Assembly: GCF_000407145.1 (NCBI RefSeq)
Contig: NZ_KE136474.1
Span: 434,001 to 498,000 of the forward strand
From: Enterococcus caccae ATCC BAA-1240
GTDB lineage: Bacteria > Bacillota > Bacilli > Lactobacillales > Enterococcaceae
Length of the DNA stretch: 64,000 nucleotides
Direction: 5' to 3'
Below, piece by piece: positions 1 through 64,000 of the stretch. The translations under genes and the position numbers were made by a program. Under the pieces are notes generated by a model. The model was not told the DNA's origin. It made no database searches and saw nothing but the letters and a program-made list of their open reading frames with translations. Within the stretch, counting starts at the first letter, position 1. Each line of letters begins with the position of its first letter.

Positions 1-64
1 CAACTTCTTTTAAGACTTGACCAAGTGTCATGTAGTCAGTTTCTAAAACAATCGTCTTTTTCAA
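1..64 (-). CDS. yaaA: S4-domain protein YaaA, 5' end only
   Basis: Partial gene running off the left edge. Reading leftwards from a TTG at 62-64, the product begins (M)KKTIVLETDYMTLGQVLKEV, the typical start of the small S4-type RNA-binding protein found between dnaN and recF in Firmicutes. A GAGGG ribosome binding site (72-76) lies 7-8 nt upstream of the TTG, which supports this start over the out-of-frame ATG at 69-71. The visible part is only 21 codons. Position and strand match the usual dnaA-dnaN-yaaA-recF order, although here dnaN is 1.3 kb away because of an inserted PadR pair. Confidence 0.8.
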   Translation of the reverse strand, partial: MKKTIVLETDYMTLGQVLKEV

Positions 65-323
65 AATGCATCCCTCTTTTTTGTTTTCACTTTTACTCTT
101 ATATTATACTCTTTTTTATGTCAAAAAACAAATTTATCCTTCTAATTTTGTTTCTAAGCAATTTTGAATCTAATCGACAAAAAATATTCTGAGGATTAAA
201 AAAGGCTTAAAATGCATTTTAAGGATAAATTTGTAAGTTGGGTCTCTCGAAATTTTTTTTCAGCAATTTTCATTTTGTTTATCATAAATAATAGTTATAT
301 GCGAAAATCATCTGAATAAAGAA

Positions 324-352
324 TTGACTTATACCGTTCGACGATATACAAT
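324..352 (+). promoter_or_regulatory. Sigma-A promoter of the padR-DUF2812 operon
   Basis: TTGACT (324-329) and TACAAT (347-352) are separated by exactly 17 bp, one mismatch each from consensus. Transcription would start near 359, inside the palindrome described next. An AAGGTG ribosome binding site (391-396) precedes the padR ATG. Confidence 0.75.
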
Positions 353-357
353 GCAAC

Positions 358-376
358 TATACAGTTTAACTGTATA
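358..376. promoter_or_regulatory. Perfect palindromic operator at the padR start site
   Basis: TATACAGTT-T-AACTGTATA is a 9+1+9 bp perfect inverted repeat sitting on the predicted transcription start. This is the usual place for autorepression by PadR-type regulators, so the padR product is the likely ligand (inference). Confidence 0.65.
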
Positions 377-404
377 AAAATAACGATATAAAGGTGTATG
401 ATAA

Positions 405-713
405 ATGGATATTAAGAAAATCTTGCCTCTAACTGAAACAACTTTTTATATTATGCTATCACTGATTGAACCTTCACATGGATATGCCATCATGCAAAAA
501 GTCGAAGAAATAAGCAATGGTCGAGTACGTATTGCGGCAGGCACAATGTATGGTGCAACAGAAAATTTATTAAAACAAAAGTTGATTTGTGAGGTCCCAG
601 GAGAAGATAAACGGCGGCGGGTATATCAATTAACAAATACTGGTAAAGATGTTTTAAAACTTGAAGTCAAACGACTAAAAGAATTAGTAGCACTTGCTGA
701 TCAATTATTATAG
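405..713 (+). CDS. PadR family transcriptional regulator
   Basis: A 102-residue protein with the PadR winged-helix pattern: LTETTFYIMLSLIEPSHGYAI followed by IAAGTMYGATENLLKQKLI and a basic wing (EDKRRRVYQLTNTGKDVL). The short length fits PadR subfamily 2. Proteins of this kind repress a neighbouring membrane-protein or transporter gene and release DNA on ligand or stress. The gene starts at ATG 405 behind AAGGTG, is preceded by its own promoter and palindrome, and is followed 9 bp later by a DUF2812 gene, the classical partner. It is transcribed against the flanking dnaN/yaaA genes. Confidence 0.9.
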   Translation: MDIKKILPLTETTFYIMLSLIEPSHGYAIMQKVEEISNGRVRIAAGTMYGATENLLKQKLICEVPGEDKRRRVYQLTNTGKDVLKLEVKRLKELVALADQLL

Positions 714-722
714 GAGGACCAG

Positions 723-1325
723 ATGAAAAAATTCAAATTATTTATTGATATAAAAAATGAAGAACACTACTTAAATGAAATGGCAAACAAAGGCTGGACA
801 CTAGTAAAATATAATGCATGGGGAATCTATACATTTGAAAAGACAGCCTCAAAAGTTCTGAATTATAGAATTGATTATCAACTATTCAAAAAGAAGGCTG
901 ATTATATGGCTTATCTGACCTTATTTGAAGATAGTGGTTGGCAGCATATCAGCGGCACTAAACATAGTGGGTTTCAATTTTTTTTACCCTTGAATAGTGA
1001 AAATCAAGAGCTAGATATATTTTCAGATACTTCATCAAGTAATGAACGCTATAAGCGTTTATATAATCAAGCGATGTTATGGATGGGACTAATGATTGTA
1101 TACTTTTTTATCGTTCAGCCTTCTTTTGAAAATATTTCTTCTTGGTATTTAACCCCAAGTCTTTGGGAATATACTGGCCTACAACTATTTGGAATGATTC
1201 TTGTACAAACATTCTTTTTGTTACTACAGATAATGCCACTGATGTTTTTTATGTTTGGCGCTATATACTATACGATGATGGGAACCAAAGCAAAAAAACT
1301 GATCAAGAAATATGAGAATGGATAA
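723..1325 (+). CDS. DUF2812 membrane protein
   Basis: A 200-residue protein. The N-terminal ~110 residues form the soluble DUF2812 domain (KKFKLFIDIKNEEHYLNEMA, then GWTLVKYN and YRIDYQ motifs). Two membrane segments follow at about residues 119-140 and 160-188, with a basic cytoplasmic end. DUF2812 proteins are regularly paired with PadR regulators; their biochemical role is unknown. An AGGAGG sequence lies just upstream of the ATG, overlapping the padR stop region, which indicates a two-gene operon ending in the hairpin at 1354-1406. Confidence 0.85.
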   Translation: MKKFKLFIDIKNEEHYLNEMANKGWTLVKYNAWGIYTFEKTASKVLNYRIDYQLFKKKADYMAYLTLFEDSGWQHISGTKHSGFQFFLPLNSENQELDIFSDTSSSNERYKRLYNQAMLWMGLMIVYFFIVQPSFENISSWYLTPSLWEYTGLQLFGMILVQTFFLLLQIMPLMFFMFGAIYYTMMGTKAKKLIKKYENG

Positions 1326-1353
1326 TTATTCTTATTCAGATCTTAACCCCCAA

Positions 1354-1406
1354 AAAAAAGAGAGTGTGAAAAACTGAATTTCAGTTTTTCACACTCTCTT
1401 TTTTCT
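1354..1406. terminator. Bidirectional terminator between DUF2812 gene and dnaN
   Basis: A near-perfect stem of about 20 bp (AGAGAGTGTGAAAAACTGA pairing with its complement) with A-rich DNA on the left and T-rich DNA on the right. It can end transcription of the plus-strand operon and of dnaN on the minus strand. Confidence 0.85.
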
Positions 1407-1413
1407 AAATTTA

Positions 1414-2544
1414 TTAATTTGTACGAACAGGTGTAATCAATTGAATAAAGTCTAAATCGGTTTCTGTCGGTTCTAATGTAAATGGACGGATTGCAGAAAT
1501 AAACTTAACGGTAATACTCATATCGCCAAAAGCACGCAATGCATCTTTCATATAATCTGGATTGAAAGAAATTTCTAATGGGTCACCAGTTACTTTTTCA
1601 TAATTTAGCGGTTCTTCCACTTTACCGATCTCTGGAGAGTTTCCGTAAAGAACAACAGAATCAGAAGCAATGGCTAAACGAACGATATTATTGCGGCCTT
1701 CATGTGACAATAAAGAGGCGCGATCGATAGCTGATAATAATTCTGGTACATAAAAATCAATTTCTGTATTAAAGCTTGTCGGAATCAAACGATTTGTATC
1801 AGGATAATTTCCTTCTAACAAACGAGAATAGAAATACATATTTTGAGTTTTGAACAGTACTTGGTTTTCCATGATACTGATTTCGACCATTTCTTCTTCA
1901 TTTGTAAATGAACGAGAAAGTTCAGTCAAACTTTTTCCTGGAATGACAATATTGAAGTTTTCAGCTGCTTGTTCAATGGGAATGATTCGTTGGCTCAAAC
2001 GATGTGAATCTGTCGCAACAGCTAATAATTTTTGATCTTCTAATATAAAGTGAACACCCGTCAAAATTGGACGACTTTCATGAAGAGAAACAGCAAATCC
2101 TGTTTCATTGATAATTTTTGTTAACAGGTGAACAGGCAATTGAATTTGATTTTTAGCATCAATAACTGGAAGGTGTGGATAATTATCTGCATCCAAGCCA
2201 TTAACAGTAAAGTCAGCTTTTCCTGAAGTAATCGCTACTTGATTATTTTCTAGTACTTCAAGTGTGAACATTTCTTCAGGTAATTTACGAATGATTTCAC
2301 CAAAGAAGCGAGCTTGTAAAACAATACTTCCTGTAGATTCAATTGTCATTTGAGCTTTTTCATCTTCTTTACTTAGAAAACTTTCAATAGAGATATCTGC
2401 ATTACTACCTGTTAAGGATAAACCTTCATCCGTTAAAACAATTTTTACACCTGTTAAAATAGGGATAGTTGTTTTAGAAGAAATGGCTCTTTGAACGGTT
2501 TGTAATTCTTGTAAGAATGTATTTCTTTTTACAGTTAATTTCAT
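1414..2544 (-). CDS. dnaN: DNA polymerase III beta sliding clamp
   Basis: A 376-residue protein, the normal length for a Firmicute beta clamp. It begins MKLTVKRNTFLQELQTVQRAI and shows the three clamp repeats (ISSKTTIPILTGVKI; VSLHESRPILTGVHF; the C-terminal ...EISFNPDYMKDALRA), ending with the conserved FIQLITPVR. It forms the dimeric ring that tethers Pol III to DNA. A CTCCTT complement (2555-2560) gives an AAGGAG site 10 nt before the ATG. It lies downstream of dnaA on the same strand, separated by a 199-bp DnaA-box region. Confidence 0.98.
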   Translation of the reverse strand: MKLTVKRNTFLQELQTVQRAISSKTTIPILTGVKIVLTDEGLSLTGSNADISIESFLSKEDEKAQMTIESTGSIVLQARFFGEIIRKLPEEMFTLEVLENNQVAITSGKADFTVNGLDADNYPHLPVIDAKNQIQLPVHLLTKIINETGFAVSLHESRPILTGVHFILEDQKLLAVATDSHRLSQRIIPIEQAAENFNIVIPGKSLTELSRSFTNEEEMVEISIMENQVLFKTQNMYFYSRLLEGNYPDTNRLIPTSFNTEIDFYVPELLSAIDRASLLSHEGRNNIVRLAIASDSVVLYGNSPEIGKVEEPLNYEKVTGDPLEISFNPDYMKDALRAFGDMSITVKFISAIRPFTLEPTETDLDFIQLITPVRTN

Positions 2545-2611
2545 AATGATAGAACTCCTTTTTAATTGATTTTAAAAGCATTAATTTTGCTAAGACAGTT
2601 TTGTATTTATA

Positions 2612-2741
2612 TATAAATAAATAATAAAAGTAGTAGGGCTTGTTAATTCTGTGGAAAAGTCTAGAAACGAAATGAAATAGGAGTTTTCCACCTGTGTATA
2701 ACTTGTGGAAAACTTTTTCCTTTTTCTCTTTTTTATCCACA
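2612..2741. other. dnaA-dnaN intergenic DnaA-box cluster and putative unwinding element
   Basis: Candidate DnaA boxes are TTATCCACA (2733-2741), TGTGGAAAA (2704-2712), TGTGTATAA (2693-2701), TTTTCCACC (2684-2692) and TGTGGAAAA (2650-2658). Next to the last box, read on the minus strand, comes a GCCC spacer, then CTACTACTTTTATTATTTA and a pure AT tract (2612-2636). Box, GC spacer and TAG/TAA triplets is the arrangement described for basal unwinding systems with DnaA-trios in Bacillus. No protein appears to be encoded in this gap. Confidence 0.6.
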
Positions 2742-2743
2742 GG

Positions 2744-4087
2744 TCAGGAATTAAGCAAGTTTTTGATTTCTCCAACTTCTTTTTGAATTGTCGGATCTTT
2801 TTCCATTAATTGCTGAATTTTTTCGTGAGCATGGATGACCGTGGTATGATCCTTTCCGCCGAACTCTGCCCCGATTTTTGGTAGAGAGTTATCTGTCATC
2901 TCTCTAGAAAGATACATCGAGATCTGTCTAGGAACAACAATGGATTTTACGCGTTTTTTGCCTTTTAAATCTTTTAATTGGATATGGTAATACTTTGCCA
3001 CTTCTTCTTGGATTTGTAAAATGGATAAATGATGTTGACTGCCGACCGATTTTAAGGATTTCAAAGCATCTGCAGCAAGACTGGTTGTTATGTCTTCACC
3101 ATTAATCGTAGCAAAAGCTTGAACGCGCACTAATGCACCCTCTAATTCGCGGATATTAGAATCAATCTGTCCTGCGATATAGCTTAGCGTATCATCAGGA
3201 ATTTCAAGTCGTTCTGCATCCGCTTTTTTCCGCAAAATAGCAATTCGTGTTTCCAAATCTGGTGGCGTGATGTCGACAGACAGCCCCCAGGCAAAGCGAG
3301 AAACCAAACGCTCAGGCAATTTTGGAATATCGTTTGGCGGTCGATCACTTGTTAATACGATCTGTTTATTTTCATTATACAAATCATTAAACGTATGGAA
3401 AAATTCTTCTAATGTTGCTTCTTTTTCAGCTAAAAATTGAATATCATCGACTAATAGCAAATCAACATTTCGGTATTCTTTTCGGAACTGTTCTGAATTT
3501 TTGGTTTGGATAGAATTGATAAATTCATTTGTAAATGTTTCGCTGCTGACGTATTTTACTTTAGCATCTGGTCGATTTTGCAGCATTTGATGACCGATTG
3601 CATGCATCAAATGGGTTTTTCCTAGACCAACACCACCATAAAAGAATAATGGATTGTAAATAGAACCAGGATCTTCGGCTACAACTAATGCTGCAGCATG
3701 CGCCATTTGATTTCCTTTTCCAATAACGAATGTGTCAAAAGAATACTTTGGATTCAATAAAGCTTTCTTCCCATGCTCTGCAATTTTTTCTTGTGTCACA
3801 GGGGCCTTTTTTTCTTCTTGAACCGGCATCGTTTCTTTCTCACCAGTAACAACAAAATGAGGCATTACTTCAGCACCAGTCAATTTAAAGCCAGTTTCAA
3901 CGATTTTTGCGGCTAAATTCTTTTCCCAATAGTCTTTATGAACAGCAGAAGGAACCTCTAACCATAATTGGTTATTTTCCAACTTTAGCGGTTGTGTTGT
4001 TTTTATCCAAGCATCAAAACTAGGTGCAGACAAAACAGATTGGTAAGTATCTTCCAGATCTCTCCAGAAACTTTCCATATCGGGCAT
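2744..4087 (-). CDS. dnaA: Chromosomal replication initiator DnaA
   Basis: A 447-residue protein of standard length. Domain I (about 1-80) starts with MESFWRDLEDTYQSVLSAPSFDAWI. The AAA+ core has Walker A GGVGLGKTH (near 150), Walker B LLLVDDIQF and the arginine-containing RLVSRFAWGL. Domain IV ends with the DNA-binding signature GGKDHTTVIHAHEKI. It binds DnaA boxes and melts the origin. AAGGAGGT lies 6-8 nt before the ATG. The box-rich region 4430-4800 is upstream and a second cluster is downstream, so the gene sits between two box clusters as in Bacillus. Confidence 0.99.
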   Translation of the reverse strand: MPDMESFWRDLEDTYQSVLSAPSFDAWIKTTQPLKLENNQLWLEVPSAVHKDYWEKNLAAKIVETGFKLTGAEVMPHFVVTGEKETMPVQEEKKAPVTQEKIAEHGKKALLNPKYSFDTFVIGKGNQMAHAAALVVAEDPGSIYNPLFFYGGVGLGKTHLMHAIGHQMLQNRPDAKVKYVSSETFTNEFINSIQTKNSEQFRKEYRNVDLLLVDDIQFLAEKEATLEEFFHTFNDLYNENKQIVLTSDRPPNDIPKLPERLVSRFAWGLSVDITPPDLETRIAILRKKADAERLEIPDDTLSYIAGQIDSNIRELEGALVRVQAFATINGEDITTSLAADALKSLKSVGSQHHLSILQIQEEVAKYYHIQLKDLKGKKRVKSIVVPRQISMYLSREMTDNSLPKIGAEFGGKDHTTVIHAHEKIQQLMEKDPTIQKEVGEIKNLLNS

Positions 4088-4628
4088 ATGGTGACCTCCT
4101 TAATATAAACGCGGAACAAGCAGCTTACCTCTGACAGAAAATAATAGGAAACGATGACGAAGGGGCTGTTTGCCTCATTCCTAGTTTATCTTCTTTCCAA
4201 AGAGTTGGCTCGTGCAGCTAGATAGATATAAAAGCATAGTGGGCTTGTTTAGTCCGTGAAGCTAGAAATTATACGTAGATCCCGCGCTGAAAAGCGCAAC
4301 GAATTTGTCTAACTTAAGCAGAAATATACTTTATGGTTATTGGCACTCAGAATTTTTCTGTTTTCGGAGAAACAAGTTTATGTACCGTCGATGTAAAAAT
4401 AAATTTTTCTATATAAAATAGCAGAACAACGATAAATAGATAAGCAAATAGAATTTTAGCATTTTTTTGCAACTTTTTCCACAGGCAAATTGTGAATTGT
4501 GGAAAAAAAATTCACAGAGGGTTATAAACTTATCCACAAAGCGAAAAAAAACGGTGGATTCCTTCGTCTTATTTTATTTATCCACAACAGATTCTGTAAA
4601 ACAAAAGTCTATAGAATAAGCTTTTTCA

Positions 4629-4668
4629 AAAGTTATGCACAATTTTAAAATCGAATGTGCATAACTTT
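4629..4668. repeat. Perfect inverted repeat built on two TTATGCACA DnaA-box variants
   Basis: AAAAGTTATGCACA and TGTGCATAACTTTT are exact complements separated by about 14 bp. Each arm includes a nine-base TTATGCACA, matching the relaxed DnaA-box consensus TTATNCACA. It sits between the strong boxes of oriC. Confidence 0.65.
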
Positions 4669-4817
4669 TTAACAGCCTGTTTTTTTGTGTAAAAGTATAC
4701 TGAAAACTAAAAATGAAATCTCCCCACAAAAAAAACTATCCACAACTTATCCCTAACTTTTTCTGTTTTGTGGATAACTTATTTAGTGAAGAGTAAAAAT
4801 TAATTCCCGAAAATTTA

Positions 4818-4847
4818 TTGACAAAAGGACCTAATACTAGTTATACT
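4818..4847 (+). promoter_or_regulatory. rpmH promoter
   Basis: TTGACA (4818-4823) followed after 18 bp by TATACT (4842-4847). Transcription would start in 4853-4856, about 50 bp before the rpmH ATG. An AGGAGGTG ribosome binding site lies 7-8 nt before the start. Confidence 0.7.
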
Positions 4848-4904
4848 ATCAAAGTATGTCTATGTATTGATGGATAGTTACAATTTCAGGAGGTGGAACA
4901 AGAG

Positions 4905-5039
4905 ATGAAAAGAACGTATCAACCAAACAAACGTAAACGTCAAAAAGTTCACGGTTTCCGTAAACGTATGAGCACAAAAAATGGTCGTAACGTATTAGCG
5001 AGCAGACGTCGTAAAGGCAGAAAAGTTATTTCAGCATAA
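4905..5039 (+). CDS. rpmH: 50S ribosomal protein L34
   Basis: A 44-residue, very basic protein starting [18 protein letters not shown] and ending [11 protein letters not shown], an unmistakable bL34. It starts at ATG 4905 behind AGGAGGTGG. It is the first gene on the plus-strand side of the origin. A strong terminator follows at once, and rnpA, usually close behind rpmH, is displaced by more than 1 kb because of a tandem repeat array. Confidence 0.98.
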
Positions 5040-5076
5040 TCTATGTTGACTTTAAATAACGAATCAAGTTCAAACT

Positions 5077-5133
5077 AAGAACCCTTTATTATCTTCACAA
5101 TGTATGTGCGGGGATAATAAAGGGTTCTTTTGT
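5077..5133 (+). terminator. Terminator after rpmH
   Basis: AAGAACCCTTTATTATC (5077-5093) pairs perfectly with 5113-5129 across a 19-nt loop, followed by TTTTGTTG. It would separate rpmH from rnpA transcription. Confidence 0.8.
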
Positions 5134-5134
5134 T

Positions 5135-5800
5135 GTGAATCACTACGACTGGCTTTGCCAGAGTAGATGATAAACAATACTTGGCGAACGAAGTGAGAGA
5201 AGTTACAGTACTAGTGAATCACGCCACGTCGTTTTGATTTCATCAATTTCTAATTGCTAAAGAACTGAAGGTTGAAGGAATACGATTATCTTTGCCAGAG
5301 TAGATGATAAACAATACTTGGCGAACGAAGTGAGAGAAGTTACAGTACTAGTGAATCACGCCACATCGTTTTGATTTCATCAATCTCTAATTGCTAAAGA
5401 ACTGAAGGCTGAAGGAATACGATTATCTTTGCCAGAGTAGATGATAAACAATACTTGGCGAACGAAGTGAGAGAAGTTACAGTACTAGTGAATCACGCCA
5501 CGTCGTTTTGATTTCATCAATTTCTAATTGCTAAAGAACTGAAGGCTGAAGGAATACGATTATCTTTGCCAGAGTAGATGATGAACAATACTTGGCGAAC
5601 GAAGTGAGAGAAGTTACCCTACTAGTGAATCGCGCCACGTCGTTTTGATTTCATCGATCTCTAATTGCTAAAAAACTGAAGATAGAAGGAATACGGTTAG
5701 CTTCGCCAGAGTAAATGGTTCACACTACTTAGCAAACGAAGTGAGAGAAGTTACCCTACTAGTAGACCACCTAGATTACCAAAAAAACTAAAGCTAAAAA
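5135..5800. repeat. Five-unit 137-bp tandem repeat between rpmH and rnpA
   Basis: The motif GCCAGAGTAGATGATAAACA recurs at 5157, 5294, 5431 and 5568, and a diverged form (GCCAGAGTAAATGG) occurs at 5705: an exact 137-bp period. Units 1-4 are nearly identical; unit 5 has decayed and is cut short. Each unit carries TACTTGGCGAACGAAGTGAG and later CGCCA, and AT-rich filler (TTTCATCAATTTCTAATTGC). There is no long open frame. A related array with a ~121-bp period lies at 14550-14965. The remaining gap, 5801-6097, is AT-rich, with a probable rnpA -10 (TATTATTATAGAGT region near 6050). Confidence 0.9.
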
Positions 5801-6097
5801 AGTATTACAGTAGTAATGAAAAGTATAAGGATTCACTTGTGAAAAAAATTGCGCATTCTACATGACTCCATTTTGTTTAGAATTCACCATTTTCTAAATA
5901 TTGATCAACCCCAAAAAATCTCGCGATCCCATAAAATAAAGTGAAAAAAAACCAAAAAAATGATAATATATGAAATTAGAGTCATTATTGCCAAAATCTC
6001 TGGATATTTTCCCTTAATTTTGAAAAAAAATATCCGAAATATGCTATTATTATAGAGTGAGCAAAAAAGAAAGATAGAAAGAAACAAAGGGATGCCG

Positions 6098-6436
6098 ATG
6101 AAAAAATCCTATAGAGTAAAAAAAGAAAGTGAATTTCAAGCAGTTTTTCAACACAAACAGTCTTGTGCCAATCGCAGATTTGTTGTTTACGTATTGGAAA
6201 AACCAGAACAAAAGCATTTTCGGGTTGGAATTTCCGTTGGAAAAAAAATTGGAAATGCGGTTGTCAGAAATGCTGTTAAGCGTAAAATCCGAACGTCGGT
6301 TTATCAATTAAAAGAATCGATCGATCCAACATGTGATTTTATTATTATCGCAAGACCTGGTGTTGACAAGTTAACATCTGAAGAAATTCATCGCAATTTG
6401 ATCCATGTGCTAAAACTTGCAAAAATTTTGAACTAA
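6098..6436 (+). CDS. rnpA: Ribonuclease P protein component
   Basis: A 112-residue basic protein starting MKKSYRVKKESEFQAVFQHK, with the RNase P signature GNAVVRNAVKRKIRTSV and a C-terminal RPGVDKL segment. It helps the RNA subunit cleave the 5' leader from pre-tRNA. Another ATG six bases upstream (6092) lies only 1-2 nt after the AAAGGG ribosome binding site, whereas the ATG at 6098 has normal 7-nt spacing, so I place the start there. It is followed 15 bp later by yidC, the usual rnpA-yidC-jag operon. Confidence 0.96.
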   Translation: MKKSYRVKKESEFQAVFQHKQSCANRRFVVYVLEKPEQKHFRVGISVGKKIGNAVVRNAVKRKIRTSVYQLKESIDPTCDFIIIARPGVDKLTSEEIHRNLIHVLKLAKILN

Positions 6437-6451
6437 GAGAGGAACAGTTTT

Positions 6452-7279
6452 GTGAAGAAGTATAAACGCTTATTATTGATGGCAGGCCTAGTTACACTTG
6501 TTTTTGTATTGTCTGCCTGTGGAACCGCCCCGATTAACGAGAGCAGTACAGGAATTTGGGACCGCTATATCGTCTATTATTTCGCTGAGGCAATCAAATT
6601 TTTATCCATTTCAGCAAATACTGGTATTGGGATCATCCTATTTACATTAGTGATTCGGATCATTTTATTACCATTGATGCATTTCCAAACAAAAAGCATG
6701 CGCAAAACGCAAGAGTTACAACCCAAATTAAAAGCGTTACAGAAGCAATATTCATCAAAAGATCCAGAAACACAACGCTTATTCCGTGAAGAACAACAAA
6801 AATTATACGCTGAAAATAATGTAAACCCTTATGCAGGTTGTTTACCATTGTTGATCCAAATGCCGATCATGATGGCGCTGTATCAATCGATTTCACGTGT
6901 ACCAGAATTGAAACAGGGAAGTTTCTTGTGGTTGAACCTAGGTCAACCCGATCCGTATCTGATTTTACCAATTCTAGCAGCAGTCTTTACATTTGCTAGC
7001 ACGTATCTCACTAGTATGAGTCAGATCGAATCAAATGCTTCATTAAAAACCATGAATTTTGTAATGCCCGTTATGATTTTTGTCATGGGGATGAGTTTAG
7101 CTAGTGGATTATCACTTTACTGGGTAGTCTCTAACGCGTTCCAAGTGGGTCAAACATTATTGATCAACAATCCATTTAAAATCCGTAAAGAACGTGCTGA
7201 AGCGGAGCGACAAGCGAAAGAGCGCGAACGTGCATTGAAGAAAGCAATGAATCCTAAGAAAAAAAATAAGAAAAAATAA
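6452..7279 (+). CDS. yidC: Membrane protein insertase YidC/SpoIIIJ (lipoprotein)
   Basis: A 275-residue YidC/Oxa1 family protein. It starts at GTG 6452 behind AGAGAGG. The first 22 residues are a lipoprotein signal peptide ending LSAC with the modified Cys at 23. Membrane segments follow at about 56-80, 130-150 (CLPLLIQMPIMMALYQ), 170-190 and 205-230, with a very basic tail (KKNKKK) that can contact ribosomes. It inserts proteins into the membrane alone or with SecYEG. Gene order rnpA-yidC-jag is conserved in Firmicutes. Confidence 0.97.
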   Translation: MKKYKRLLLMAGLVTLVFVLSACGTAPINESSTGIWDRYIVYYFAEAIKFLSISANTGIGIILFTLVIRIILLPLMHFQTKSMRKTQELQPKLKALQKQYSSKDPETQRLFREEQQKLYAENNVNPYAGCLPLLIQMPIMMALYQSISRVPELKQGSFLWLNLGQPDPYLILPILAAVFTFASTYLTSMSQIESNASLKTMNFVMPVMIFVMGMSLASGLSLYWVVSNAFQVGQTLLINNPFKIRKERAEAERQAKERERALKKAMNPKKKNKKK

Positions 7280-7294
7280 AAGGAGGTTTTCCAG

Positions 7295-8062
7295 ATGCCG
7301 GTTTATGAGGGAAACACAATTGAAGAAGCAACAACTAAAGGGTTGCTTGCACTGAATTTGTCAAAAGAAGAAGTAGAGATCAACGTGATTGCAGAGGCTA
7401 AAAAAGGGTTCTTGGGCTTGGGTAAAAAATTAGCTCAAGTATCGATCGAGCCAACTGTCAGCGAACAAATCGCTGAAGCAGTTGCCGAAACAGTTGAAGA
7501 TATCATTGTGACAGATGAGGAAGTAAAAACAGAAACAGCTGTTGAAGAATTGTTGACTACTAAGTCTGAATCCTCTGAATCAAAAGTCTTGGAGAACTTA
7601 GCAGATGAAGAAGCAATCACTGAATTAGCTATGTATTTAACCAATATTTCAAAGGAGTTAAATGCACCAGCTTTAGTTCGTTTAGAGCGTAAGGATGGCT
7701 TGTTGGTTTTCCATCTAGATACAGATAAACAAGGAATCCTGATCGGTAAACATGGCAAAGTTTTAAATGCAATGCAATATTTAGCTCAAGTTTTTGTTCA
7801 TCGTGTGGCAGAAAATAAATTATCTGTTGTGGTAAATGTTGGTGATTATCGTGAAAAACGCCAAGCAATTTTACAACGTCTAGCAGAAAGAACAGCAGAA
7901 AAGGTTAAGCAAACTGGTCGTCCTGTTTTTCTAGAACCAATGCCGGCATTTGAAAGAAAACAAATTCACTTTACTTTGAGTAAAGATGACCATATAAAAA
8001 CACATTCAGAAGGCGACGAACCGTATCGTTATCTGGTTGTCGAACCAGTAAAAAAATATTAA
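7295..8062 (+). CDS. jag: RNA-binding protein Jag/KhpB
   Basis: A 255-residue protein. The N-terminal Jag domain (1-50: YEGNTIEEATTKGLLALNLS...KKGFLGLGKK) is followed by an acidic Glu/Thr-rich linker (about 60-105), a KH domain carrying GKHGKVLNAMQYL (about 150) and a C-terminal R3H domain with the RxxxH motif in ERKQIHF. This family binds RNA together with KhpA and affects cell elongation. AGGAGGT precedes the ATG, 16 bp after yidC. A strong terminator follows. Confidence 0.95.
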   Translation: MPVYEGNTIEEATTKGLLALNLSKEEVEINVIAEAKKGFLGLGKKLAQVSIEPTVSEQIAEAVAETVEDIIVTDEEVKTETAVEELLTTKSESSESKVLENLADEEAITELAMYLTNISKELNAPALVRLERKDGLLVFHLDTDKQGILIGKHGKVLNAMQYLAQVFVHRVAENKLSVVVNVGDYREKRQAILQRLAERTAEKVKQTGRPVFLEPMPAFERKQIHFTLSKDDHIKTHSEGDEPYRYLVVEPVKKY

Positions 8063-8071
8063 TAAACAAGC

Positions 8072-8116
8072 AAAAAAGTCCTCCTTAAAAAACTCATTTT
8101 TAAGGAGGACTTTTTA
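8072..8116 (+). terminator. Terminator of the rnpA-yidC-jag operon
   Basis: AAAAAGTCCTCCTTAAAAA pairs with its complement across a short ACTCA loop, ending in TTTTTATTTG. The A-rich left side would also let it work leftwards. Confidence 0.9.
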
Positions 8117-8148
8117 TTTGTATCGGATAATTTCGCTAAAAAAATTCA

Positions 8149-8177
8149 TTGACAAACACTGTTAAACAAAGTATATT
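8149..8177 (+). promoter_or_regulatory. Strong promoter driving a small RNA candidate
   Basis: Perfect TTGACA (8149-8154), 17-bp spacer, TATATT (8172-8177). There is no gene downstream on this strand for more than 1 kb, but three hairpins and a terminator follow at once. Confidence 0.75.
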
Positions 8178-8183
8178 TTAAAC

Positions 8184-8277
8184 GAAATCATTCTTATCAA
8201 CGTACAAAATACGATGATAAAGTAGTTGGAGCATTCGTGCTTCTTCCAGCCTGGTTCTTTTAGGATCAGGTTTTTTA
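8184..8277 (+). ncRNA. Structured small RNA candidate between jag and the YbjQ-like gene
   Basis: A region of about 94 nt, bounded by the promoter at 8149 and an intrinsic terminator. Stem 1: TTATCA-A-CGTA pairs with TACG-A-TGATAA around a CAAAA loop (8194-8220). Stem 2: GTTGGA-GCA, closed by a UUCG tetraloop, pairs with TGC...TCCAGC (8225-8250). Stem 3: CCTGGTTC with GGATCAGG (8250-8270), then TTTTTT. There is no open frame beyond three codons. I do not recognise the family; the small-RNA reading is an inference from promoter, structure and terminator. Confidence 0.65.
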
Positions 8278-8447
8278 CGTGGACTAACCTATCTATACAT
8301 GATAAAAGTCATGTGATCGTAAGAAAAATGAAACTTAACGAAAATAATTTTTTTGGGCATAAGGCATAATAAGGATAGCAACTAACAGGGATAAACGATA
8401 ATGATTGATCACAGTAATAGAATCAAAAAAGTAGAATTGTAAAACAT
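8278..8447. other. AT-rich gap after the small RNA candidate
   Basis: No gene, clear promoter or hairpin seen. It separates the small RNA from the repeat element at 8448-8697. Confidence 0.4.
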
Positions 8448-8697
8448 AAAAAAATGGCTGGGACATAACTCTACGAGTTACATCCCAGCTACAAGGAATC
8501 AGAATAAGCGGTAGAGCTAAAGCAAGTACTACGTTTCACTCCAATCACATTGTTGTACATCATGAAGAACGAAGTGATTTGATGCAACACATTACAAGGT
8601 GGCTGAAAGCCACCTTGCTTCCTTTATTTTCTAAATACTAAAGCACTAAGAGTTGAAGGCTTCGAAAATAAACACTTCCGTCTCAATCTTTTTTACA
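8448..8697. repeat. MITE-like palindromic element (TGGGACATAACTC family)
   Basis: The left end is AAAAAATGGCTGGGAC and the right end GTCTCAATCTTTTTT, imperfect inverted repeats about 250 bp apart. Inside are a perfect-stem hairpin GGCTGGGACATAACTC/GAGTTACATCCCAGCT (8456-8490) and a 10-bp stem with GAA loop (8595-8617, CAAGGTGGCT/AGCCACCTTG). Shorter relatives of the ATAACTC hairpin occur at 28551 and 48771. It lies just past the end of a minus-strand gene, so it may also act as that gene's terminator. Confidence 0.6.
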
Positions 8698-8704
8698 AAT
8701 AAAA

Positions 8705-9046
8705 TCAGCCAATAGTTGTCTGAGTAAACTGAACCACAGTGCCATAAGCAAATATTTCTACGACCCATTTCCCTTGATATTCCACGTACTTTTCTTCAAA
8801 GTGGCAATTGATCACTGCATCCGCTTCATATTCAAACGCAATTACTTTTAATTGGCGGTAAACACCACTGAATACATCATTTGGATTGACATTTGGTGAA
8901 AATAAGTCTGTTTCAATTCGATCTGTTGCAAAAACGATATCACGAACGATATATTTTTTGCTGACATTTCCTGTAGATAATGTAATGCCATTTAAACGAT
9001 TTTCTAATTCTTGCTCATTCAGCTCATCTTTTTTTGCTCGATTCAT
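8705..9046 (-). CDS. YbjQ/DUF74-like hypothetical protein
   Basis: A 113-residue soluble protein. The central and C-terminal part (IVRDIVFATDRI...GVYRQLKVIAFEYEADAVINCHFE...VVEIFAYGTVVQF) resembles the pattern of YbjQ/UPF0145 heavy-metal-binding-like domains, in which a helix with many small residues and ADAVI is followed by strands. Function unknown. AAGGGGG lies 8 nt before the ATG. It is a single gene transcribed towards the repeat element at 8448. Confidence 0.6.
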   Translation of the reverse strand: MNRAKKDELNEQELENRLNGITLSTGNVSKKYIVRDIVFATDRIETDLFSPNVNPNDVFSGVYRQLKVIAFEYEADAVINCHFEEKYVEYQGKWVVEIFAYGTVVQFTQTTIG

Positions 9047-9373
9047 TTTAAGAACCCCCTTGCTTTATTAAATTTATTTTAAAGACAATCTGAAAGAAAT
9101 GCAAAGTTAACGAATGCTTTTAGCAAACAAATAATGTTGCGAAAAATAGGAAAATATGCTATTCTATGTCAAGAAAATAATAGGAATTGATGCAGTGAAA
9201 GTGCTAGATCCAACCTGAAAAAATAGGGGTGGAGTGGGCGCTTTTTTTGTAGCCAAAAATTGTTTTATACATAGTAAAAATAAGGATGTCACGCTTGAAA
9301 TCCAAGAAAACCATGGGAAAAGTAGTCATTTTTAAATAAGTTTTTTTAAAACCTCAATGAAAGGAAGTTAAGC
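9047..9373. other. Intergenic region upstream of mnmE
   Basis: About 327 bp. It contains the promoter and short RNA/leader listed next. After 9250 the DNA is AT-rich, with an AAAGGAAG ribosome binding site for mnmE at its right end. Confidence 0.6.
9137..9248 (+). ncRNA. Short RNA or terminated leader upstream of mnmE
   Basis: A promoter TTGCGA (9137-9142), 17-bp spacer, TATTCT (9160-9165) predicts a transcript from about 9172. It meets a hairpin at 9210-9241, where GTGCTAGATCCAACC pairs, with a few mismatches and G-U pairs, with GGGGTGGAGTGGGCGC, then TTTTTTT (9242-9248). The product would be about 77 nt: either a free small RNA or an attenuated mnmE leader. I do not recognise a riboswitch class. 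The stem is imperfect, so confidence is moderate. Confidence 0.5.
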
Positions 9374-10771
9374 ATGCAACAAATAACGTTAGAATTTGAT
9401 ACGATCGCCGCAATTTCAACGCCTCCAGGTGAAGGAGCAATCAGTATTGTCCGACTAAGTGGTGAGCAAGCAATCACCATTGCAGATAAGGTTTATCGTT
9501 CAGGTAGCAAACAATTGTTAGAGGTACCAACTCATACGATCCATTATGGTCATATCTTTGATCCGAAAGATGACAGTTTGCTAGATGAAGTGATGGTCTC
9601 CGTCATGAAAGCACCAAAAACATTTACCAGAGAAGATGTTGTTGAAATCAACTGTCACGGCGGAATTGTCGTTGTTAATCAATTATTACAACTATTGTTA
9701 AGAGAAGGCGCACGTTTGGCTGAACCTGGTGAATTTACAAAAAGAGCCTTTTTAAATGGACGAATGGATTTGTCCCAAGCAGAAGCTGTGATGGATTTGA
9801 TTCGAGCGAAAACAGATCGAGCAATGCATGTTGCTTTGGATCAATTGGATGGAAATCTATCTTCTTTGATTCGTTCGTTAAGACAGGAAATTTTAGAGAC
9901 ATTAGCGCAAGTTGAAGTCAATATTGATTATCCTGAATATGATGATGTAGAAGAATTGACAACAAAATTATTACTGGAAAAAGCAGGATTCGTTAAAGCG
10001 CAGATCGAAGGCTTATTGACAACAGCGAAGCAAGGAAAAATTTTGCGTGAAGGTCTAAGCACAGCAATCATTGGACGTCCAAATGTTGGAAAGTCGAGCT
10101 TATTGAATCATTTGCTTCGTGAAGAAAAAGCGATTGTCACAGATATTGCTGGAACTACTCGTGATGTGATCGAAGAGTACGTCAATGTTCGTGGTGTACC
10201 ACTAAAATTGATCGATACAGCAGGTATCCGAGAAACAGAAGATATCGTGGAGCGGATTGGCGTAGAACGTAGCCGTAAAGCATTAGCTGAATCTGATTTG
10301 ATTCTACTGGTTCTTAACCAGAATGAGCCGCTAAGTGAGGAAGATCGTCAATTATTAACTGCTACAGAAGGCTTAAAACGTGTCATTTTGTTAAATAAAA
10401 TGGATTTACCTTCTCAACTAGATCGAGATAAATTAAAGCAACTTGTGAAAGAAGAAGAGATTTTACCAGTATCCGTTTTATCCAATACAGGGTTGGAACA
10501 ATTAGAATTAAAAATCGCTGATTTATTTTTCGGCGGCCAAACGGGGGAAAAAGATGCCACATACGTATCCAACACCCGCCATATCGCATTATTAGATCAA
10601 GCAGCGATAGCGCTGGATGAAGTGATCAGAGGAATCGAAGCTGGAATGCCAGTCGACCTCGTTCAAATGGATATGACCCGCTGTTGGGACTTTTTAGGTG
10701 AAATCGTCGGGGACAGTGTCCAAGATGAACTGATCACCCAATTATTCAGTCAATTTTGTTTAGGGAAATAG
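9374..10771 (+). CDS. mnmE: tRNA modification GTPase MnmE
   Basis: A 465-residue protein. The N-terminal folate-binding domain ([23 protein letters not shown]) leads into a helical domain with an inserted G domain: G1 GRPNVGKSS (near 227), G3 DTAG, G4 NKMD. It ends with the catalytic FCLGK, whose Cys is needed for 5-carboxymethylaminomethyl modification of wobble U34 in tRNA, done with MnmG. It starts at ATG 9374 behind AAAGGAAG. mnmG follows after 13 bp. Confidence 0.98.
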
Positions 10772-10784
10772 AAAGGAAGAGTCG

Positions 10785-12683
10785 ATGAATCAATTTAAAG
10801 CAGAATCTTATGATGTAATCGTAGTCGGAGCAGGCCATGCAGGATCAGAGGCCGCTTTAGCATCCGCTCGTATGGGCAGCAAAACACTGCTATTAACCAT
10901 TAATTTAGATATGGTGGCCTTTATGCCATGTAACCCATCTGTGGGAGGTCCAGCTAAAGGCGTCGTGGTTCGAGAAATCGATGCACTAGGTGGCGAAATG
11001 GGTCACAATATAGACAAAACATACATCCAAATGCGGATGCTAAACACAGGAAAAGGTCCGGCCGTTCGCGCCTTGCGCGCCCAAGCGGACAAACACGCCT
11101 ACGCGACTGAAATGAAACACACGATCGAACGCACTGACAATTTATCATTACGTCAAGGAATCGTGGAACGCTTGATCGTTGAAGAGGGTATTTGTAAAGG
11201 TGTTATCACAACCACAGGGGCACAATATCATAGTAAAGCAGTAATCATTACAGCTGGAACAGCACTTCGTGGTGAAATCATCATCGGTGAATTGAAATAT
11301 TCTTCAGGACCGAACAATTCATTACCATCCATTGGTTTAGCAGATCATCTGAAAGAATTAGGACTTGAAATGGATCGCTTCAAAACAGGAACACCACCTC
11401 GCGTGAAATCTAGCACGATCGATTATTCTGTCACAGAAGAACAACCTGGTGATGAACAACCCAATCATTTTAGTTTCAGCACACCAGACGATGCGTATAA
11501 TTTAGACCAACGTTCATGCTGGCTGACTTATACGAATGAAGGAACCCATGAAATTATTCAAGAGAATCTACACCGCGCACCAATGTTTACAGGAATCGTA
11601 GAAGGAGTAGGTGCACGTTATTGTCCTTCAATCGAAGATAAAATCGTTCGTTTTTCTGACAAACCTCGCCATCAATTATTCTTAGAGCCAGAGGGGTTGA
11701 ACACGGAAGAAGTTTACGTTCAAGGGCTTTCTACTTCCTTACCAGAAGATGTCCAAACAGATATTCTACATTCAATTGCAGGGTTGGAAAAAGCAGAGAT
11801 GATGCGAACAGGCTATGCGATCGAGTACGATGTTGTCGTACCGCATCAATTGCGCCCAACGTTAGAAACAAAAGTGATCGATGGTTTATTTACAGCGGGA
11901 CAAACAAACGGTACCAGTGGTTATGAAGAAGCAGCAGGTCAAGGTCTGATTGCTGGGATCAATGCAGCGCTAAAAGTTCAAGATAAAGAACCGTTTGTTA
12001 TGAAACGTAGCGATGGTTATATCGGGGTAATGATCGATGATCTAGTCACAAAAGGCACGAATGAACCTTATCGTTTACTGACATCAAGAGCAGAATATCG
12101 TTTGATTTTACGTCATGATAATGCTGATTTACGTTTAACAGAACAAGGATATGACATAGGTTTAGTTAAAGAAAACCAATATGCAGCCTATCTTGAAAAG
12201 AAAAAAGCAGTCGAAGCGGAGATTGCTCGATTGAATTCAGTTAGAGTGAAGCCTACAACGGATGTACAAGCGTTTTTAGAGGCGAAAGGTTCAGTTCCAT
12301 TGAAAGATGGGGTTTTGGCTGGAGACTTCTTAAAACGCCCAGAAATGAGCTATCATGAAGTGATACAGTTTATCCCAGCGTCTGAGGTAGAATTGGATGA
12401 TAAAGTCATTGAGCAAGTTGAAATTCAACTAAAATATGAAGGCTATATCAAAAAAGCTTTAGAAAAAGTTGAGAAATTAAAACGTATGGAAGCGAAACGA
12501 ATTCCAGAAAACATCGATTACGCTGCAATCAATGGGCTAGCAACAGAAGCAAAACAAAAATTGCAAAAAATTCAGCCAGAAACGATTGCGCAAGCAAGTC
12601 GAATCAGTGGTGTGAACCCAGCAGATGTTTCGATTTTGATGGTTTATATTGAACAAGGAAGGATCGCAAAGATACAGTCTTAA
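10785..12683 (+). CDS. mnmG: tRNA uridine-5-carboxymethylaminomethyl enzyme MnmG
   Basis: A 632-residue FAD protein. The N-terminal Rossmann motif is [19 protein letters not shown] (about 14-32); the GidA signatures include [17 protein letters not shown] and the C-terminal tRNA-binding helices ([21 protein letters not shown]-type end [18 protein letters not shown]). It forms the alpha2-beta2 complex with MnmE. It begins 13 bp after mnmE behind AAAGGAAGAG. In many Firmicutes rsmG follows directly; here rsmG is 36 kb away. Confidence 0.98.
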
Positions 12684-12776
12684 AATCAGTTATTTTAACT
12701 AATTTTTCCTGTTCAATTTAATGATCGAATGTACTAAGCTTAAAGTAAGTTGAAAACTAAGCTAAATAACAGATAG

Positions 12777-12812
12777 AAGGAGGGAGCTCATAACGAAGCT
12801 GCCTCCTTTTTT
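12777..12812 (+). terminator. Terminator of the mnmE-mnmG operon
   Basis: AAGGAGG-G-AGCT pairs with AGCT-G-CCTCCTT around CATAACGA, followed by a run of T. Confidence 0.85.
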
Positions 12813-12816
12813 AGTT

Positions 12817-12832
12817 TGTTTCATGTGAAACA
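12817..12832. other. Near-consensus parS site
   Basis: TGTTTCATGTGAAACA differs at one central base from the ParB-binding consensus TGTTNCACGTGNAACA. It is intergenic, just past mnmG, on the origin-proximal arm that also encodes ParA/ParB (49.7-51.4 kb). Whether ParB tolerates the central change is not known from sequence. Confidence 0.5.
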
Positions 12833-12998
12833 TTCGCGAACGTGCACTATATACCAATAAATGTAAGAGAGTTTCGGGAGACTTTTAACAGTAAATTAAA
12901 AGTCCTTATACATAAAAACAGAGTAAGATTGAAACATACAGAAAACATGCATAGATAGCTATGCATCAATGTCACACAAAACAAAGGAGTAAAGACCC
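12833..12998. other. Leader region of the 114-residue gene
   Basis: AT-rich, no gene. It contains a perfect 8-bp hairpin, ATGCATAG-ATAG-CTATGCAT (12947-12966), followed by AAAGGAG for the next gene. Confidence 0.5.
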
Positions 12999-13343
12999 AT
13001 GCGTACAATCAAAACAGTTGATGATTTCTGGCAAGTAATCGATGAAATAAGAATAAAAAAAGAACTAAACTGGTCAGATTTAGTTGGAGGAAAAGCAAAA
13101 TTAGCTGCCAGTCACCACTGGAATCCTCCATTGACTTATATTCTACAAATGCAAAAGGAATTAGATGTAGATATTATCAATACACTTGTTTATGAATTAG
13201 TGGAGTCAGAGCAGTTAATCAATAAAGATCCTGAAACGCCTGAAAAGATGAAACTGATTTACCAATGGATTCAATCTGACAATTGGATGGAAGATGAACA
13301 GATTCTTCAAAATGTTCAAGAAATTGCAAGAACAATTTTATGA
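12999..13343 (+). CDS. Hypothetical protein, 114 residues
   Basis: A small soluble, all-helical protein starting MRTIKTVDDFWQVIDEIRIK. The stretch ELNWSDLVGGKAKLAASHHWNPPLTYILQ vaguely resembles an XRE-type helix-turn-helix with a variant turn, but the match is weak. AAAGGAG lies 8 nt before the ATG. It is 64 bp upstream of a phage-type lysin on the same strand, so it could be a regulator or a partner (for example immunity) of that enzyme; both are speculation. Confidence 0.55.
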   Translation: MRTIKTVDDFWQVIDEIRIKKELNWSDLVGGKAKLAASHHWNPPLTYILQMQKELDVDIINTLVYELVESEQLINKDPETPEKMKLIYQWIQSDNWMEDEQILQNVQEIARTIL

Positions 13344-13407
13344 TAAAAAATTTGCTAGCTTTATGAGCCAACAAGCTCATACGATTTTAAAATAAGGAGT
13401 GAAAAAA

Positions 13408-14166
13408 ATGACAAATATAGAAAAAATGATTAAATGGATGACAGACCGAAAAGGAAAAGTCACATACTCGATGAATGCAAGGCTAGGGCCTAACAGTTAT
13501 GACTGTTCTAGCGCTGTTTATTTCGCTTTGATCAGTGGTGGTTTTTTTAAGAGTAGTGCGATGGGCAATACAGATACGCTTTTCACGCATTTAGAAAATT
13601 CAGGTTGGAGCAAGGTACCAGCAAATGGAAGTGGGAATTATCCAGCTAAAAAAGGAGATATTTTTATCTGGGGAAATCGTGGAGCATCAGGAGGAGCTGC
13701 TGGTCATACAGGAATGTTTATAGATGATCAAGACAACATTATTCACTGTAATTACGGTTATAATGGTATCACAATCAATGATCATGATACGATTTGGGGG
13801 ATTAATGGTTGTCCTGCTATTACGATTTATCGTTACGGAAAAAACATAGATCCTCAACCCAAACCACAGTCTACTAAGCCAAAACCAACACCAGGAGGAC
13901 AACAGACAGGTCTGGTAGCAATGATTGGTACCTTTTATCCAGACAGAAAACTAGCGGTTAGCCGAGATACTAATCCAGATGATACGGCCAGTCCAGCACT
14001 TGATTATTATTTACCTGGTATGAAAATCCATTATGATCACTACATTCACAGTAATGGCTATGTTTGGATCAGTTATATCAGTCATGGAGGTGCACGCCGT
14101 TATGTTGCAGTAGGACAAGATGATGATCGAACAGATACGACGTGGGGAAAAGGATTCTTTAATTAA
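13408..14166 (+). CDS. Phage-type peptidoglycan hydrolase (Amidase_5-like) with SH3-like wall-binding domain
   Basis: A 252-residue protein from ATG 13408; an upstream GTG at 13399 overlaps the AAGGAG site, so the ATG fits better. The N-terminal catalytic domain (about 1-145) has YDCSSAVYFALI with the nucleophile Cys, GDIFIWG and GHTGMFID with the catalytic His, a bacteriophage-type NlpC/P60-related fold. A Pro/Lys/Thr linker (about 150-168) is followed by an SH3_5-like domain (GTFYPDRKLAVSRD...GYVWISYISHGGARRYVAVG). It has no signal peptide and no holin next to it, so release from the cell is unexplained. Probably a prophage-derived lysin. Confidence 0.8.
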   Translation: MTNIEKMIKWMTDRKGKVTYSMNARLGPNSYDCSSAVYFALISGGFFKSSAMGNTDTLFTHLENSGWSKVPANGSGNYPAKKGDIFIWGNRGASGGAAGHTGMFIDDQDNIIHCNYGYNGITINDHDTIWGINGCPAITIYRYGKNIDPQPKPQSTKPKPTPGGQQTGLVAMIGTFYPDRKLAVSRDTNPDDTASPALDYYLPGMKIHYDHYIHSNGYVWISYISHGGARRYVAVGQDDDRTDTTWGKGFFN

Positions 14167-14454
14167 TATATGTAATCACTTATGTAGCAGTACCACAACC
14201 AAATACTTTACATTTGGATTATGCACTGAGTATGATGAAAGGTGGCTTGATGATATATTGTGAGGAAGCAATTCTTGAATGGTTTGGCTCAAGAATACTT
14301 GGAGGTTCTTTCCGATACATAACGTAAAAGTAGTAGTAAAAACAATCAACAGTTGATAGCGTATAGAAAGTGAAAAGAAAATCAGAGTTTCACCAAACAA
14401 TTGTAATAAAGAAGCCAAATTTTCAACACAAAAAAGTCATAATTTCGGGTTATT
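14167..14454. other. AT-rich spacer after the lysin gene
   Basis: No convincing gene. Its right part (14375-14455) is the conserved upstream half of the small-RNA element, sharing AAGAARCCAA and ACACA-RAARAGTCATAATTTC-like words with the copies near 21640 and 26710. Confidence 0.5.
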
Positions 14455-14546
14455 ATATATTCATACCAAACAAACAACCCTAACAAAACACTTTTTCATT
14501 TTTTAACTCCTTTTCCCACTCTTCCCCAAAGAGTGGGTATTTTGTT
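14455..14546 (+). ncRNA. Small-RNA-like element, copy 1 of 3
   Basis: A TATATT -10 (14456-14461) precedes an unstructured region AACAACCCTAACAAAACAC, then CATTTTTTAACTCCTTTT, then a hairpin CCCACTCTT/AAGAGTGGG (14515-14537) and a T-rich tail. The 49-nt core is identical in three places in this window (copies at 21716 and 26783) while the flanks differ. The middle segment is the exact complement of a ribosome binding site plus start codon (AAAAGGAG, 7 nt, ATG), as in the csRNAs of streptococci. The predicted RNA is about 79 nt. No good -35 is seen, so an activator may be needed. Confidence 0.65.
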
Positions 14547-14547
14547 G

Positions 14548-14965
14548 CGAATCACTGCGATTGGCTATGACAGAGCAGATGATGAGCAATACTTGGCGAA
14601 CGCAGTGAGAGAAGTGTCCATACTTGTGAATCCCACCATTTTTATGCTTACATCAAACACTAAAAATAGAAAGGCTATGACAGGCTGAGCTAGAGCAGAT
14701 GATGAGCAATACTTGGCGAACGCAGTGAGAGAAGTGTCCATACTTGTGAATCCCACCATTTCGTTATGCTTACATCAAGCACTAAGAATAGAAAGACTAT
14801 GACAGGCTGAGCTAGAGCAGATGATGAGCAATACTTGGCGAACGTAGTGTGAGAAGTGTCTATACTTGTGAATCCCACCATTTCGTTACGCTTACATCAA
14901 GCACTAAAAATAGAAAGACTATGATAGGCTGAGCTAGAGCAGATGGTAAACAATGCGGGGGAGTA
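14548..14965. repeat. Tandem intergenic repeat, ~121-bp period
   Basis: GAGCAGATGATGAGCAATAC recurs at 14573, 14693 and 14815, with a decayed fourth start at 14937. Units share ACTTGGCGAACG, AGTGAGAGAAGTGTC and ACTTGTGAATCCCACCATTT. Frames that stay open on the minus strand here merely repeat the unit and have no ribosome binding sites. The array is related to the 137-bp array at 5135-5800, and both start just after a terminator with TTTGTTGyGAATCACT. Confidence 0.85.
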
Positions 14966-15106
14966 GTTTTATAACTAATGAATTACCAAAAGCCGAAGCT
15001 TAAAAATAATAGAAGTAAAAATCAATACAATCAGCCAGATCGATTATTCATCATTGGAATTGTAAGCCAAACAGAGTAAGAAATGAGCGAATGGAGAAAC
15101 ACTTCT

Positions 15107-15153
15107 CAAAACAAGCTACCCCTCAAAATTTTTTGAAGGGTAGCTTGTTTTTG
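15107..15153. terminator. Terminator of the first tyrosine-heptad surface protein
   Basis: AAAACAAGCTACCC and GGGTAGCTTGTTTT pair perfectly, with further pairing CTCAAAA/TTTTGAA inside. It lies 32 bp past the stop codon of the minus-strand gene and can act in both directions. Confidence 0.85.
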
Positions 15154-15184
15154 TAATAATTTGTTGTAATATGGGCATCGAATT

Positions 15185-18100
15185 TTATTTACTATCTTTT
15201 CCTTTTCTTCTCTTCCAGAAAAGTAGAGATCCAGCCGCAGTGGCCATAAAGGCGCCTATTCCTTGTCCCAATAAAGAAGTTTCTGTACCAGTATTTGGTA
15301 ATTTTCTTTCAGAACGAGTATTTGGTAGTGTTTTATTTAAAGGATCAGAGGCCGTGTTAAGCTTAACGCTTGTAGCTACAGTGCTCTCTTGAGTTTCTTC
15401 CTTCTTCTTAGGCGCCACTAATGATTCGGGCGCTTTGGCTATATTTGTTGCGGCAGGAGCTTCCAGTTCATTAGGTTTAGTCGGTGCAGTAAACTCAATT
15501 GGTTGTTTTACAGGTGGAGTTACTGGAGCAACTAATTCTGGTGCTGTAACTTCTGGAATAATTGGTGCTTCGGCGATCGGTGCTTCTTCTAATTCTTTAG
15601 GTTGTTCTAAAGGAGCTACATTAGTCACGCCGTCTAAATCATTTAACTCAACAGGAGCGCCAGGTTGAATGCTTCCTTCAGCTTCTTCACTATTTAATTC
15701 GACATCAGTGACATTTTCAGAAGTTTCTAATTCTGTAATTGAATCAATAGGAGTAGATGCACGCTCTTCTGTTAATGTTGGTAGATTAATGCCCGTGATT
15801 TCTTCAATTATTTTTGTAGAAGCGGCAGCTGGCGCTAATGCAGAGTTAGTTGGTTCGGTTACATTATCTACATTTTTAGGCACATTGAGCACTGTTGGCT
15901 TTATAGGATCTTTAGGTAGATCAGGTACTGTTGGGATAACTGGTGGATTAATTTTTTTTAGGTGTAAAAAATTAATTTTTTCGAATTTTCCGAGATTAAA
16001 TTTTGGAATGATGACCTTCTCAACGGTAGTCTGTCCACTAATGCTTCCTTGATATTGTAATGAACTTGAAAAAAGAGTCTCACGTACCCAGTCATAAGCT
16101 GACATATCATCTTCAATCTCATATAAAGTTAATATTGATATATTAAAATTTTGAGCGTCTACTAGTCCTTTCTGAGCCATAGGAGCTGTTCCAGTAATAT
16201 AGTCTGTTTTTCTTGAAAATGCAACATTATTCCCTGTGGCTTTATTAAACTTGTTGATCTCATCTTCTAATTTTACTTTTTCAGCTTCCCAGTCAGAAGC
16301 TACCTCTAATAGATATGCAACATATTGCTTGACTTTTTCAACGGCTGAATTCCCCTTGGATGTATAGTCAGCTACAAATTGTTCCCATTGTTCTGTCCCA
16401 TAAATTGTTTTTAGTTGCTCATCTGTATAGCCTATATGGGTAAAATCTTTTGTATATAAAGCATTAATTGTTGGTTTCCATATATTCTCAAAATCATTAT
16501 TGGGATCGCCAATATTGTTAGGCTTCCAACCATTTGTATACTTCTCAAAAGCAATAAGGTAATCAGAATAAGCTTGATAATACATTTGATATGCTTCAGC
16601 ATTATCAATATCTTTTTTCATTATTTTTTCAGCTTCAGCAATAAAATTTGTCAAGTCAGTTTGAAAATCTTTTGGTCCGTAAATAAGGGTTTCTACAGTT
16701 TCTGGTTTAATAGAACTAGCATTGTAAGTATCATTTTTGTCTTGGTAATCCATAATGACAGTCCATGATTCATTTAGAGCGTTAGTTAAAGCTTCTTTAG
16801 CACTATCATATTCTGCTTGCCACACTGCTAAGTCAGCTGGGATATTTTCAAGATTTTCTTGTGTAATTTTGTCAGCTGGAAAGTCAGCAAGAACATTCCC
16901 CATACTGGTAATCGCATCATTGATTTCGTCTTTAGCAATAACAGCTTTCTCGTAAGCCGCAAGAGCGTCTTCATATGGTTTTGTGGCTGTAATGAAACTT
17001 TCTTTTGCAAGATCATACTTAGTTTTTAGATTTGTAAATAGTTTAAGCGCCTTGTCATAGTCATGGTTAAGGGTTTCTAATTTTCTTGCAGCAATTTGAT
17101 AGTCAGCGTCAGCTACTTTCCATGCATCATTCGCAGCAGCGTATGCTTTATCAACACCTTCGTATTTTGTATAAAGTTCTTTAAAAGAGGTCGTTAAGTC
17201 TGCGTACTCTTTTGAAACAGTAGCAAACTCTTTTTCATGAACTTTTTGTTCATCGGTAACTTCACCCAGATTAGTCAAAGTTACCTTATAGATTTTTAGA
17301 GTTTCTTCATATTTAATTTTTAGATCAAGGTAGTCAGTAGCTAAAGCAGTATATTCTTTTTCGCGAAGTTCAAAAGTTTCTTTCGCTGTGGCAATTGCGT
17401 GTGCGGCTGTTGTATAAGCTGTTTCGGCGATAGCATATTCTGCATTTAAATTAGCAAATTGGCTCGTGACTTTATCATAATTTACTTTTGTCTCAGTATA
17501 CTGTGTTTTTAAAGCGGTGTATTGTTTTGTCGTTGTTTCTAGTGTTTCGCCTAACTTAGTAAAAGATGTTTCAGCTGTAGCTAGATCGGATTTTAGCTGT
17601 GCTAATTCCTCTGTTAATGTTTGATATTTTGGCAAAAGATAGTCATATTTGGCACGTGCTGTTTCGTATTTTTGATTGACAATTTCATATGTTTTGTTGG
17701 CCTCGGTGTATTTCGCTTCGATAACACCAAAAGCTTCTGATCCGATTATAAATTTCTCAGACACAGCATTGTAAGATTCTTTTAACTGGTCATACTGAAC
17801 GTTTACTTTGGTAGACTCTGCGATTGTTGCTTGGTAAGCAGTTTCTGTTTCAGCATAGACATTCATTGCTTGTGCGTAATCAATACTGAGTGTGTGGTAG
17901 TCTTGTTCTAATTTTTGATAGTCAACATTCGCTTGTTCACATTGTGCCACAAGTGTCTCATATTTTTGCTTGATAGATTGATAGGAAGTGGCAATTTGTT
18001 GGTAATCAACTGTTGCAGTTTCATATGCGGTTTTAACTTCCTCAAACTTCGTAGTGAGTAGATTTGACTGTTCTTTTACTTGTTGATATTCCTTACTTAC

Positions 18101-19471
18101 TTCGTTATAGCGAGTATTATTTTCATTATAGGCTGCTAAAGCTGTTGAATATTCTACTGTACCTTCTTCATACTGTTTTAGAATCGCTTCTGCAGCTGCT
18201 CTTTTTTCATTATAATTATTCAAAGCAGTTTCATACGCGGTAAGTTTAGTATTATATTCAGCTTTTTGTTGATCGTAGGTCGTTTTAGTTGTTTCATATG
18301 CTTTGGTTTGTTGATCAAAGGCTGTTTTTTTGGTTTCGTAGGTTGTACGTTCAAGTTCATATTGAGTTGCTGATTCTTTTAATTGACTAGACAAAGTCTC
18401 GTAGTCTTTTTTGGCTTTTTCGTACGCCTGTTTTGTAGTATTATAATTTTCTTTGATCTTTTTATACTCAGATAGCTTCTGTTCATAGTCACTGATTGAT
18501 ATCGCTAAATCAGATAGACGTTTTTCATAAGCTACTTTATCCGTCATATAATTTGTTTTAGCTTCATTAAATTCGTTTAACAGTCTATTATATTCTTCGA
18601 GCGCTTTATCATAATCTGATTTCACTTCGGTATAGGTTGTTTTGGCTGTTTCAAGTTCTGTTTTTAAGGTGTTGTATGACGTTATTGCCAGATTGAATTC
18701 TGTTGCTTTTATATCGTACGCTGTTTTTTTAGTATTATAGTTGTTAAGTAGCGTTTCATAAGAAAGTTTTTGTGAATTATAGTCTGTTAGTTGAGTAGTG
18801 TACTTACTTTTGGCTTTGTTGTATGCTGTTTGAACTGTTCTATAAGCTGTTGCAGCATCTTCGTAAATTTTTCGGTTTGTTTCATACTTGGTTCTTAAGT
18901 TTTCATAGAGTGCTCTTTTTTTCTCAGCCTCTTTGTTCAATGTTTCGTAGTTAGCTTGAGCATTTAAATATTTTGTTTGCATATCGAGAAACGTTGATTC
19001 TGCATCTTGATACAGAGCTTGTTTTGCTTCATAAGCTACCTTGGCTTCATTATAAGTTTCAATATGTGCTTCGTAGTTGGACTTATTTGTTTCATATGTA
19101 GCTTTATGTGCGTTATAAGTCTTCGTCGCTTCTTCAAAAATCGTTAACTGTGTTTGGTAGGTTTTTTTTAGTTCATCTAAAGTTGTTTTAAGTGTATCAG
19201 CTGCTTCATACGTCTTATCAGCCACACTTTTAGAGGTATTGTAGTTTTCTAATGCAGTATCGTACGCTTTTTTTGTATCATCGTATTCTTTTTTAGCGGT
19301 TGTATATTCTTCTAATATACTCTTATAATCTTTTTCCAACGTTGGTTGAGCTGATTGGTTTCTCTGCTCCAATGTTGTAGCTAAAGCGTGTACAGGGCCA
19401 CCAGCTGCAATTAGAACTACGCTTGAAAATAACAAAAATTTAAACGAACTTTTTTTCAATGAGTCATTCAT
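15185..19471 (-). CDS. LPXTG surface protein made of tyrosine heptads (paralog A)
   Basis: A 1,428-residue protein. Signal peptide 1-31 (FKFLLFSSVVLIAAGGPVHALA). Residues ~48-845 are an almost unbroken run of seven-residue repeats with an aromatic residue, nearly always Tyr, at one position (YETNKSN-YEAHIET-YNEAKVA), predicting a very long alpha-helical coiled rod. Residues ~845-1150 are a more varied, Trp-containing region. About 1175-1385 is a Pro/Glu-rich wall-spanning part with PTVPDLPKDP. It ends LPNTRSERKLPNTG, a membrane segment and KRRKGKDSK, a sortase A signal. ATG 19471 matches the GTG start of paralog B (22012-26289). Probably a fibrous adhesin; the ligand is unknown. Confidence 0.85.
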   Translation of the reverse strand: MNDSLKKSSFKFLLFSSVVLIAAGGPVHALATTLEQRNQSAQPTLEKDYKSILEEYTTAKKEYDDTKKAYDTALENYNTSKSVADKTYEAADTLKTTLDELKKTYQTQLTIFEEATKTYNAHKATYETNKSNYEAHIETYNEAKVAYEAKQALYQDAESTFLDMQTKYLNAQANYETLNKEAEKKRALYENLRTKYETNRKIYEDAATAYRTVQTAYNKAKSKYTTQLTDYNSQKLSYETLLNNYNTKKTAYDIKATEFNLAITSYNTLKTELETAKTTYTEVKSDYDKALEEYNRLLNEFNEAKTNYMTDKVAYEKRLSDLAISISDYEQKLSEYKKIKENYNTTKQAYEKAKKDYETLSSQLKESATQYELERTTYETKKTAFDQQTKAYETTKTTYDQQKAEYNTKLTAYETALNNYNEKRAAAEAILKQYEEGTVEYSTALAAYNENNTRYNEVSKEYQQVKEQSNLLTTKFEEVKTAYETATVDYQQIATSYQSIKQKYETLVAQCEQANVDYQKLEQDYHTLSIDYAQAMNVYAETETAYQATIAESTKVNVQYDQLKESYNAVSEKFIIGSEAFGVIEAKYTEANKTYEIVNQKYETARAKYDYLLPKYQTLTEELAQLKSDLATAETSFTKLGETLETTTKQYTALKTQYTETKVNYDKVTSQFANLNAEYAIAETAYTTAAHAIATAKETFELREKEYTALATDYLDLKIKYEETLKIYKVTLTNLGEVTDEQKVHEKEFATVSKEYADLTTSFKELYTKYEGVDKAYAAANDAWKVADADYQIAARKLETLNHDYDKALKLFTNLKTKYDLAKESFITATKPYEDALAAYEKAVIAKDEINDAITSMGNVLADFPADKITQENLENIPADLAVWQAEYDSAKEALTNALNESWTVIMDYQDKNDTYNASSIKPETVETLIYGPKDFQTDLTNFIAEAEKIMKKDIDNAEAYQMYYQAYSDYLIAFEKYTNGWKPNNIGDPNNDFENIWKPTINALYTKDFTHIGYTDEQLKTIYGTEQWEQFVADYTSKGNSAVEKVKQYVAYLLEVASDWEAEKVKLEDEINKFNKATGNNVAFSRKTDYITGTAPMAQKGLVDAQNFNISILTLYEIEDDMSAYDWVRETLFSSSLQYQGSISGQTTVEKVIIPKFNLGKFEKINFLHLKKINPPVIPTVPDLPKDPIKPTVLNVPKNVDNVTEPTNSALAPAAASTKIIEEITGINLPTLTEERASTPIDSITELETSENVTDVELNSEEAEGSIQPGAPVELNDLDGVTNVAPLEQPKELEEAPIAEAPIIPEVTAPELVAPVTPPVKQPIEFTAPTKPNELEAPAATNIAKAPESLVAPKKKEETQESTVATSVKLNTASDPLNKTLPNTRSERKLPNTGTETSLLGQGIGAFMATAAGSLLFWKRRKGKDSK

Positions 19472-19549
19472 TAAAACACACGTACCTTCCTTTTTATAAT
19501 AATATCAATATAGTAAACATATAGAACCTTTAAGGAGTTTATAATTTAA

Positions 19550-19565
19550 CAAATGTAATTATACA
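19550..19565 (-). promoter_or_regulatory. Shared -10 block of paralog A
   Basis: On the minus strand GTATAATTACATTTGT contains a consensus TATAAT (19558-19563). The same block, with one change, lies at 26358-26373 before paralog B, at a similar distance (about 80-90 bp) from the start codon. Neither has an obvious -35. Confidence 0.5.
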
Positions 19566-19918
19566 GTATTTATAAGTAATATATTTATCATATTTTTATG
19601 AAAGAGTATAATTTTTTGATAATTATGTGATTTATATAAAAATACAATACATATATTAAAAATCCTGTATTTGTAAAAAAGAACAAGGTTTATGGGGGAT
19701 AATCAAGTGAATCCCTTAGAAATTTTTGTGCAGTTTTTATATGATCATTAGGTATGGTTGTTTATTTATATTGAATTTTCTGAATAATACACGGAACAAA
19801 AAAGTTTTTTTATAACAAATTTATTTTTATATTTAGATAAAAATAAGATGAAAAAGAGTTAGAGGACTTGGTTAGTGAGGGAGTTATATTATAAAAATAT
19901 GAAAAATTTTTTTGAACA

Positions 19919-19958
19919 TAAAAAATCTGAGTCCCAATAAAGTGAACTCAGATTTTTT
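19919..19958. terminator. Terminator of the Ig-like secreted protein gene
   Basis: AAAAAATCTGAGT pairs perfectly with ACTCAGATTTTTT. Poly-A on the left and poly-T on the right make it bidirectional. Confidence 0.85.
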
Positions 19959-20003
19959 ATGTTTTACCATGTCAACGACTAAGATCAAGAGTCTATTCTG
20001 GAT

Positions 20004-21497
20004 TTAATAACTTACAGAGTAATTTGTTTTTTTATAGCCAAAAATCTGTTTATTTGGATTACCAGTCTGTGTTAAGTTGTTTATATCTTTTTCTGCATAG
20101 ACAATAGGTTTATAGTTAGTAGCATTTGAGTTGGAACTACCAAATGCAATGACCGACAAGTCGTGTGTTTTTTGTTCTGGTGTTTTTAACCAAGCGCTTA
20201 AGAAGGTTTCACCGAAGGCACTTCTAATTTGGAAGTCATACTGAAAAGAAAGTTTTAATCCTTTGTATTCAGTACCATTAAAAATACGATTTTCAAGGTC
20301 ACTAACAACAACTTTGCTAGGATCGAGATCATTTATTGAAATAATTGGATCAAGTCCCATTGTAAAGGAAGCAATTTCCATATCTTTTTGATAATAGAAA
20401 TAAAATTCTGGTTTTAACCATTTGGCAGTTGGGATTGTTTGAGTTCCCATATCATATTCATTTTCAAAGCCGTAATTTCTGAACGATGTTTGAAATCCAA
20501 CATTCCCACCTGGGGCTGCAGACAAACCATCCGAATATTGGCCGATGAACGGTCGTGATTGACCACTTTCGTTGATAACTACATTAAATCGTCCAATTTC
20601 TACTCCATCTGAATTTAAAACAGCAACGGCCGCTTTATCATTAATACTTGTAATCGCTCGAGCAACCAAGCTGAAAGAACCATCTGCTTTAATAGCAGTC
20701 GTTTGTTGGCGTTTGTTATTGACATATAAACGAACCTGACTTGCTCCAGCACCACTAACCGTACCAGTGACATTCCGTTCGCCTAGTGAGAAATCATTTA
20801 AATGCATTGAAAGCTTAATTGGATTGACTGCTACTTTTGCTTTTTGAACTAATTCACCATCAGCATCAAACCCTAGGACTTCAACATAATCCCGAAGAAA
20901 TTTGATTTCTCCGTTTGTATCTAACGAAAATAAGCTTGTATATGGCACTTCCTTTTCGTCGATGATAGTAGCATTTACAGCAAGTTTCACATCAGTGATT
21001 TCCCAATCTGCAGTACCAGTGACTACAGAGTCTTTCCGTAAGGTAAACTCATCAGGTGCCAAAATCCATTCACTTGGTTGAAGAAAGACTTTAGATTCAC
21101 CAACAACCACTTTGTTCTCTCTGTCCAAACCAACGACCTTTACCGTATCTGTCAATGACTGGATACTGTTGTTAATATCTAACTCAAAAAAGTAATTGTC
21201 CTCGTTTGGAACATCTTCAATGACTTCTGCGGTCGTTACCAAAACATCATTTACCCAAAGTTGGACCCAGTAAATGTTGGAGTCTCTTTTTACCTCACCA
21301 GATACAAATAAGCTCTTTTTCCCACCAACGCCAACAGGATCAGTAATAATGTGTTTACTATGATTTTTGAAAGCAGATTCAGGAACAATAGAGGATGCTT
21401 CAGCATTAATAATACCTATTCCAGTGATTTCAGGAAGAACAATTCCTCCAAAACCTAAGCCTAGAATAGCACTTGCGGTAATAATAAGTTTTTTCAT
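20004..21497 (-). CDS. Secreted protein with bacterial Ig-like modules
   Basis: A 497-residue protein. Signal peptide ~1-34 (MKKLIITASAILGLGFGG...INAEA). It is followed by at least three beta-rich modules of ~75 residues with similar ends (VNDVLVTTAEV...VKVVGLDREN; VNATIIDEKEV...VEVLGFDADG; VNNKRQQTTAI...VAVLNSDG), typical of adhesive Ig-like domains. A different C-terminal domain of ~170 residues (GQYSDGLSAAPGGNVGFQTSF...) follows. There is no LPXTG, WxL or membrane anchor, so it is either released or held by another surface molecule. It starts with AAAGGAG 7 nt before ATG 21497. It lies between the two heptad proteins on the same strand but has its own terminator. Confidence 0.75.
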   Translation of the reverse strand: MKKLIITASAILGLGFGGIVLPEITGIGIINAEASSIVPESAFKNHSKHIITDPVGVGGKKSLFVSGEVKRDSNIYWVQLWVNDVLVTTAEVIEDVPNEDNYFFELDINNSIQSLTDTVKVVGLDRENKVVVGESKVFLQPSEWILAPDEFTLRKDSVVTGTADWEITDVKLAVNATIIDEKEVPYTSLFSLDTNGEIKFLRDYVEVLGFDADGELVQKAKVAVNPIKLSMHLNDFSLGERNVTGTVSGAGASQVRLYVNNKRQQTTAIKADGSFSLVARAITSINDKAAVAVLNSDGVEIGRFNVVINESGQSRPFIGQYSDGLSAAPGGNVGFQTSFRNYGFENEYDMGTQTIPTAKWLKPEFYFYYQKDMEIASFTMGLDPIISINDLDPSKVVVSDLENRIFNGTEYKGLKLSFQYDFQIRSAFGETFLSAWLKTPEQKTHDLSVIAFGSSNSNATNYKPIVYAEKDINNLTQTGNPNKQIFGYKKTNYSVSY

Positions 21498-21715
21498 ATT
21501 TTTTCTCCTTTAAATTTATTTGACACCTCATTATAAACTATTTCAATCTTAAAGTGAATATAAATTTATTTTTAGTGTTTAATATATTTTAGTGGATAGT
21601 TATATTAATGCACAACATAAGTTGTGCTAAAACTTCGGATTTTAGCCAAACAATCACAACAAAGAAACCAATCTTTTAACACAGAATAGTCATAATTTCA
21701 AGATATTATAGATTC
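21498..21715. other. Spacer between the Ig-like gene and small-RNA copy 2
   Basis: AT-rich. The left end carries the Ig-like gene's ribosome binding site. From about 21640 it matches the upstream half of the small-RNA element (AAAGAAACCAAT...ACACAGAATAGTCATAATTTC). Confidence 0.5.
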
Positions 21716-21796
21716 ATACCAAACAACCCTAACAAAACACTTTTTCATTTTTTAACTCCTTTTCCCGCTCTTTCCCCGAAGAGCGGGTTATTTGTT
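21716..21796 (+). ncRNA. Small-RNA-like element, copy 2 of 3
   Basis: The 49-nt core is the same as in copy 1, starting AACAACCC at 21722. The terminal hairpin reads CCCGCTCTT...AAGAGCGGG (21764-21787): relative to copies 1 and 3 an A-T pair has become G-C on both sides, a compensatory change that supports a real RNA stem. The tail is TTATTTGTTG. It is transcribed divergently from the Ig-like gene, whose start region it could pair with. Confidence 0.65.
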
Positions 21797-22011
21797 GTTC
21801 ATTGCGCCTATGCCACTTCGTTACGAGTTCATCACTCTCTACAAACTAAAATACTGAAAATGAACTTTGTCTAAGAAGTAAATCGTTCACAATAGAAAAA
21901 CACTGAGAATCAACCCTTCAACATTGAAGTGATTGTTTCTCAGTGCCTTTTGTCATTTTAGTGACTAAATTCTTTTGACTAAAATTATAATGCTGACTAG
22001 AAAATAAGAAT
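21797..22011. other. Spacer with the terminator of paralog B
   Basis: CACTGAGAA (21901-21909) pairs with TTCTCAGTG (21937-21945), with more pairing inside. On the minus strand it is followed by TTTTTCTATTG, so it terminates paralog B. Nothing else seen. Confidence 0.7.
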
Positions 22012-25000
22012 CTATTTGCTATGTTTTCCTTTTTTTCTCTTCCAGAAAAGAAGAGATCCGGCTGCTCCTACCACAAAAGTGCCCATTCTTTGTCCTATTG
22101 GAGATGTTTCAGTTCCTGTATTTGGCAGCCTTCTTCCAGAACGAGTATTCGGAAGTTTAGGTTTTGAAGGATCAGCGACTATATTAGTTTTAGGGAAAAT
22201 AGTGTCCTCTTGCTTTTTCTTAGGAACTGCTAACGCTTTAGGATCTTCAGATTGGTTTACTGCCACAGGAGCTTCTAATAAGTTAGGTTGTGTTGGTGTT
22301 GTGATTTCAATTGGATGTTCTACTGGCGCTTGTACAGGATCTACTAATTCTGGTGCCGTAATTTCTGGAATAACTGGTTTTTCAACTTCGGGCGCGGCTT
22401 CTAATTCTTTCGGTTTTTCCAGTGGAGCTACGTTAGTAACATCTTCTAAATCATTTAACTCAACAGGAGCGTCAGGTTGAATACTTCCTTCAGCTTCTCC
22501 GCTATCTAATTCTACATCTGTAACATCTTCTGAAGTGCCTAATTCTATAATTGAATCAGGATGAGTAGATGCGTGATCTTGAGTTAATGTTGGTAGATCG
22601 ATGCCAGTGATATCTGTAATTACTTTTGTTGAAGGGACAGAAGGTGTAATTGCTAGATTCAGTGGCTCCGACACAGTAGCTACTGTTTTAGGGAGGTTGA
22701 TTTCCCCAGGTTCCAAAGGCGCTTCGGGCATATCAGGCACTGTTGGAATTACAGGAGCTGTGAGTTCAAGTATTTTCAAAGTACCTGTGGAAATTGTTAA
22801 CTTTTTAGGGTCAAATTTTGGAACTGTTACTTCTGAGGGTTTTGACTGACCGCTAATGCGCCAACTCATTGCAGAACCGATTCCTTGCCCCCCTAACCAT
22901 CCAAGAACAGTTTCTCCAGAGTCTGCATCATAAGGATCGTTTTGAAGAGCAGAGAGACTGTTACTGTAAACACGATCAGCTTCGTCAGCTACTCCGGCAG
23001 CTCCTAATGAAAGTCTGTTGCTAGTAGTTGGTTTTTTAATAGTTTCTCCTGTTATTCCTTCAAAATCATCTATAGCAGCTAGCATATCATCATGTGCTTT
23101 TGTCCATTTATCAGATACACTTATTATATGTTTTGCATATGTTTTTAGCTGTTTAACAGCATCTGCTCCTTGATTTTCGTAGGCTGAAACGATTTCATCC
23201 CATTCAGTTGTAGTATTCATCGAATCTAAATCATCATCAGAATAACCTAGCTCACTAAAATCAACATTGGCTACCGCATTTACAATAGATAACCATTTTT
23301 TTTGCTGGTTCTTAGGATCTCCTACATTTCCAGGTTGCCAACCAGTCAAATATTCTTGAAATTCCTTTTTATAATCAACGTTGGCTTTGATGACGGTGTT
23401 AAAAGCATTGACGTTAGCAACAGTTTGTTTCATCATTTTTTCTGCATCAGCAATATATGTTATCAATACTTCTTTAAAATTTGCTGGATCATAAACCAGT
23501 CCTAATCTATCATCTAAGTTTATGGGAGCAATTGAGCTTTGATTGTAAGCATCACTTTTTGCTTGATAATCATCAATGGACAACCATGATTCATTTAATG
23601 CCTTATCTAGTGCTTGTTTAGCTACATCATACGTACTTTGCCATGTTGCTAAGTCAGTTGGAATATTCTCAAGATTTGCTTCTGTGATTTTATCAGAAGG
23701 AAAATCTTTAAATACTTGATTCATATTCGTAACTGCAGCATTAATTTGTTTTTCAGCACTGGCTGCTTTCTCATATGCAGCAAGCGCATCTTCATAAGGT
23801 TTAGCGGCGGTACTAAAACTTTCATTAGCAAGATTATGCTTGGTTTGTAGACTGTTAAAGAGTTCAAGAGCAGTAGCATAGTCATCTTTGAGAGTTTTTA
23901 GTTTTCCGTTGGCTATTTGATAGGCATCATCGGCTAATTTCCATGCATCATTCGCAGCTGTGTAGGCTGTATCAACGTCATCATATTCAGATTTAAGCGT
24001 TGTAAAGGATTCTGTTAAGCTCTTATATCCTTGTGAAATTGTATTGAACTCACTTTCATGTGCTTTTTGTTCAGTTGTAACTTCATCTAATATGACCAAA
24101 GTCGTGTTATAGGTTTTCAGTGTCTCTTCGTATTTCGTTTTAAGACTAACATAGTAAGTAGCTAAATCAGTATATTCTTGTTCACGTAACTCAAAAGTTT
24201 CTTTTGCTTTTGAAATTGCTTCTGCTGCGACTTTGTAAGCTATTTTAGCAGTAGTATACTCCACTCCTAAATCAGAAAATTGCTTTTTAACCGATTCGTA
24301 ATCAGCCATAGTTTCAGTATAGTGTGTTTTTAAATCTGTATATTGTTTTTGAGTTGTTTCTACATTTTTTTCTAAATCTGTAAAAGATGTTTCTACTTTT
24401 GAAAGGTCAGTCTTTAATTGTGCTAGTTCATTTTTTAGCGTTTGATATTCTGGGAAAAGACGATCATACTCGGTGCGAGCTAGTTCGTATTTTATTGTAA
24501 CAGCTTCATATGTTTTGCTTGCCTCAATATATGAAGCTTCTGTCGCGTCAAAAACTTTTGATTCGCTTGTAAATGTATCAGAGATAGTATCATAGGCTGA
24601 TTTCACTTGAGCAAATTGAGTTTTTACTTCCTCAGACTCTTTAAGTGTAGCTTTGTAAGCTGATTCTGTTTCAGTGTAGACACCCATTACGTGAGTATAG
24701 CTAGTACTGATGGTTTGATACTCCTGTTCTAATTGTTGATAAGCACTTTCTGCTTGATTAGATTGTGTCATAAGAGAATCGTATTTTTGTTTGATAGACT
24801 GGTAAGAGACAGCAAGTGCTTGAAATTCATTTGTTGCAGACTCATAACCTGTTTTGACCTCTTTGAATTTAGCAGTTAGTAAATCTGCGTGTTCTTTTAC
24901 TTGTTGGTATTCTTTGTTCACTTCGTTGTAACGATTATTGTTTTCAGTGTATGCTGCTAGTGCTGTTGAATATTCCACGGTACCTTCTTCATATTGTTTC

Positions 25001-26289
25001 AGGATTGCTTCTGCTGCTTTTCGTTTTTCATTATAAATAGTTAAGTCTGTATCGTAAGTAGCAAGTTTTGCATCATATTCAGATTTTTGTTGATCGTAAG
25101 CTGTTTTAGCTGTTTCATATGTTTTGGTTTTTTGATCAAACGCTGTCTTTTCTGCTTCATAGGTTAGCCGTTCTGTTTCGTATTGGCTTGCTAATTCTTT
25201 TAATTGATAGGATAGAGTAACATAAGTAGTCTTTGCTTCGTCATAAGCTTGTTTCGTTGTTTGATACTCCTCTTTGATTTTATTGTACTCAGCAAGTTTA
25301 CTTTTGTAATTGCTTATAGAGTTGTTCAATTCTGACAGACGTTTTTCATAAGTTGCTTTATCGGTTAGGTAGTTTTCTTTAGCTTTGTTATATTCAGTTC
25401 GTCGTGCGTTGTATTCTTTCAGGGTTTGATCATATTCTATTTTGACATTAGAGTAGTCATTTTTAGCTGTCTCAAGTTCTGTTTTTAGTTTACTGTATGA
25501 TGTAGAGGCTAGATTAAATTCTTTCGCTTTAGAATCATAAGCTATTTTTTTAGTAGTATACGTGTTAAATAACCTCTCATAAGATAGTTTTTGTGAGTTA
25601 TAGTTCTTCAATTGGGTATTATAAGCCTCTTTAGCCTTATTATAGGCAGTTTGAACCGTTATATAAGCTGTCGCAGCCTCATTGTAAATTTTCTGTTTGT
25701 TTTCATATGCGATACGTAGAGCTTCGTAGTCTGTTCTTTTTTTATGCGCATCTTCGTTTAATTCTTCATATTTTGTTCGAGCATCTTGATACTCATTTTG
25801 CATAGTAGTAAATGTTGATTTGGATTGTTGATAAAGCTTTTTTTCGGTTTCGTAAGCATTTTTGGCTGTATTATAATGTTCAATATGTGCTTCATAATTA
25901 GACTTGTTTGTTTCATATGTAGCCCTGCTTACTTCATAATTCTCAGTAGCCTCTTCGAATTTCGTTAACTGTGTTTGGTAGTTTTCTTTTAATTCATCTA
26001 AAGCTGTCTTTAGTTCATTTGCAGTTTTGTAGGTTTTATCTGCGTTGCTTTTCGATGTATTGTAATCTTGTAATACAATCTCGTAACGTTCTTTTGTTTT
26101 CTTATACTCATCTTTTGCCGTAATATATTCTTGTAATACAGTCTTATAGTCTTTTTCCAAGGCTGTTTGAGATTGGGGTATCTGTTCACGCATTGCGGCC
26201 AACCCTTGTATGGAAGTGCTTGCTGCTATGACAAGCGTACTCGAATACAACAAAAATTTAAACGAACCTTTTTTCCATGAATCATTCAC
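22012..26289 (-). CDS. LPXTG surface protein made of tyrosine heptads (paralog B)
   Basis: A 1,425-residue paralog of 15185-19471. I start it at GTG 26289 (VNDSWKKGSFKFLLYSS), which aligns with the ATG of paralog A and has the same GGAAGG spacing; an ATG at 26301 sits too close to that site. Domains: signal peptide to ~LAA, Tyr heptads ~48-850 (YEVSRAT-YETNKSN-YEAHIEH), a divergent mixed region ~855-1150, a Pro-rich wall region from ~1178 (PTVPDMPEAPLEPG) and LPNTRSGRRLPNTG plus membrane segment and KRKKGKHSK. Signal, rod and anchor are clearly alike in the two proteins, while the mixed region differs most. Confidence 0.85.
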   Translation of the reverse strand: MNDSWKKGSFKFLLYSSTLVIAASTSIQGLAAMREQIPQSQTALEKDYKTVLQEYITAKDEYKKTKERYEIVLQDYNTSKSNADKTYKTANELKTALDELKENYQTQLTKFEEATENYEVSRATYETNKSNYEAHIEHYNTAKNAYETEKKLYQQSKSTFTTMQNEYQDARTKYEELNEDAHKKRTDYEALRIAYENKQKIYNEAATAYITVQTAYNKAKEAYNTQLKNYNSQKLSYERLFNTYTTKKIAYDSKAKEFNLASTSYSKLKTELETAKNDYSNVKIEYDQTLKEYNARRTEYNKAKENYLTDKATYEKRLSELNNSISNYKSKLAEYNKIKEEYQTTKQAYDEAKTTYVTLSYQLKELASQYETERLTYEAEKTAFDQKTKTYETAKTAYDQQKSEYDAKLATYDTDLTIYNEKRKAAEAILKQYEEGTVEYSTALAAYTENNNRYNEVNKEYQQVKEHADLLTAKFKEVKTGYESATNEFQALAVSYQSIKQKYDSLMTQSNQAESAYQQLEQEYQTISTSYTHVMGVYTETESAYKATLKESEEVKTQFAQVKSAYDTISDTFTSESKVFDATEASYIEASKTYEAVTIKYELARTEYDRLFPEYQTLKNELAQLKTDLSKVETSFTDLEKNVETTQKQYTDLKTHYTETMADYESVKKQFSDLGVEYTTAKIAYKVAAEAISKAKETFELREQEYTDLATYYVSLKTKYEETLKTYNTTLVILDEVTTEQKAHESEFNTISQGYKSLTESFTTLKSEYDDVDTAYTAANDAWKLADDAYQIANGKLKTLKDDYATALELFNSLQTKHNLANESFSTAAKPYEDALAAYEKAASAEKQINAAVTNMNQVFKDFPSDKITEANLENIPTDLATWQSTYDVAKQALDKALNESWLSIDDYQAKSDAYNQSSIAPINLDDRLGLVYDPANFKEVLITYIADAEKMMKQTVANVNAFNTVIKANVDYKKEFQEYLTGWQPGNVGDPKNQQKKWLSIVNAVANVDFSELGYSDDDLDSMNTTTEWDEIVSAYENQGADAVKQLKTYAKHIISVSDKWTKAHDDMLAAIDDFEGITGETIKKPTTSNRLSLGAAGVADEADRVYSNSLSALQNDPYDADSGETVLGWLGGQGIGSAMSWRISGQSKPSEVTVPKFDPKKLTISTGTLKILELTAPVIPTVPDMPEAPLEPGEINLPKTVATVSEPLNLAITPSVPSTKVITDITGIDLPTLTQDHASTHPDSIIELGTSEDVTDVELDSGEAEGSIQPDAPVELNDLEDVTNVAPLEKPKELEAAPEVEKPVIPEITAPELVDPVQAPVEHPIEITTPTQPNLLEAPVAVNQSEDPKALAVPKKKQEDTIFPKTNIVADPSKPKLPNTRSGRRLPNTGTETSPIGQRMGTFVVGAAGSLLFWKRKKGKHSK

Positions 26290-26782
26290 TAAAGCACACA
26301 TACCTTCCTTTTTTAATAATGTTCTTGTGATAAAATCTAAAAGTAGTTTATATTTATACAAATGTCATTATACAACAAGTAAAAGTAATTTATTTATCAT
26401 ATTTTTCTACATTGTTCTAATTTTTTGATAATTAATTGAAAAAGAGATGTTTTTTTTATAAAGTATATTTAAAATAGAAATTCGTTTATAAAAATAAATA
26501 GTGATTAATGTGTGTATATAAAAATCATACAATTATCAACCAGTTATTTCTTTGGTTTATGTAAATTATTTAAGGTGATATTTGACAGTGAACCAGGGTA
26601 AGATGCTCTTGCTGTAGCTTTATTTGTTTAGTATGAAAAGAGATAAATGGTAGTTCAAATAGAAGTTGTACCTTCTTTATTTGTATCAAGTTTGTTTTTT
26701 ATTCAAATTTTCTTCTAACAATCCTATTAAAGAAACCAAAATTACAACACAAAATAGTCACAAATTCAGGTTAGTATATATT
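26290..26782. other. Intergenic region upstream of paralog B
   Basis: About 490 bp. It holds the GGAAGG site, the shared -10 block GTATAATGACATTTGT (minus strand, 26358-26373) and, from about 26710, the upstream half of small-RNA copy 3. Confidence 0.55.
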
Positions 26783-26868
26783 CATATTAGAAAAACAACC
26801 CTAACAAAACACTTTTTCATTTTTTAACTCCTTTTCCCACTCTTCCCCAAAGAGTGGGTCTTTTTTTT
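26783..26868 (+). ncRNA. Small-RNA-like element, copy 3 of 3
   Basis: Core AACAACCCTAACAAAACAC plus CATTTTTTAACTCCTTTT is identical to copies 1 and 2, with AACAACCC at 26794. The hairpin is at 26836-26858 and here ends in TCTTTTTTTT, the best U-tract of the three. A TATATT -10 lies at about 26776-26782. On the minus strand the core reads as a ribosome binding site, ATG and a 12-codon frame (MKKCFVRVVFLI); its end differs between copies, so I favour a plus-strand RNA. Confidence 0.68.
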
Positions 26869-27238
26869 ACCATCAAAGAAGCTTGGATTCTTACTACCTC
26901 AAAAATAAAAAATTGATGTTCATTTTTCGAAAGAATTTTTTTTGAATCAGTAATACACTAAAGAGACAAAGTGAAGGGATCGATGACTAAGGGACAAAAA
27001 TAAAATAGCTCAATTTAGAAACGTGTACAAAAGAGACAAATCGCTTGTACTATTAAATATCTGGGATATGGCAAGCGCAAAGGCATTGATTAAGAAAGAA
27101 CCAATTTGATTCCGACGAGCAGTTACGTAATGTCTGATTATTATGGTTACCAAGATGAATAGGTGCTAAACCAAACAATCATTCGAATTAAAGTCTATGA
27201 AAAAACAAGGATCGCTGGTATTTTTATACTAGGTTTAA

Positions 27239-27448
27239 AAAATAAAGCGTATATCGAGAAATACCGCAGATGAAACGACGTTACCGATTAGTATCATACT
27301 AGATGATAGAGAAGATTCAATTGTAGAATATCTAAATGCAGAAGTTTCAAGAGTCACCTTTGGTTCTTCAATCTATACGTTTTATAATGAAAGTGAAAAT
27401 AGTGACTTAGATACATCTTACATGTCGTTACTGGCAGATTTGGCTTAA
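27239..27448 (+). pseudogene. Decayed gene remnant, unidentified
   Basis: A protein-like open stretch reads KRISRNTADETTLPI, then VEYLNAEVSRVTFGSSIYTFY, ending ...LLADLA before TAA at 27446. It has no start codon or ribosome binding site, and the preceding 250 bp show similar fragments broken by stops and frame changes (for example QSFELKSMKKQGSLVFLY). I read it as the 3' end of a dead gene; the family is not recognised. The rest of 26869-27494 shows nothing else. Confidence 0.4.
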
Positions 27449-27494
27449 TATGAGAAGCAAGATCAAAATAAATTAGTAGAGAGGGGAATGCCCA

Positions 27495-28541
27495 ATGATC
27501 AGTGAAAAAGAACAAAAACAATACTATCAAGCACTGTTAGCAAAAGATTCTACATATGACGGAATTTTTTTTGTAGGTATCAAATCAACAGGCGTTTTTT
27601 GTCACGCTACATGTCCTGCAAGAAAACCAAAGTATGAAAATTGTACATTTTATGAAACAGCAGAAGAGGCTCTTTTGTCAGGATATCGTCCATGTAAACG
27701 TTGTAAACCGTTATCCTTTCCAAGAGAAATCCCGCCCTTAGTTCAGAAAATGGTAGAGTTAGTAGAAGAAAATCCAGAGAAGCGTTGGAAAGATCAAGAC
27801 TTCGCAGAATTGGGCATTCACTCGATGACGGCTAGAAGACAGTTTAAAAAAGTCTATGGTATGACGTTCGTTCAATATGCGCGTTCAAGAAGGATGGGGA
27901 TGGCTTTGAAATCAATCAAAAAGGGTGAAAAGCGGATCAATACTCAGCTGGATGTCGGTTACGATTCATCCAGTGGTTTCTACGATGCCTTTTCAAAAAT
28001 CATGGGAAGAAATCTAAAACAATCGAAAGAAATCAAAATATTATCGGCAGATTGGATTGATACGATTTTAGGACCGATGATGAGTATTGCGGATGATGAG
28101 TACTTATATTTACTAGAGTTTGTCGACCGGCGTGGCTTGGAAAGAGAAATCGAACGATTACGGAATCGAATGAATGCTTCTATCGTTCCAGGAAAAACCA
28201 AGATTAACGAGCAGATCAAAGGAGAACTGGATTTGTATTTTGAGAAGAAACTAGACGAATTTCGGACACCGTATCTATGTTTAGGTTCTGATTTTCAGAA
28301 AAGTGTGTGGCAAGCTTTGACAGAAATTAAGCGTGGTAAAACTTTTTCATATAAAGAGTTAGCGAAAGCGATCGGGAATCCAAATGGAATGCGAGCGGTA
28401 GGTAATGCCAATGGTGCAAATCAGTTAGCAATTATTATTCCATGTCATCGCGTAATCCAGACAGACGGAGGTCTGGGCGGCTATGGCGGTGGCGTAGAGC
28501 GGAAGAAGTGGTTGTTGAAGCATGAGCGTGAGTATCGTTGA
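27495..28541 (+). CDS. ada: Ada-type bifunctional regulator / O6-methylguanine-DNA methyltransferase
   Basis: A 348-residue protein with three parts. The N-terminal Ada zinc domain has Cys36, Cys40, Cys67 and Cys70 (GVFCHATCPARKP; YRPCKRCKP). An AraC-type helix-turn-helix covers ~85-165 (GIHSMTARRQFKKVYGMTFVQYARSRRMG). The C-terminal methyltransferase carries the acceptor in IIPCHRVIQ (Cys ~317). It repairs O6-alkylguanine and, once methylated on the zinc Cys, activates alkylation-response genes. The ATG follows GAGGGGAA. It stands alone, with a hairpin terminator after it. Confidence 0.93.
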   Translation: MISEKEQKQYYQALLAKDSTYDGIFFVGIKSTGVFCHATCPARKPKYENCTFYETAEEALLSGYRPCKRCKPLSFPREIPPLVQKMVELVEENPEKRWKDQDFAELGIHSMTARRQFKKVYGMTFVQYARSRRMGMALKSIKKGEKRINTQLDVGYDSSSGFYDAFSKIMGRNLKQSKEIKILSADWIDTILGPMMSIADDEYLYLLEFVDRRGLEREIERLRNRMNASIVPGKTKINEQIKGELDLYFEKKLDEFRTPYLCLGSDFQKSVWQALTEIKRGKTFSYKELAKAIGNPNGMRAVGNANGANQLAIIIPCHRVIQTDGGLGGYGGGVERKKWLLKHEREYR

Positions 28542-28550
28542 TATCAAAGA

Positions 28551-28590
28551 GGTTGGATGTGACTCGTAGAGTTATGCCTAGCCTTTTTTG
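28551..28590 (+). terminator. Terminator after ada, TGGGACATAACTC-family hairpin
   Basis: AGGTTGGATGTGACTC pairs with GAGTTATGCCTAGCCT through G-U pairs and one mismatch, then TTTTTT. The ATAACTC-type core is related to the elements at 8456 and 48771. Confidence 0.75.
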
Positions 28591-28731
28591 GTGTAACTAT
28601 CGTTATGCTATTGAAATCAAAAAAATACGTAAAAGCTACTATTTTGATCTAAAAGAGTTATAAAAACATGTTATTGTAAATCTATAAGTAAGTTTATTTA
28701 TAAAAAAATAAAAGAAAGAGTGGTTTTTATT

Positions 28732-29700
28732 ATGAAAAAGGTGTTATTAAATTTAGTATTTGCATGTTTAGGCGGTGTGGTATTATTTTCTCATAATACA
28801 CAAGTGTATGCCGAAGACAGAACAATCAATGAGACTAATAATCATGTTATGGGAAATAATTTAAAGAAGACAGAGCCTTCTAGAAAAAGCCAGCAAGTTC
28901 GGTTACCATACACACCAGAGCTTCTTCCAAGAGCTGACTTTATTGATATCTCTTCTTGGAATGGCGAAATATCTGTGGACTCATACAAAAAAATGAATGC
29001 ACAAGGTGTAAAAGGGGTAGTCGTAAAACTGACAGAATATACGACATATAAAAACCCTTTTGCTAAGATCCAAATTGAAAATGCGAAAAAAGCAGGTCTG
29101 ACAGTTTCAACGTATCATTATTCTTGGTTTGTAGATGAACAAAAAGCGGTTGAAGAAGCTAATTACTTTGCTGATTTTGCACAAGAACTTGGATTAAATC
29201 CAGATACAATCATGGTCAATGATGCTGAAGAAGGGGAGATGATTCCTGCAGATGTAACGATTACATCAACAGCATTCAAAAATCAATTAAATAAACGTGG
29301 TTTTAATAACGTGATCCACTATAGCATGGCTAGCTGGTTTACGAACAATTGGTTAGAATTTCCGGTTTTAGGTAAAGAAAATAGTTGGGTAGCGGAATGG
29401 CCAAAATCACCATCGAATGAAAACTTATTGCATTCAGATACAGCCGCATGGCAATGGAGTTCACAAGTTGAATTTTCAGGTGTGACAGGTGTCTTTGATG
29501 CGAACGTAGATTATCTTGGTCGCTTTATTTCTACACTTGAGTTTAAATTGGGAACGGATTTGACTCCGATCCACTATTATCAAGGGGAAGAAGTAGCTTA
29601 TCAAGGAAAAAAGTATACGGTGATTCAAACACATAAGAATTATGGCGATCCTAGTGGGGTACCAGGGATTGCGGAAGCATTGTTTGCGCTGAAAATTTAA
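28732..29700 (+). CDS. Secreted GH25 lysozyme with chitin-binding-like C-terminus
   Basis: A 322-residue protein from ATG 28732 (MKKVLLNLVFACLGG); a GTG four codons upstream overlaps the GAGTGG site. Signal peptide ~1-28 (to VYA). The GH25 domain (~60-260) starts RADFIDISSWNGEIS and has the acidic DAEE loop (MVNDAEEGEM), AWQWSSQ and DANVDYLG, all typical of muramidases that cut the MurNAc-GlcNAc bond. The last ~45 residues (YYQGEEVAYQGKKYTVIQTH...GVPG) resemble a small carbohydrate-binding module. Probably cell-wall turnover or attack on other bacteria. Confidence 0.9.
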   Translation: MKKVLLNLVFACLGGVVLFSHNTQVYAEDRTINETNNHVMGNNLKKTEPSRKSQQVRLPYTPELLPRADFIDISSWNGEISVDSYKKMNAQGVKGVVVKLTEYTTYKNPFAKIQIENAKKAGLTVSTYHYSWFVDEQKAVEEANYFADFAQELGLNPDTIMVNDAEEGEMIPADVTITSTAFKNQLNKRGFNNVIHYSMASWFTNNWLEFPVLGKENSWVAEWPKSPSNENLLHSDTAAWQWSSQVEFSGVTGVFDANVDYLGRFISTLEFKLGTDLTPIHYYQGEEVAYQGKKYTVIQTHKNYGDPSGVPGIAEALFALKI

Positions 29701-29710
29701 ATAAAAGAAA

Positions 29711-29755
29711 GAGTGGATGATGATCAGAAAAAAATCTGATTATTGTCCACTTTTT
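29711..29755 (+). terminator. Terminator of the lysozyme gene
   Basis: AGTGGATGATGATCAGA pairs with TCTGATTATTGTCCACT (three G-U pairs), followed by TTTTTC. Confidence 0.8.
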
Positions 29756-29760
29756 CAAAT

Positions 29761-29823
29761 TTACCAGTCTCCAGAAAATCCACCTTTGCCTGATGAGCCG
29801 CCAGAACTGCTACTTCGATAAAT
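29761..29823 (-). pseudogene. Remnant of a glycine/serine-rich C-terminus (TPM/DUF2207-like)
   Basis: On the minus strand a 20-codon piece reads IYRSSSSGGSSGKGGFSGDW then stop, with an in-frame TGA just upstream. Ends of the form SSGGSSGGGFSGG-W are typical of secreted or membrane TPM-domain and DUF2207 proteins. The rest of the gene is gone. Confidence 0.45.
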
Positions 29824-29946
29824 TCATACCAGGTATTGCCCTTAAAAATAAACATTTATCAAGATCCATAATCTCTTTTTGTTAATAGTTTGATTCGATT
29901 TTTTTAAAATCCTTCTCATCTTTTTTTATAAATCCTTGTGTAAATG

Positions 29947-30048
29947 TTAAATTTGAAAAGAGATTACTTCAAGTTCATGTTGTAAAATATCAATAGGAAT
30001 TTCAGAAATAGCTCCATCTTTTCCTAAACTAGTTCCGCATTCTGTAAT
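29947..30048 (-). pseudogene. Second short gene remnant, unidentified
   Basis: A 33-codon minus-strand piece with protein-like composition (ECGTSLGKDGAISEIPIDIL, then QHELEVISFQI and stop), bounded upstream by TAA and without a start or ribosome binding site. Together with the piece at 29761 it marks a degraded region between the lysozyme and the histidine kinase. Confidence 0.35.
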
Positions 30049-30069
30049 TTAATTCTTCTTCATGTTTGT

Positions 30070-30138
30070 AAATTCTTCCATTCGTATCAAAATAAATAAC
30101 TATCGCTATATTTTTTTGTGATACGAATGGAAGAATTT
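30070..30138. repeat. Perfect 20-bp inverted repeat
   Basis: AAATTCTTCCATTCGTATCA (30070-30089) and its exact complement (30119-30138) flank a 29-bp AT-rich loop. It lies 80-150 bp beyond the histidine kinase stop. There is no U-tract on the kinase strand, so it is not a classical terminator for it; a small mobile-element remnant or RNA stem is possible. Confidence 0.7.
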
Positions 30139-30218
30139 TGTTTTAATATTAATAGAAAAATAGTTGTTTAATCTGTCAAAATTGATGATAGGTGACTCAA
30201 TAAATAGAAAATCAGCAT

Positions 30219-31448
30219 TCATGCTTTTTTATGCAAGGTTAGTGATACTGTAAAATTAGTTTTGTCATGCTCAACAATGTACGATGCATTATTGTATCTA
30301 TTTAAAATGGAAGAAAAAATATATAGACCTAGTCCTTGATTTTTCTCTTTGGTAGAAAAATTTTTTGTAAAAAGAGATTGAGAAGTTTCTCTGTTAAGTT
30401 CTGTAGATGAATTTTTAACTAATATGAACGTTTCTTTGTCATCTTGTTTTAGCAGGACCAAGATAGAAGGTTTTTTTGTGTATTTTGCTGCCTCAACAGC
30501 ATTATCTAATAAAATAGAGAAGCTACGAATAAAATCTATTAAAGGAATGTTCACAGTGTCGATAGTATTAAGGACCTGTAGATCAAATGTAATATTATTA
30601 TCAAGACTTTTTTGAATATAGTCGTTGATAAGTGTTTGTATTGGAAAAATTTTAATCAGAAACAACTGTGGATATCGGGGCATTTCCAGTAAATTACTGG
30701 AGTAGTTAAGAATATTCTCTAGATAATCCTTAGCCTGATCAAGTTGATCATTTTTCAAATAACCCATTAAACTAATTAGTATATTTTTATAATCATGTTT
30801 AAATTCATTAGCTAGGGCTATATATGATTTTTCATTTTTTAAGTGACTTTGAATTAACTCTGTTAGTTGCCTCTGTTGATAGTACTTACTTTTAGCATGA
30901 AAATAATTTGAAAAGAGAATGATGATAAATATAATTACTAGGCAAAGAATAGAATAAACGAGCACATTTTTGGATGCAATGAGTATCTGTTCAGCAAATC
31001 TTAATATTGTAATGAAAACAAATGTAAAAATCGAGATAAGAAGATATTTTTTTTTAATCAAAGAGAGATGGAGTAGAATCACTTGGATGGATTTATTTGT
31101 GTACAATTGGTAAGGGATAGCGTCGGTAATGTATAGAATTAACCATAGATCAAATGTAAAAATAGATGAAATAAGTACAAGCAAGGTTTGACCAGAAATA
31201 ATAATAGTAGGAACTATCCAACTGTATTTGTTCCTAATAAAAATAAAATACTGAGAAATAGAAATTAATGAAATTCCAAAATAAATAGATTCTTTAGGGA
31301 ATAACAGGTCAAATAATATCTGAAGACCTAGGATGCCTAAAAAAAATAATCTTTCTTTAAGAGAGGTTATTTTTTTTAGACAAGAAAAGAATATGATTAG
31401 CACCATATTAATTGAAGTAATTACTAAGTAAAGATGTCTAGCAATCAC
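30219..31448 (-). CDS. AgrC/ComD-like sensor histidine kinase
   Basis: About 409 residues from GTG 31448, which lies 10 nt after AAGGAG within the end of the regulator gene; longer readings are possible. The N-terminal ~190 residues form six or so membrane helices. The H-box is NEFKHDYKNILISLMGYL, the N-box SILLDNAVEAAKYT and the G-box NQGLGLYIFSSIL, typical of the GHKL family kinases that sense peptide pheromones. It is co-transcribed with the LytTR regulator (overlap 11 bp). No AgrB-like processing gene or peptide gene is seen nearby. Confidence 0.85.
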   Translation of the reverse strand: MIARHLYLVITSINMVLIIFFSCLKKITSLKERLFFLGILGLQILFDLLFPKESIYFGISLISISQYFIFIRNKYSWIVPTIIISGQTLLVLISSIFTFDLWLILYITDAIPYQLYTNKSIQVILLHLSLIKKKYLLISIFTFVFITILRFAEQILIASKNVLVYSILCLVIIFIIILFSNYFHAKSKYYQQRQLTELIQSHLKNEKSYIALANEFKHDYKNILISLMGYLKNDQLDQAKDYLENILNYSSNLLEMPRYPQLFLIKIFPIQTLINDYIQKSLDNNITFDLQVLNTIDTVNIPLIDFIRSFSILLDNAVEAAKYTKKPSILVLLKQDDKETFILVKNSSTELNRETSQSLFTKNFSTKEKNQGLGLYIFSSILNRYNNASYIVEHDKTNFTVSLTLHKKA

Positions 31449-32205
31449 TACTATCACGCTCCTTAATCGCGTTAACAACTTTATTAAATACTTTGACACC
31501 AGTAGAAAGTATTACATCATTTTGAAAAATCAACGTAGTAGAAGACTTATTGTATCCAACAATATTATCTAGATTAATAATAAAAGATTGTAAATTGGTT
31601 AACATATTTTTTTGTGGAAACTGCTTTTTTACGGTATTGATTTTCATTTTGATTAAATATTGTTTGTCCATTGTCCTTATTAATACATGTCCTTTGTGGC
31701 CAGAAACGGATTCAATAAAGAGAATTTGAGATAGTTTAAAGAAAAGAGTTTCACTACGTGTTTGGAATACAACGACATCATTATGTTTATTTAAAGATAA
31801 TGTCTTTTTTTCAAAATCATGTAGTATTTGTAAAATATTTTTTAGTGTCTCATCATCATTATCGATTTCTTTTTTTAGGTATCTAGTAGGATAGATATTT
31901 TCATTTATAATATTGATTGCTTGATCAGCTGCTGTTGTTAAGAATATAATTGTTGCTTTTGAATTTATTGTCCGAATCTGCTTAGCAATATCAATCCCAG
32001 AAAAGTTTGTTTTTAAATCAATATCTAGGAAAAATATATCGGTGTCTTCGATCAATTTTTTCTGAAAATAGTTCATAAATTCTAAATGATTATGTGGTTG
32101 CGGAAAATTAATAGTAATGAAGTTAGATTTATAGCTAAGGATAAACTCCATTATTTTTTTCCGATAGTTGTTATCATCTTCTAATATATATATATTCACA
32201 TCCAT
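31438..32205 (-). CDS. LytTR-family response regulator (AgrA/ComE-like)
   Basis: A 255-residue protein. The receiver domain (1-~125) begins MDVNIYILEDDNNYRKKI and has the phosphoacceptor in DIFFLDIDLKTNFSGIDIA, then Thr in IIFLTTAAD. The LytTR DNA-binding domain (~145-250) includes ILFIESVSGHKGHVLIRT and NLQSFIINLDNIV. It probably works with the kinase encoded next to it. It is divergent from the WxL-operon regulator at 32409, with about 200 bp between them, so the pair may control the surface operon (inference). Confidence 0.88.
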   Translation of the reverse strand: MDVNIYILEDDNNYRKKIMEFILSYKSNFITINFPQPHNHLEFMNYFQKKLIEDTDIFFLDIDLKTNFSGIDIAKQIRTINSKATIIFLTTAADQAINIINENIYPTRYLKKEIDNDDETLKNILQILHDFEKKTLSLNKHNDVVVFQTRSETLFFKLSQILFIESVSGHKGHVLIRTMDKQYLIKMKINTVKKQFPQKNMLTNLQSFIINLDNIVGYNKSSTTLIFQNDVILSTGVKVFNKVVNAIKERDSSDC

Positions 32206-32408
32206 AAAAAGATATTTCTCCTTTAAAAAATAAATATTTTTATAAATATATCATAATTGTTTTGAAAATACATAAGAACTTTACCAAAAGTATATCGAAA
32301 AGCGCTTACAAGTCGTTCTTTTTCTAGATAATAGTTGATAGTATAGTCAATGTACAGTGAGTTGGAAGTAGTTATTTCTGAAGAAATTTTAACTTAGGAG
32401 GGAGAAAT

Positions 32409-33155
32409 ATGGAAAATACAATTGGTCTATTACATATCAGAGATGATTCTGAGCAGAACGATCACATAGAGTTATTGATAAAACGGACCCTCATTGAACA
32501 ACAGTATTCACTAATTGAAATTACAGAGAAAGAACAAATAGGATCGCTGGATGGTCTGGTGCTTAACTTGGAAAAATCATCTGATTATGTTAAAGCATTT
32601 CAGTGGTTGATTAATTTACAAGAGGAATATTCCTTATTTATTTGGATTCTGATTGAAGGAAAGGATTCTGAGCTGACAAAATTGTATCCTCACTTAAGTA
32701 AAAATTCAGTAATCGAAATTATTGAGTCAAATCAAGGATTTGAGGAACTAGGAATCAAAATAAAAAATGCGCTCAATTACAAAAATCACTTATTAAACGA
32801 GATAGAACCGAAAAAAAAATCTGATTACCATTACTTAGACCCGGCCAAGCTAAGTCTAGTGGTTCATGACAAAATAATAGCATTAACCCGAAAAGAATTC
32901 AAAATATTTGAACTGTTATATAAAAACTTAGATAAAGTTATGACCTATGAGCAAATCACTGAGGTACTCTATGGTAACTCATTAGGAAAATCACTAGAAA
33001 AGTATCGGGTCGCAAACTTCATCTTCCATATCAGAAACAAATTAGAAGAACAAAGCTATTTTGAAATTGAAATTATTCGAACAAAAGGATATCTACTTAC
33101 CTATTCAAAAAAAGAACGATCTCTTTTGGAAAACCAAGACAAAAAAGTTTTATAA
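32409..33155 (+). CDS. Atypical OmpR-type regulator with degenerate receiver, head of WxL operon
   Basis: A 248-residue protein behind AGGAGGGAG. The C-terminal ~100 residues are an OmpR/PhoB winged helix (KIIALTRKEFKIFELLYKNLDKVMTYEQI...IRTKGYLLTY). The N-terminal ~120 residues have receiver-like size and layout, but the phosphoacceptor position reads LDGLVLNLE, with no Asp where one is expected. It is likely phosphorylation-independent. A similar protein is encoded at 52377 next to the second WxL-interacting gene, suggesting a dedicated regulator type for such operons. Confidence 0.75.
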   Translation: MENTIGLLHIRDDSEQNDHIELLIKRTLIEQQYSLIEITEKEQIGSLDGLVLNLEKSSDYVKAFQWLINLQEEYSLFIWILIEGKDSELTKLYPHLSKNSVIEIIESNQGFEELGIKIKNALNYKNHLLNEIEPKKKSDYHYLDPAKLSLVVHDKIIALTRKEFKIFELLYKNLDKVMTYEQITEVLYGNSLGKSLEKYRVANFIFHIRNKLEEQSYFEIEIIRTKGYLLTYSKKERSLLENQDKKVL

Positions 33156-33218
33156 TGATCGCTCATAGGAGAAAGACTAGATAAACTTAAAAAACTACGT
33201 AATTATTCAAAGAAATGG

Positions 33219-33884
33219 ATGGCTAAAAGTGTGAAAGACAAAAAGACCTATTATCAGAAATATCGAGGCTATTATCTCGGACAATTGATCCTTTTGGTAG
33301 GATGGATCACTAATTTTATTCTTTTTTCAAGATTTTATGAAGAGGCCTTATTTTATGTAGATAAAAATGCCAAATTTATTATTCAGTTATTGTTCATCGT
33401 GACTTATTACTTGAGTGATGTACTAACGTATTTATTTGTCGCTTTTTTACTGATGACATTAAATATCTTCCTGGTCTTGATGTTTTATACCAAAAATAAG
33501 CGCGAAGGAATCAAACAAAAAGAGAGAACTTATTCAATGATCGTATTTCTAGCGATTATCGGAATAAGTACTATAGCGCTATTGATAACGATTATTTGGC
33601 CGCTGTTTTTATTACTATTTATCGTTTCTCTGACGATCGTTTATATCATATATGTCATTACAAAATCTTTATATGAAGAAAAAGATGAATTGTACGAAGA
33701 AAATGAACTAGTTAAAGTAGAAGGTCCTTTCCAAACAAAGGCAGTAGCAGAAGAATATACCAAAGAATTTTTGAAACATTGGATGGAGTATTTTACTAAG
33801 CAAGGTCTTAATTTAGTAGCAATTACTAAATGTGATGAAAATGATGAGTGGTATGTTGAAATCATTGTTCAATCAATTCAATAA
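33219..33884 (+). CDS. Membrane protein of the WxL operon
   Basis: A 221-residue protein. Four hydrophobic segments at about 18-38, 50-68, 70-92 and 105-145 are followed by a soluble acidic C-terminal domain of ~70 residues (KVEGPFQTKAVAEEYTKEFL...NDEWYVEIIVQSI). Family not recognised. The ribosome binding site is weak (CAAAGAA), and several start codons are close together (33215, 33219, 33231). Its place between the regulator and the WxL-interacting gene suggests a role in that surface system. Confidence 0.65.
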   Translation: MAKSVKDKKTYYQKYRGYYLGQLILLVGWITNFILFSRFYEEALFYVDKNAKFIIQLLFIVTYYLSDVLTYLFVAFLLMTLNIFLVLMFYTKNKREGIKQKERTYSMIVFLAIIGISTIALLITIIWPLFLLLFIVSLTIVYIIYVITKSLYEEKDELYEENELVKVEGPFQTKAVAEEYTKEFLKHWMEYFTKQGLNLVAITKCDENDEWYVEIIVQSIQ

Positions 33885-33918
33885 GAATAAATACTAGTAG
33901 TTAGGAGAACTTTTTTTC

Positions 33919-35022
33919 ATGAGAAAGATTAATGCGATATATCTAAGCCTTATCTGTGTTTTTTCATTATTTTTTTTTGCTGATCAAGTAATGGCTGCAG
34001 ATGATGACAATAATCTAGGCTATACAGTGACACTGGTACAGTCAAATACCCAAATCGATCCCAATAAAAGTTATTTTTATGTGAAAACGACGCCAGGAGA
34101 AGCGCAAACATTAGAAGTAAGAATCAAAAGTACCAAAAAAGAGAATGTGCGGATCAAGATCTATGGCACCAATGCGATTACAGGAGACGGAGGAACGATC
34201 GAGTACAGCAATGACAAAACGTATTACGATTCGACCTTAAAAGAGCCGGTTACATCAATGCTCAAAATCCCAACGCCAGAGATTACTGTTGGGAACTACG
34301 AAGAAAAAACAGTGACAATCCAATTGACGCCGTCTAAAGAAAAGTATGACGGGGTCAAAATGGGGGCAATCGTCTTCGCTTTAGATCAAGGCGAAAAAGC
34401 CAAAAGTGGTGTCTCAACAGAATTTTCATATCGAGTAGGATTGATTACTTCCCAATCAGGAGATGAATTCAATAATGCTCAAACGTTAAATTTAAACTCC
34501 GTAAAGGCCTCAATCAAGCGCGGGAAAAAAATGGTTTTAGCGAATTTACAAAATCCTGAACCTAAAGTATTAGAAAATTTAAGTATCGTCGGCACGATGA
34601 CGAAAAAAGGGACCGCTGAAGTCGTTAAAAGAAAATCTGTTGAAAATTACAGCATGGCGCCAAACAGTTCGTTTGATTTTGAAATGGACTGGGGCATTGC
34701 CGATCTGCCATCTGGAACTTATAACTTGAAATTAGATGCATCAAATGATTATCAAGAATGGCAGCTTAGCAAGGAGTTTACAATTACCAACCAACAGGCA
34801 AAAAAAATGAACGAAGAAAGTGCCTTTAAAATTATTACGCCAACTTGGATTAAGATTACCGCAATTTTTTTATTAGTTGCCACTGTTTTGATTATGTCAT
34901 CAACGTTTTTTAGAAGAAGAAAATGGGAGAAACAATGGAAAAAAGTAAGAATTGCAAAACGAAAAAAACAAGGAAGTAAAATAAAAAAACGAAAAAAAAT
35001 CAATAGAAAAGATGGTGAATAA
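33919..35022 (+). CDS. WxL-interacting surface protein (DUF916/DUF3324)
   Basis: A 367-residue protein. Signal peptide ~1-27 (ends VMA-AD). The first beta domain (DUF916; GYTVTLVQSNTQIDPNKSYF...TPGEAQTLEVRI) is followed by the second (DUF3324; KASIKRGKKMVLANLQNPEP...YSMAPNSSFDFEMDW), then a membrane helix (~310-330) and a very basic cytoplasmic tail. Family members bind peptidoglycan and WxL proteins and hold them at the surface. Related genes lie at 36494 and 55502. The next gene starts 2 bp after its stop. Confidence 0.9.
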   Translation: MRKINAIYLSLICVFSLFFFADQVMAADDDNNLGYTVTLVQSNTQIDPNKSYFYVKTTPGEAQTLEVRIKSTKKENVRIKIYGTNAITGDGGTIEYSNDKTYYDSTLKEPVTSMLKIPTPEITVGNYEEKTVTIQLTPSKEKYDGVKMGAIVFALDQGEKAKSGVSTEFSYRVGLITSQSGDEFNNAQTLNLNSVKASIKRGKKMVLANLQNPEPKVLENLSIVGTMTKKGTAEVVKRKSVENYSMAPNSSFDFEMDWGIADLPSGTYNLKLDASNDYQEWQLSKEFTITNQQAKKMNEESAFKIITPTWIKITAIFLLVATVLIMSSTFFRRRKWEKQWKKVRIAKRKKQGSKIKKRKKINRKDGE

Positions 35023-35024
35023 GG

Positions 35025-35342
35025 ATGAAAAAACCTTACTCTATTTGGCCGTTGTTTTTTGTGGTAGGTGTGTTTTGGGTCTTGTTTAGCCAAGCAACCC
35101 AAGCGTTAGGGGAGCAAGAGAAAACAGAAACAGGTATATCATTCAATCAGTCTGTTGAACCAGATGAACCGAAATCACCAATTTACGAGACAAAAACACC
35201 CGTTTATCCAGAAACGGATGGGGCACTACCGCATTTAGGACAAATGATGACATCTTTTATTCTATTACTGTTGGGTGTCGCTTGTTTGATTGTATTTCTA
35301 GGAGTGATTAGTTTACGTAAGGTATATAGCATACATGTATAG
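35025..35342 (+). CDS. Small LPXTG-like surface protein of the WxL operon
   Basis: A 105-residue protein. Signal peptide ~1-29 (ends TQALG), then a short Pro/Glu/Lys/Thr-rich exposed part with the near-repeat SPIYETKTPVYPET, then LPHLG followed by a long hydrophobic stretch and a short tail with Arg/Lys. This is the layout of the small sortase-anchored proteins usual in WxL operons, but the Thr of LPXTG is Leu here. It lacks its own strong ribosome binding site and starts 2 bp after the upstream stop, so it is probably translationally coupled. Confidence 0.7.
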   Translation: MKKPYSIWPLFFVVGVFWVLFSQATQALGEQEKTETGISFNQSVEPDEPKSPIYETKTPVYPETDGALPHLGQMMTSFILLLLGVACLIVFLGVISLRKVYSIHV

Positions 35343-35351
35343 GAGTGTAAG

Positions 35352-35576
35352 ATGAAAGATTATTTGTGGATTTATATATTGGGAGGTATTGCCTCTGCGT
35401 CGTTGATTTTTTTTCTGGTAACTCTTTCCAGAGATGTATTTTTAGCCAGAAAACTAAAGAAAAAGAAATTTGATTTAGCGGTTAATTTTAGCCTATTAGT
35501 CGTGTCTATTGCAAGTCTAGGATTGATTATTTATTTATTTGTTCTACTAAAAGACCAAATCAAACTGATTGGCTAG
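35352..35576 (+). CDS. Small two-helix membrane protein
   Basis: 74 residues with two membrane segments (about 6-26 and 44-66) separated by a basic loop (RKLKKKKFD). TAGGAG lies 7 nt before the ATG, 9 bp after the preceding gene. Function unknown; it is part of the WxL operon. Confidence 0.6.
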   Translation: MKDYLWIYILGGIASASLIFFLVTLSRDVFLARKLKKKKFDLAVNFSLLVVSIASLGLIIYLFVLLKDQIKLIG

Positions 35577-35665
35577 ATTATTGCAAAAAGTATTATCCTG
35601 TGAACAATTTATAACAATAACTGTTACCAATTTTATTTACGTTAAATAAGAAGGGTGATTAAATT

Positions 35666-36358
35666 TTGAAAAAGATACTATTTACAACATTACTTGCATC
35701 ATCAGCACTATTAATTTTTGCAAAACCTGCGAATGCAGAAGAAGTCGGAAATGAGCAAACAGATTTGGGGATTCGTTTTGATACAGACGGACCGAATAAA
35801 CCTGGACAAGGACCATTCAAAGATAACTTGGCATTAGTATGGACACCATCTAAATTTGATTTTGGTCGTCAAGCAGCAACAGCGAATATTGCTACATACA
35901 GCAATACTGTAGCCGGAGATCAATATATTGTCGTGAATGATGACAGACAAGAAGCGGAAACTAGTGGTTGGAAAGTGACGGCTAAATTGTCTAAATTAGT
36001 TTCTAGCGACAGCTCAGCTACAGAATTGCCATCAAAACTAACATTTACTTTAGGTGATGCACAATCGTACGGTATTGGTGAAGTTGATCCAGATACAAAT
36101 GACTTTTTACCAAATCCAATCGAAGGAAACTTAGGAAAACTTGCTGATTCTAACAATATCACTGTTAGTAAAAGTGTGACATTAGAAGCTGGTAATACAA
36201 CTTCAACAAATATCATTGCTAAAACAAAAGCGGATGCTGTTAAAGGCGGTTTTGCTACAAAATTATCAGATACTAAATTAACTGTTACTAAAGGTACGGG
36301 AGCTGCCGGTAAAGCATTCAACGCTAGCGTAAACTGGAGTCTTGACAACACATACTAA
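35666..36358 (+). CDS. WxL-domain surface protein
   Basis: A 230-residue protein starting at TTG 35666, 8 nt after AAGGGTG. Signal peptide ~1-24 (KPANA). The WxL domain covers most of the mature protein: LVWTPSKFDFG, then SGWKVTAKLS and the closing ASVNWSLDNTY, with the two W-x-L/V motifs that mediate non-covalent binding to peptidoglycan. It is probably the main structural subunit carried by the DUF916/DUF3324 proteins on either side. Confidence 0.92.
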   Translation: MKKILFTTLLASSALLIFAKPANAEEVGNEQTDLGIRFDTDGPNKPGQGPFKDNLALVWTPSKFDFGRQAATANIATYSNTVAGDQYIVVNDDRQEAETSGWKVTAKLSKLVSSDSSATELPSKLTFTLGDAQSYGIGEVDPDTNDFLPNPIEGNLGKLADSNNITVSKSVTLEAGNTTSTNIIAKTKADAVKGGFATKLSDTKLTVTKGTGAAGKAFNASVNWSLDNTY

Positions 36359-36493
36359 GAAATAACTTGGTTGTGTGTTGCTACAAATAAGTAAGTAAAG
36401 TTGGTTGACGGTTATTGTTATAAGTTGTTCACAGAATGAATAGGCACTAAATAAAATCAAGTATTTATTTTACAAGGAAAGAGGGATCAGTAG

Positions 36494-37519
36494 ATGAAAA
36501 AGCAGAGTATCAGCATATTATTGGTATTGTTTTGCCTAGCATTATTTTTTGATCCCATTAAAGGTTTGGCTAAACAAGATTCAACGAATTTGATTGGTGG
36601 ATTATCGTATGAAGTTTTATACCCAGAGAATCAGAAAAATAAGAACCTAGGCTACTTTGATCTCCAAATGAAAACGGGTCAAGAACAAAAAGTTTCCCTC
36701 AAATTATACAATTCATTACCAAAAAAGTTAACCGTGGAAGTTCGGCTAAATACTGCAAAAACCAACAGTATTGGGAAAGTTGAATATGGACCAAACGAGC
36801 TAAAAGAAGATGCGTCTTTGATAAATGAGTTTATCAACATTGTCAAAGGGCCAAAAAAAGTAGTGATTCCTTCTAGAGGGAATTCTCAAGTCGACTTAGT
36901 GATTTCTTTACCCAAAGATACACCACAAGGCTTGATAGCAGGTGGCATTCAATTACAACCGGTAGCAGATAGCCAAGCGAAGGAGCAAAGTAAAAAAGAT
37001 GTCGTAGTAAATGAATTTGCTTTTTTAGTCGGGATGTTACTAAGAGTTGGTGCTACTGACAGCATAAAACCTGAGCTAAAACTAAACAAAACATACATAG
37101 CATTTAAAGAGAGTAAAAGCCATTTTTTTGTCAATATTTCCAATATCCGTCCTGTCTATGTTGAAGGCATGGAGGTAGTCATTCAAGTAAGAAAAGCCAA
37201 TAAACAGAAAGTGTTGTTTGAGTACCAAAAAAAGGGGATGAGAATGGCACCGAATTCGATGATCGATCTTCCTGTTGATTTAGCAGATAAGGGGATAACC
37301 GCAGGGGATTATTCGGCTCAGATCGATGTTACATCAAAAACTGGCGGCAAATGGTCTTGGACAGAAGATTTTAATGTCAATGCGTTAGAAGCAAATGGCC
37401 TTAATAAGCAACTGGTAGAAAATAAAACAGGTAATAAAGTGATTTTTTTAGTGTGTTTTTTGATTTTATGTGTGGGTGTACTTGTCTTTATTTTGAGTTA
37501 TAAAGCAATAAAACGTTAA
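36494..37519 (+). CDS. WxL-interacting surface protein (DUF916/DUF3324), second copy
   Basis: A 341-residue protein behind AAGGAAAGAGGG. Signal peptide ~1-26. DUF916-like N-half (GGLSYEVLYPENQKNKNLGYF...GQEQKVSLKL), DUF3324-like second half (FFVNISNIRPVYVEGMEV...MRMAPNSMIDLPV) and a C-terminal membrane helix (~315-335) with a short KAIKR tail. It differs from the 33919 product in its much shorter tail. It comes after the WxL gene in the same operon. Confidence 0.9.
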   Translation: MKKQSISILLVLFCLALFFDPIKGLAKQDSTNLIGGLSYEVLYPENQKNKNLGYFDLQMKTGQEQKVSLKLYNSLPKKLTVEVRLNTAKTNSIGKVEYGPNELKEDASLINEFINIVKGPKKVVIPSRGNSQVDLVISLPKDTPQGLIAGGIQLQPVADSQAKEQSKKDVVVNEFAFLVGMLLRVGATDSIKPELKLNKTYIAFKESKSHFFVNISNIRPVYVEGMEVVIQVRKANKQKVLFEYQKKGMRMAPNSMIDLPVDLADKGITAGDYSAQIDVTSKTGGKWSWTEDFNVNALEANGLNKQLVENKTGNKVIFLVCFLILCVGVLVFILSYKAIKR

Positions 37520-37770
37520 AGAATGAAACCTAGAAATAGGAAGTAATAGTTTGTTAAAAACGAAAGAACGAAAAGGGAACAGTTCAAAATAAACAATAGT
37601 GCATCAATCCTAACACTCTTCTTGAGTATCGCCTTAAATAAGCAAGCAAAATACTCCAATTAACGATCTGGTTCGAGCAGTTGAACTAAATAGGTGATAG
37701 CGATACAAAGGAGGTGTTGCGATAAGTGTGTATTTGAAAGATGATCAAAATAATAAAGAAAGGAGAAAAA

Positions 37771-40605
37771 ATGAGTAAATTAAAGAAGAAAACTATTTCA
37801 AGTATTGTAGGAATAGCTTTAGTAATAGTATGCATATGTAGTATTATTTTAAAAAAAGCAACACCTATATCAGCATCCCAAGATAACAAGGTTGAACAAA
37901 GCGTTTATTCTTCTGTTGAGGAAGCAAGTTTAAAAGAAAACAACGACTTATTTGTTAAAAGTCAAAATACTAGAACAACTATATTACTACGAAACTATAG
38001 TCAATTTACAACTGTAAATCCCGACGGAACTATTGCTGAACCTGATAAAGTTTCAGAGAGTTTTGGTACTGCTCTTAAAGGGACCGCAAGTAAAGTTTAT
38101 CATAATGGTAAACTTGTAACCGGTGGATTTGCGTACAGTGGTGTGGTCAAAGTAACTGATTCAGGAAGAGATAGTACTGGTAGGAGCTTCGACACCTATT
38201 TCATATTAGGTGAAAATTGCAGTTTTGATTTGTCAGAGTTAAAATTAGCAACAAGTTTGACTGCGTTAGCAACTTTGACTATAGAGTATAAATATTCTGA
38301 TGGATTGCCGGTAGTTGGGAATATTTTAATGAATTTCAATTTTTCAACAGCTACGTATTTTGAATTAAATGAGAATAATTTGTTCGGAGTATTAGGTGAT
38401 ACTAATGCTAAAACTTACGGTATCCTTGATCATGATGCGCCATCTGGAAGAGTTAAAATTAGGCCAGGAGAAGGGATTACAGCTGGAGCAACATCTGTAA
38501 CCTCAATAATAACAAATAATAAAGTGGAAAATATGACCTTTTGGAATTCCCATAGTAACGGGAGCCTTTCTTTTCTAAATTGGACTGGAGTTGAAATCAA
38601 ACCGAAACAAATGGCAGGAAACATAGAAGGGCATCAAAATGAGTTTAGTACAGATAAAAAAAAGTTATTTACAGGAAGACAAATGGTTTCAAAATCACCA
38701 TGGAACAAGTTATATGACGCATTTTTTTTTGAAATACTAGCTAATGATAATTTACTACTAAACCCAGATGACATAAAAATTTATTCGGTTATTGATAGTA
38801 ATAGAGAAGATATTACTACAAAATTTTATAAAGAAAAAAACAATGATACTGGAAATATCATTTTATATCCATTAAATAATGATGAGTCATTGTATAACAA
38901 ATTAATTGAGTTTGAGGTATATGGTAGTTTAGATATGAACAAAATACAACAATGGTGGCCGCTAGTAGATACAAATAATAACTTAAATTTGAGTACAAAT
39001 TTTTCAATTCAGGTTAATTATGATGGGATTTCAAAAAAATTCTCAAGTAACACGGATGAAATGTCTTTCAAAAATATTAAATTCTCTAAAATGAAAATCA
39101 TTGCTGAGCCAGAAGTCTTTAATGTCTATCCAGATTATACTGAATATCTTAAATCTAATTATAAGTTGAGTAAGATACCTACAGTGAATGATCACGGAAC
39201 AGTTCATATTACCTACCCAAATGGTAACAAAATTACAACACCGTTTACCCCGAATGGTCCAAATGAATTTGATAGTCAATTAACAATTCCAAGAACTGAA
39301 TTGCCAGAGCAATTGAATGAAGAGCCTGGAACAATCAAGGACTATGATACTTCTTTATTGGCGATTAATGAAACTGAGCCCTATAATGGTTTGACATCAG
39401 AGGATTATGCCGTGAAAATCAAGGTGTATAATCTTGGCGCAAAACCGATTCCGCAAATCATCAAAAAAGGCACGACTTTCACTAAAAAAGCTTCTGAAGT
39501 GATTCAGGATGTGGTTATCTTACCTGGACATACTGCCTCATACGAATATGAAGGTGACATGCCGGATACGTCAATCACTTGTTTAACCAGTGTGATGGTA
39601 CGAATGACCGATGCAAATCAACCAGACAAGACAACGTTGGTCAAAGTGCCAGTCGAAGTGATTGATGAAACACCACCATCTAGAGGGCTTTATATTGCAG
39701 CGAATGATTTCATCAGTAGACCAGAACCGTTTCAAAATCTGACTGAAAATAAAATCAATAAACAGATTCTTAAACAATCTGAAGCAGTTGCTTGGGATGT
39801 AGCAACAGGTTCCAGTAAGGATATCACGCTTTCAGTTGAGTCGACAACATTACCTTTAAATCCTGAACATGGAATTTATAAGGCAACGTTACAAGCAGTC
39901 AGAGGAACAGAGACAGTCAAGAAAATGATCACGATAGATATTCAAAGTAATCAAAAAGTGAACGTGGAGTTCGTCGATGAAACAGGAGAAGCGTTACATG
40001 ATAAAATTACTTTCGATAAAATTATCGGGACAACGATTGATTTAACGGAAGAAACAGAAGTTCAAAAAGTACTTGAATCGATTCAGGCTAAAAACTATCA
40101 ATTAGTTAAAAAACCAGACAATGAAACGAAGATACCTGTAACAAGAGAAGAAAGTACGGTTCAATATCAATTTAAAGGAATGCTATTTGTACAATCTTCG
40201 CCAAACTTTTTGAATTTCGGCCGTAAGACTTTAGGGATCCCGTTTATAAAAGTCGAAAAAGCGAAATACGACAAATCATTGATTGTTTGGGATAATCGTA
40301 AAAACGGCGGTGCTTGGAATTTAACGGCGACGTTAAAGAAACCATTGACTAGTCAAGAAGATCCAAGCAAAATTCTACCTGCGGCTATTCGTTACAAGGT
40401 AAGTGATACAGAAACAGTTATTTTATCTGAGAATACAACACAGCCAATAGCGAAGAGAACACATGAAACCAAAGGGCAATATAACGTAAGTAATGAGTGG
40501 GATAAAAACGAATCTGGCTTGTTGTTAGAAGTTCCGTCTGGAGAAGTATTACAAGCAGGTGGCTATCGAGCAACGATTTTATGGCAAGTTGAACAAGCAC
40601 CGTAG
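37771..40605 (+). CDS. Large WxL-domain protein with MucBP-like module
   Basis: About 944 residues from ATG 37771 (MSKLKKKTISSIVG), 5 nt after AAAGGAG; an in-frame ATG at 37741 lacks such a site. Signal peptide ~1-36. There is a long N-terminal region (~40-440) of adhesin type without clear family, beta-rich repeats in the middle, and a MucBP-like part (VNVEFVDETGEALHDKI...VQYQFKG). The C-terminal WxL domain has LIVWDNRKNGGAWNLTATL and the final YRATILWQVE. It probably binds the wall through WxL and an external ligand through its N-terminus. Last gene of the operon; a terminator follows. Confidence 0.82.
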   Translation: MSKLKKKTISSIVGIALVIVCICSIILKKATPISASQDNKVEQSVYSSVEEASLKENNDLFVKSQNTRTTILLRNYSQFTTVNPDGTIAEPDKVSESFGTALKGTASKVYHNGKLVTGGFAYSGVVKVTDSGRDSTGRSFDTYFILGENCSFDLSELKLATSLTALATLTIEYKYSDGLPVVGNILMNFNFSTATYFELNENNLFGVLGDTNAKTYGILDHDAPSGRVKIRPGEGITAGATSVTSIITNNKVENMTFWNSHSNGSLSFLNWTGVEIKPKQMAGNIEGHQNEFSTDKKKLFTGRQMVSKSPWNKLYDAFFFEILANDNLLLNPDDIKIYSVIDSNREDITTKFYKEKNNDTGNIILYPLNNDESLYNKLIEFEVYGSLDMNKIQQWWPLVDTNNNLNLSTNFSIQVNYDGISKKFSSNTDEMSFKNIKFSKMKIIAEPEVFNVYPDYTEYLKSNYKLSKIPTVNDHGTVHITYPNGNKITTPFTPNGPNEFDSQLTIPRTELPEQLNEEPGTIKDYDTSLLAINETEPYNGLTSEDYAVKIKVYNLGAKPIPQIIKKGTTFTKKASEVIQDVVILPGHTASYEYEGDMPDTSITCLTSVMVRMTDANQPDKTTLVKVPVEVIDETPPSRGLYIAANDFISRPEPFQNLTENKINKQILKQSEAVAWDVATGSSKDITLSVESTTLPLNPEHGIYKATLQAVRGTETVKKMITIDIQSNQKVNVEFVDETGEALHDKITFDKIIGTTIDLTEETEVQKVLESIQAKNYQLVKKPDNETKIPVTREESTVQYQFKGMLFVQSSPNFLNFGRKTLGIPFIKVEKAKYDKSLIVWDNRKNGGAWNLTATLKKPLTSQEDPSKILPAAIRYKVSDTETVILSENTTQPIAKRTHETKGQYNVSNEWDKNESGLLLEVPSGEVLQAGGYRATILWQVEQAP

Positions 40606-40614
40606 TGGATAAAT

Positions 40615-40660
40615 AAAAAAGTTTCACCCATCGTGTATTCTTTTGGGTGAAACTTTTTTT
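40615..40660. terminator. Terminator of the WxL operon
   Basis: AAAAAAGTTTCACCCA pairs with TGGGTGAAACTTTTTT (40644-40659) around a 13-nt loop. Confidence 0.9.
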
Positions 40661-41192
40661 GTTCAATTCATTTAGCAAATTACTACGCGCAGTATGAAGA
40701 AATGAAATAAAGAATTATTCCAATACTATTGGATTTTTAGGAATTGACAATAGAAGAAACTTAAATACTAGATATCCCAAAAACAGTCAAATCTGACACA
40801 AGCATGTTGAGTTAGAATTATCTTAAATATATACTTCCTAAACAAAGTTTTTTTTAGAAAAAAAGACATAATACTCAATTATTCGCTAATCTGCTTATCT
40901 AGAACCTACGATAAACGTATATGTAAAAACGTCCACAGAACATCATCAAAACGATCTTTATTTCTAATTTTATCCCCATATACAATAAAAAACAGATGAA
41001 TTAATACGTACCATATATTGGTGGGATCCAGCTTTTTGTTATATTAATTATAAAAAATTACCCACAATATTTTTTAGAAAAAATGTTATAATCTTTTTAA
41101 ATGAATGATTATTTTTTGTGAAGCGATAGGAATGTTGTATATAACCGGTTCTTTTTTTTGTTACACTAAAGGAAGTGACAGGAGGACAGAGG
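40661..41192. other. AT-rich intergenic region before the GNAT gene
   Basis: About 530 bp without a supportable gene or repeat. A short T-run at 41145-41160 follows GTATATAACCGGTTC, with no clear stem. AGGAGG (41180-41185) at the right end belongs to the next gene. Confidence 0.5.
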
Positions 41193-41900
41193 ATGAAAAT
41201 AGAGACAGAGTATAATTTATACAATCAACCGATTAGTTATCAAGTAGACAACTGGTCTACAAGAGAGTATCCAGCTAAAGTATTGCTAGAAGGAACATAT
41301 TGTCTATTAGAAAAATTAGATTCAACTAAGCATTTTGAAGACTTATATCAAGTTTATGGACCAGAAAGTGATCCTAAGAATTGGACGTATTTACCAATGA
41401 ATGCTTTTGGAAATAAAATAGAGTTTGCTGAATACTTAGAGTCTGTTAGTAGCTCACAAGACCCATTTCATTATGCAATTGTTGACAAAACTAACGGGAA
41501 GGCATTAGGCACATTAGCATTAATGCGTATAAATACGGAACAGGGGTCAGTGGAAGTTGGGTTTGTAATTTATTCCGATCAGTTGAAGAAAACTCGAATA
41601 GCTACAGAAGCACAGTATCTTTTAGCTTGCTATGCATTGGATGAATTAGGCTATCGACGGTATGAATGGAAATGCGATGCATTAAATGAACCTTCTAGAA
41701 AAGCGGCGTTACGTTTAGGTTTCGTATTTGAAGGGATTTTTCGAAATGCTTTAGTTTATAAAGGGCGTAATAGAGATACCGCATGGTTTTCTATTATTGA
41801 GAGCGAGTGGCCAAAGATAAAAACTCGGATGGAATCATGGCTGTCGAGAGATAATTTTACCATTGATGGCGAGCAAAAAAAGCGTTTAAATGAATTATAA
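41193..41900 (+). CDS. GNAT acetyltransferase (RimJ/RimL-like)
   Basis: A 235-residue protein from ATG 41193, 7 nt after AGGAGG. The acetyltransferase core spans ~80-215: HYAIVDKTNGKALGTLALMRI, VEVGFVIYSDQLKKTRIATEA, YRRYEWKCDALNEPSRKAALRLGFVFEGIFRNALVYKGRNRDTAWFSI. This is the pattern of RimJ/RimL-type enzymes that transfer acetyl from acetyl-CoA to protein or small-molecule amines. Substrate unknown. It is followed 36 bp later by an M24-like gene, perhaps in one operon. Confidence 0.88.
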   Translation: MKIETEYNLYNQPISYQVDNWSTREYPAKVLLEGTYCLLEKLDSTKHFEDLYQVYGPESDPKNWTYLPMNAFGNKIEFAEYLESVSSSQDPFHYAIVDKTNGKALGTLALMRINTEQGSVEVGFVIYSDQLKKTRIATEAQYLLACYALDELGYRRYEWKCDALNEPSRKAALRLGFVFEGIFRNALVYKGRNRDTAWFSIIESEWPKIKTRMESWLSRDNFTIDGEQKKRLNEL

Positions 41901-41936
41901 ATACAAACATATGTTGTTTGAAAGGGCGGTCACGAA

Positions 41937-43331
41937 ATGAAAAAATCTGAAATTCAATTAGTTCAAGTCGCTAAACCAATGACTTTTACAGATGTTGCAC
42001 CAACTTTTTTAACGGATGACACGATGCGTGAAAGAAAGCAAAAAGTCTTGGAAAATATGAAGTCAGAAGAGTACGATGCGTTAGTGGTTTATGCAGATAA
42101 AGAACATGGCGGGAACTTTGAATATTTAACTGGCTTTATTCCTCGTTTTGAAGAAGGATTATTGGTGTTGGATATTTCAGGAGAATGTACACTGATTCTA
42201 GGTAATGAGAACTTGAAGATGGCGAAGGTTGCTCGAATTGAGAACCAGTTGATTCATAGCCCATTATTCTCTTTACCAAATCAACCGATGGATAATGAAG
42301 CAAGGTTAGAACGCATTTTTGAAAAAATAGGTTTGTCTGACAAAGATAAAATCGGGGTAGTGGGTTGGAAAATGTTTACAACAGCCGAATCAGACAACGA
42401 GTCTTATTTTGATTTGCCTTATTTTATTATCCAAGCGCTTTTAACAAGTAAAAAGGAACAAGCTGTGCTTAAAAATGCGGCACATTTATTTATCCGCAGT
42501 GATAAAGGTGCTCGTACGACAAATAATGCAAATGAAATTGCCCATTATGAATATGGTGCAAATTTGTCTTCTAGTTGTATGTTAAAAGCTATGGATGCTG
42601 TTGAAGTAGGTGTAACTGAAGCTGTATTAGGCAACGAACTGACTGCTGAAGGACAAACCAACACCGTGGTGACAATTGCTGCTACTGGACAGCGTTTTGA
42701 ATACGGCAATGTATATCCAACCCATAAACAAGTGAAATTAGGTGATCCACTGTCCTTAACGACGGCATATAAAGGAGGGCTATCTAGCCGCACGGGTTTT
42801 GTGATAGAAAATGAGAATCAACTTCCTGAAAATCAACAAGATTATTTAGAAAGAGTCGCTAAACCTTATTACCAAGCCATTACAAAGTGGTTGGAAACGA
42901 TAAAAATTGGAATGGCAGGAAAAGAACTGTATCAAACAATCGAAACTGTTTTTCCCCAAGCTGATTATCACTGGCACTTAAATCCTGGACACTTAGTATC
43001 AGATGAAGAATGGATGTCTTCACCGATTTATGCAGGATCTGAGGAAACGTTGAAAAGCGGGATGATTTTGCAAATTGATATTATCCCATCTGTGGCAGGA
43101 TATACAGGGGTAAGCGCTGAGGAATGTGTAGCGTTGGCTGACGTAACGTTACAAAAACAGTTAAAAGAGGATTATCCTGAGCTATGGCAACGAATTAGCT
43201 CAAGGAAACGTTATCTCAAAGATGTATTGAATATCGATTTAAGTGAAGATATTATCCCTTTATCAAATACAGTGGCTTATTTAAGACCGTTTTATTTAGC
43301 GAAAAATCAGGCTTTTCGCTGGATAAAATAA
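41937..43331 (+). CDS. M24 (Xaa-Pro peptidase-like) protein, metal site apparently incomplete
   Basis: A 464-residue protein. A creatinase/prolidase-type N-terminal domain (~30-165: RERKQKVLENMKSEEYDALVVYADKE) is followed by a pita-bread-type domain. In active M24 enzymes two Asp, one His and two Glu bind metal. Here the Asp-containing strand reads GDPLSLTTAYKGGLSSRTGF, without the usual DxG...D. The His (NPGHLVSDEEW) and one Glu (AEECVAL) can be placed. It may be inactive or use a changed chemistry. It is behind AAAGGGCGG; a terminator follows. Confidence 0.75.
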   Translation: MKKSEIQLVQVAKPMTFTDVAPTFLTDDTMRERKQKVLENMKSEEYDALVVYADKEHGGNFEYLTGFIPRFEEGLLVLDISGECTLILGNENLKMAKVARIENQLIHSPLFSLPNQPMDNEARLERIFEKIGLSDKDKIGVVGWKMFTTAESDNESYFDLPYFIIQALLTSKKEQAVLKNAAHLFIRSDKGARTTNNANEIAHYEYGANLSSSCMLKAMDAVEVGVTEAVLGNELTAEGQTNTVVTIAATGQRFEYGNVYPTHKQVKLGDPLSLTTAYKGGLSSRTGFVIENENQLPENQQDYLERVAKPYYQAITKWLETIKIGMAGKELYQTIETVFPQADYHWHLNPGHLVSDEEWMSSPIYAGSEETLKSGMILQIDIIPSVAGYTGVSAEECVALADVTLQKQLKEDYPELWQRISSRKRYLKDVLNIDLSEDIIPLSNTVAYLRPFYLAKNQAFRWIK

Positions 43332-43343
43332 TACTTAAAAAAT

Positions 43344-43379
43344 AAGAAACGTCTCTTCATATTCGAAGAGGCGTTCTTT
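43344..43379. terminator. Terminator after the M24-like gene
   Basis: AAGAAACGTCTCTTC pairs with GAAGAGGCGTTCTTT with few mismatches. It can also serve the convergent kinase gene at 43417. Confidence 0.75.
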
Positions 43380-43399
43380 ATGTTATTCCCAAAAGCCAT

Positions 43400-43415
43400 T
43401 GTTACACGTGAAACA
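43400..43415. other. parS: Consensus parS site
   Basis: TGTTACACGTGAAACA matches the ParB/Spo0J consensus TGTTNCACGTGNAACA at every defined base. It is intergenic, between the M24-like gene and the end of the sugar kinase gene, about 6-7 kb from parA/parB. It should be a ParB loading site for origin segregation and condensin loading. Confidence 0.85.
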
Positions 43416-43416
43416 T

Positions 43417-44367
43417 TTACTTGATTTCTTTTAAAAGAATGTTATTTTTCAAAGATTCAACTGACTCAATAGATACATATCCCACCGCTTGTTCAAGAGC
43501 ATTACTCATCCCGCAAGCCATCCCGTAACGCAAAGTTTCTTCTATAGAAAGACCTTGGTCTATAGCGAAAGCAATGCCGCCAACTGTAGCATCTCCAGAC
43601 CCCGTCGGATTGATAATGTCGATTGGGGGAATAATAACATCGAAGATCTGCTCATTATACTTTGCCACTGCGCCATCTCCGCCACAAGAAACCAGAATAA
43701 AGGGAATTCCCTGCAATAGTGGGTGGTTTAGGTGTTCAACCACATCATTTTTACTACGAATAGGAATACCTAATAACTCTGCAAATTCGTGGATATTTGG
43801 TTTGATAAAAAATGGTTTGGTTGTCCCTTGTAGAACATATTGCAGTTGTGTACCTGAAATATCTGTTAGAATTTTTATTTCTGAACCAAGTTGTGCCTGT
43901 AATTTTTGCAAGTAATCCTGATATAATCGCTCGTTTTTCGTATTAGCTGATCCGCACAGAGCAATGATTGGGCGTTTTTTTTGTTGAGATGAGAACTCAA
44001 TGACTTTCTCTATTATTTGTTGTGCTGTTTTCTCTGTTATTTCAGGACCTAGCTCGACAATTTCAGTTTGATTTTTCTCTTGGTCCATAACGGTTACAGC
44101 ATTTCTTGATTCCCCGCTGATTGCAAGAAAGTCTGTGTTAAATGGTTCATGCTCAAGTGCAGATTGAATCAGTTCTCCATTTATCCCAGCTAAAACGCCC
44201 AGCGTAGTTACGTCACTACCTAAAATTGCTGCTGTTCTTCCTGCATTGATCCCTTTCCCCCCAACAGCCTTTACAGGGTTACTACAGCGGTTCATTTCGC
44301 CTAAGGTAAATGTATCTGTAAAATAAATAGAATCCATGGATGGATTAAGTGTCACTGTTAGAATCAT
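43417..44367 (-). CDS. PfkB-family sugar-phosphate kinase (1-phosphofructokinase/LacC-like)
   Basis: A 316-residue protein. It begins ILTVTLNPSMDSIYF and has the sugar-binding GGKGINAGRTAAILG (~37) and the catalytic/anion-hole signature INPTGSGDATVGGIAF (Asp base ~255), typical of FruK, LacC and related hexose-phosphate kinases. It probably phosphorylates the sugar phosphate delivered by the PTS encoded divergently. It lies just after the DeoR regulator on the same strand (64 bp gap), so the two are likely co-transcribed. Confidence 0.88.
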   Translation of the reverse strand: MILTVTLNPSMDSIYFTDTFTLGEMNRCSNPVKAVGGKGINAGRTAAILGSDVTTLGVLAGINGELIQSALEHEPFNTDFLAISGESRNAVTVMDQEKNQTEIVELGPEITEKTAQQIIEKVIEFSSQQKKRPIIALCGSANTKNERLYQDYLQKLQAQLGSEIKILTDISGTQLQYVLQGTTKPFFIKPNIHEFAELLGIPIRSKNDVVEHLNHPLLQGIPFILVSCGGDGAVAKYNEQIFDVIIPPIDIINPTGSGDATVGGIAFAIDQGLSIEETLRYGMACGMSNALEQAVGYVSIESVESLKNNILLKEIK

Positions 44368-44431
44368 TGTTGTTTTCTCTCCTTCAGCTACCTAGCTAAT
44401 CTGGGTTTCTGAAAGAGCATACCAAACCCAG

Positions 44432-45190
44432 TTAACTTTTTTTATTTAATAATGTGCCATAAGATTGATAAAAATTAAGTGTCTGTTCGTCAATTTGATC
44501 ATCGGTGATTACATAGTCTAAATCAGACAGCTTATAAAAAGTATAAACATCGCTCACATTGAATTTTGTACTATCTGCTACAACGATTTTTTTCTTAGCA
44601 TTTTTAAAAGCAGCCCGTTGGACGCCGCCTTCTAAATAGTTTGAGGTAGTCACATTATTGTTGTAGATGCCATTTGTTGCAGCAAAAGCAATATCGATAT
44701 TGATTGTTTCAAATGTTTTCTCCGCATGTTCCCCGATAAATTCTTCCGTAATAGGTGTAAAATCCCCTCCAGTCAACAAAATTCGATAGTCCGTGTGTTC
44801 AATCACATAATTGAATGCCAACAGGCTATTTGTAACAATCATCAAATTTTGTTTTTTGATAAAAGGTAGCGCGTATAGAATAGTCGTTCCTGCGCCAACA
44901 AAAACAACTTGATGATCCTGGATCAAAGAATTCATGATTTTTCCGATATATTCTTTTTGCTCAATATGGAGGTTGATTTTTTCATGAGTGGCCAATTCCT
45001 TATTTTTTCGATCGATTTTTTGTGCACCACCATATAGACGAACGAGTTGGTTCGAGTCACTCAATTCGTTGATATCTCGGCGAATCGTCATTTCAGAAAC
45101 ATTCAGCTCCTCAGCGATATCGGATACTGTCATAAACGTATTTTTTTCCAGTAATTCTAAAATATGCGCATGGCGCTCTCTTTTTAACAT
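44432..45190 (-). CDS. DeoR-family transcriptional regulator
   Basis: A 252-residue protein. N-terminal DeoR helix-turn-helix (RERHAHILELLEKNTFMTVSDIAEELNVSEMTIRRDINELSD, ~3-45) and a C-terminal sugar-phosphate sensor domain (VFVGAGTTILYALPFI; LTGGDFTPITEEFIG; VVADSTKFNVSDVYTF). It probably represses the divergent PTS operon until a phosphorylated intermediate binds. The 200-bp gap before it carries 20-bp spaced direct repeats that are good operator candidates. Confidence 0.92.
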   Translation of the reverse strand: MLKRERHAHILELLEKNTFMTVSDIAEELNVSEMTIRRDINELSDSNQLVRLYGGAQKIDRKNKELATHEKINLHIEQKEYIGKIMNSLIQDHQVVFVGAGTTILYALPFIKKQNLMIVTNSLLAFNYVIEHTDYRILLTGGDFTPITEEFIGEHAEKTFETINIDIAFAATNGIYNNNVTTSNYLEGGVQRAAFKNAKKKIVVADSTKFNVSDVYTFYKLSDLDYVITDDQIDEQTLNFYQSYGTLLNKKS

Positions 45191-45265
45191 AAGTATGTTC
45201 CCCTTTTTGTTCGAAAATGTTTATCTATTACATTTTAAACGTAAAACGAACAAAAAACAATCAAA

Positions 45266-45302
45266 AGAAAGCGTTGACAAACCTTTGCACAAGTTGTATT
45301 CT
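45266..45302 (+). promoter_or_regulatory. PTS operon promoter with overlapping CcpA (cre) site
   Basis: TTGACA (45274-45279), 17-bp spacer, TATTCT (45297-45302). AGAAAGCGTTGACA (45266-45279) matches the cre consensus TGNAANCGNWNNCA at 13 of 14 positions and covers the -35 box, predicting repression by CcpA when a preferred sugar is present. Confidence 0.75.
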
Positions 45303-45312
45303 TTTTGTATAA

Positions 45313-45347
45313 ACAAAGTTTAACATATATTTACAAAGTTGAACATA
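45313..45347 (+). promoter_or_regulatory. Direct-repeat operator for the DeoR regulator
   Basis: ACAAAGTTTAACATA (45313-45327) and ACAAAGTTGAACATA (45333-45347) are repeated at a 20-bp step, two helical turns, just downstream of the -10. A weaker third relative (AAAAGTTTAAATATG) follows. Position and spacing suit a DeoR-family repressor (inference). Confidence 0.65.
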
Positions 45348-45391
45348 AAAAGTTTAAATATGTTAAAAAGTATAGAGGAGGAATCAAAGAC

Positions 45392-45862
45392 ATGAAGCAG
45401 ATGTTTCAACCAAATTTGATCGATTTACGAGTAAGTGTTCAAGAGGAGGAAGAACTATTTGAGTTGATTGCTTGGCGATTGCAGCAAGCGGGATACGTGA
45501 ATTCAGGGTATTTAGAAGGGATCATCTCAAGAGAAAAAAGGTTTCCAACGGGTTTGATCACAGAGTACCTCAATATTGCTTTACCTCATTCTGACACGGA
45601 ATATATTGAAAGGCCTTTCATATATATCGTAAGAACAACAAAACCGATCAAGGTCAAACAAATGGGAGATAATCAAGAAATGGAGGTGAGCGATTTATTT
45701 TTCCTAGGAATCAAAGAGCCCTCAAAACAGGTTGGTTTATTACAGGAGTTAATGGTCTTATTTCAAAATGAAGCATTTGTGTCAGAGCTAAAAGCGACAA
45801 CAGAAAATGAAGCAGTATTCAACTTATTCATGAAGCAATGGGAGGAAGTTAAAAATGCCTAG
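45392..45862 (+). CDS. PTS EIIA component (fructose/galactitol type)
   Basis: A 156-residue protein from ATG 45392, 8 nt after GAGGAGG; longer in-frame readings run into the operator region. The PTS EIIA type-2 fold is seen in LRVSVQEEEELFELIAWRLQQAGYV and the active-site His in GLITEYLNIALPHSDTEYI. It takes phosphate from HPr and gives it to EIIB. Its last 8 bp overlap the EIIB gene. Confidence 0.9.
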   Translation: MKQMFQPNLIDLRVSVQEEEELFELIAWRLQQAGYVNSGYLEGIISREKRFPTGLITEYLNIALPHSDTEYIERPFIYIVRTTKPIKVKQMGDNQEMEVSDLFFLGIKEPSKQVGLLQELMVLFQNEAFVSELKATTENEAVFNLFMKQWEEVKNA

Positions 45863-46157
45863 AAAATTAATTGTAGCGTGTGGTAGCGGTGTTGCAACGA
45901 GTACAACTGTAGCTGAAAAAATCAAAAGCCAATTTGATGCTGATAATATTGAGTATCCAGTAGAAGCAGTCGATTACAAATCGATTTTACAAGAATTACC
46001 AAGTGCTAGTATCTATGTTTATATCGCAAAACCTGATGATGAGGTACTTGAAGCAGCGGAGAAACTAGGTGTTTCGGTGTATGCGGGCGTGCCGTTTTTG
46101 ACAGGCATGGGTGTTGATGAAGTGTACGAAGGAATTGTCAACGATACGAAGAAATAA
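45855..46157 (+). CDS. PTS EIIB component (galactitol type)
   Basis: A 100-residue protein. The phosphorylated Cys lies in the N-terminal loop RKLIVACGSGVATSTTVAEKI (Cys ~9), the GatB-type signature. It overlaps the EIIA gene by 8 bp, so translation is coupled. A hairpin separates it from EIIC. Confidence 0.93.
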   Translation: MPRKLIVACGSGVATSTTVAEKIKSQFDADNIEYPVEAVDYKSILQELPSASIYVYIAKPDDEVLEAAEKLGVSVYAGVPFLTGMGVDEVYEGIVNDTKK

Positions 46158-46158
46158 A

Positions 46159-46196
46159 AAAGCGGTTCAGGTTATGACGAACCTGAACCGTAGTAG
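46159..46196 (+). promoter_or_regulatory. Intercistronic hairpin between EIIB and EIIC
   Basis: CGGTTCAGGTT (46163-46173) pairs perfectly with AACCTGAACCG (46180-46190) around ATGACG. There is no U-tract, so it is more likely an mRNA-stability or processing element than a terminator. Confidence 0.65.
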
Positions 46197-46295
46197 ATAG
46201 TGAGAATGAAGCAATGCTTTTCTCTCACGCTCTAAATTAAAAAAGTATACAAACTAATCATACCAAAAATTTAAAGAGATAGGTAGGTAAAAGAG

Positions 46296-47651
46296 ATGGG
46301 GATTTTTCAATCTGTGATTGATTTTATATTGAATCTTGGTTCAGCTATTTTTGTTCCGTTGATTATCCTAATTATCGGGCTGATTGCTCGGATGCCACTG
46401 AAAAAAGCGTTTATGTCAGCTGTTACACTCGGTGTTGCATTTACAGGAATGAGTATGGTGATCAGTTTTATGTCGGATGCGGTCAGTCCTGCATCTGAGG
46501 CGATGGCCAAAAATACAGGAATCAGTTTGCCAGCTCTAGATTTAGGTTGGACGGGTGCGGCAAGTATTACCTGGTCATGGTCTTATGCATTTGTTTTTTT
46601 CGCAGTCGTTTTAGGCGTGAATTTTATTATGCTTCTATTAAATTTAACGAAGACACTAAATGTCGATATGTGGAATGTTTGGGGTAAAGCGTTGACTGCG
46701 TATCTGGTGTATTTTATCAGTGGATCACTTGTTGCAGGGTTCATTGCGGCTGTTGTTCAAGTCGTTTTAGAACTAAAAATGGGCGATATGTTCCAACGGC
46801 ATATTCAAGATTTAACAGGGATTCCTTTAGTGACGGTAACCCATTTGATGAATATTTCGGCTGTATTGATGCTGCCAGTTAATATCGTGATGGATAAAAT
46901 CCCATTCTTTAATAAAAAAGCCGATACTTCAGCATTGAAAGCAAAAATCGGGATTTTTTCTGAAAATAGCGTGATGGGATTCATTATTGGTGTATTGCTT
47001 GGTTTTGGAGCAGCGTACGGGATTTCTGGTTCGTTGAATTTAGGGATTAAAGTGGCAACGGCGATGGCATTGTTCCCGATGATTAGTAAGATGTTTATGC
47101 AGTCTCTTTCTCCTTTAGCGGATGCGATGTCAGAGATGATGAAAAAACGCTTTAAAGATCGTGAAGTTTTTATTGGTTTAGACTGGCCCATTTTGGCAGG
47201 GCGTTCTGAGATTTGGGTAACAGCGATCATCTTAGTGCCGATTTTCATTGGTTATGCCATGATCTTACCAGGCAATCAAGTATTGCCTTTGGCTGGCATC
47301 ATCAATTACTCGATTGCAGTTGGAGGATTATTACTGACTGGGGGAAACTTGTACCGCATGATCACACTTGGCATTATTTATACGCCGCTTTATTTATATG
47401 GTGCAACGTATCTTGCACCAGTGTTGACAGGTTTAGCGAAAAAAACAGGTGCAGTTGATTTAAAAGGCGGCAGTATAACATGGTCATCGATTGAAGGACC
47501 AGAATTTAGAATTTTGTTTGCAGAAGCAGCCAACTTGAATGTTGTTGCCATTATTGGTTTTATCATGTTTATCGCAATGTTCGTTTGGTTATATAAGTAT
47601 ATGGCAAAAGAACCTGTGCCAAGCGCACGTTACGAAGAAGTGAAGGATTGA
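46296..47651 (+). CDS. PTS EIIC component (galactitol type)
   Basis: A 451-residue polytopic membrane protein of GatC type: IILIIGLIARMPLKKAFMSAV, GWTGAASITWSWSYAF, NISAVLMLPVNIVMDKIPFFNK and GGNLYRMITLGIIYTPLYLYGATY, with about ten to twelve hydrophobic segments. It forms the sugar channel of the permease. AGGTAGG lies upstream, 138 bp after EIIB. Confidence 0.92.
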   Translation: MGIFQSVIDFILNLGSAIFVPLIILIIGLIARMPLKKAFMSAVTLGVAFTGMSMVISFMSDAVSPASEAMAKNTGISLPALDLGWTGAASITWSWSYAFVFFAVVLGVNFIMLLLNLTKTLNVDMWNVWGKALTAYLVYFISGSLVAGFIAAVVQVVLELKMGDMFQRHIQDLTGIPLVTVTHLMNISAVLMLPVNIVMDKIPFFNKKADTSALKAKIGIFSENSVMGFIIGVLLGFGAAYGISGSLNLGIKVATAMALFPMISKMFMQSLSPLADAMSEMMKKRFKDREVFIGLDWPILAGRSEIWVTAIILVPIFIGYAMILPGNQVLPLAGIINYSIAVGGLLLTGGNLYRMITLGIIYTPLYLYGATYLAPVLTGLAKKTGAVDLKGGSITWSSIEGPEFRILFAEAANLNVVAIIGFIMFIAMFVWLYKYMAKEPVPSARYEEVKD

Positions 47652-47677
47652 ATAAAACATAGAAAGGACCAAATGAT

Positions 47678-47935
47678 ATGACTCAAAAAGGAAAATGGAT
47701 GATCCTACTATTTGTAGATAGTTTACTGTTTATACTAGCATTATCAATTAATATCGTTCCATTGTATTTTCTAGTCATGCTCCTTTCTTTTGTCATTTAT
47801 AAATACGGAAATCCAGTACTTTTTAAGGAATACGATGATAGAAAGAAACAAAAATATAAAGAATATCAAGTGGTGCAGGAAGCAGCGAAAAAAGCGATCC
47901 GCACAGGTAAATTACTAAAAAAGAAGGAGCTGTAG
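47678..47935 (+). CDS. Small membrane protein of the PTS operon
   Basis: 85 residues: one long or two close hydrophobic segments (~8-43) followed by a charged, Lys-rich helix (KEYDDRKKQKYKEYQVVQEAAKKAI). Family not recognised. It is behind AAAGGACC and sits between EIIC and the aldolase gene, 6 bp before the latter, so it belongs to the operon. Confidence 0.7.
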   Translation: MTQKGKWMILLFVDSLLFILALSINIVPLYFLVMLLSFVIYKYGNPVLFKEYDDRKKQKYKEYQVVQEAAKKAIRTGKLLKKKEL

Positions 47936-47941
47936 TAAATC

Positions 47942-48700
47942 ATGGCAGATGGAAGAATTTTATTTGAACGTGAAAGAGAAGATATGGCAAAAATCGTACA
48001 ACTGATTTTTGAGCGTAAAAATACCAATGTTGCTGGCGGAAATTTTTCATTTAAAACAACGGATAAAGAGGGGAAAGAATATATTATCATGACCCCTACA
48101 ATGATGTCTCAAGCCTATTTAGGACATGTTTCCCCGTCACAGATTTTAGTGGTGGAACCTCATACAAGAAAAGTCGTTGCAGGAGAAGGGGGATTAACAA
48201 GAGAAATCAATATGCATGAAGCGGTATATGATGCGAACCCTGAAATTAAATCTGTTTTACATGCTCATGCACCCAATAGTATGTTTTGGGCCACTAGTGG
48301 CTTAGATATGCCTAATTTGACCGAAGCGACTCAGAAAGTCGAATACATTGAAGTCTTGGAATTTGAGCCAAACTGTTCAGAGGAGCTAGCGGAAATCGTC
48401 AGTAATCATATTAAGACAATGCCGAGAAAAACATTGCCTCATGAATTTTTGTTGGATAGTCATGGCGTGTTGATCACAACAGGTGGTGAAACAGGGATGG
48501 AGGCTATTCATTCGGCTTTAGCTATTCTGGATACAGTCGAGTGGAACGCCGAGATTGCGTATAAGCAAACGATTTTTCAAAAGCTTGGTATTTTAGATGG
48601 CTACTATTCTAAAGGGGTTAAAATAGGCACGATTGAAGATCTGATCAATCGTGAGCCGATTTATAACCAAAAAATCAAAATGACAGCTGGCGGAGACTAA
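47942..48700 (+). CDS. Class II aldolase/adducin-family protein
   Basis: A 252-residue protein. Zinc-site residues are visible in VLHAHAPNSMFW (two His) and LLDSHGVLITTGG (third His), and the catalytic Glu in REINMHEAVYD. NTNVAGGNFSFKT matches the phosphate-binding N-terminus. Relatives include fuculose-1-phosphate and rhamnulose-1-phosphate aldolases and ribulose-5-phosphate epimerases. It may cleave the phosphorylated sugar made by the PTS and the PfkB kinase; the exact substrate cannot be told. Confidence 0.88.
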   Translation: MADGRILFEREREDMAKIVQLIFERKNTNVAGGNFSFKTTDKEGKEYIIMTPTMMSQAYLGHVSPSQILVVEPHTRKVVAGEGGLTREINMHEAVYDANPEIKSVLHAHAPNSMFWATSGLDMPNLTEATQKVEYIEVLEFEPNCSEELAEIVSNHIKTMPRKTLPHEFLLDSHGVLITTGGETGMEAIHSALAILDTVEWNAEIAYKQTIFQKLGILDGYYSKGVKIGTIEDLINREPIYNQKIKMTAGGD

Positions 48701-48720
48701 GAAGGAAAATATCAAAATGA

Positions 48721-48820
48721 GGTTGGAACAAAAGGGAGTGATTCTGCTCCAACCGTTTATCTGGATTCCACGTGAGTGGATATAACTCGAAGAGTTATGT
48801 CCCACTCACGTTTCTTTTTT
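48721..48820 (+). terminator. Double hairpin terminator of the PTS operon (TGGGACATAACTC family)
   Basis: A first stem GGTTGGA/TCCAACC spans 48721-48754. The second is large: CGTGAGTGG-ATATAACTC (48771-48788), GAA loop, GAGTTATGTCCCACTCACG (48792-48810), then TTTCTTTTTT. The ATAACTC core is shared with the elements at 8456 and 28551. Confidence 0.85.
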
Positions 48821-48979
48821 ACTGAAAATGAGCGGGATTTTTTTCTGCTATAATAGAAAGAAACATTTTATTAACTGTGACAAATCTTGCTAAAAACATT
48901 GCAAGAAATCTCTATTTGCGTTAAAGTAAGAAAAGACAACTGTGAAACATTTTCCTGTTTCACGCAAGGAAGGAAACGT

Positions 48980-49696
48980 ATGACACCAGAAGAATTTAAA
49001 CAACTATTAAGCCAAAAAGGCATTGATTTGTCAGATGAGCAAATGGCACAATTTGCTCGTTATTTTGAATTACTCGTTGAGTGGAACGAAAAAATGAACC
49101 TGACAGCAATTACGGAAAAAAAAGAAGTTTACTTGAAACATTTTTATGATTCTATCTCATTGGCATTTTTTGAAGATTTTTCGACAAATAAATCGATTTG
49201 TGACGTTGGTGCAGGAGCAGGATTTCCCAGCATTCCATTGAAAATTGTTTTTCCAACATTACAAGTCACAATAGTTGATTCATTAAATAAACGAATCACT
49301 TTTTTAACTGAATTAGTAAATGAGTTGAAGTTGGAAGAAGTCTTTTTGTATCATGACCGTGCAGAAACGTTTGGTCAAAAAACTGAATTTCGTGGTGCTT
49401 TCGACTACGTAACGGCCCGTGCAGTTGCTCGTTTAAATGTATTAAGTGAACTGTGTCTACCGTTAGTCAAAAAGGATGGTTTTTTCTTAGCCTTAAAAGC
49501 TGCCAAAAGTGAGGAAGAAATTATTGAAGCCAAACCTGCAATTGCTATCTTAGGTGGTAAATTTCAAAAAGAAGTTTCCTTTGAACTACCAGTCACAGCG
49601 GATGAGCGCCATATCGTTGTAGTGCAAAAGAAAAAAGAAACACCAAAAAAATACCCAAGAAAACCAGGGTTACCAAATAAACAACCAATCAAATAA
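48980..49696 (+). CDS. rsmG: 16S rRNA (guanine-527-N7) methyltransferase RsmG
   Basis: A 238-residue protein from ATG 48980 ([14 protein letters not shown]), 7 nt after AAGGAAGG; the frame is open further upstream but without start signals. The SAM-binding core begins [18 protein letters not shown], with [14 protein letters not shown] and [11 protein letters not shown]. It methylates G527 of 16S rRNA. It heads the rsmG-parA-parB cluster, normally next to mnmG. A TATAAT lies near 48850. Confidence 0.96.
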
Positions 49697-49711
49697 GATG
49701 GAGGGACACAA

Positions 49712-50473
49712 ATGGCACGAATAATTTCTGTAGCGAATCAAAAAGGCGGCGTTGGTAAGACAACGACCACCGTTAATCTAGGTGCTTGTCTTGCTTATTA
49801 CGGCAAAAAAGTGTTGCTGATCGATATTGATGCTCAAGGAAACGCAACAAGTGGTATCGGCGTACGTAAACCAGATGTTGCGACAGATGTTTATGACGTA
49901 TTAGTAAATGAAGAACCAATCAAGAATGTGATTCAGCAAACGTCTAGAGAAAATCTAGATATCGTTCCAGCGACAATCCAGCTTGCCGGAGCAGAAATCG
50001 AATTGACTTCGATGATGGCAAGAGAATCTCGTTTAAAAGCTGCGATTGAAGAAGTAAATGATATTTATGATTTTGTTTTGATCGATTGTCCGCCATCTTT
50101 GGGACATTTGACTATCAATGCCTTTACAGCGAGTGATTCGATTTTAATTCCAGTGCAATGTGAGTATTACGCACTTGAAGGATTGAGCCAACTCCTTAAT
50201 ACGATACGTCTTGTTCAAAAGCATTTTAATCCAGAATTACGTATCGAGGGTGTATTGTTGACGATGTATGATGCTAGAACCAACTTAGGTGCTGAAGTCG
50301 TAGAAGAAGTTCGCAAGTATTTCCGTGAAAAAGTCTATGACACCATTATCCCTAGAAACGTTCGATTGTCTGAAGCGCCAAGTCATGGTTTGTCGATTAT
50401 TGATTATGATCCCCGTTCACGTGGTGCCGAAGTGTACCAAGCACTAGCAAAGGAAGTGTTGGATAATGAGTAA
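49712..50473 (+). CDS. parA: Chromosome-partitioning ATPase ParA/Soj
   Basis: A 253-residue protein. Deviant Walker A NQKGGVGKTTTTVNL (~9-23), A' motif LLIDIDAQGNATSG and Walker B DFVLIDCPPSLGHLT. It acts with ParB-parS in origin segregation and modulates DnaA. It starts 15 bp after rsmG behind GGAGGG and overlaps parB by 8 bp. Confidence 0.97.
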   Translation: MARIISVANQKGGVGKTTTTVNLGACLAYYGKKVLLIDIDAQGNATSGIGVRKPDVATDVYDVLVNEEPIKNVIQQTSRENLDIVPATIQLAGAEIELTSMMARESRLKAAIEEVNDIYDFVLIDCPPSLGHLTINAFTASDSILIPVQCEYYALEGLSQLLNTIRLVQKHFNPELRIEGVLLTMYDARTNLGAEVVEEVRKYFREKVYDTIIPRNVRLSEAPSHGLSIIDYDPRSRGAEVYQALAKEVLDNE

Positions 50474-51359
50474 AGGAAAAGGTTTAGGTAGAGGTATTGA
50501 TGCATTGTTTCAAGATTTTGCTAGTTTGGAAGATGTAGATGTTCAAAAAGAAGAAGTACTTGAAATTCCTTTAAATGAACTTCGTCCGAATCCTTATCAA
50601 CCAAGAAAAACATTTGATGAGGCATCTCTTCAAGAATTAGCGAATTCGATACAGCAATCGGGTGTTTTTCAACCAATCATTATCAGAAAATCTGCCGTCA
50701 AAGGATATGAAATCATTGCTGGTGAAAGACGTTTCCGTGCTTCAAAATTAGCAGAGAAAGAAACCGTCCCAGCGATTGTCCGTGAGTTCGATGAAGAAGC
50801 AATGATGCAAGTTGCCGTGTTAGAAAACTTGCAGCGTGAAGATTTAAATCCACTAGAAGAAGCAGAAGCGTATGATATGTTGATGAAAAATTTAAAGTTA
50901 ACACAAGTGGAAGTTGCAGAACGTCTTGGAAAAAGCCGTCCGTATATTGCAAACTATTTACGTCTGTTGACCTTACCAACTCAAGTCAAAGAAATGGTTC
51001 AAGGTGAAACTCTATCTATGGGACAAGCTAGAACGTTACTTGGTTTAAAAGATAAGGATTTAATTTTAACTCTAGCAAAACGAGTGGTAGAAGAAAACTT
51101 GACTGTCCGTCAGCTAGAACAAATCGTTAATGATTTAAATGAAAATCAAGGCAAAAAAATTTCTAAGAAAGAGAAGAAAACGGTTAAAGATAAACCTTAT
51201 TACATTCGTGAAAGCGAAGATCGCTTAATGGATAAATTCGGTACAACCGTTGCTATTCAAGAAAAAGAAGGCAAGGGTAAAATTGAAATCGAATACCTTT
51301 CACCGTCAGATTTAGCAAGAATTTTAGATATTTTAGAGATACATTTTGATGAGGCTTGA
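50466..51359 (+). CDS. parB: Chromosome-partitioning protein ParB/Spo0J
   Basis: A 297-residue protein. The N-terminus GLGRGIDALF stimulates ParA. The CTPase domain includes NELRPNPYQPRKTF, GYEIIAGERRFRASKLA and ENLQREDLNPLEEA. The helix-turn-helix (LTQVEVAERLGKSRPYIANYLRLL, ~145-168) reads parS. The C-terminal ~45 residues dimerise. A consensus parS lies at 43400. Confidence 0.97.
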   Translation: MSKGKGLGRGIDALFQDFASLEDVDVQKEEVLEIPLNELRPNPYQPRKTFDEASLQELANSIQQSGVFQPIIIRKSAVKGYEIIAGERRFRASKLAEKETVPAIVREFDEEAMMQVAVLENLQREDLNPLEEAEAYDMLMKNLKLTQVEVAERLGKSRPYIANYLRLLTLPTQVKEMVQGETLSMGQARTLLGLKDKDLILTLAKRVVEENLTVRQLEQIVNDLNENQGKKISKKEKKTVKDKPYYIRESEDRLMDKFGTTVAIQEKEGKGKIEIEYLSPSDLARILDILEIHFDEA

Positions 51360-51373
51360 TTGGCAGGATAAAC

Positions 51374-51416
51374 AAAAACGTGGAGCGAAACTTTTTTAGT
51401 TTCGCTCCACGTTTTT
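51374..51416. terminator. Terminator of the rsmG-parA-parB operon
   Basis: AAAAACGTGGAGCGAAACT pairs perfectly with AGTTTCGCTCCACGTTTTT (51398-51416). Confidence 0.95.
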
Positions 51417-51836
51417 ATATATTTTAAACAGGACTATACGTATGAAATATGAAAAAAATACATTTATACTAAGTTAATATTCACTATAATTAGTATATTT
51501 CAAAATAACATAATTTTTCTTGTTTTTATATAAAATAAGAAAAATTTATAATTGTTAAATTAAAGCATATGTCTATAGGTTACTAGAGGCTCAATTAAAT
51601 ACTCACTATAACGAGTATACAATAAATAATTTGGACATGTCAATGAGGAATAAAAAAATAACAATATATTTAATTTATGGATAATAGATGCGATTTAACA
51701 GGTAAATCATGTATTTAACGATTAAATATTAATAAAAAGCTACGTTATTATAGAAAAAACCATGTAGATTGCTTCTGCTATTTGTAGTTTGTAATAATAA
51801 ATTAGTGGTTCGCATTAAATTTACTTATTTTCATAC

Positions 51837-51855
51837 GCCGTCAAATGAACCGTCA
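51837..51855 (+). promoter_or_regulatory. Direct repeat GCCGTCA/ACCGTCA, first pair
   Basis: GCCGTCA (51837-51843) and ACCGTCA (51849-51855), step 12 bp. It resembles the layout of OmpR/PhoB-type binding sites, two seven-base half-sites about one helical turn apart. Confidence 0.45.
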
Positions 51856-52145
51856 AAAATATTCCTCTAGCTCAATAACCTTAGCTTCTCAAAACGTAAG
51901 AAGATAAGGCTTTTTTATAGTACTAATCTTTGCAGAATTCTCTATTTTTCTGCCCTTTTTTAATTTCTTAAAAAAATAAACGATTGTTATAATTTTGAAA
52001 AGAAAAGTATTGTTTTAAGTAAGGATAAACGCAAATAAACGAAAGAAAGAAATGATATTTTTTGTCTATAAAAACGGTATAGATTTATTTATTTTTATAA
52101 TAAGTATTATTTTAGAAATACTTTTCTCCATATATTTCTTAATAG

Positions 52146-52163
52146 ACCGTCATTCAACCGTCA
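52146..52163 (+). promoter_or_regulatory. Direct repeat ACCGTCA/ACCGTCA, second pair
   Basis: Two exact ACCGTCA copies at 52146-52152 and 52157-52163, step 11 bp, about 215 bp before the winged-helix regulator gene. Same word as at 51837. A candidate site for that regulator. Confidence 0.5.
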
Positions 52164-52376
52164 ACGGTAGAAAATAAATACTAGTAAAATATGCTATATA
52201 AAGTTGTTTTTCTTATTTTATATAAGAATAGGAAATTCCTATTATCTAATTATTCACAGGTTTATGTGAGGCGTGATGATTAGAAGCTGAGATACTTTTA
52301 TCTGTTTAGGGAATTTTATCAAATACAAATGGTTGGAATTTACTATATATAAAAATTAAGAGGAGGATTTTCTATT

Positions 52377-53204
52377 ATGAGGAAAAAAATTATTATATTG
52401 ACAGACACACTAAGTGCAAATGGACTGTTGCAGAATAGTTTGTTGAATATGGATTATGAAATAATGGTTTCAAAAGATATATTGACTCAACCAAAAGATA
52501 AAGAATTTTATTTTCTGCAAAATTTTGATCTTATCATTTATCAACAATCTATGTACAGCGGGTTAAAAGAATCATTTATAGATAATTTAGCACTACTAAA
52601 CAAACCGATTGTTGTCTTAACGTTTGAATCAGAACAGGACAATAAGTCGAAATATCTGAATAACTCTAATGTGAGTTTTGTTCGCTATCCAATATCCGTC
52701 ACTGACTTAGCGAGTAAATTAGCTACTATTTTTGAGGAGACGGCTAATCGTACAGATAAAAATAGTCAAGAAAGGGCAGTGGCTTCTTCTGGTAAGAATG
52801 GTGAGACTTTACAAAATCCTACCTCATTTTCCAATGTAGTCAAAGCAAAAAAGCAGTACTCATTTCAATTAAAAGATCGTACATTGATTATTGATAACTG
52901 GTTGATTCCATTGACTAAAAAAGAGCATCAAGTATTAGAGCATTTTATTAAGTCAGATCAAAGAGTCTTTTCAAGTCAGTCATTATGTGAAGCCATTTGG
53001 ACAAATGCAAAGCAAAAAAATAAGCAGGCTTTGTTGAGTAATCTAATCAATAGAATCAAACAAAAAATAATGGAAAAAACATCGATTTTTGAACCGTTTA
53101 TTCTAAATAAAAAAGGAATTGGTTATTACTTGAATCAAGAGTTTGTCATTCTAGATGAACAAAATGATGAAAAGATAAGAGAATTGTTAGTAGGTAGTAT
53201 TTAA
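52377..53204 (+). CDS. Atypical OmpR-type regulator with degenerate receiver
   Basis: A 275-residue protein behind AGAGGAGGA. The N-terminal ~120 residues look like a receiver (KIIILTDTLSANGLLQNSL) but the phosphoacceptor position reads FDLIIYQQSM, Gln instead of Asp. After a Ser/Asn-rich linker, the C-terminal domain is a winged helix (LIIDNWLIPLTKKEHQVLEHFI...LSNLINRIKQKI...KKGIGYYLN). It is close in design to the protein at 32409, which heads the WxL operon. First gene of the accessory operon 52377-58075. Confidence 0.75.
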   Translation: MRKKIIILTDTLSANGLLQNSLLNMDYEIMVSKDILTQPKDKEFYFLQNFDLIIYQQSMYSGLKESFIDNLALLNKPIVVLTFESEQDNKSKYLNNSNVSFVRYPISVTDLASKLATIFEETANRTDKNSQERAVASSGKNGETLQNPTSFSNVVKAKKQYSFQLKDRTLIIDNWLIPLTKKEHQVLEHFIKSDQRVFSSQSLCEAIWTNAKQKNKQALLSNLINRIKQKIMEKTSIFEPFILNKKGIGYYLNQEFVILDEQNDEKIRELLVGSI

Positions 53205-53241
53205 CTCAAATAGGGTAAGTATAAGAAAGGAAGCGGGAGAT

Positions 53242-54036
53242 TTGGCAATATTTAATAAAAAAAGCAAAAAAAAAAGAAACGATGATGAGTACGAAGAGTA
53301 CTACGATGAATATGATGAGTACGACGAGTATGATGAGTACGATGAATATGATGATGATGAATTTGAAGAAGAGTCTTATGAACCACCTAAAAAAAGTCGT
53401 CCAGAAACTTCAAATAAAAGAGAGCGTTCGGAAAATATTATGAGAAAACAAGAGCAAGAAACACAACAAGAGCAAGCTGCTGTAATAGAGCATCTAAATA
53501 ATGAGAATCAACAGTTCCAAAAAGAAGTACAACGTCAAAAAACAATGGCTGAGCGTTTGAAGGCGGAAGTTGAAAACAAACAGCAAGAAATCGATCAATT
53601 GACAATGCGTTTGACAAGTTCATCGAAGTCTAAGGAAAGAATTATAGCGTTAGAAGAGCAAGTCAGACAATCAGAAGAGCTGAGAGTTCAATTAGATGAA
53701 CAGTTATTGGCTGAGCGCAATAAAAATCTAGAGACTGAAAAGCAACTACGGAATCAAGATCAAATGAAAAATCAAATTGCAGAAGTATTGATGGATGCAA
53801 AAGAAAAAGCACAGCAAATCATTGAACGTGCCACTATTGAAGCTGATCGAACCGTAGAAGCAGCTAGACACGAGACGAAAAAAGCAATTTCAGAAGCCTC
53901 GATCGAGTTAAAAATGATTAATCAGGAAGCGGCTAATTATCACACACGTATTCTTCGTCTACAAAGTGAAACAAGTGTATTGATGGAAGACTTGCTGAAT
54001 AAATCTAGTCGGCTAGCAGACCAGTCATTAGACTAA
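53242..54036 (+). CDS. Acidic repeat / DivIVA-like coiled-coil protein
   Basis: A 264-residue protein starting at TTG 53242 after GGAAGCGGGAG. After a basic start (MAIFNKKSKKKRN) comes a run of Asp-Glu-Tyr triplets (DEYDEYDEYDEY, ~15-40) encoded by a 9-bp DNA repeat. A long Gln/Glu-rich coiled coil follows (~65-180), and the C-terminal helix DAKEKAQQIIERATIEADRT resembles the tail of DivIVA-type proteins. No signal peptide, so cytoplasmic. Function unknown; perhaps a scaffold for the next proteins in the operon. Confidence 0.65.
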   Translation: MAIFNKKSKKKRNDDEYEEYYDEYDEYDEYDEYDEYDDDEFEEESYEPPKKSRPETSNKRERSENIMRKQEQETQQEQAAVIEHLNNENQQFQKEVQRQKTMAERLKAEVENKQQEIDQLTMRLTSSSKSKERIIALEEQVRQSEELRVQLDEQLLAERNKNLETEKQLRNQDQMKNQIAEVLMDAKEKAQQIIERATIEADRTVEAARHETKKAISEASIELKMINQEAANYHTRILRLQSETSVLMEDLLNKSSRLADQSLD

Positions 54037-54053
54037 AGGAAGGGGATCAAGAA

Positions 54054-55178
54054 GTGGTTTATCAAAATATTATGGTCGACATTTATCAAGCCGCTTCTCC
54101 AGCAGTAGGCGAGCGCCTTTTTGATGATGATATGTTACGGGATATCTATTACATTTGCGAAGAAATGTTTCAAAATAAAAATAAAAGGGTCCCATATCCT
54201 CAAAAAGAAGTAGAAGAATACTTTGAAGAGTTTCATACCATAATTTCTTTTTTTAAACATGTTGAGATTACATTAGATTTTGTCGATCTTGATTGGTCTG
54301 CTTTGTTGGATGAGTTGATTCATACCTTTCCCCAAATTGCTTGGATAGGCGGCTCTAAGGAAAAAGAGGACAATCGTGTTGTTTATTATATTGATTTTGT
54401 TCCTATTGCGTATAGAGAGAATGGATTTCCGTTTATGGTCAATCTGTTACAGTCATTGAGTCAGCAATTAAAGAATGATGAGGGAGACGTACTGGACTCC
54501 TTTATTAGTGAGATCGAAAGGCTCGTATCTAAGTTTATCCAACCTCTAAAGATAGCTAAATCAGAGGTAGTAGAAAAAACAGAAGTTGTAGAATACAGTG
54601 AACAAGATGAAAATTATTTACTAAAAATAGAAGAAGCTGTTAGTAGAGAAAGATATGCAAAAGAAAGAATGCGACTTGCCAACAAAAAGTTGGAAGTCGT
54701 AATTGATCAAATGGAGCGCCAAAATCTATCCAGAGCTATGAAAGAATTAAGTCGGCCAAGCAATGAGGAAAATGAAAATTGGGATCAGATTTTGAAAATT
54801 GATTTAAGAGAGTATTCACAACTATTGCAGAAAGCTAAATTTCTAGAGCAATCATGGATGATGAATAAAGAATTAGTGACAAAATCTGAGAAGATGACGA
54901 TTTCGGATAACCAACTGACTTATGAAAGAGAACAAGTTAGGAGTTTTAAAGATTCAGTTTCAACAAACGAAATTTATTTGATATTAGACGAATGTAAGTT
55001 AATTGAATCTCGAGTAAAGATCAAAAAAAAATCATGGTTTCGTCAACCACATGTCCGGATAATGAAGATGGACTACGAAAGCATATTAAATAAAGCAGCC
55101 TATTTTGATCTTATACAGGGAGAAAATTATTTACTAGAACAGATAGTATTAAACGAAGAATCGGTTGTTGGTGACTAA
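54054..55178 (+). CDS. Hypothetical protein with central coiled coil
   Basis: A 374-residue soluble protein starting at GTG 54054 after AAGGGG. The N-terminal ~165 residues seem globular (MVDIYQAASPAVGERLFDDDMLRDIYYICEEMF). A charged helical part ~190-245 (EEAVSRERYAKERMRLANKKLEVVIDQM) follows, then a second globular part. Family not recognised. It starts 17 bp after the preceding gene, so it is in the same operon. Confidence 0.6.
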   Translation: MVYQNIMVDIYQAASPAVGERLFDDDMLRDIYYICEEMFQNKNKRVPYPQKEVEEYFEEFHTIISFFKHVEITLDFVDLDWSALLDELIHTFPQIAWIGGSKEKEDNRVVYYIDFVPIAYRENGFPFMVNLLQSLSQQLKNDEGDVLDSFISEIERLVSKFIQPLKIAKSEVVEKTEVVEYSEQDENYLLKIEEAVSRERYAKERMRLANKKLEVVIDQMERQNLSRAMKELSRPSNEENENWDQILKIDLREYSQLLQKAKFLEQSWMMNKELVTKSEKMTISDNQLTYEREQVRSFKDSVSTNEIYLILDECKLIESRVKIKKKSWFRQPHVRIMKMDYESILNKAAYFDLIQGENYLLEQIVLNEESVVGD

Positions 55179-55501
55179 AGTAGCACTACAAGTCAGTAGA
55201 GTTACACAATAATATTGAAAAAGTAATAAATAAAAAGGATTGGGAATAGTCGGCTTTTCCCATCCGCTACTACATAGTTTTTTTGAGTATTTGCCAATAA
55301 AAAAAGTAAAAAAGAACAATCTCAAAATAGCAAAGCAATAACCGCCAGTACACTAAGAGAAAGTCATGTGAGACACTTGGAAAAGGATTGATTGGAAAAA
55401 GGCAATTTTAGCCTGTGATTATTTGATTTAAACAGTTGCTAGGTTTGATTTTTCATCAAATATATACATATGATTTTATTATGTAGGGAGTTTAAAATTC
55501 A
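55179..55501. other. Intergenic region before the WxL-interacting gene
   Basis: About 320 bp. A stem GGATTGGGAA/TTTCCCATCC (near 55237-55267) could terminate the upstream genes, with a T-run 20 bp later. The right end has GGGAG for the next gene. No repeats or promoter stand out. Confidence 0.5.
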
Positions 55502-56671
55502 ATGATTAAGAAACGGAAAATACTTCGCTTGATTACGATGATCGGATTTTTTCTATTCTCACTGACATGTCTATTTGCTGGATCTGATACGGGGATGGCT
55601 ATTTCAGTAAAGCCGATTTTACCCCCAAATCAGCATGACCCGCAAGCGACATATTATGATCTTAGAATGAATCCAGGTCAGGAACAAGATTTGAAGATAG
55701 AGCTGATCAATACCTCAGAGAAAGAACAACAGGTTACATTACAAGTCAATGATGCTACAACAAATGAAACTGGAGACATAGATTATTCTGATCGATCGAA
55801 CATCGTCTCTAGAGATAAGAGTTTGAAGATTGCTCTAAAAGATATTGCAACGACTGAGCCGGAAATAGTTATTCCTGCAAATAAAACAATTACAACAACA
55901 GTTCATCTAAAAATGCCGAATCATCCGTTTGACGGAATGATTTTAGGCGGGATCAAAGTTGTCTCATCAGAAAAGATCAAGGAAGAACAGGTTCCAACTA
56001 ATAAAGATAATCAGGCAAAAAAAACATATATAGTCGCTGTAAAACTAACTGAGACTGATACGCCAGTTGAAGCTAAATTGAATTTAGTAGACATTATTTA
56101 TTCAAATGAGTCGAATAGAGATAGTCTAAAAGCAACTATTCAAAATGAGCGAGCGGTAAATTTAGAAGATATTGAGTACGTAGCAGAGGTTTATGAAAAA
56201 GGTTCGGATAAAATCTTGAAACAAAGTAAGGTAACAGGTTACCGCATGGCACCTAATTCAAGTTTTACTTTTATTTTTGACGGAGAAAATAAAGAGCTTC
56301 AATCTGGAACTTACCAAATGCACCTGACTGCAAAGTCTAAAGCAACAAATCAGGAGTGGGAATGGGAGAAAGAATTTGACGTCAAAACGGCCAAAGCTAA
56401 AACAGTATCTGCGCCTAGTAGAAATTCAGAGAAAGATCACATAATGTTATACACTATTATTTTTGTGAGTACGTTTGTGGCATTACTATTACTTTTATTG
56501 ATTTTACTGATTTCAAGAAAACGTAAAGAAAAACGCTATGAAGAAGCTTTGTATCAAAGAAACAAAAAACGTGATCGAAACAAAAAAAATGTTCAACACA
56601 ATAGAAAGTCCCTAAGAAGAAAAAATGTTGGTGCTAGAAAAAAGAAAAAATACTCTACAAATCCAGAATAG
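55502..56671 (+). CDS. WxL-interacting surface protein (DUF916/DUF3324), third copy
   Basis: A 389-residue protein. Signal peptide ~1-34. DUF916 half (SVKPILPPNQHDPQATYYDLRMNPGQEQDLKIELIN), DUF3324 half (DSLKATIQNERAVNLEDIEYV...GYRMAPNSSFTFIF), membrane helix (~310-335) and an unusually long basic cytoplasmic tail rich in Arg, Lys and Asn (~55 residues). No WxL-domain gene lies in this cluster, so its partner must be elsewhere or of another type. Confidence 0.88.
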   Translation: MIKKRKILRLITMIGFFLFSLTCLFAGSDTGMAISVKPILPPNQHDPQATYYDLRMNPGQEQDLKIELINTSEKEQQVTLQVNDATTNETGDIDYSDRSNIVSRDKSLKIALKDIATTEPEIVIPANKTITTTVHLKMPNHPFDGMILGGIKVVSSEKIKEEQVPTNKDNQAKKTYIVAVKLTETDTPVEAKLNLVDIIYSNESNRDSLKATIQNERAVNLEDIEYVAEVYEKGSDKILKQSKVTGYRMAPNSSFTFIFDGENKELQSGTYQMHLTAKSKATNQEWEWEKEFDVKTAKAKTVSAPSRNSEKDHIMLYTIIFVSTFVALLLLLLILLISRKRKEKRYEEALYQRNKKRDRNKKNVQHNRKSLRRKNVGARKKKKYSTNPE

Positions 56672-56851
56672 CTACAAGAATCTGATAAACAAGCAACGAA
56701 CTATTAGTCTGCCATCTTACAAGTAGGTATCTAATGCTATTTAGAGTAATGCCCATCAAAAACTGAATTAAGTTTTAAAACAGTTATCGATCAATGTTTT
56801 TAAATCATGAAAAAAGGATTTATAGTATAGCGATTTTAGGAGTTGGTGGAC

Positions 56852-58075
56852 ATGAACGAAGCTGAGCAAAATAGCCAAAAACAGGGAAGAAAAATCATAA
56901 AAAAATATATACTACATCAGAAAGTCAATCCAAGACTCTTAGGGGTAGAACTATTCAATAAACACTTAGTTACACCAAATGAAGCGTATCTGTCATGTAA
57001 ATTGATTTTTAAAAAAGATGTTCAATCATTGATGGAGCTTGAGCAAATCACGCAAAGAATTCATGAAACGTGGACTAAAAAAAATACTGAGTTAGTCATA
57101 AAAAGAATCAATGTTTATACATCAACCGCCTATATTGTCCTAACCTTTACTATCGGTTTTTACGAAGAAGCACAGGTGAAACACTTACGGGAATTAAAAG
57201 AATGTGCTAAAGAAATTATTGAAACCTATGATAACGTCATCAAGCAGGAAAAAGAAGCGGAGTACAAAAGAAAAGAAGCAGAAATAAATAGCGCTTTAGA
57301 CCAGTTCAGTCAACTGACAAAAAAAATGGATATTTTAGAGGATAGGCTTGCAAAAAATGAGTCAATTGTTTTAGATTCTGGAGAATTACTTAAAACTGAG
57401 CTTACGAAAGTTAGTCAAACGATTAAGGAACAAATGAATCAAGTTGAACACAGAATCACGACTGTCCAAGGTGATGCTAAAAAGAAAAAACAACTAATGG
57501 CAGAAATAAAGCCAGATTCTATAAAAACGAAACAAGTAGCTAAACGAGTTGTAGGTATAAAAAAAGACAAATATGTACTTAATCGTTCAAAGCAACTATC
57601 AAAGACTGTAAAAATTAAAAACGGTTTATTGATGCGTTCGCCAGAAAAAAAAGTAGAAAAAGAAAAATCAAATGAAAAAAGTGGCTTGAAAGGAACTGCT
57701 TCCAATCTAGAGTTGGAAGTTTTGAAGTATTTTACGAAAGATCAAAAATTGAATGGGAAACAGATGATACAAAAAAAAAAATTTTTGACGTTAAAAGCAA
57801 AAATAGAATTTATAGACTATTTGTGGATGTTATTGGAATTAGAAGGTAAAGAAGAGATTATTATCGCTAATAAACTAAGCTGTCGAGAATTAATTGAAGA
57901 CTTAGGTCAGTTTATGGAAACTATAGAAAAAGTGACTGCTGGTCCTGCAATTTTTAATTATTGGGTCTATTGTTCACAAGAAATAGTAGTGAAACTAGAA
58001 GGATATGCGGCATTAAAAGATTTTTTAAGCAATTCATTAAAGTTAAATAACAATATTCTGGTGAACGAATTATGA
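56852..58075 (+). CDS. Hypothetical coiled-coil protein
   Basis: A 407-residue soluble protein from ATG 56852, 9 nt after AGGAG; TTG and GTG codons at 56843 and 56846 are too close to that site. N-terminal globular part ~1-120, coiled coil ~130-205 (EKEAEYKRKEAEINSALDQF...LEDRLAKNE), a Lys-rich stretch and a C-terminal helical domain ~275-400. Family not recognised. Last gene before the integrase. Composition is like its neighbours: Lys/Glu/Ile-rich and AT-rich. Confidence 0.6.
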   Translation: MNEAEQNSQKQGRKIIKKYILHQKVNPRLLGVELFNKHLVTPNEAYLSCKLIFKKDVQSLMELEQITQRIHETWTKKNTELVIKRINVYTSTAYIVLTFTIGFYEEAQVKHLRELKECAKEIIETYDNVIKQEKEAEYKRKEAEINSALDQFSQLTKKMDILEDRLAKNESIVLDSGELLKTELTKVSQTIKEQMNQVEHRITTVQGDAKKKKQLMAEIKPDSIKTKQVAKRVVGIKKDKYVLNRSKQLSKTVKIKNGLLMRSPEKKVEKEKSNEKSGLKGTASNLELEVLKYFTKDQKLNGKQMIQKKKFLTLKAKIEFIDYLWMLLELEGKEEIIIANKLSCRELIEDLGQFMETIEKVTAGPAIFNYWVYCSQEIVVKLEGYAALKDFLSNSLKLNNNILVNEL

Positions 58076-58422
58076 TATTTAACAACTCGATTTGAAAAAA
58101 AAGGGGGGATGTACAAGAAACTAGAACAGTTTCAGATGTATGAGCCTCTTTATTTTTCATTCTAATATTATGTGAATAGTATTTGTATAACAAAAAAAGG
58201 TGACTGCATACTTTCAAATATTTTCTTTTTTTCTATAATTTTTGAAACGAAGTAAAAAAAATAGTAATGCATACTTAGTTAAGAAAAACGAACGTATTGT
58301 AAGATCATAGTTGAGTTTAAATAAGTGTTTTGAGTGGACAGGAGAACATAAAGTAATTGACATTTCTAAAGATTTCATTTGCTTAAATCAATAAAAATTA
58401 AATTTTAGAAAGGACCTTGATC
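58076..58422. other. Intergenic region upstream of the integrase
   Basis: About 345 bp, AT-rich. TGCATACTT occurs twice (near 58205 and 58268) and GAAACT-AGAAC-AGTTTC forms a small inverted repeat near 58118. These could be recombinase arm sites, but I cannot support attachment sites from this window. Confidence 0.4.
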
Positions 58423-59526
58423 ATGGCTAGAAGAGGAGAAAATATCTATAAAAGAAAAGATGGTCGCTGGGAAGGTAGATACATAAAAGGGAGACAAAAA
58501 ACTGGGAAGATTCATTATGGTTATATCTATGGTTACAAGTACTCAGAAGTAAAACATCAACTTATCTTGAAAAAATATGAAAAACAAACGAACAGTAGTA
58601 AAAACCTTCTTCCTTATGAAGGACAATTGTTAGACTGGACAAGCTATTGGTTGGAGACATTTGTTCGACCGAAAGTTAAAAGCAGTACCTATGCGAGCTA
58701 TAAAAACAAGATGAATGTTCATGTATTATCAACTATCGGTTCAATCAAATTACAAAAACTAAAACAAGCGGATATTGACACTTTATTGAAAAAAATGAAT
58801 GGACGGCTAAAGGCGAGTTCTATTCGGTCGATATTTTCAGTATTGAAAAACTGCTTAAGCAAAGCAGTATCGCTAAAATTATTAGCAGAAAATCCCTGTA
58901 TAGGGTTAGAACTTCCAAAGACAAGAAAGAAAACTGTGCAGGCCCTGTCTATTACAGATCAAGCGAAGTTAGTTAAAGAAGTCAGTTCAAGTCAGAAATT
59001 TTTCTCTATCATACTTGCTTTGCAGACTGGACTTCGAATTGGGGAAATATGTGGATTAAAATGGGAAGACATTGATTTTGAAAATAACACATTAGGTGTT
59101 AATAGAACAGTGCTTAGAGTTCAAACAGAAGATAAGGCTGGACGAAAGACAGAAATTGTGGAAGTAACACCTAAAAGCAACAACTCACAACGAAAAATTC
59201 CAATTACTGAATCATTAAGAAAAAAACTATTGGAACTTCAGAAAATATCTACCAGTGAGTATGTTATTTCAAATAAACATAAGGCTTTAGAACCGCGCAC
59301 AATTGCATATCGTTTTCAAATAATTCGAAAAAAAATAGGATTGGAAAAATTTTCATTCCATTCTTTGAGACATACCTTTGCCACTCGTTGTTTGGAAGCT
59401 GGGGGAAATATTGCAACGATCAGTTCATTGTTAGGACACTCCTCAACAAAAATGACATTAGATTGTTATACAAACTCATTTTTTACAGAAGAACGTCAAT
59501 TAGTAGAGAAGCTGGAATTTAATTAA
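58423..59526 (+). CDS. int: Tyrosine recombinase / integrase
   Basis: A 367-residue protein from ATG 58423, 8 nt after AAAGGA. The N-terminal arm-binding part (RGENIYKRKDGRWEGRYIKG) is followed by a SAM-like core-binding domain (~60-150) and a catalytic domain with all key residues: Arg in LQTGLRIGEICGL, HSLRHTFATRC (His, Arg), LGHSSTKMTLDCY (His, Tyr). This type integrates phages and conjugative elements. No excisionase, relaxase or phage genes are next to it, so it looks like a leftover or a solo integrase of the accessory block. Confidence 0.93.
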   Translation: MARRGENIYKRKDGRWEGRYIKGRQKTGKIHYGYIYGYKYSEVKHQLILKKYEKQTNSSKNLLPYEGQLLDWTSYWLETFVRPKVKSSTYASYKNKMNVHVLSTIGSIKLQKLKQADIDTLLKKMNGRLKASSIRSIFSVLKNCLSKAVSLKLLAENPCIGLELPKTRKKTVQALSITDQAKLVKEVSSSQKFFSIILALQTGLRIGEICGLKWEDIDFENNTLGVNRTVLRVQTEDKAGRKTEIVEVTPKSNNSQRKIPITESLRKKLLELQKISTSEYVISNKHKALEPRTIAYRFQIIRKKIGLEKFSFHSLRHTFATRCLEAGGNIATISSLLGHSSTKMTLDCYTNSFFTEERQLVEKLEFN

Positions 59527-59549
59527 TGCTTTAGTTCTAATCGTGTGAA

Positions 59550-59592
59550 TAAAAAATGTTGTGCTGCTTTGTTTGATAGACAAAGCAGCACG
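59550..59592 (-). terminator. Terminator of the Mga-like gene
   Basis: GTGCTGCTTTGT (59561-59572) pairs perfectly with ACAAAGCAGCAC (59580-59591). On the minus strand it runs into ACATTTTTTATTC, so it ends the leftward Mga-like gene; the integrase on the other strand may share it. Confidence 0.8.
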
Positions 59593-59616
59593 GGAATGCA
59601 CTTTATATTGGTATAA

Positions 59617-61134
59617 TCAGCTATTGGTATGATCGGAATAGATATTAAACAGTAGTTGCTCTAGATCAACAATATCTTTTTTTTCGTTATAGTTGCTCAT
59701 AAAGAAAAAATATTTGCCACGTTTTTTGAGATGTGAGCAATCAACATTACTAATAACCAAGTCATAAACTTGATTGACAGCTAAGGATTCAGCTCGTGCA
59801 AAACCCGTCAATTCAACATATTTGATCCACCAATCTGTAAATTTTTTTTTGCGAAGTAAATCCCCCTCGATAAATATACCAACAGAAATTTTTGTTTTGG
59901 TGCATTCTTCGTAAAAGCGTATTGCATGAGCATATTTTGTGATGAGAACACTATCATGAGTTTCATCAATCAACATTCTTGGGTATTTATTTTTTAGATG
60001 ATTTACGAGATCATGGACAGTTCTAGAATACGTGGTTTTATTCCTGTGGAAATCAGTGGAGTCCCAATAGTAATCAATATGACCTTTGAATAGCAAATGA
60101 TGATAGCCACTAGAATTTAAATAATAACGAAGAGTTGAATCGTGTGTATGGGTCAAGCTCGTATTTGGATATTTTTTTTTCATAAAATCTAAGACTTCTT
60201 GATTTAAAGCTCGAATAAAAAAATTACTGTATCTCTCAACTAAATCAAGCTCTTTTAAGCAATGTGAATTAGCAGGGATGATTTCTTCACCAAGCATGAA
60301 GAGTAGCAGTAAGATGGTTTCGCTTGGAAGCATTTTAAAGGAATAATAAACTAGAAATGATCCAAGTGCTTGATTAATTTTTATGAATAAATGAGTTTTT
60401 TTCAAGGCATTCACAAATTTTTTCTGACTGTCGATATCTGATTTGTTGTTGAAAAAGGATTCTTTTTCACTGAAGTTTTGAATTTTTTTTTGAGCATTTC
60501 TTCTTTTTAACAAGCTTAAGTAGATAATAAGTTTTTTTCTAGCTAAGTTCGACAAGGAACTACCTAGAATATGTTGAATACTATTGACTGTTTCATAGAT
60601 TCTGGGGTCGATATTAGGAATTTTTAAGTGATGTTTAGGATCTGTGACTGAATAGAGAGAGACGTAAAAAAAGCGAATTTGCAGCTCAGAACCTAACAGA
60701 TACCCATTTTGGATGGATAAGTCAAATTCAAACAGTAAGTTGTTCAATTCATTGATTTTTCTGAAGTAGGTTGAATAACTAACGCCAATTTTTTCACATA
60801 GACGAGTAGTATCAATGCTACCGCAAAGTAATAATTCTTCTAAGATTTTATACATTGGTGCATGGACAATCAATTCATTATACAAAGTGTGAAGAGAATA
60901 ATCCGATTTTGTTTGAACCGTGATAGTATACTTGCTTACTTCAACGGAAAAACGATAATCTGACTTTTTTGCTAAAGTTGTTAAACTTTCAATCAACTTA
61001 GCTAAAAAATAATCACCAATCCCTAAATGTTGTAAAACCTCTTTTTTTGTTGCAGTACCGCCAACTTTACTCAAGTAGATCAATAAGTCAATTTGATAAA
61101 CTTCTAACTTTTCGAGTAAGTCAAATTTTCTCAT
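59617..61134 (-). CDS. Mga/AtxA-like transcriptional regulator
   Basis: A 505-residue protein behind AAAGGAGTT. Two N-terminal helix-turn-helix regions (~20-65 GGTATKKEVLQHLGIGDYFLAKLIESL; ~95-140 CGSIDTTRLCEKIGVSYSTYFRKINELN) are followed by PRD-like helical domains and a C-terminal EIIB-like part. This is the Mga family, global activators of surface and virulence genes in streptococci and enterococci (MafR type). It may control surface genes in this window, but no direct evidence is visible. Confidence 0.85.
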   Translation of the reverse strand: MRKFDLLEKLEVYQIDLLIYLSKVGGTATKKEVLQHLGIGDYFLAKLIESLTTLAKKSDYRFSVEVSKYTITVQTKSDYSLHTLYNELIVHAPMYKILEELLLCGSIDTTRLCEKIGVSYSTYFRKINELNNLLFEFDLSIQNGYLLGSELQIRFFYVSLYSVTDPKHHLKIPNIDPRIYETVNSIQHILGSSLSNLARKKLIIYLSLLKRRNAQKKIQNFSEKESFFNNKSDIDSQKKFVNALKKTHLFIKINQALGSFLVYYSFKMLPSETILLLLFMLGEEIIPANSHCLKELDLVERYSNFFIRALNQEVLDFMKKKYPNTSLTHTHDSTLRYYLNSSGYHHLLFKGHIDYYWDSTDFHRNKTTYSRTVHDLVNHLKNKYPRMLIDETHDSVLITKYAHAIRFYEECTKTKISVGIFIEGDLLRKKKFTDWWIKYVELTGFARAESLAVNQVYDLVISNVDCSHLKKRGKYFFFMSNYNEKKDIVDLEQLLFNIYSDHTNS

Positions 61135-61475
61135 AGTAAAACTCCTTTAAATGTCAGTATTGAGGTAAGAGGAAGAAGAGCCTAAAAGATAATAGTGATT
61201 GCTTTTACTTTAAGAGCTCAACTTTATTCTTACATTGACATTGTGATTATTATCCAACATATATAGTGTAAATACAATCTTATTTATGCTGATTTATTTT
61301 CATTTTTTTGATAAATCCTCTTGGTTGTTGTTTATATTTTATTGTTTAATATATAAAAAAACTGAATCAATAAAATAGCTTTGCTTGATTGTCCAAAAAA
61401 TGGTATTGTATCTTTGTATGTTTATGTCTGTTTTTATGACGATTGATGACTATTTTTAGAAGGGATATGTCTGGA
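61135..61475. other. Intergenic region between the Mga-like gene and DUF951, with promoter
   Basis: AT-rich, about 340 bp. TTGCTT (61381-61386), 17-bp spacer, TATTGT (61404-61409) is a plausible promoter for the DUF951-ychF operon. Nothing else is evident. Confidence 0.5.
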
Positions 61476-61673
61476 ATGTATGAACTTGGAGATATTGTAG
61501 AAATGAAAAAGCCACATGCTTGTCAGGCGAATCGTTGGGAAATCATCCGAATGGGTGCTGACATTAAAATAAAATGTACGAATTGCGGTCATATCGTTAT
61601 GATGACACGTCGCGATTTTGAAAAGAAAATGAAGAAAATTTTGGAAAAAAAACTAATAAAGGATAGTGAATGA
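61476..61673 (+). CDS. DUF951 family protein
   Basis: A 65-residue protein, MYELGDIVEMKKPHACQANR..., with the DUF951 hallmarks: basic KKPHACQANRWEI, GADIKIKC and a two-Cys CTNCGH motif. I start it at ATG 61476, 11 nt after AGAAGGG; an ATG at 61467 is only 2 nt from that site. Function unknown. It directly precedes ychF, as in many Firmicutes. Confidence 0.88.
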   Translation: MYELGDIVEMKKPHACQANRWEIIRMGADIKIKCTNCGHIVMMTRRDFEKKMKKILEKKLIKDSE

Positions 61674-61676
61674 TCG

Positions 61677-62777
61677 ATGGCATTAACAGCTGGAATCGTA
61701 GGTTTACCCAATGTAGGGAAGTCTACCCTTTTTAACGCAATTACAAAAGCAGGAGCAGAAGCAGCAAACTATCCGTTTGCAACAATTGATCCCAATGTAG
61801 GGATGGTTGAGGTACCTGATGAGCGCTTATTGCGTTTAACAGAGTTAGTGAAACCTAAAAAAACAGTACCAACTACTTTTGAATTTACTGATATCGCTGG
61901 AATCGTTAAAGGTGCAAGTAAAGGAGAGGGCTTAGGAAACCAATTTTTAAGTCATATCCGCCAAGTAGATGCTATTTGTCATGTAGTACGTTGTTTTGAC
62001 GACGATAACATTACCCACGTTGAAGGACGTGTAGACCCATTAGCAGATATTGATACGATCAACTTGGAATTAGTACTGGCTGATTTAGATTCTATTACAA
62101 AACGCTATACACGTGTAGCTAAGATCGCTAAGACGAAAGACAAAGATGCAGTAGCCGAATTAGCAGTCTTAGACAAACTGAAACCAGTTTTGGAAGAAGG
62201 GTTATCTGCTCGTACGATTGAATTTACTGAAGATGAGCAAAAAATTGTTAAAAGCTTATTCTTGTTAACAGCAAAACCTATTCTATACGTAGCAAATGTG
62301 TCGGAAGATGAAGTAGCAGATTCGGATAATAATCCATATGTTCAACAAGTTCGTACTTTTGCAGCAAATGAGCAAGCAGAAGTAATTGTTGTTTGTGCAC
62401 GTGCAGAAGAAGAAATCGCAGAATTAGATGATGAAGATAAAGCTGAGTTTTTAGAAGCGCTAGGCATTGAAGAATCTGGTTTAGATCAATTGATCCGTGC
62501 AGCCTATGATCTTTTAGGTTTAGCAACTTACTTTACGGCTGGTGAACAAGAAGTTCGTGCATGGACGTTCCGTAAAGGAATCAAAGCTCCTCAAGCTGCT
62601 GGAATCATCCATACTGATTTTGAGCGAGGATTTATTCGTGCAGAAACCGTTTCATTTGATGATTTAAATACGTATGGTAACATGCAAGCAGCGAAAGAAG
62701 CGGGCAAAGTTCGCTTAGAAGGAAAAGAATACATTGTACAAGATGGCGATGTGATGCTTTTCCGTTTCAATGTATAG
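61677..62777 (+). CDS. ychF: Redox-regulated ATPase YchF
   Basis: A 366-residue Obg-family P-loop protein. G1 [29 protein letters not shown] (~8-36), G3 [20 protein letters not shown] and the C-terminal TGS domain ([29 protein letters not shown]). It hydrolyses ATP rather than GTP and is linked to ribosome function and stress. It starts 3 bp after DUF951. Confidence 0.97.
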
Positions 62778-62877
62778 AAAAAAATTGCTAAAAACTGTTT
62801 TTCTCCCTAAAAAATGTGTTAGAATACTTTTTAGGTAAAGACTGCTCCGTTGGCCACGGGCGAGGAGGACGCAAAAA

Positions 62878-63561
62878 ATGGAATCAGAAGCACTTCGAGA
62901 CATTGTTTCAGAAAATCGTGAACTTGAACAAAAATTGACAAAGAGAAATGAACAATACATCTTTGACTTAAAAAAATCATTGGTTGCTGCTAATCTTTCA
63001 GAAGAAGCACAGACACTTGCTTTACATGAAATTCTACCACATTTAGTAGAAGGTCAAAAAAGTGGGAAAACTGCGCGTCAGCTTTTTGGCACAGTGGCTG
63101 AACGTACAGAGTCTATTTTAAATAAACCGGAAGAACTTCCAGAATCAACGCCGGCGTTGATGTGGTTGGATAATACGTTATTGTTGTTCGGCGTGATGAC
63201 AATTATGTTTTCAATTATGATGATGTGGTCTAAAGGCAAATCACAACCATTAGGATTGTTAACGTTAGTATTGGCATCAATGGCAGGTGGGTATGCCTTT
63301 TATCTGATGTATAAATATGTATACCAATATGACCGCCCGGGTGTGGATAAATCAAAGCGTCCAGGTTGGTTCAAAACAGGTTCAATCTTAGTTGGTGCAA
63401 TGTTTCTATGGCTCGCTGTTTTTACAGGCTCCTCAATGTTGCCAGCAATCATTAATCCTGTCTTAGATCCAGTAATCGTAATCATTATTGGTGGGATTGC
63501 TTTAGGTACGCGTTATCTGTTAAAGAAAAAATACAACATGCGCAGTAGTTTGGCGCGTTAA
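62878..63561 (+). CDS. DUF1129 family membrane protein
   Basis: A 227-residue protein behind GAGGAGG. The N-terminal ~95 residues are soluble and helical (ENRELEQKLTKRNEQYIFDLKKSLVAANLSEEAQTL...GKTARQLFGT). Four membrane helices follow at about 98-115, 122-143, 165-185 and 190-210, and a basic end. The pattern fits DUF1129, common beside ychF in lactic acid bacteria; function unknown. Confidence 0.85.
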   Translation: MESEALRDIVSENRELEQKLTKRNEQYIFDLKKSLVAANLSEEAQTLALHEILPHLVEGQKSGKTARQLFGTVAERTESILNKPEELPESTPALMWLDNTLLLFGVMTIMFSIMMMWSKGKSQPLGLLTLVLASMAGGYAFYLMYKYVYQYDRPGVDKSKRPGWFKTGSILVGAMFLWLAVFTGSSMLPAIINPVLDPVIVIIIGGIALGTRYLLKKKYNMRSSLAR

Positions 63562-63572
63562 AGAATAAAAGC

Positions 63573-63624
63573 AGAAGAGTTCGAAACAAAACGAAAAATA
63601 GTTTTGTTTCGAACTCTTCTTTTC
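63573..63624 (+). terminator. Terminator after the DUF1129 gene
   Basis: AGAAGAGTTCGAAACAAAAC pairs perfectly with its complement (63601-63620), then TTTTC. Confidence 0.9.
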
Positions 63625-63796
63625 AATTAATGAAGTAAGTAGAAGGTCTCGCTACCGTAGAGTCGTTAAATAGCAACCAATGCATCAACATACAAATTTA
63701 AAAAAGGGTTCATGTTTGAAAGAAAAGCCTCAGCACGCTACCATAGAGAGTAGGAATGAAATTTACAATTAATTTTCATTATGAAGAGGTGGATCA

Positions 63797-64000
63797 ATGA
63801 AAGAATGGATCAGACAACATAGTCAGTTACTGATTATTCTAATTTTTTTTATATTAAGTGTATTATCTTTATATAGTGTTTATCTTCAAAAGGGTCATAT
63901 TATGATTGGTGATGACTATCATTTTCATCAAAATCGAATCGAAGGCTTGGCTTCATCTTTGCAACATGGCATACTGTTGCCGAAGGTGAGTTACTTTTTC
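63797..64000 (+). CDS. Membrane protein, 5' end only
   Basis: Runs off the right edge; 68 codons visible from ATG 63797, behind AAGAGGTGG. It begins MKEWIRQHSQLLIILIFFIL, one membrane helix, then SVYLQKGHIMIGDDYHFHQNRIEGLASSL, a pattern seen at the start of large polytopic proteins of the YfhO/6-pyruvoyl-tetrahydropterin-synthase-related type. The family is a guess from this short piece. GCTACC-TAGAG words occur twice in the leader (near 63649 and 63739). Confidence 0.65.
   Translation, partial: MKEWIRQHSQLLIILIFFILSVLSLYSVYLQKGHIMIGDDYHFHQNRIEGLASSLQHGILLPKVSYFF

Follow-up and report, generated by a model that had tools for sequence, protein, structure and literature searches.

Three small-RNA genes in the window

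The window, a 64,000-nucleotide stretch of the Enterococcus caccae genome, carries three copies of a candidate small-RNA gene on its plus strand, all found where the original prediction had placed them (14455-14546, 21716-21796, and 26783-26868). Copy 1 has a putative promoter at 14427..14456, composed of CACA-N6-TCATA, 9 nt, and the −10 element TATTAT at 14451-14456 (strict box match C3:448427-448456). Its RNA probably spans 14463..14546, the putative start being the A of ATACC, 6 nt past the −10 element; the interval 14464-14546 was matched by model R1 at 105.6 bits and by model R2 at 96.6 bits. Sequence and predicted folds point to a single-stranded segment, CACTTTTTCATTTTTTAACTCCTTTT (14489..14514), antisense to a Shine-Dalgarno (SD) sequence, 7 nt, and AUG-AAA-AAG-UG, followed by a predicted terminator hairpin with a CCCC loop and a covarying stem (14515..14537). 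In copy 2, the promoter at 21680..21709 has the same arrangement (CACA-N6-TCATA, 9 nt, and TATTAT; C3:455680-455709), the RNA probably extends from the A of ATACC over 21716..21796 (R1 match at 21713-21796, 90.9 bits), and the anti-SD/anti-start segment (21738..21763) precedes a predicted terminator hairpin at 21764..21787. The A-T to G-C change that had been noticed in the copy 2 stem is real and affects one stem pair in the predicted fold and alignment. Copy 3 has its promoter at 26748..26777 (CACA-N6-TCACA, 9 nt, and TAGTAT; C3:460748-460777), a putative RNA at 26784..26867 (R1 match at 26785-26867, 101.2 bits), a likely single-stranded segment at 26810..26835, and a predicted hairpin at 26836..26858. 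Promoter, exposed segment, and terminator, as read from the sequence, confirmed all three copies as putative plus-strand genes for ~83-nt small RNAs.

Comparison of the copies refined several details. The identical core is real but measures about 46 nt (AAACAACCC...CTTTTCCC) rather than ~49 nt, and the flanks diverge outside the promoter and terminator only, whereas ~80 nt upstream is partly conserved. The −10 elements, formerly read as TATATT/TAGATT, are TATTAT, TATTAT, and TAGTAT, a few bases upstream of TATATT; the upstream motif AGTCATAATTTC is present but is only half of a direct repeat. A repeated motif occurs 3′ of the terminator in 9 of the 155 scanned matches and also at 14559.

As predicted originally, the exposed segment CATTTTTTAACTCCTTTT occurs in all three copies, and the predicted folds place it outside the terminator hairpin, with a weaker long-range helix also predicted for copy 1 and four extra pairs for copy 2. 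Against 200 dinucleotide shuffles, the fold z-scores of copies 1, 2, and 3 were −3.43, −4.99, and −2.85, and 0, 0, and 2 shuffles, respectively, folded equally well.

The RNA family is conserved and its terminator stem covaries

The family had been taken to have three members; five close copies are present in this genome, and the model search gave seven strong matches. Matches were found in 22/22 genomes of the genus (E ≤ 0.1) and, across the taxonomic family, in 103 of 105 genomes and 17/17 genera, at 1 to 17 per genome; 80 of at least 116 stretches were listed. The RNA family, which is multicopy, thus occurs almost throughout the enterococci. Within the window, R2 scored the three loci at 86 to 97 bits against 18.5 for the next best, a measure of separation rather than of independent discovery, since the copies sit in R2's own alignment. 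A chance origin of the three loci is excluded. None of the three copies reached the threshold of any Rfam family. The open-licence main texts searched did not describe the family or its promoter box; single members or relatives appear there, namely, the Ref84-like sRNA_109/093 and perhaps sRNA_112/005. An excerpted Listeria review gives seven siblings as the highest reported number for an sRNA family (PMC8079631), which 1 to 17 model matches per genome would surpass.

Among 136 distinct aligned sequences (alignment A5), the nine terminator-stem pairs were 96.0% paired. Stem cells changed on both sides numbered 391, compared to 108 in shuffles, double-sided changes affected 9/9 pairs, and covariation was 0.867 versus 0.225 in shuffles; these counts keep probable chance rows (L169, L219, L209:7273, and L182:6568) as well as repeated entries for two loci (L032/L033). 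The near invariance of the core as it appears in A5 is partly due to the use of a core pattern to fetch 80 of the 94 sources.

Such many near-identical copies could represent a functionless repeated or mobile non-coding element, and the motif past the terminator (9/155 matches and 14559) would fit this reading. However, the covariation, the conserved promoter, and the occurrence in 17 genera with differing neighbours make it barely credible. We consider it very improbable that the loci instead encode short minus-strand peptides from the embedded SD and ATG. Although AAAAGGAGTTAAAAAATGAAAAAG would be a good minus-strand start site, the minus-strand frames have at most 6 codons in 81 of 151 distinct segments, the conserved GGGTT block falls in all three minus-strand phases (33, 38, and 67 segments, with 13 lacking the block), and the promoter box and terminator are oriented along the plus strand. 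The minus-strand peptide, which the original prediction had named as its refutation, is not supported, as the frame is not conserved.

A shared promoter box links the small RNAs to htrA and ABC operons

The promoters share the direct repeat CAYA-N6-TCAYA-N9-TANNAT. This strict box had seven matches in the 3.55-Mb genome and none in the control; six lie upstream of model matches and the seventh upstream of a divergent small-RNA candidate. Six other genomes yielded 19 matches (controls, 3). Of these, 14 lie upstream of small RNAs, one of which is divergent, three upstream of ABC operons, and two, identical in sequence, upstream of htrA. Among 151 distinct small-RNA segments, each required to have a T-run and no N and including the probable chance loci L169 and L219, the box was present in 109 in its strict form and in 127 in a relaxed form, compared to shuffled means of 0.06 and 0.50. 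A one-mismatch scan returned background-level counts (34 versus 27), and the one-mismatch box was dropped as a genome-wide finder. Upstream of htrA, the relaxed box was found in 30/30 loci, 5 of them strict, as opposed to 0/329 background genes of the E. caccae genome; the 30 loci come from 37 htrA-bearing genomes among the 39 searched. The box would offer a promoter motif with few false matches by which RNAs of this kind could be located in any enterococcal genome.

The putative regulatory system best matches PieRS

In this genome, G022, and G049, the ABC operon with the box and a two-component system are convergent neighbours, and in G083 the operon and the regulator lie ~10 kb apart. PieR is the best family for the regulator, encoded at L322:9305-10024 in this genome, at 325 bits (next family, 219), which is under the NCBIfam cut-off of 450, so PieR orthology is assigned by best match; PieS is likewise the best family for the kinase (445 bits; next, 239; cut-off, 850). 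The Listeria match, 61% identical to this regulator, is PieR above cut-off (479 bits). At 4/4 Listeria pieR loci read, the box lies upstream of the divergent ABC operon beside pieR, an operon described in print as a PieRS target (PMC12234432). In Listeria, the box also occurs in the htrA promoter, with one mismatch, and htrA is reported to be PieRS regulated (PMC12826053). The box is found upstream of the regulator gene itself in G149, and the regulator gene has no upstream box in six Enterococcaceae loci (L328-L332 and L336). prsA1 and prsA2 are the best-known PieRS targets; before the PrsA-like gene, the box was absent at this spacing in the Listeria stretches examined.

RNAs of the same type could be governed by another OmpR-type regulator, CroR, WalR, or a CiaR-like protein, in response to general cell-wall stress. 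CroRS has a large envelope regulon, to which htrA reportedly belongs in E. faecalis (PMC12826053), and TTTATT occurs in 76/149 upstream regions, just over the shuffled range of 46 to 75. On the other hand, the published CroR motif TTTATTAA (excerpt of PMC9426447) was found in 5/149 upstream regions, compared to a shuffled mean of 8.6, and CroR was rejected because its motif is not enriched. CiaR-type and WalR-type repeats were present in 0/149 upstream regions, on which ground both were set aside. Moreover, the box co-locates with PieRS-like genes in both Enterococcus and Listeria. Control by another such regulator thus appears quite unlikely.

Predicted pairing favors the starts of signal-peptide-like genes

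Target prediction covered 342 gene starts, with a crude signal-peptide rule and crude gene calls. The mean predicted pairing energy was −15.21 kcal/mol, compared to −12.82 kcal/mol for shuffled sequences, and beat 160/160 dinucleotide shuffles. Predicted pairing favored signal-peptide-like genes (4/160 shuffles as extreme) and starts with at least two Lys/Arg in residues 2 to 4 (2/160), and the signal-peptide share of the top 17 predicted targets was not clearly special (16/160). SBP_bac_5 (OppA-type) and an NlpA lipoprotein were among the best predicted targets. In the window, the minus-strand gene at 20004..21497, which encodes an exported protein with a Big_15 domain, is a plausible target, with its start region, AAAGGAGAAAAAATATGAAAAAA, predicted to pair from −14 to +9 at −16.4 kcal/mol.

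The RNAs might instead act as antisense to a few dedicated targets, such as adjoining surface proteins, rather than to exported proteins at large. Copies flank heptad surface-protein genes in the window and in L269, L270, and L275, as well as an EndoS-type glycosidase gene on C4, and the gene at 20004-21497 is a good predicted fit. Nonetheless, a functional link to the heptad adhesins is not supported: their starts are predicted to pair at −13.0 and −10.3 kcal/mol, versus a mean of −15.2 kcal/mol over the 342 genes, and these poor predicted energies led us to reject them as targets. Further copies adjoin unrelated genes, and the pairing segment fits a generic SD-AUG-AAA-AAG shape. Dedicated targeting is therefore unlikely.

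A proposed secretion-stress regulon

We consider it probable, at roughly 70%, that a PieRS-like secretion-stress regulon joins HtrA with redundant RNAs that repress the translation of exported proteins. The three loci would then be paralogous genes of a trans-acting small-RNA family directed at Sec cargo. The response regulator closest to PieR would bind the direct repeat RCAYA-N6-TCAYA, with its 11-bp period, which lies 9 bp upstream of the −10 element and may stand in for a −35 element; the same regulator would activate htrA, encoding a surface protease/chaperone, and the ABC operon adjoining its own genes. Secretion or envelope stress would presumably induce all copies jointly. Each RNA would expose the complement of GGAG-N7-AUG-AAA-AAG and might thereby keep ribosomes from loading on the mRNAs of exported proteins, whose sequences often start with Met-Lys-Lys. 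HtrA would remove misfolded cargo, and the RNAs would cut its supply. More tentatively, and at slightly less than even odds, enterococci may possess an RNA arm dedicated to the secretion-stress response, in which one PieRS-like system drives HtrA together with redundant small RNAs, as many as 17 model matches in a genome, that serve as generic antisense to the SD, AUG, and Lys-Lys codons of Sec-cargo starts and lessen the export load. The regulon hypothesis, if right, would explain how enterococci keep the synthesis of exported proteins in step with their capacity for export. A single noticed repeat has led to this hypothesis, which spans the family, names a regulator, specifies a DNA box precisely, and gives a target rule that can be tested.

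Comparison with known systems

In streptococci, the csRNAs are RNAs of ~80 to 100 nt, several per genome, that expose an SD/AUG complement and have a CiaR direct repeat just upstream of the −10 element. CiaR also controls htrA (PMC12826053). The enterococcal RNAs resemble them in number, in the exposed SD and AUG complement (present in all three copies by sequence and predicted folds), in a direct repeat near the −10 element that a probable OmpR-type regulator would bind, and in the proposed co-control of htrA. They differ in box, sequence, and nearest regulator (PieR); the CiaR repeat, TTTAAG-N5-TTTAAG, is found in 0/149 of their upstream regions, and the three copies gave no Rfam csRNA match at threshold. 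The evidence supports the original prediction: a regulatory RNA in several copies that exposes an anti-SD/anti-start segment and is csRNA-like in its design, with another sequence and upstream motif.

LhrC of Listeria (RF00616) is multicopy and two-component controlled, its transcription depends on LisR, and its reported targets include OppA and LapB (excerpts of PMC8079631 and PMC4132741). Likenesses are the multicopy state, probable two-component control, exported-protein targets, which for the enterococcal RNAs are predicted, a CU-rich segment (AACUCC-UUUU), and a C-rich terminator loop, and the loop and CU-rich stretch are both present in the three folds. LhrC members have a stem-loop A, a single-stranded stretch, and a terminator, with UCCC in each; the three folds have no stem-loop A. 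Copy 3 scored 19.3 bits against the LhrC gathering threshold of 110, and the 3.55 Mb of E. caccae gave no LhrC match at E ≤ 0.001. In contrast to the enterococcal genes, LhrC promoters lack the box (0/12), and LisR, a candidate regulator by analogy with LhrC, was rejected on this ground. The first 23 R1 matches in nine loci were all LhrC or Ref84 copies, at 14 to 29 bits, a range that overlaps noise elsewhere (up to 18.5 bits with R2), so by covariance model the RNAs may or may not be kin to LhrC.

Ref84 (Enterococcus sRNA 84, RF02846) shares the AUACCAACAACAACC start, ACUCCUUUUCCC, and a terminator, but it carries one further hairpin, and its promoter lacks the box (0/12 loci). The three copies scored 34.4, 32.1, and 31.2 bits, under its gathering threshold of 52, and the genome holds four separate Ref84 members above cut-off. 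E. faecalis sRNA_112 and E. faecium sRNA_005, in the excerpted PMC7724050, are a conserved pair with the first 50 nt most conserved, treated as a single sRNA whose predicted targets are lipoproteins and ABC transporters; compared by description only, they may be one member of the enterococcal family.

The PieRS regulon of Listeria differs in that the word sRNA is absent from the available main text of PMC12234432. It agrees in the nearest regulator, the adjoining ABC operon, and htrA. In enterobacteria, SigmaE responds to envelope stress by producing DegP/HtrA together with MicA and RybB, which lower the supply of envelope proteins. The two systems have no homology, and enterococci would use a two-component system and have many near-identical copies; the likeness would lie in an envelope-stress regulator that makes both a protease and supply-cutting small RNAs. 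If the more tentative reading of a dedicated RNA arm is true, enterococci would offer a Gram-positive equivalent to the small-RNA arm of SigmaE, in which targets are chosen by the shape of the start region rather than as a few named mRNAs.

A conserved multicopy small RNA family

The small RNA family is real, conserved, and multicopy. Its three plus-strand genes of ~83 nt lie in the window where the original prediction placed them (14463 to 14546, 21716 to 21796, and 26784 to 26867). The identical core claimed for them was also found, but at ~46 nt rather than ~49 nt, and the promoter region is partly conserved as well, so that the flanks are not wholly divergent. In the predicted fold, each copy has a mostly unpaired 5' part and, at the 3' end, a terminator hairpin whose loop is rich in C. 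By BLAST, the 3.55-Mb E. caccae genome holds five close copies (94 to 100% identity), three in the window (C3:434001 to 498000) and two on contig C4, with an EndoS-type glycosidase gene between the latter. A reading as a minus-strand peptide gene was not supported by analysis of the opposite-strand frames.

A covariance model, R1, built from seven own-genome copies recovered these seven plus three weak matches (E ~0.02). R1 matched 22 of 22 genomes in the genus (E ≤ 0.1). Across the family, 103/105 genomes and 17/17 genera were matched (E ≤ 0.01), with 1 to 17 matches per genome; in an order-level sample, 104 of 395 genomes matched, of which 34 lay outside the family, 29 of them in one other family, f8. 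Carriers of the core pattern among the 80 listed of at least 116 stretches were mainly Enterococcus and Tetragenococcus species; a handful of the rest, including a Brachyspira bin (L219), appear to be chance matches. Across 136 distinct aligned sequences, the terminator stem shows both-sided changes at every pair. Invariance of the core is overstated here, since the aligned sequences had been fitted to the model and came mostly from sources picked via the core pattern; the stem covariation is untouched by that choice. Several genomes carry at least three tandem copies in <1 kb (e.g., stretches L185, L187, and L177; also L265 and L152), which suggests that local duplication drives copy number. 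In L265, a viral-collection contig, the core (14282 to 14303) lies close to where the stored stretch ends and is possibly host flank of a prophage.

Tandem intergenic repeats (14572 to 14945; 122-bp unit, 3.1 copies) start at 14572, directly after the copy 1 terminator. A related motif, GATTGGCT..GCCAGAG..GATGATG, also follows other copies and recurs at 5147 to 5583 and in L021 (4267 to 4741).

A promoter box shared with htrA and an ABC operon

The direct repeat CAYA-N6-TCAYA-N9-TANNAT is present at the promoters of all close copies; its spacing and 11-bp period would suit an OmpR-type regulator replacing a −35 element. This strict box has seven matches in the E. caccae genome (reversed control, 0), six of which precede R1 matches. 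The seventh (C1:665343, L115) precedes a divergent RNA candidate that contains AACTCC, has a terminator, and scores only 23.6 bits with R1; this candidate lies upstream of a gene that we read as resembling polA. With one mismatch allowed, the 34 matches are at background level (27 in the control). Among 151 distinct small RNA segments, the strict box occurred in 109 and its relaxed form in 127 (shuffled means, 0.06 and 0.50). A sister pattern, applied to six genomes from other genera, gave 19 matches, against 3 in the controls. Fourteen of these precede small RNAs (one of them divergent) and three precede ABC operons; the remaining two lie before htrA, as identical sequence on one contig. In G099, the gene downstream of one box-driven copy (L326 6668 to 6697) encodes a regulator and is read by us as resembling walR, so that two envelope systems may be connected at this point.

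The relaxed box lay upstream of htrA at each of the 30 loci read, in its strict form at five, against 0 of 329 own-genome genes; E. caccae htrA (C4:262101 to 263417) has CATAAAAAATTCAAAGCTATTGGGTAGACT. The ABC operon is convergent with a two-component system in E. caccae, G022, and G049. The E. caccae regulator shows 88 to 89% identity to those of G022 and G049 and ~61% to a Listeria protein that scores above the PieR equivalog cutoff; the enterococcal regulators score 325 against that cutoff of 450. In Listeria (L338 to L341), the box precedes an ABC operon divergent from pieR, by gene order probably lmo1505-1506, and the htrA promoter has it with one mismatch and exact spacing. One report counts the transporter pair at pieR among PieRS targets (PMC12234432). 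No box at this spacing was found at the PrsA-like gene in the Listeria stretches examined, which disfavors a straightforward carry-over of the Listeria regulon. We put the probability that a PieRS-like system controls the family at roughly 75%.

Predicted targets

The segment CACUUUUUCAUUUUUUAACUCCUUUU is complementary to AAAAGGAGUUAAAAAAUGAAAAAGUG, that is, a Shine-Dalgarno sequence, spacer, AUG, and two Lys codons. Met-Lys-Lys is a frequent start of exported proteins. Against the start regions of 342 called genes (a 400-kb genome sample plus the window), the RNA paired more strongly than 160/160 dinucleotide shuffles. The family is very likely trans-acting. Preference for signal-peptide-like genes was equaled by 4/160 shuffles, that for Lys/Arg-rich starts by 2/160, and the signal-peptide share among the top 17 targets by 16/160; gene and signal-peptide calls were crude and the effect modest. 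We lean toward exported proteins as a class being the main targets. Top predictions include an FtsX-type permease, SBP_bac_5, and an NlpA lipoprotein; repression of oppA and lapB by LhrC, as described in PMC8079631, is a parallel only. The two long coiled-coil surface proteins on the minus strand (15185 to 19471, with an LPXTG anchor family match above cutoff, and 22012 to 26361) have start regions that are poor predicted targets.

Relation to known small RNA families

Membership in LhrC (RF00616) or Ref84 (RF02846) was rejected: scores fell under the Rfam thresholds, and the promoters of either lacked the box (0/12 loci each). Identity with the csRNAs was ruled out by the promoter. In nine loci, the first 23 R1 matches were LhrC and Ref84 copies, and the likeness may reflect either distant kinship or convergence. 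E. caccae also has four Ref84 members above the Rfam cutoff (C2:612654, C1:686450, C1:686680, and C1:1207439), two in tandem, without the box, as a second related group. The csRNAs and LhrC are the same kind of RNA as this family, which differs from them in having a regulator, box, and target rule of its own.
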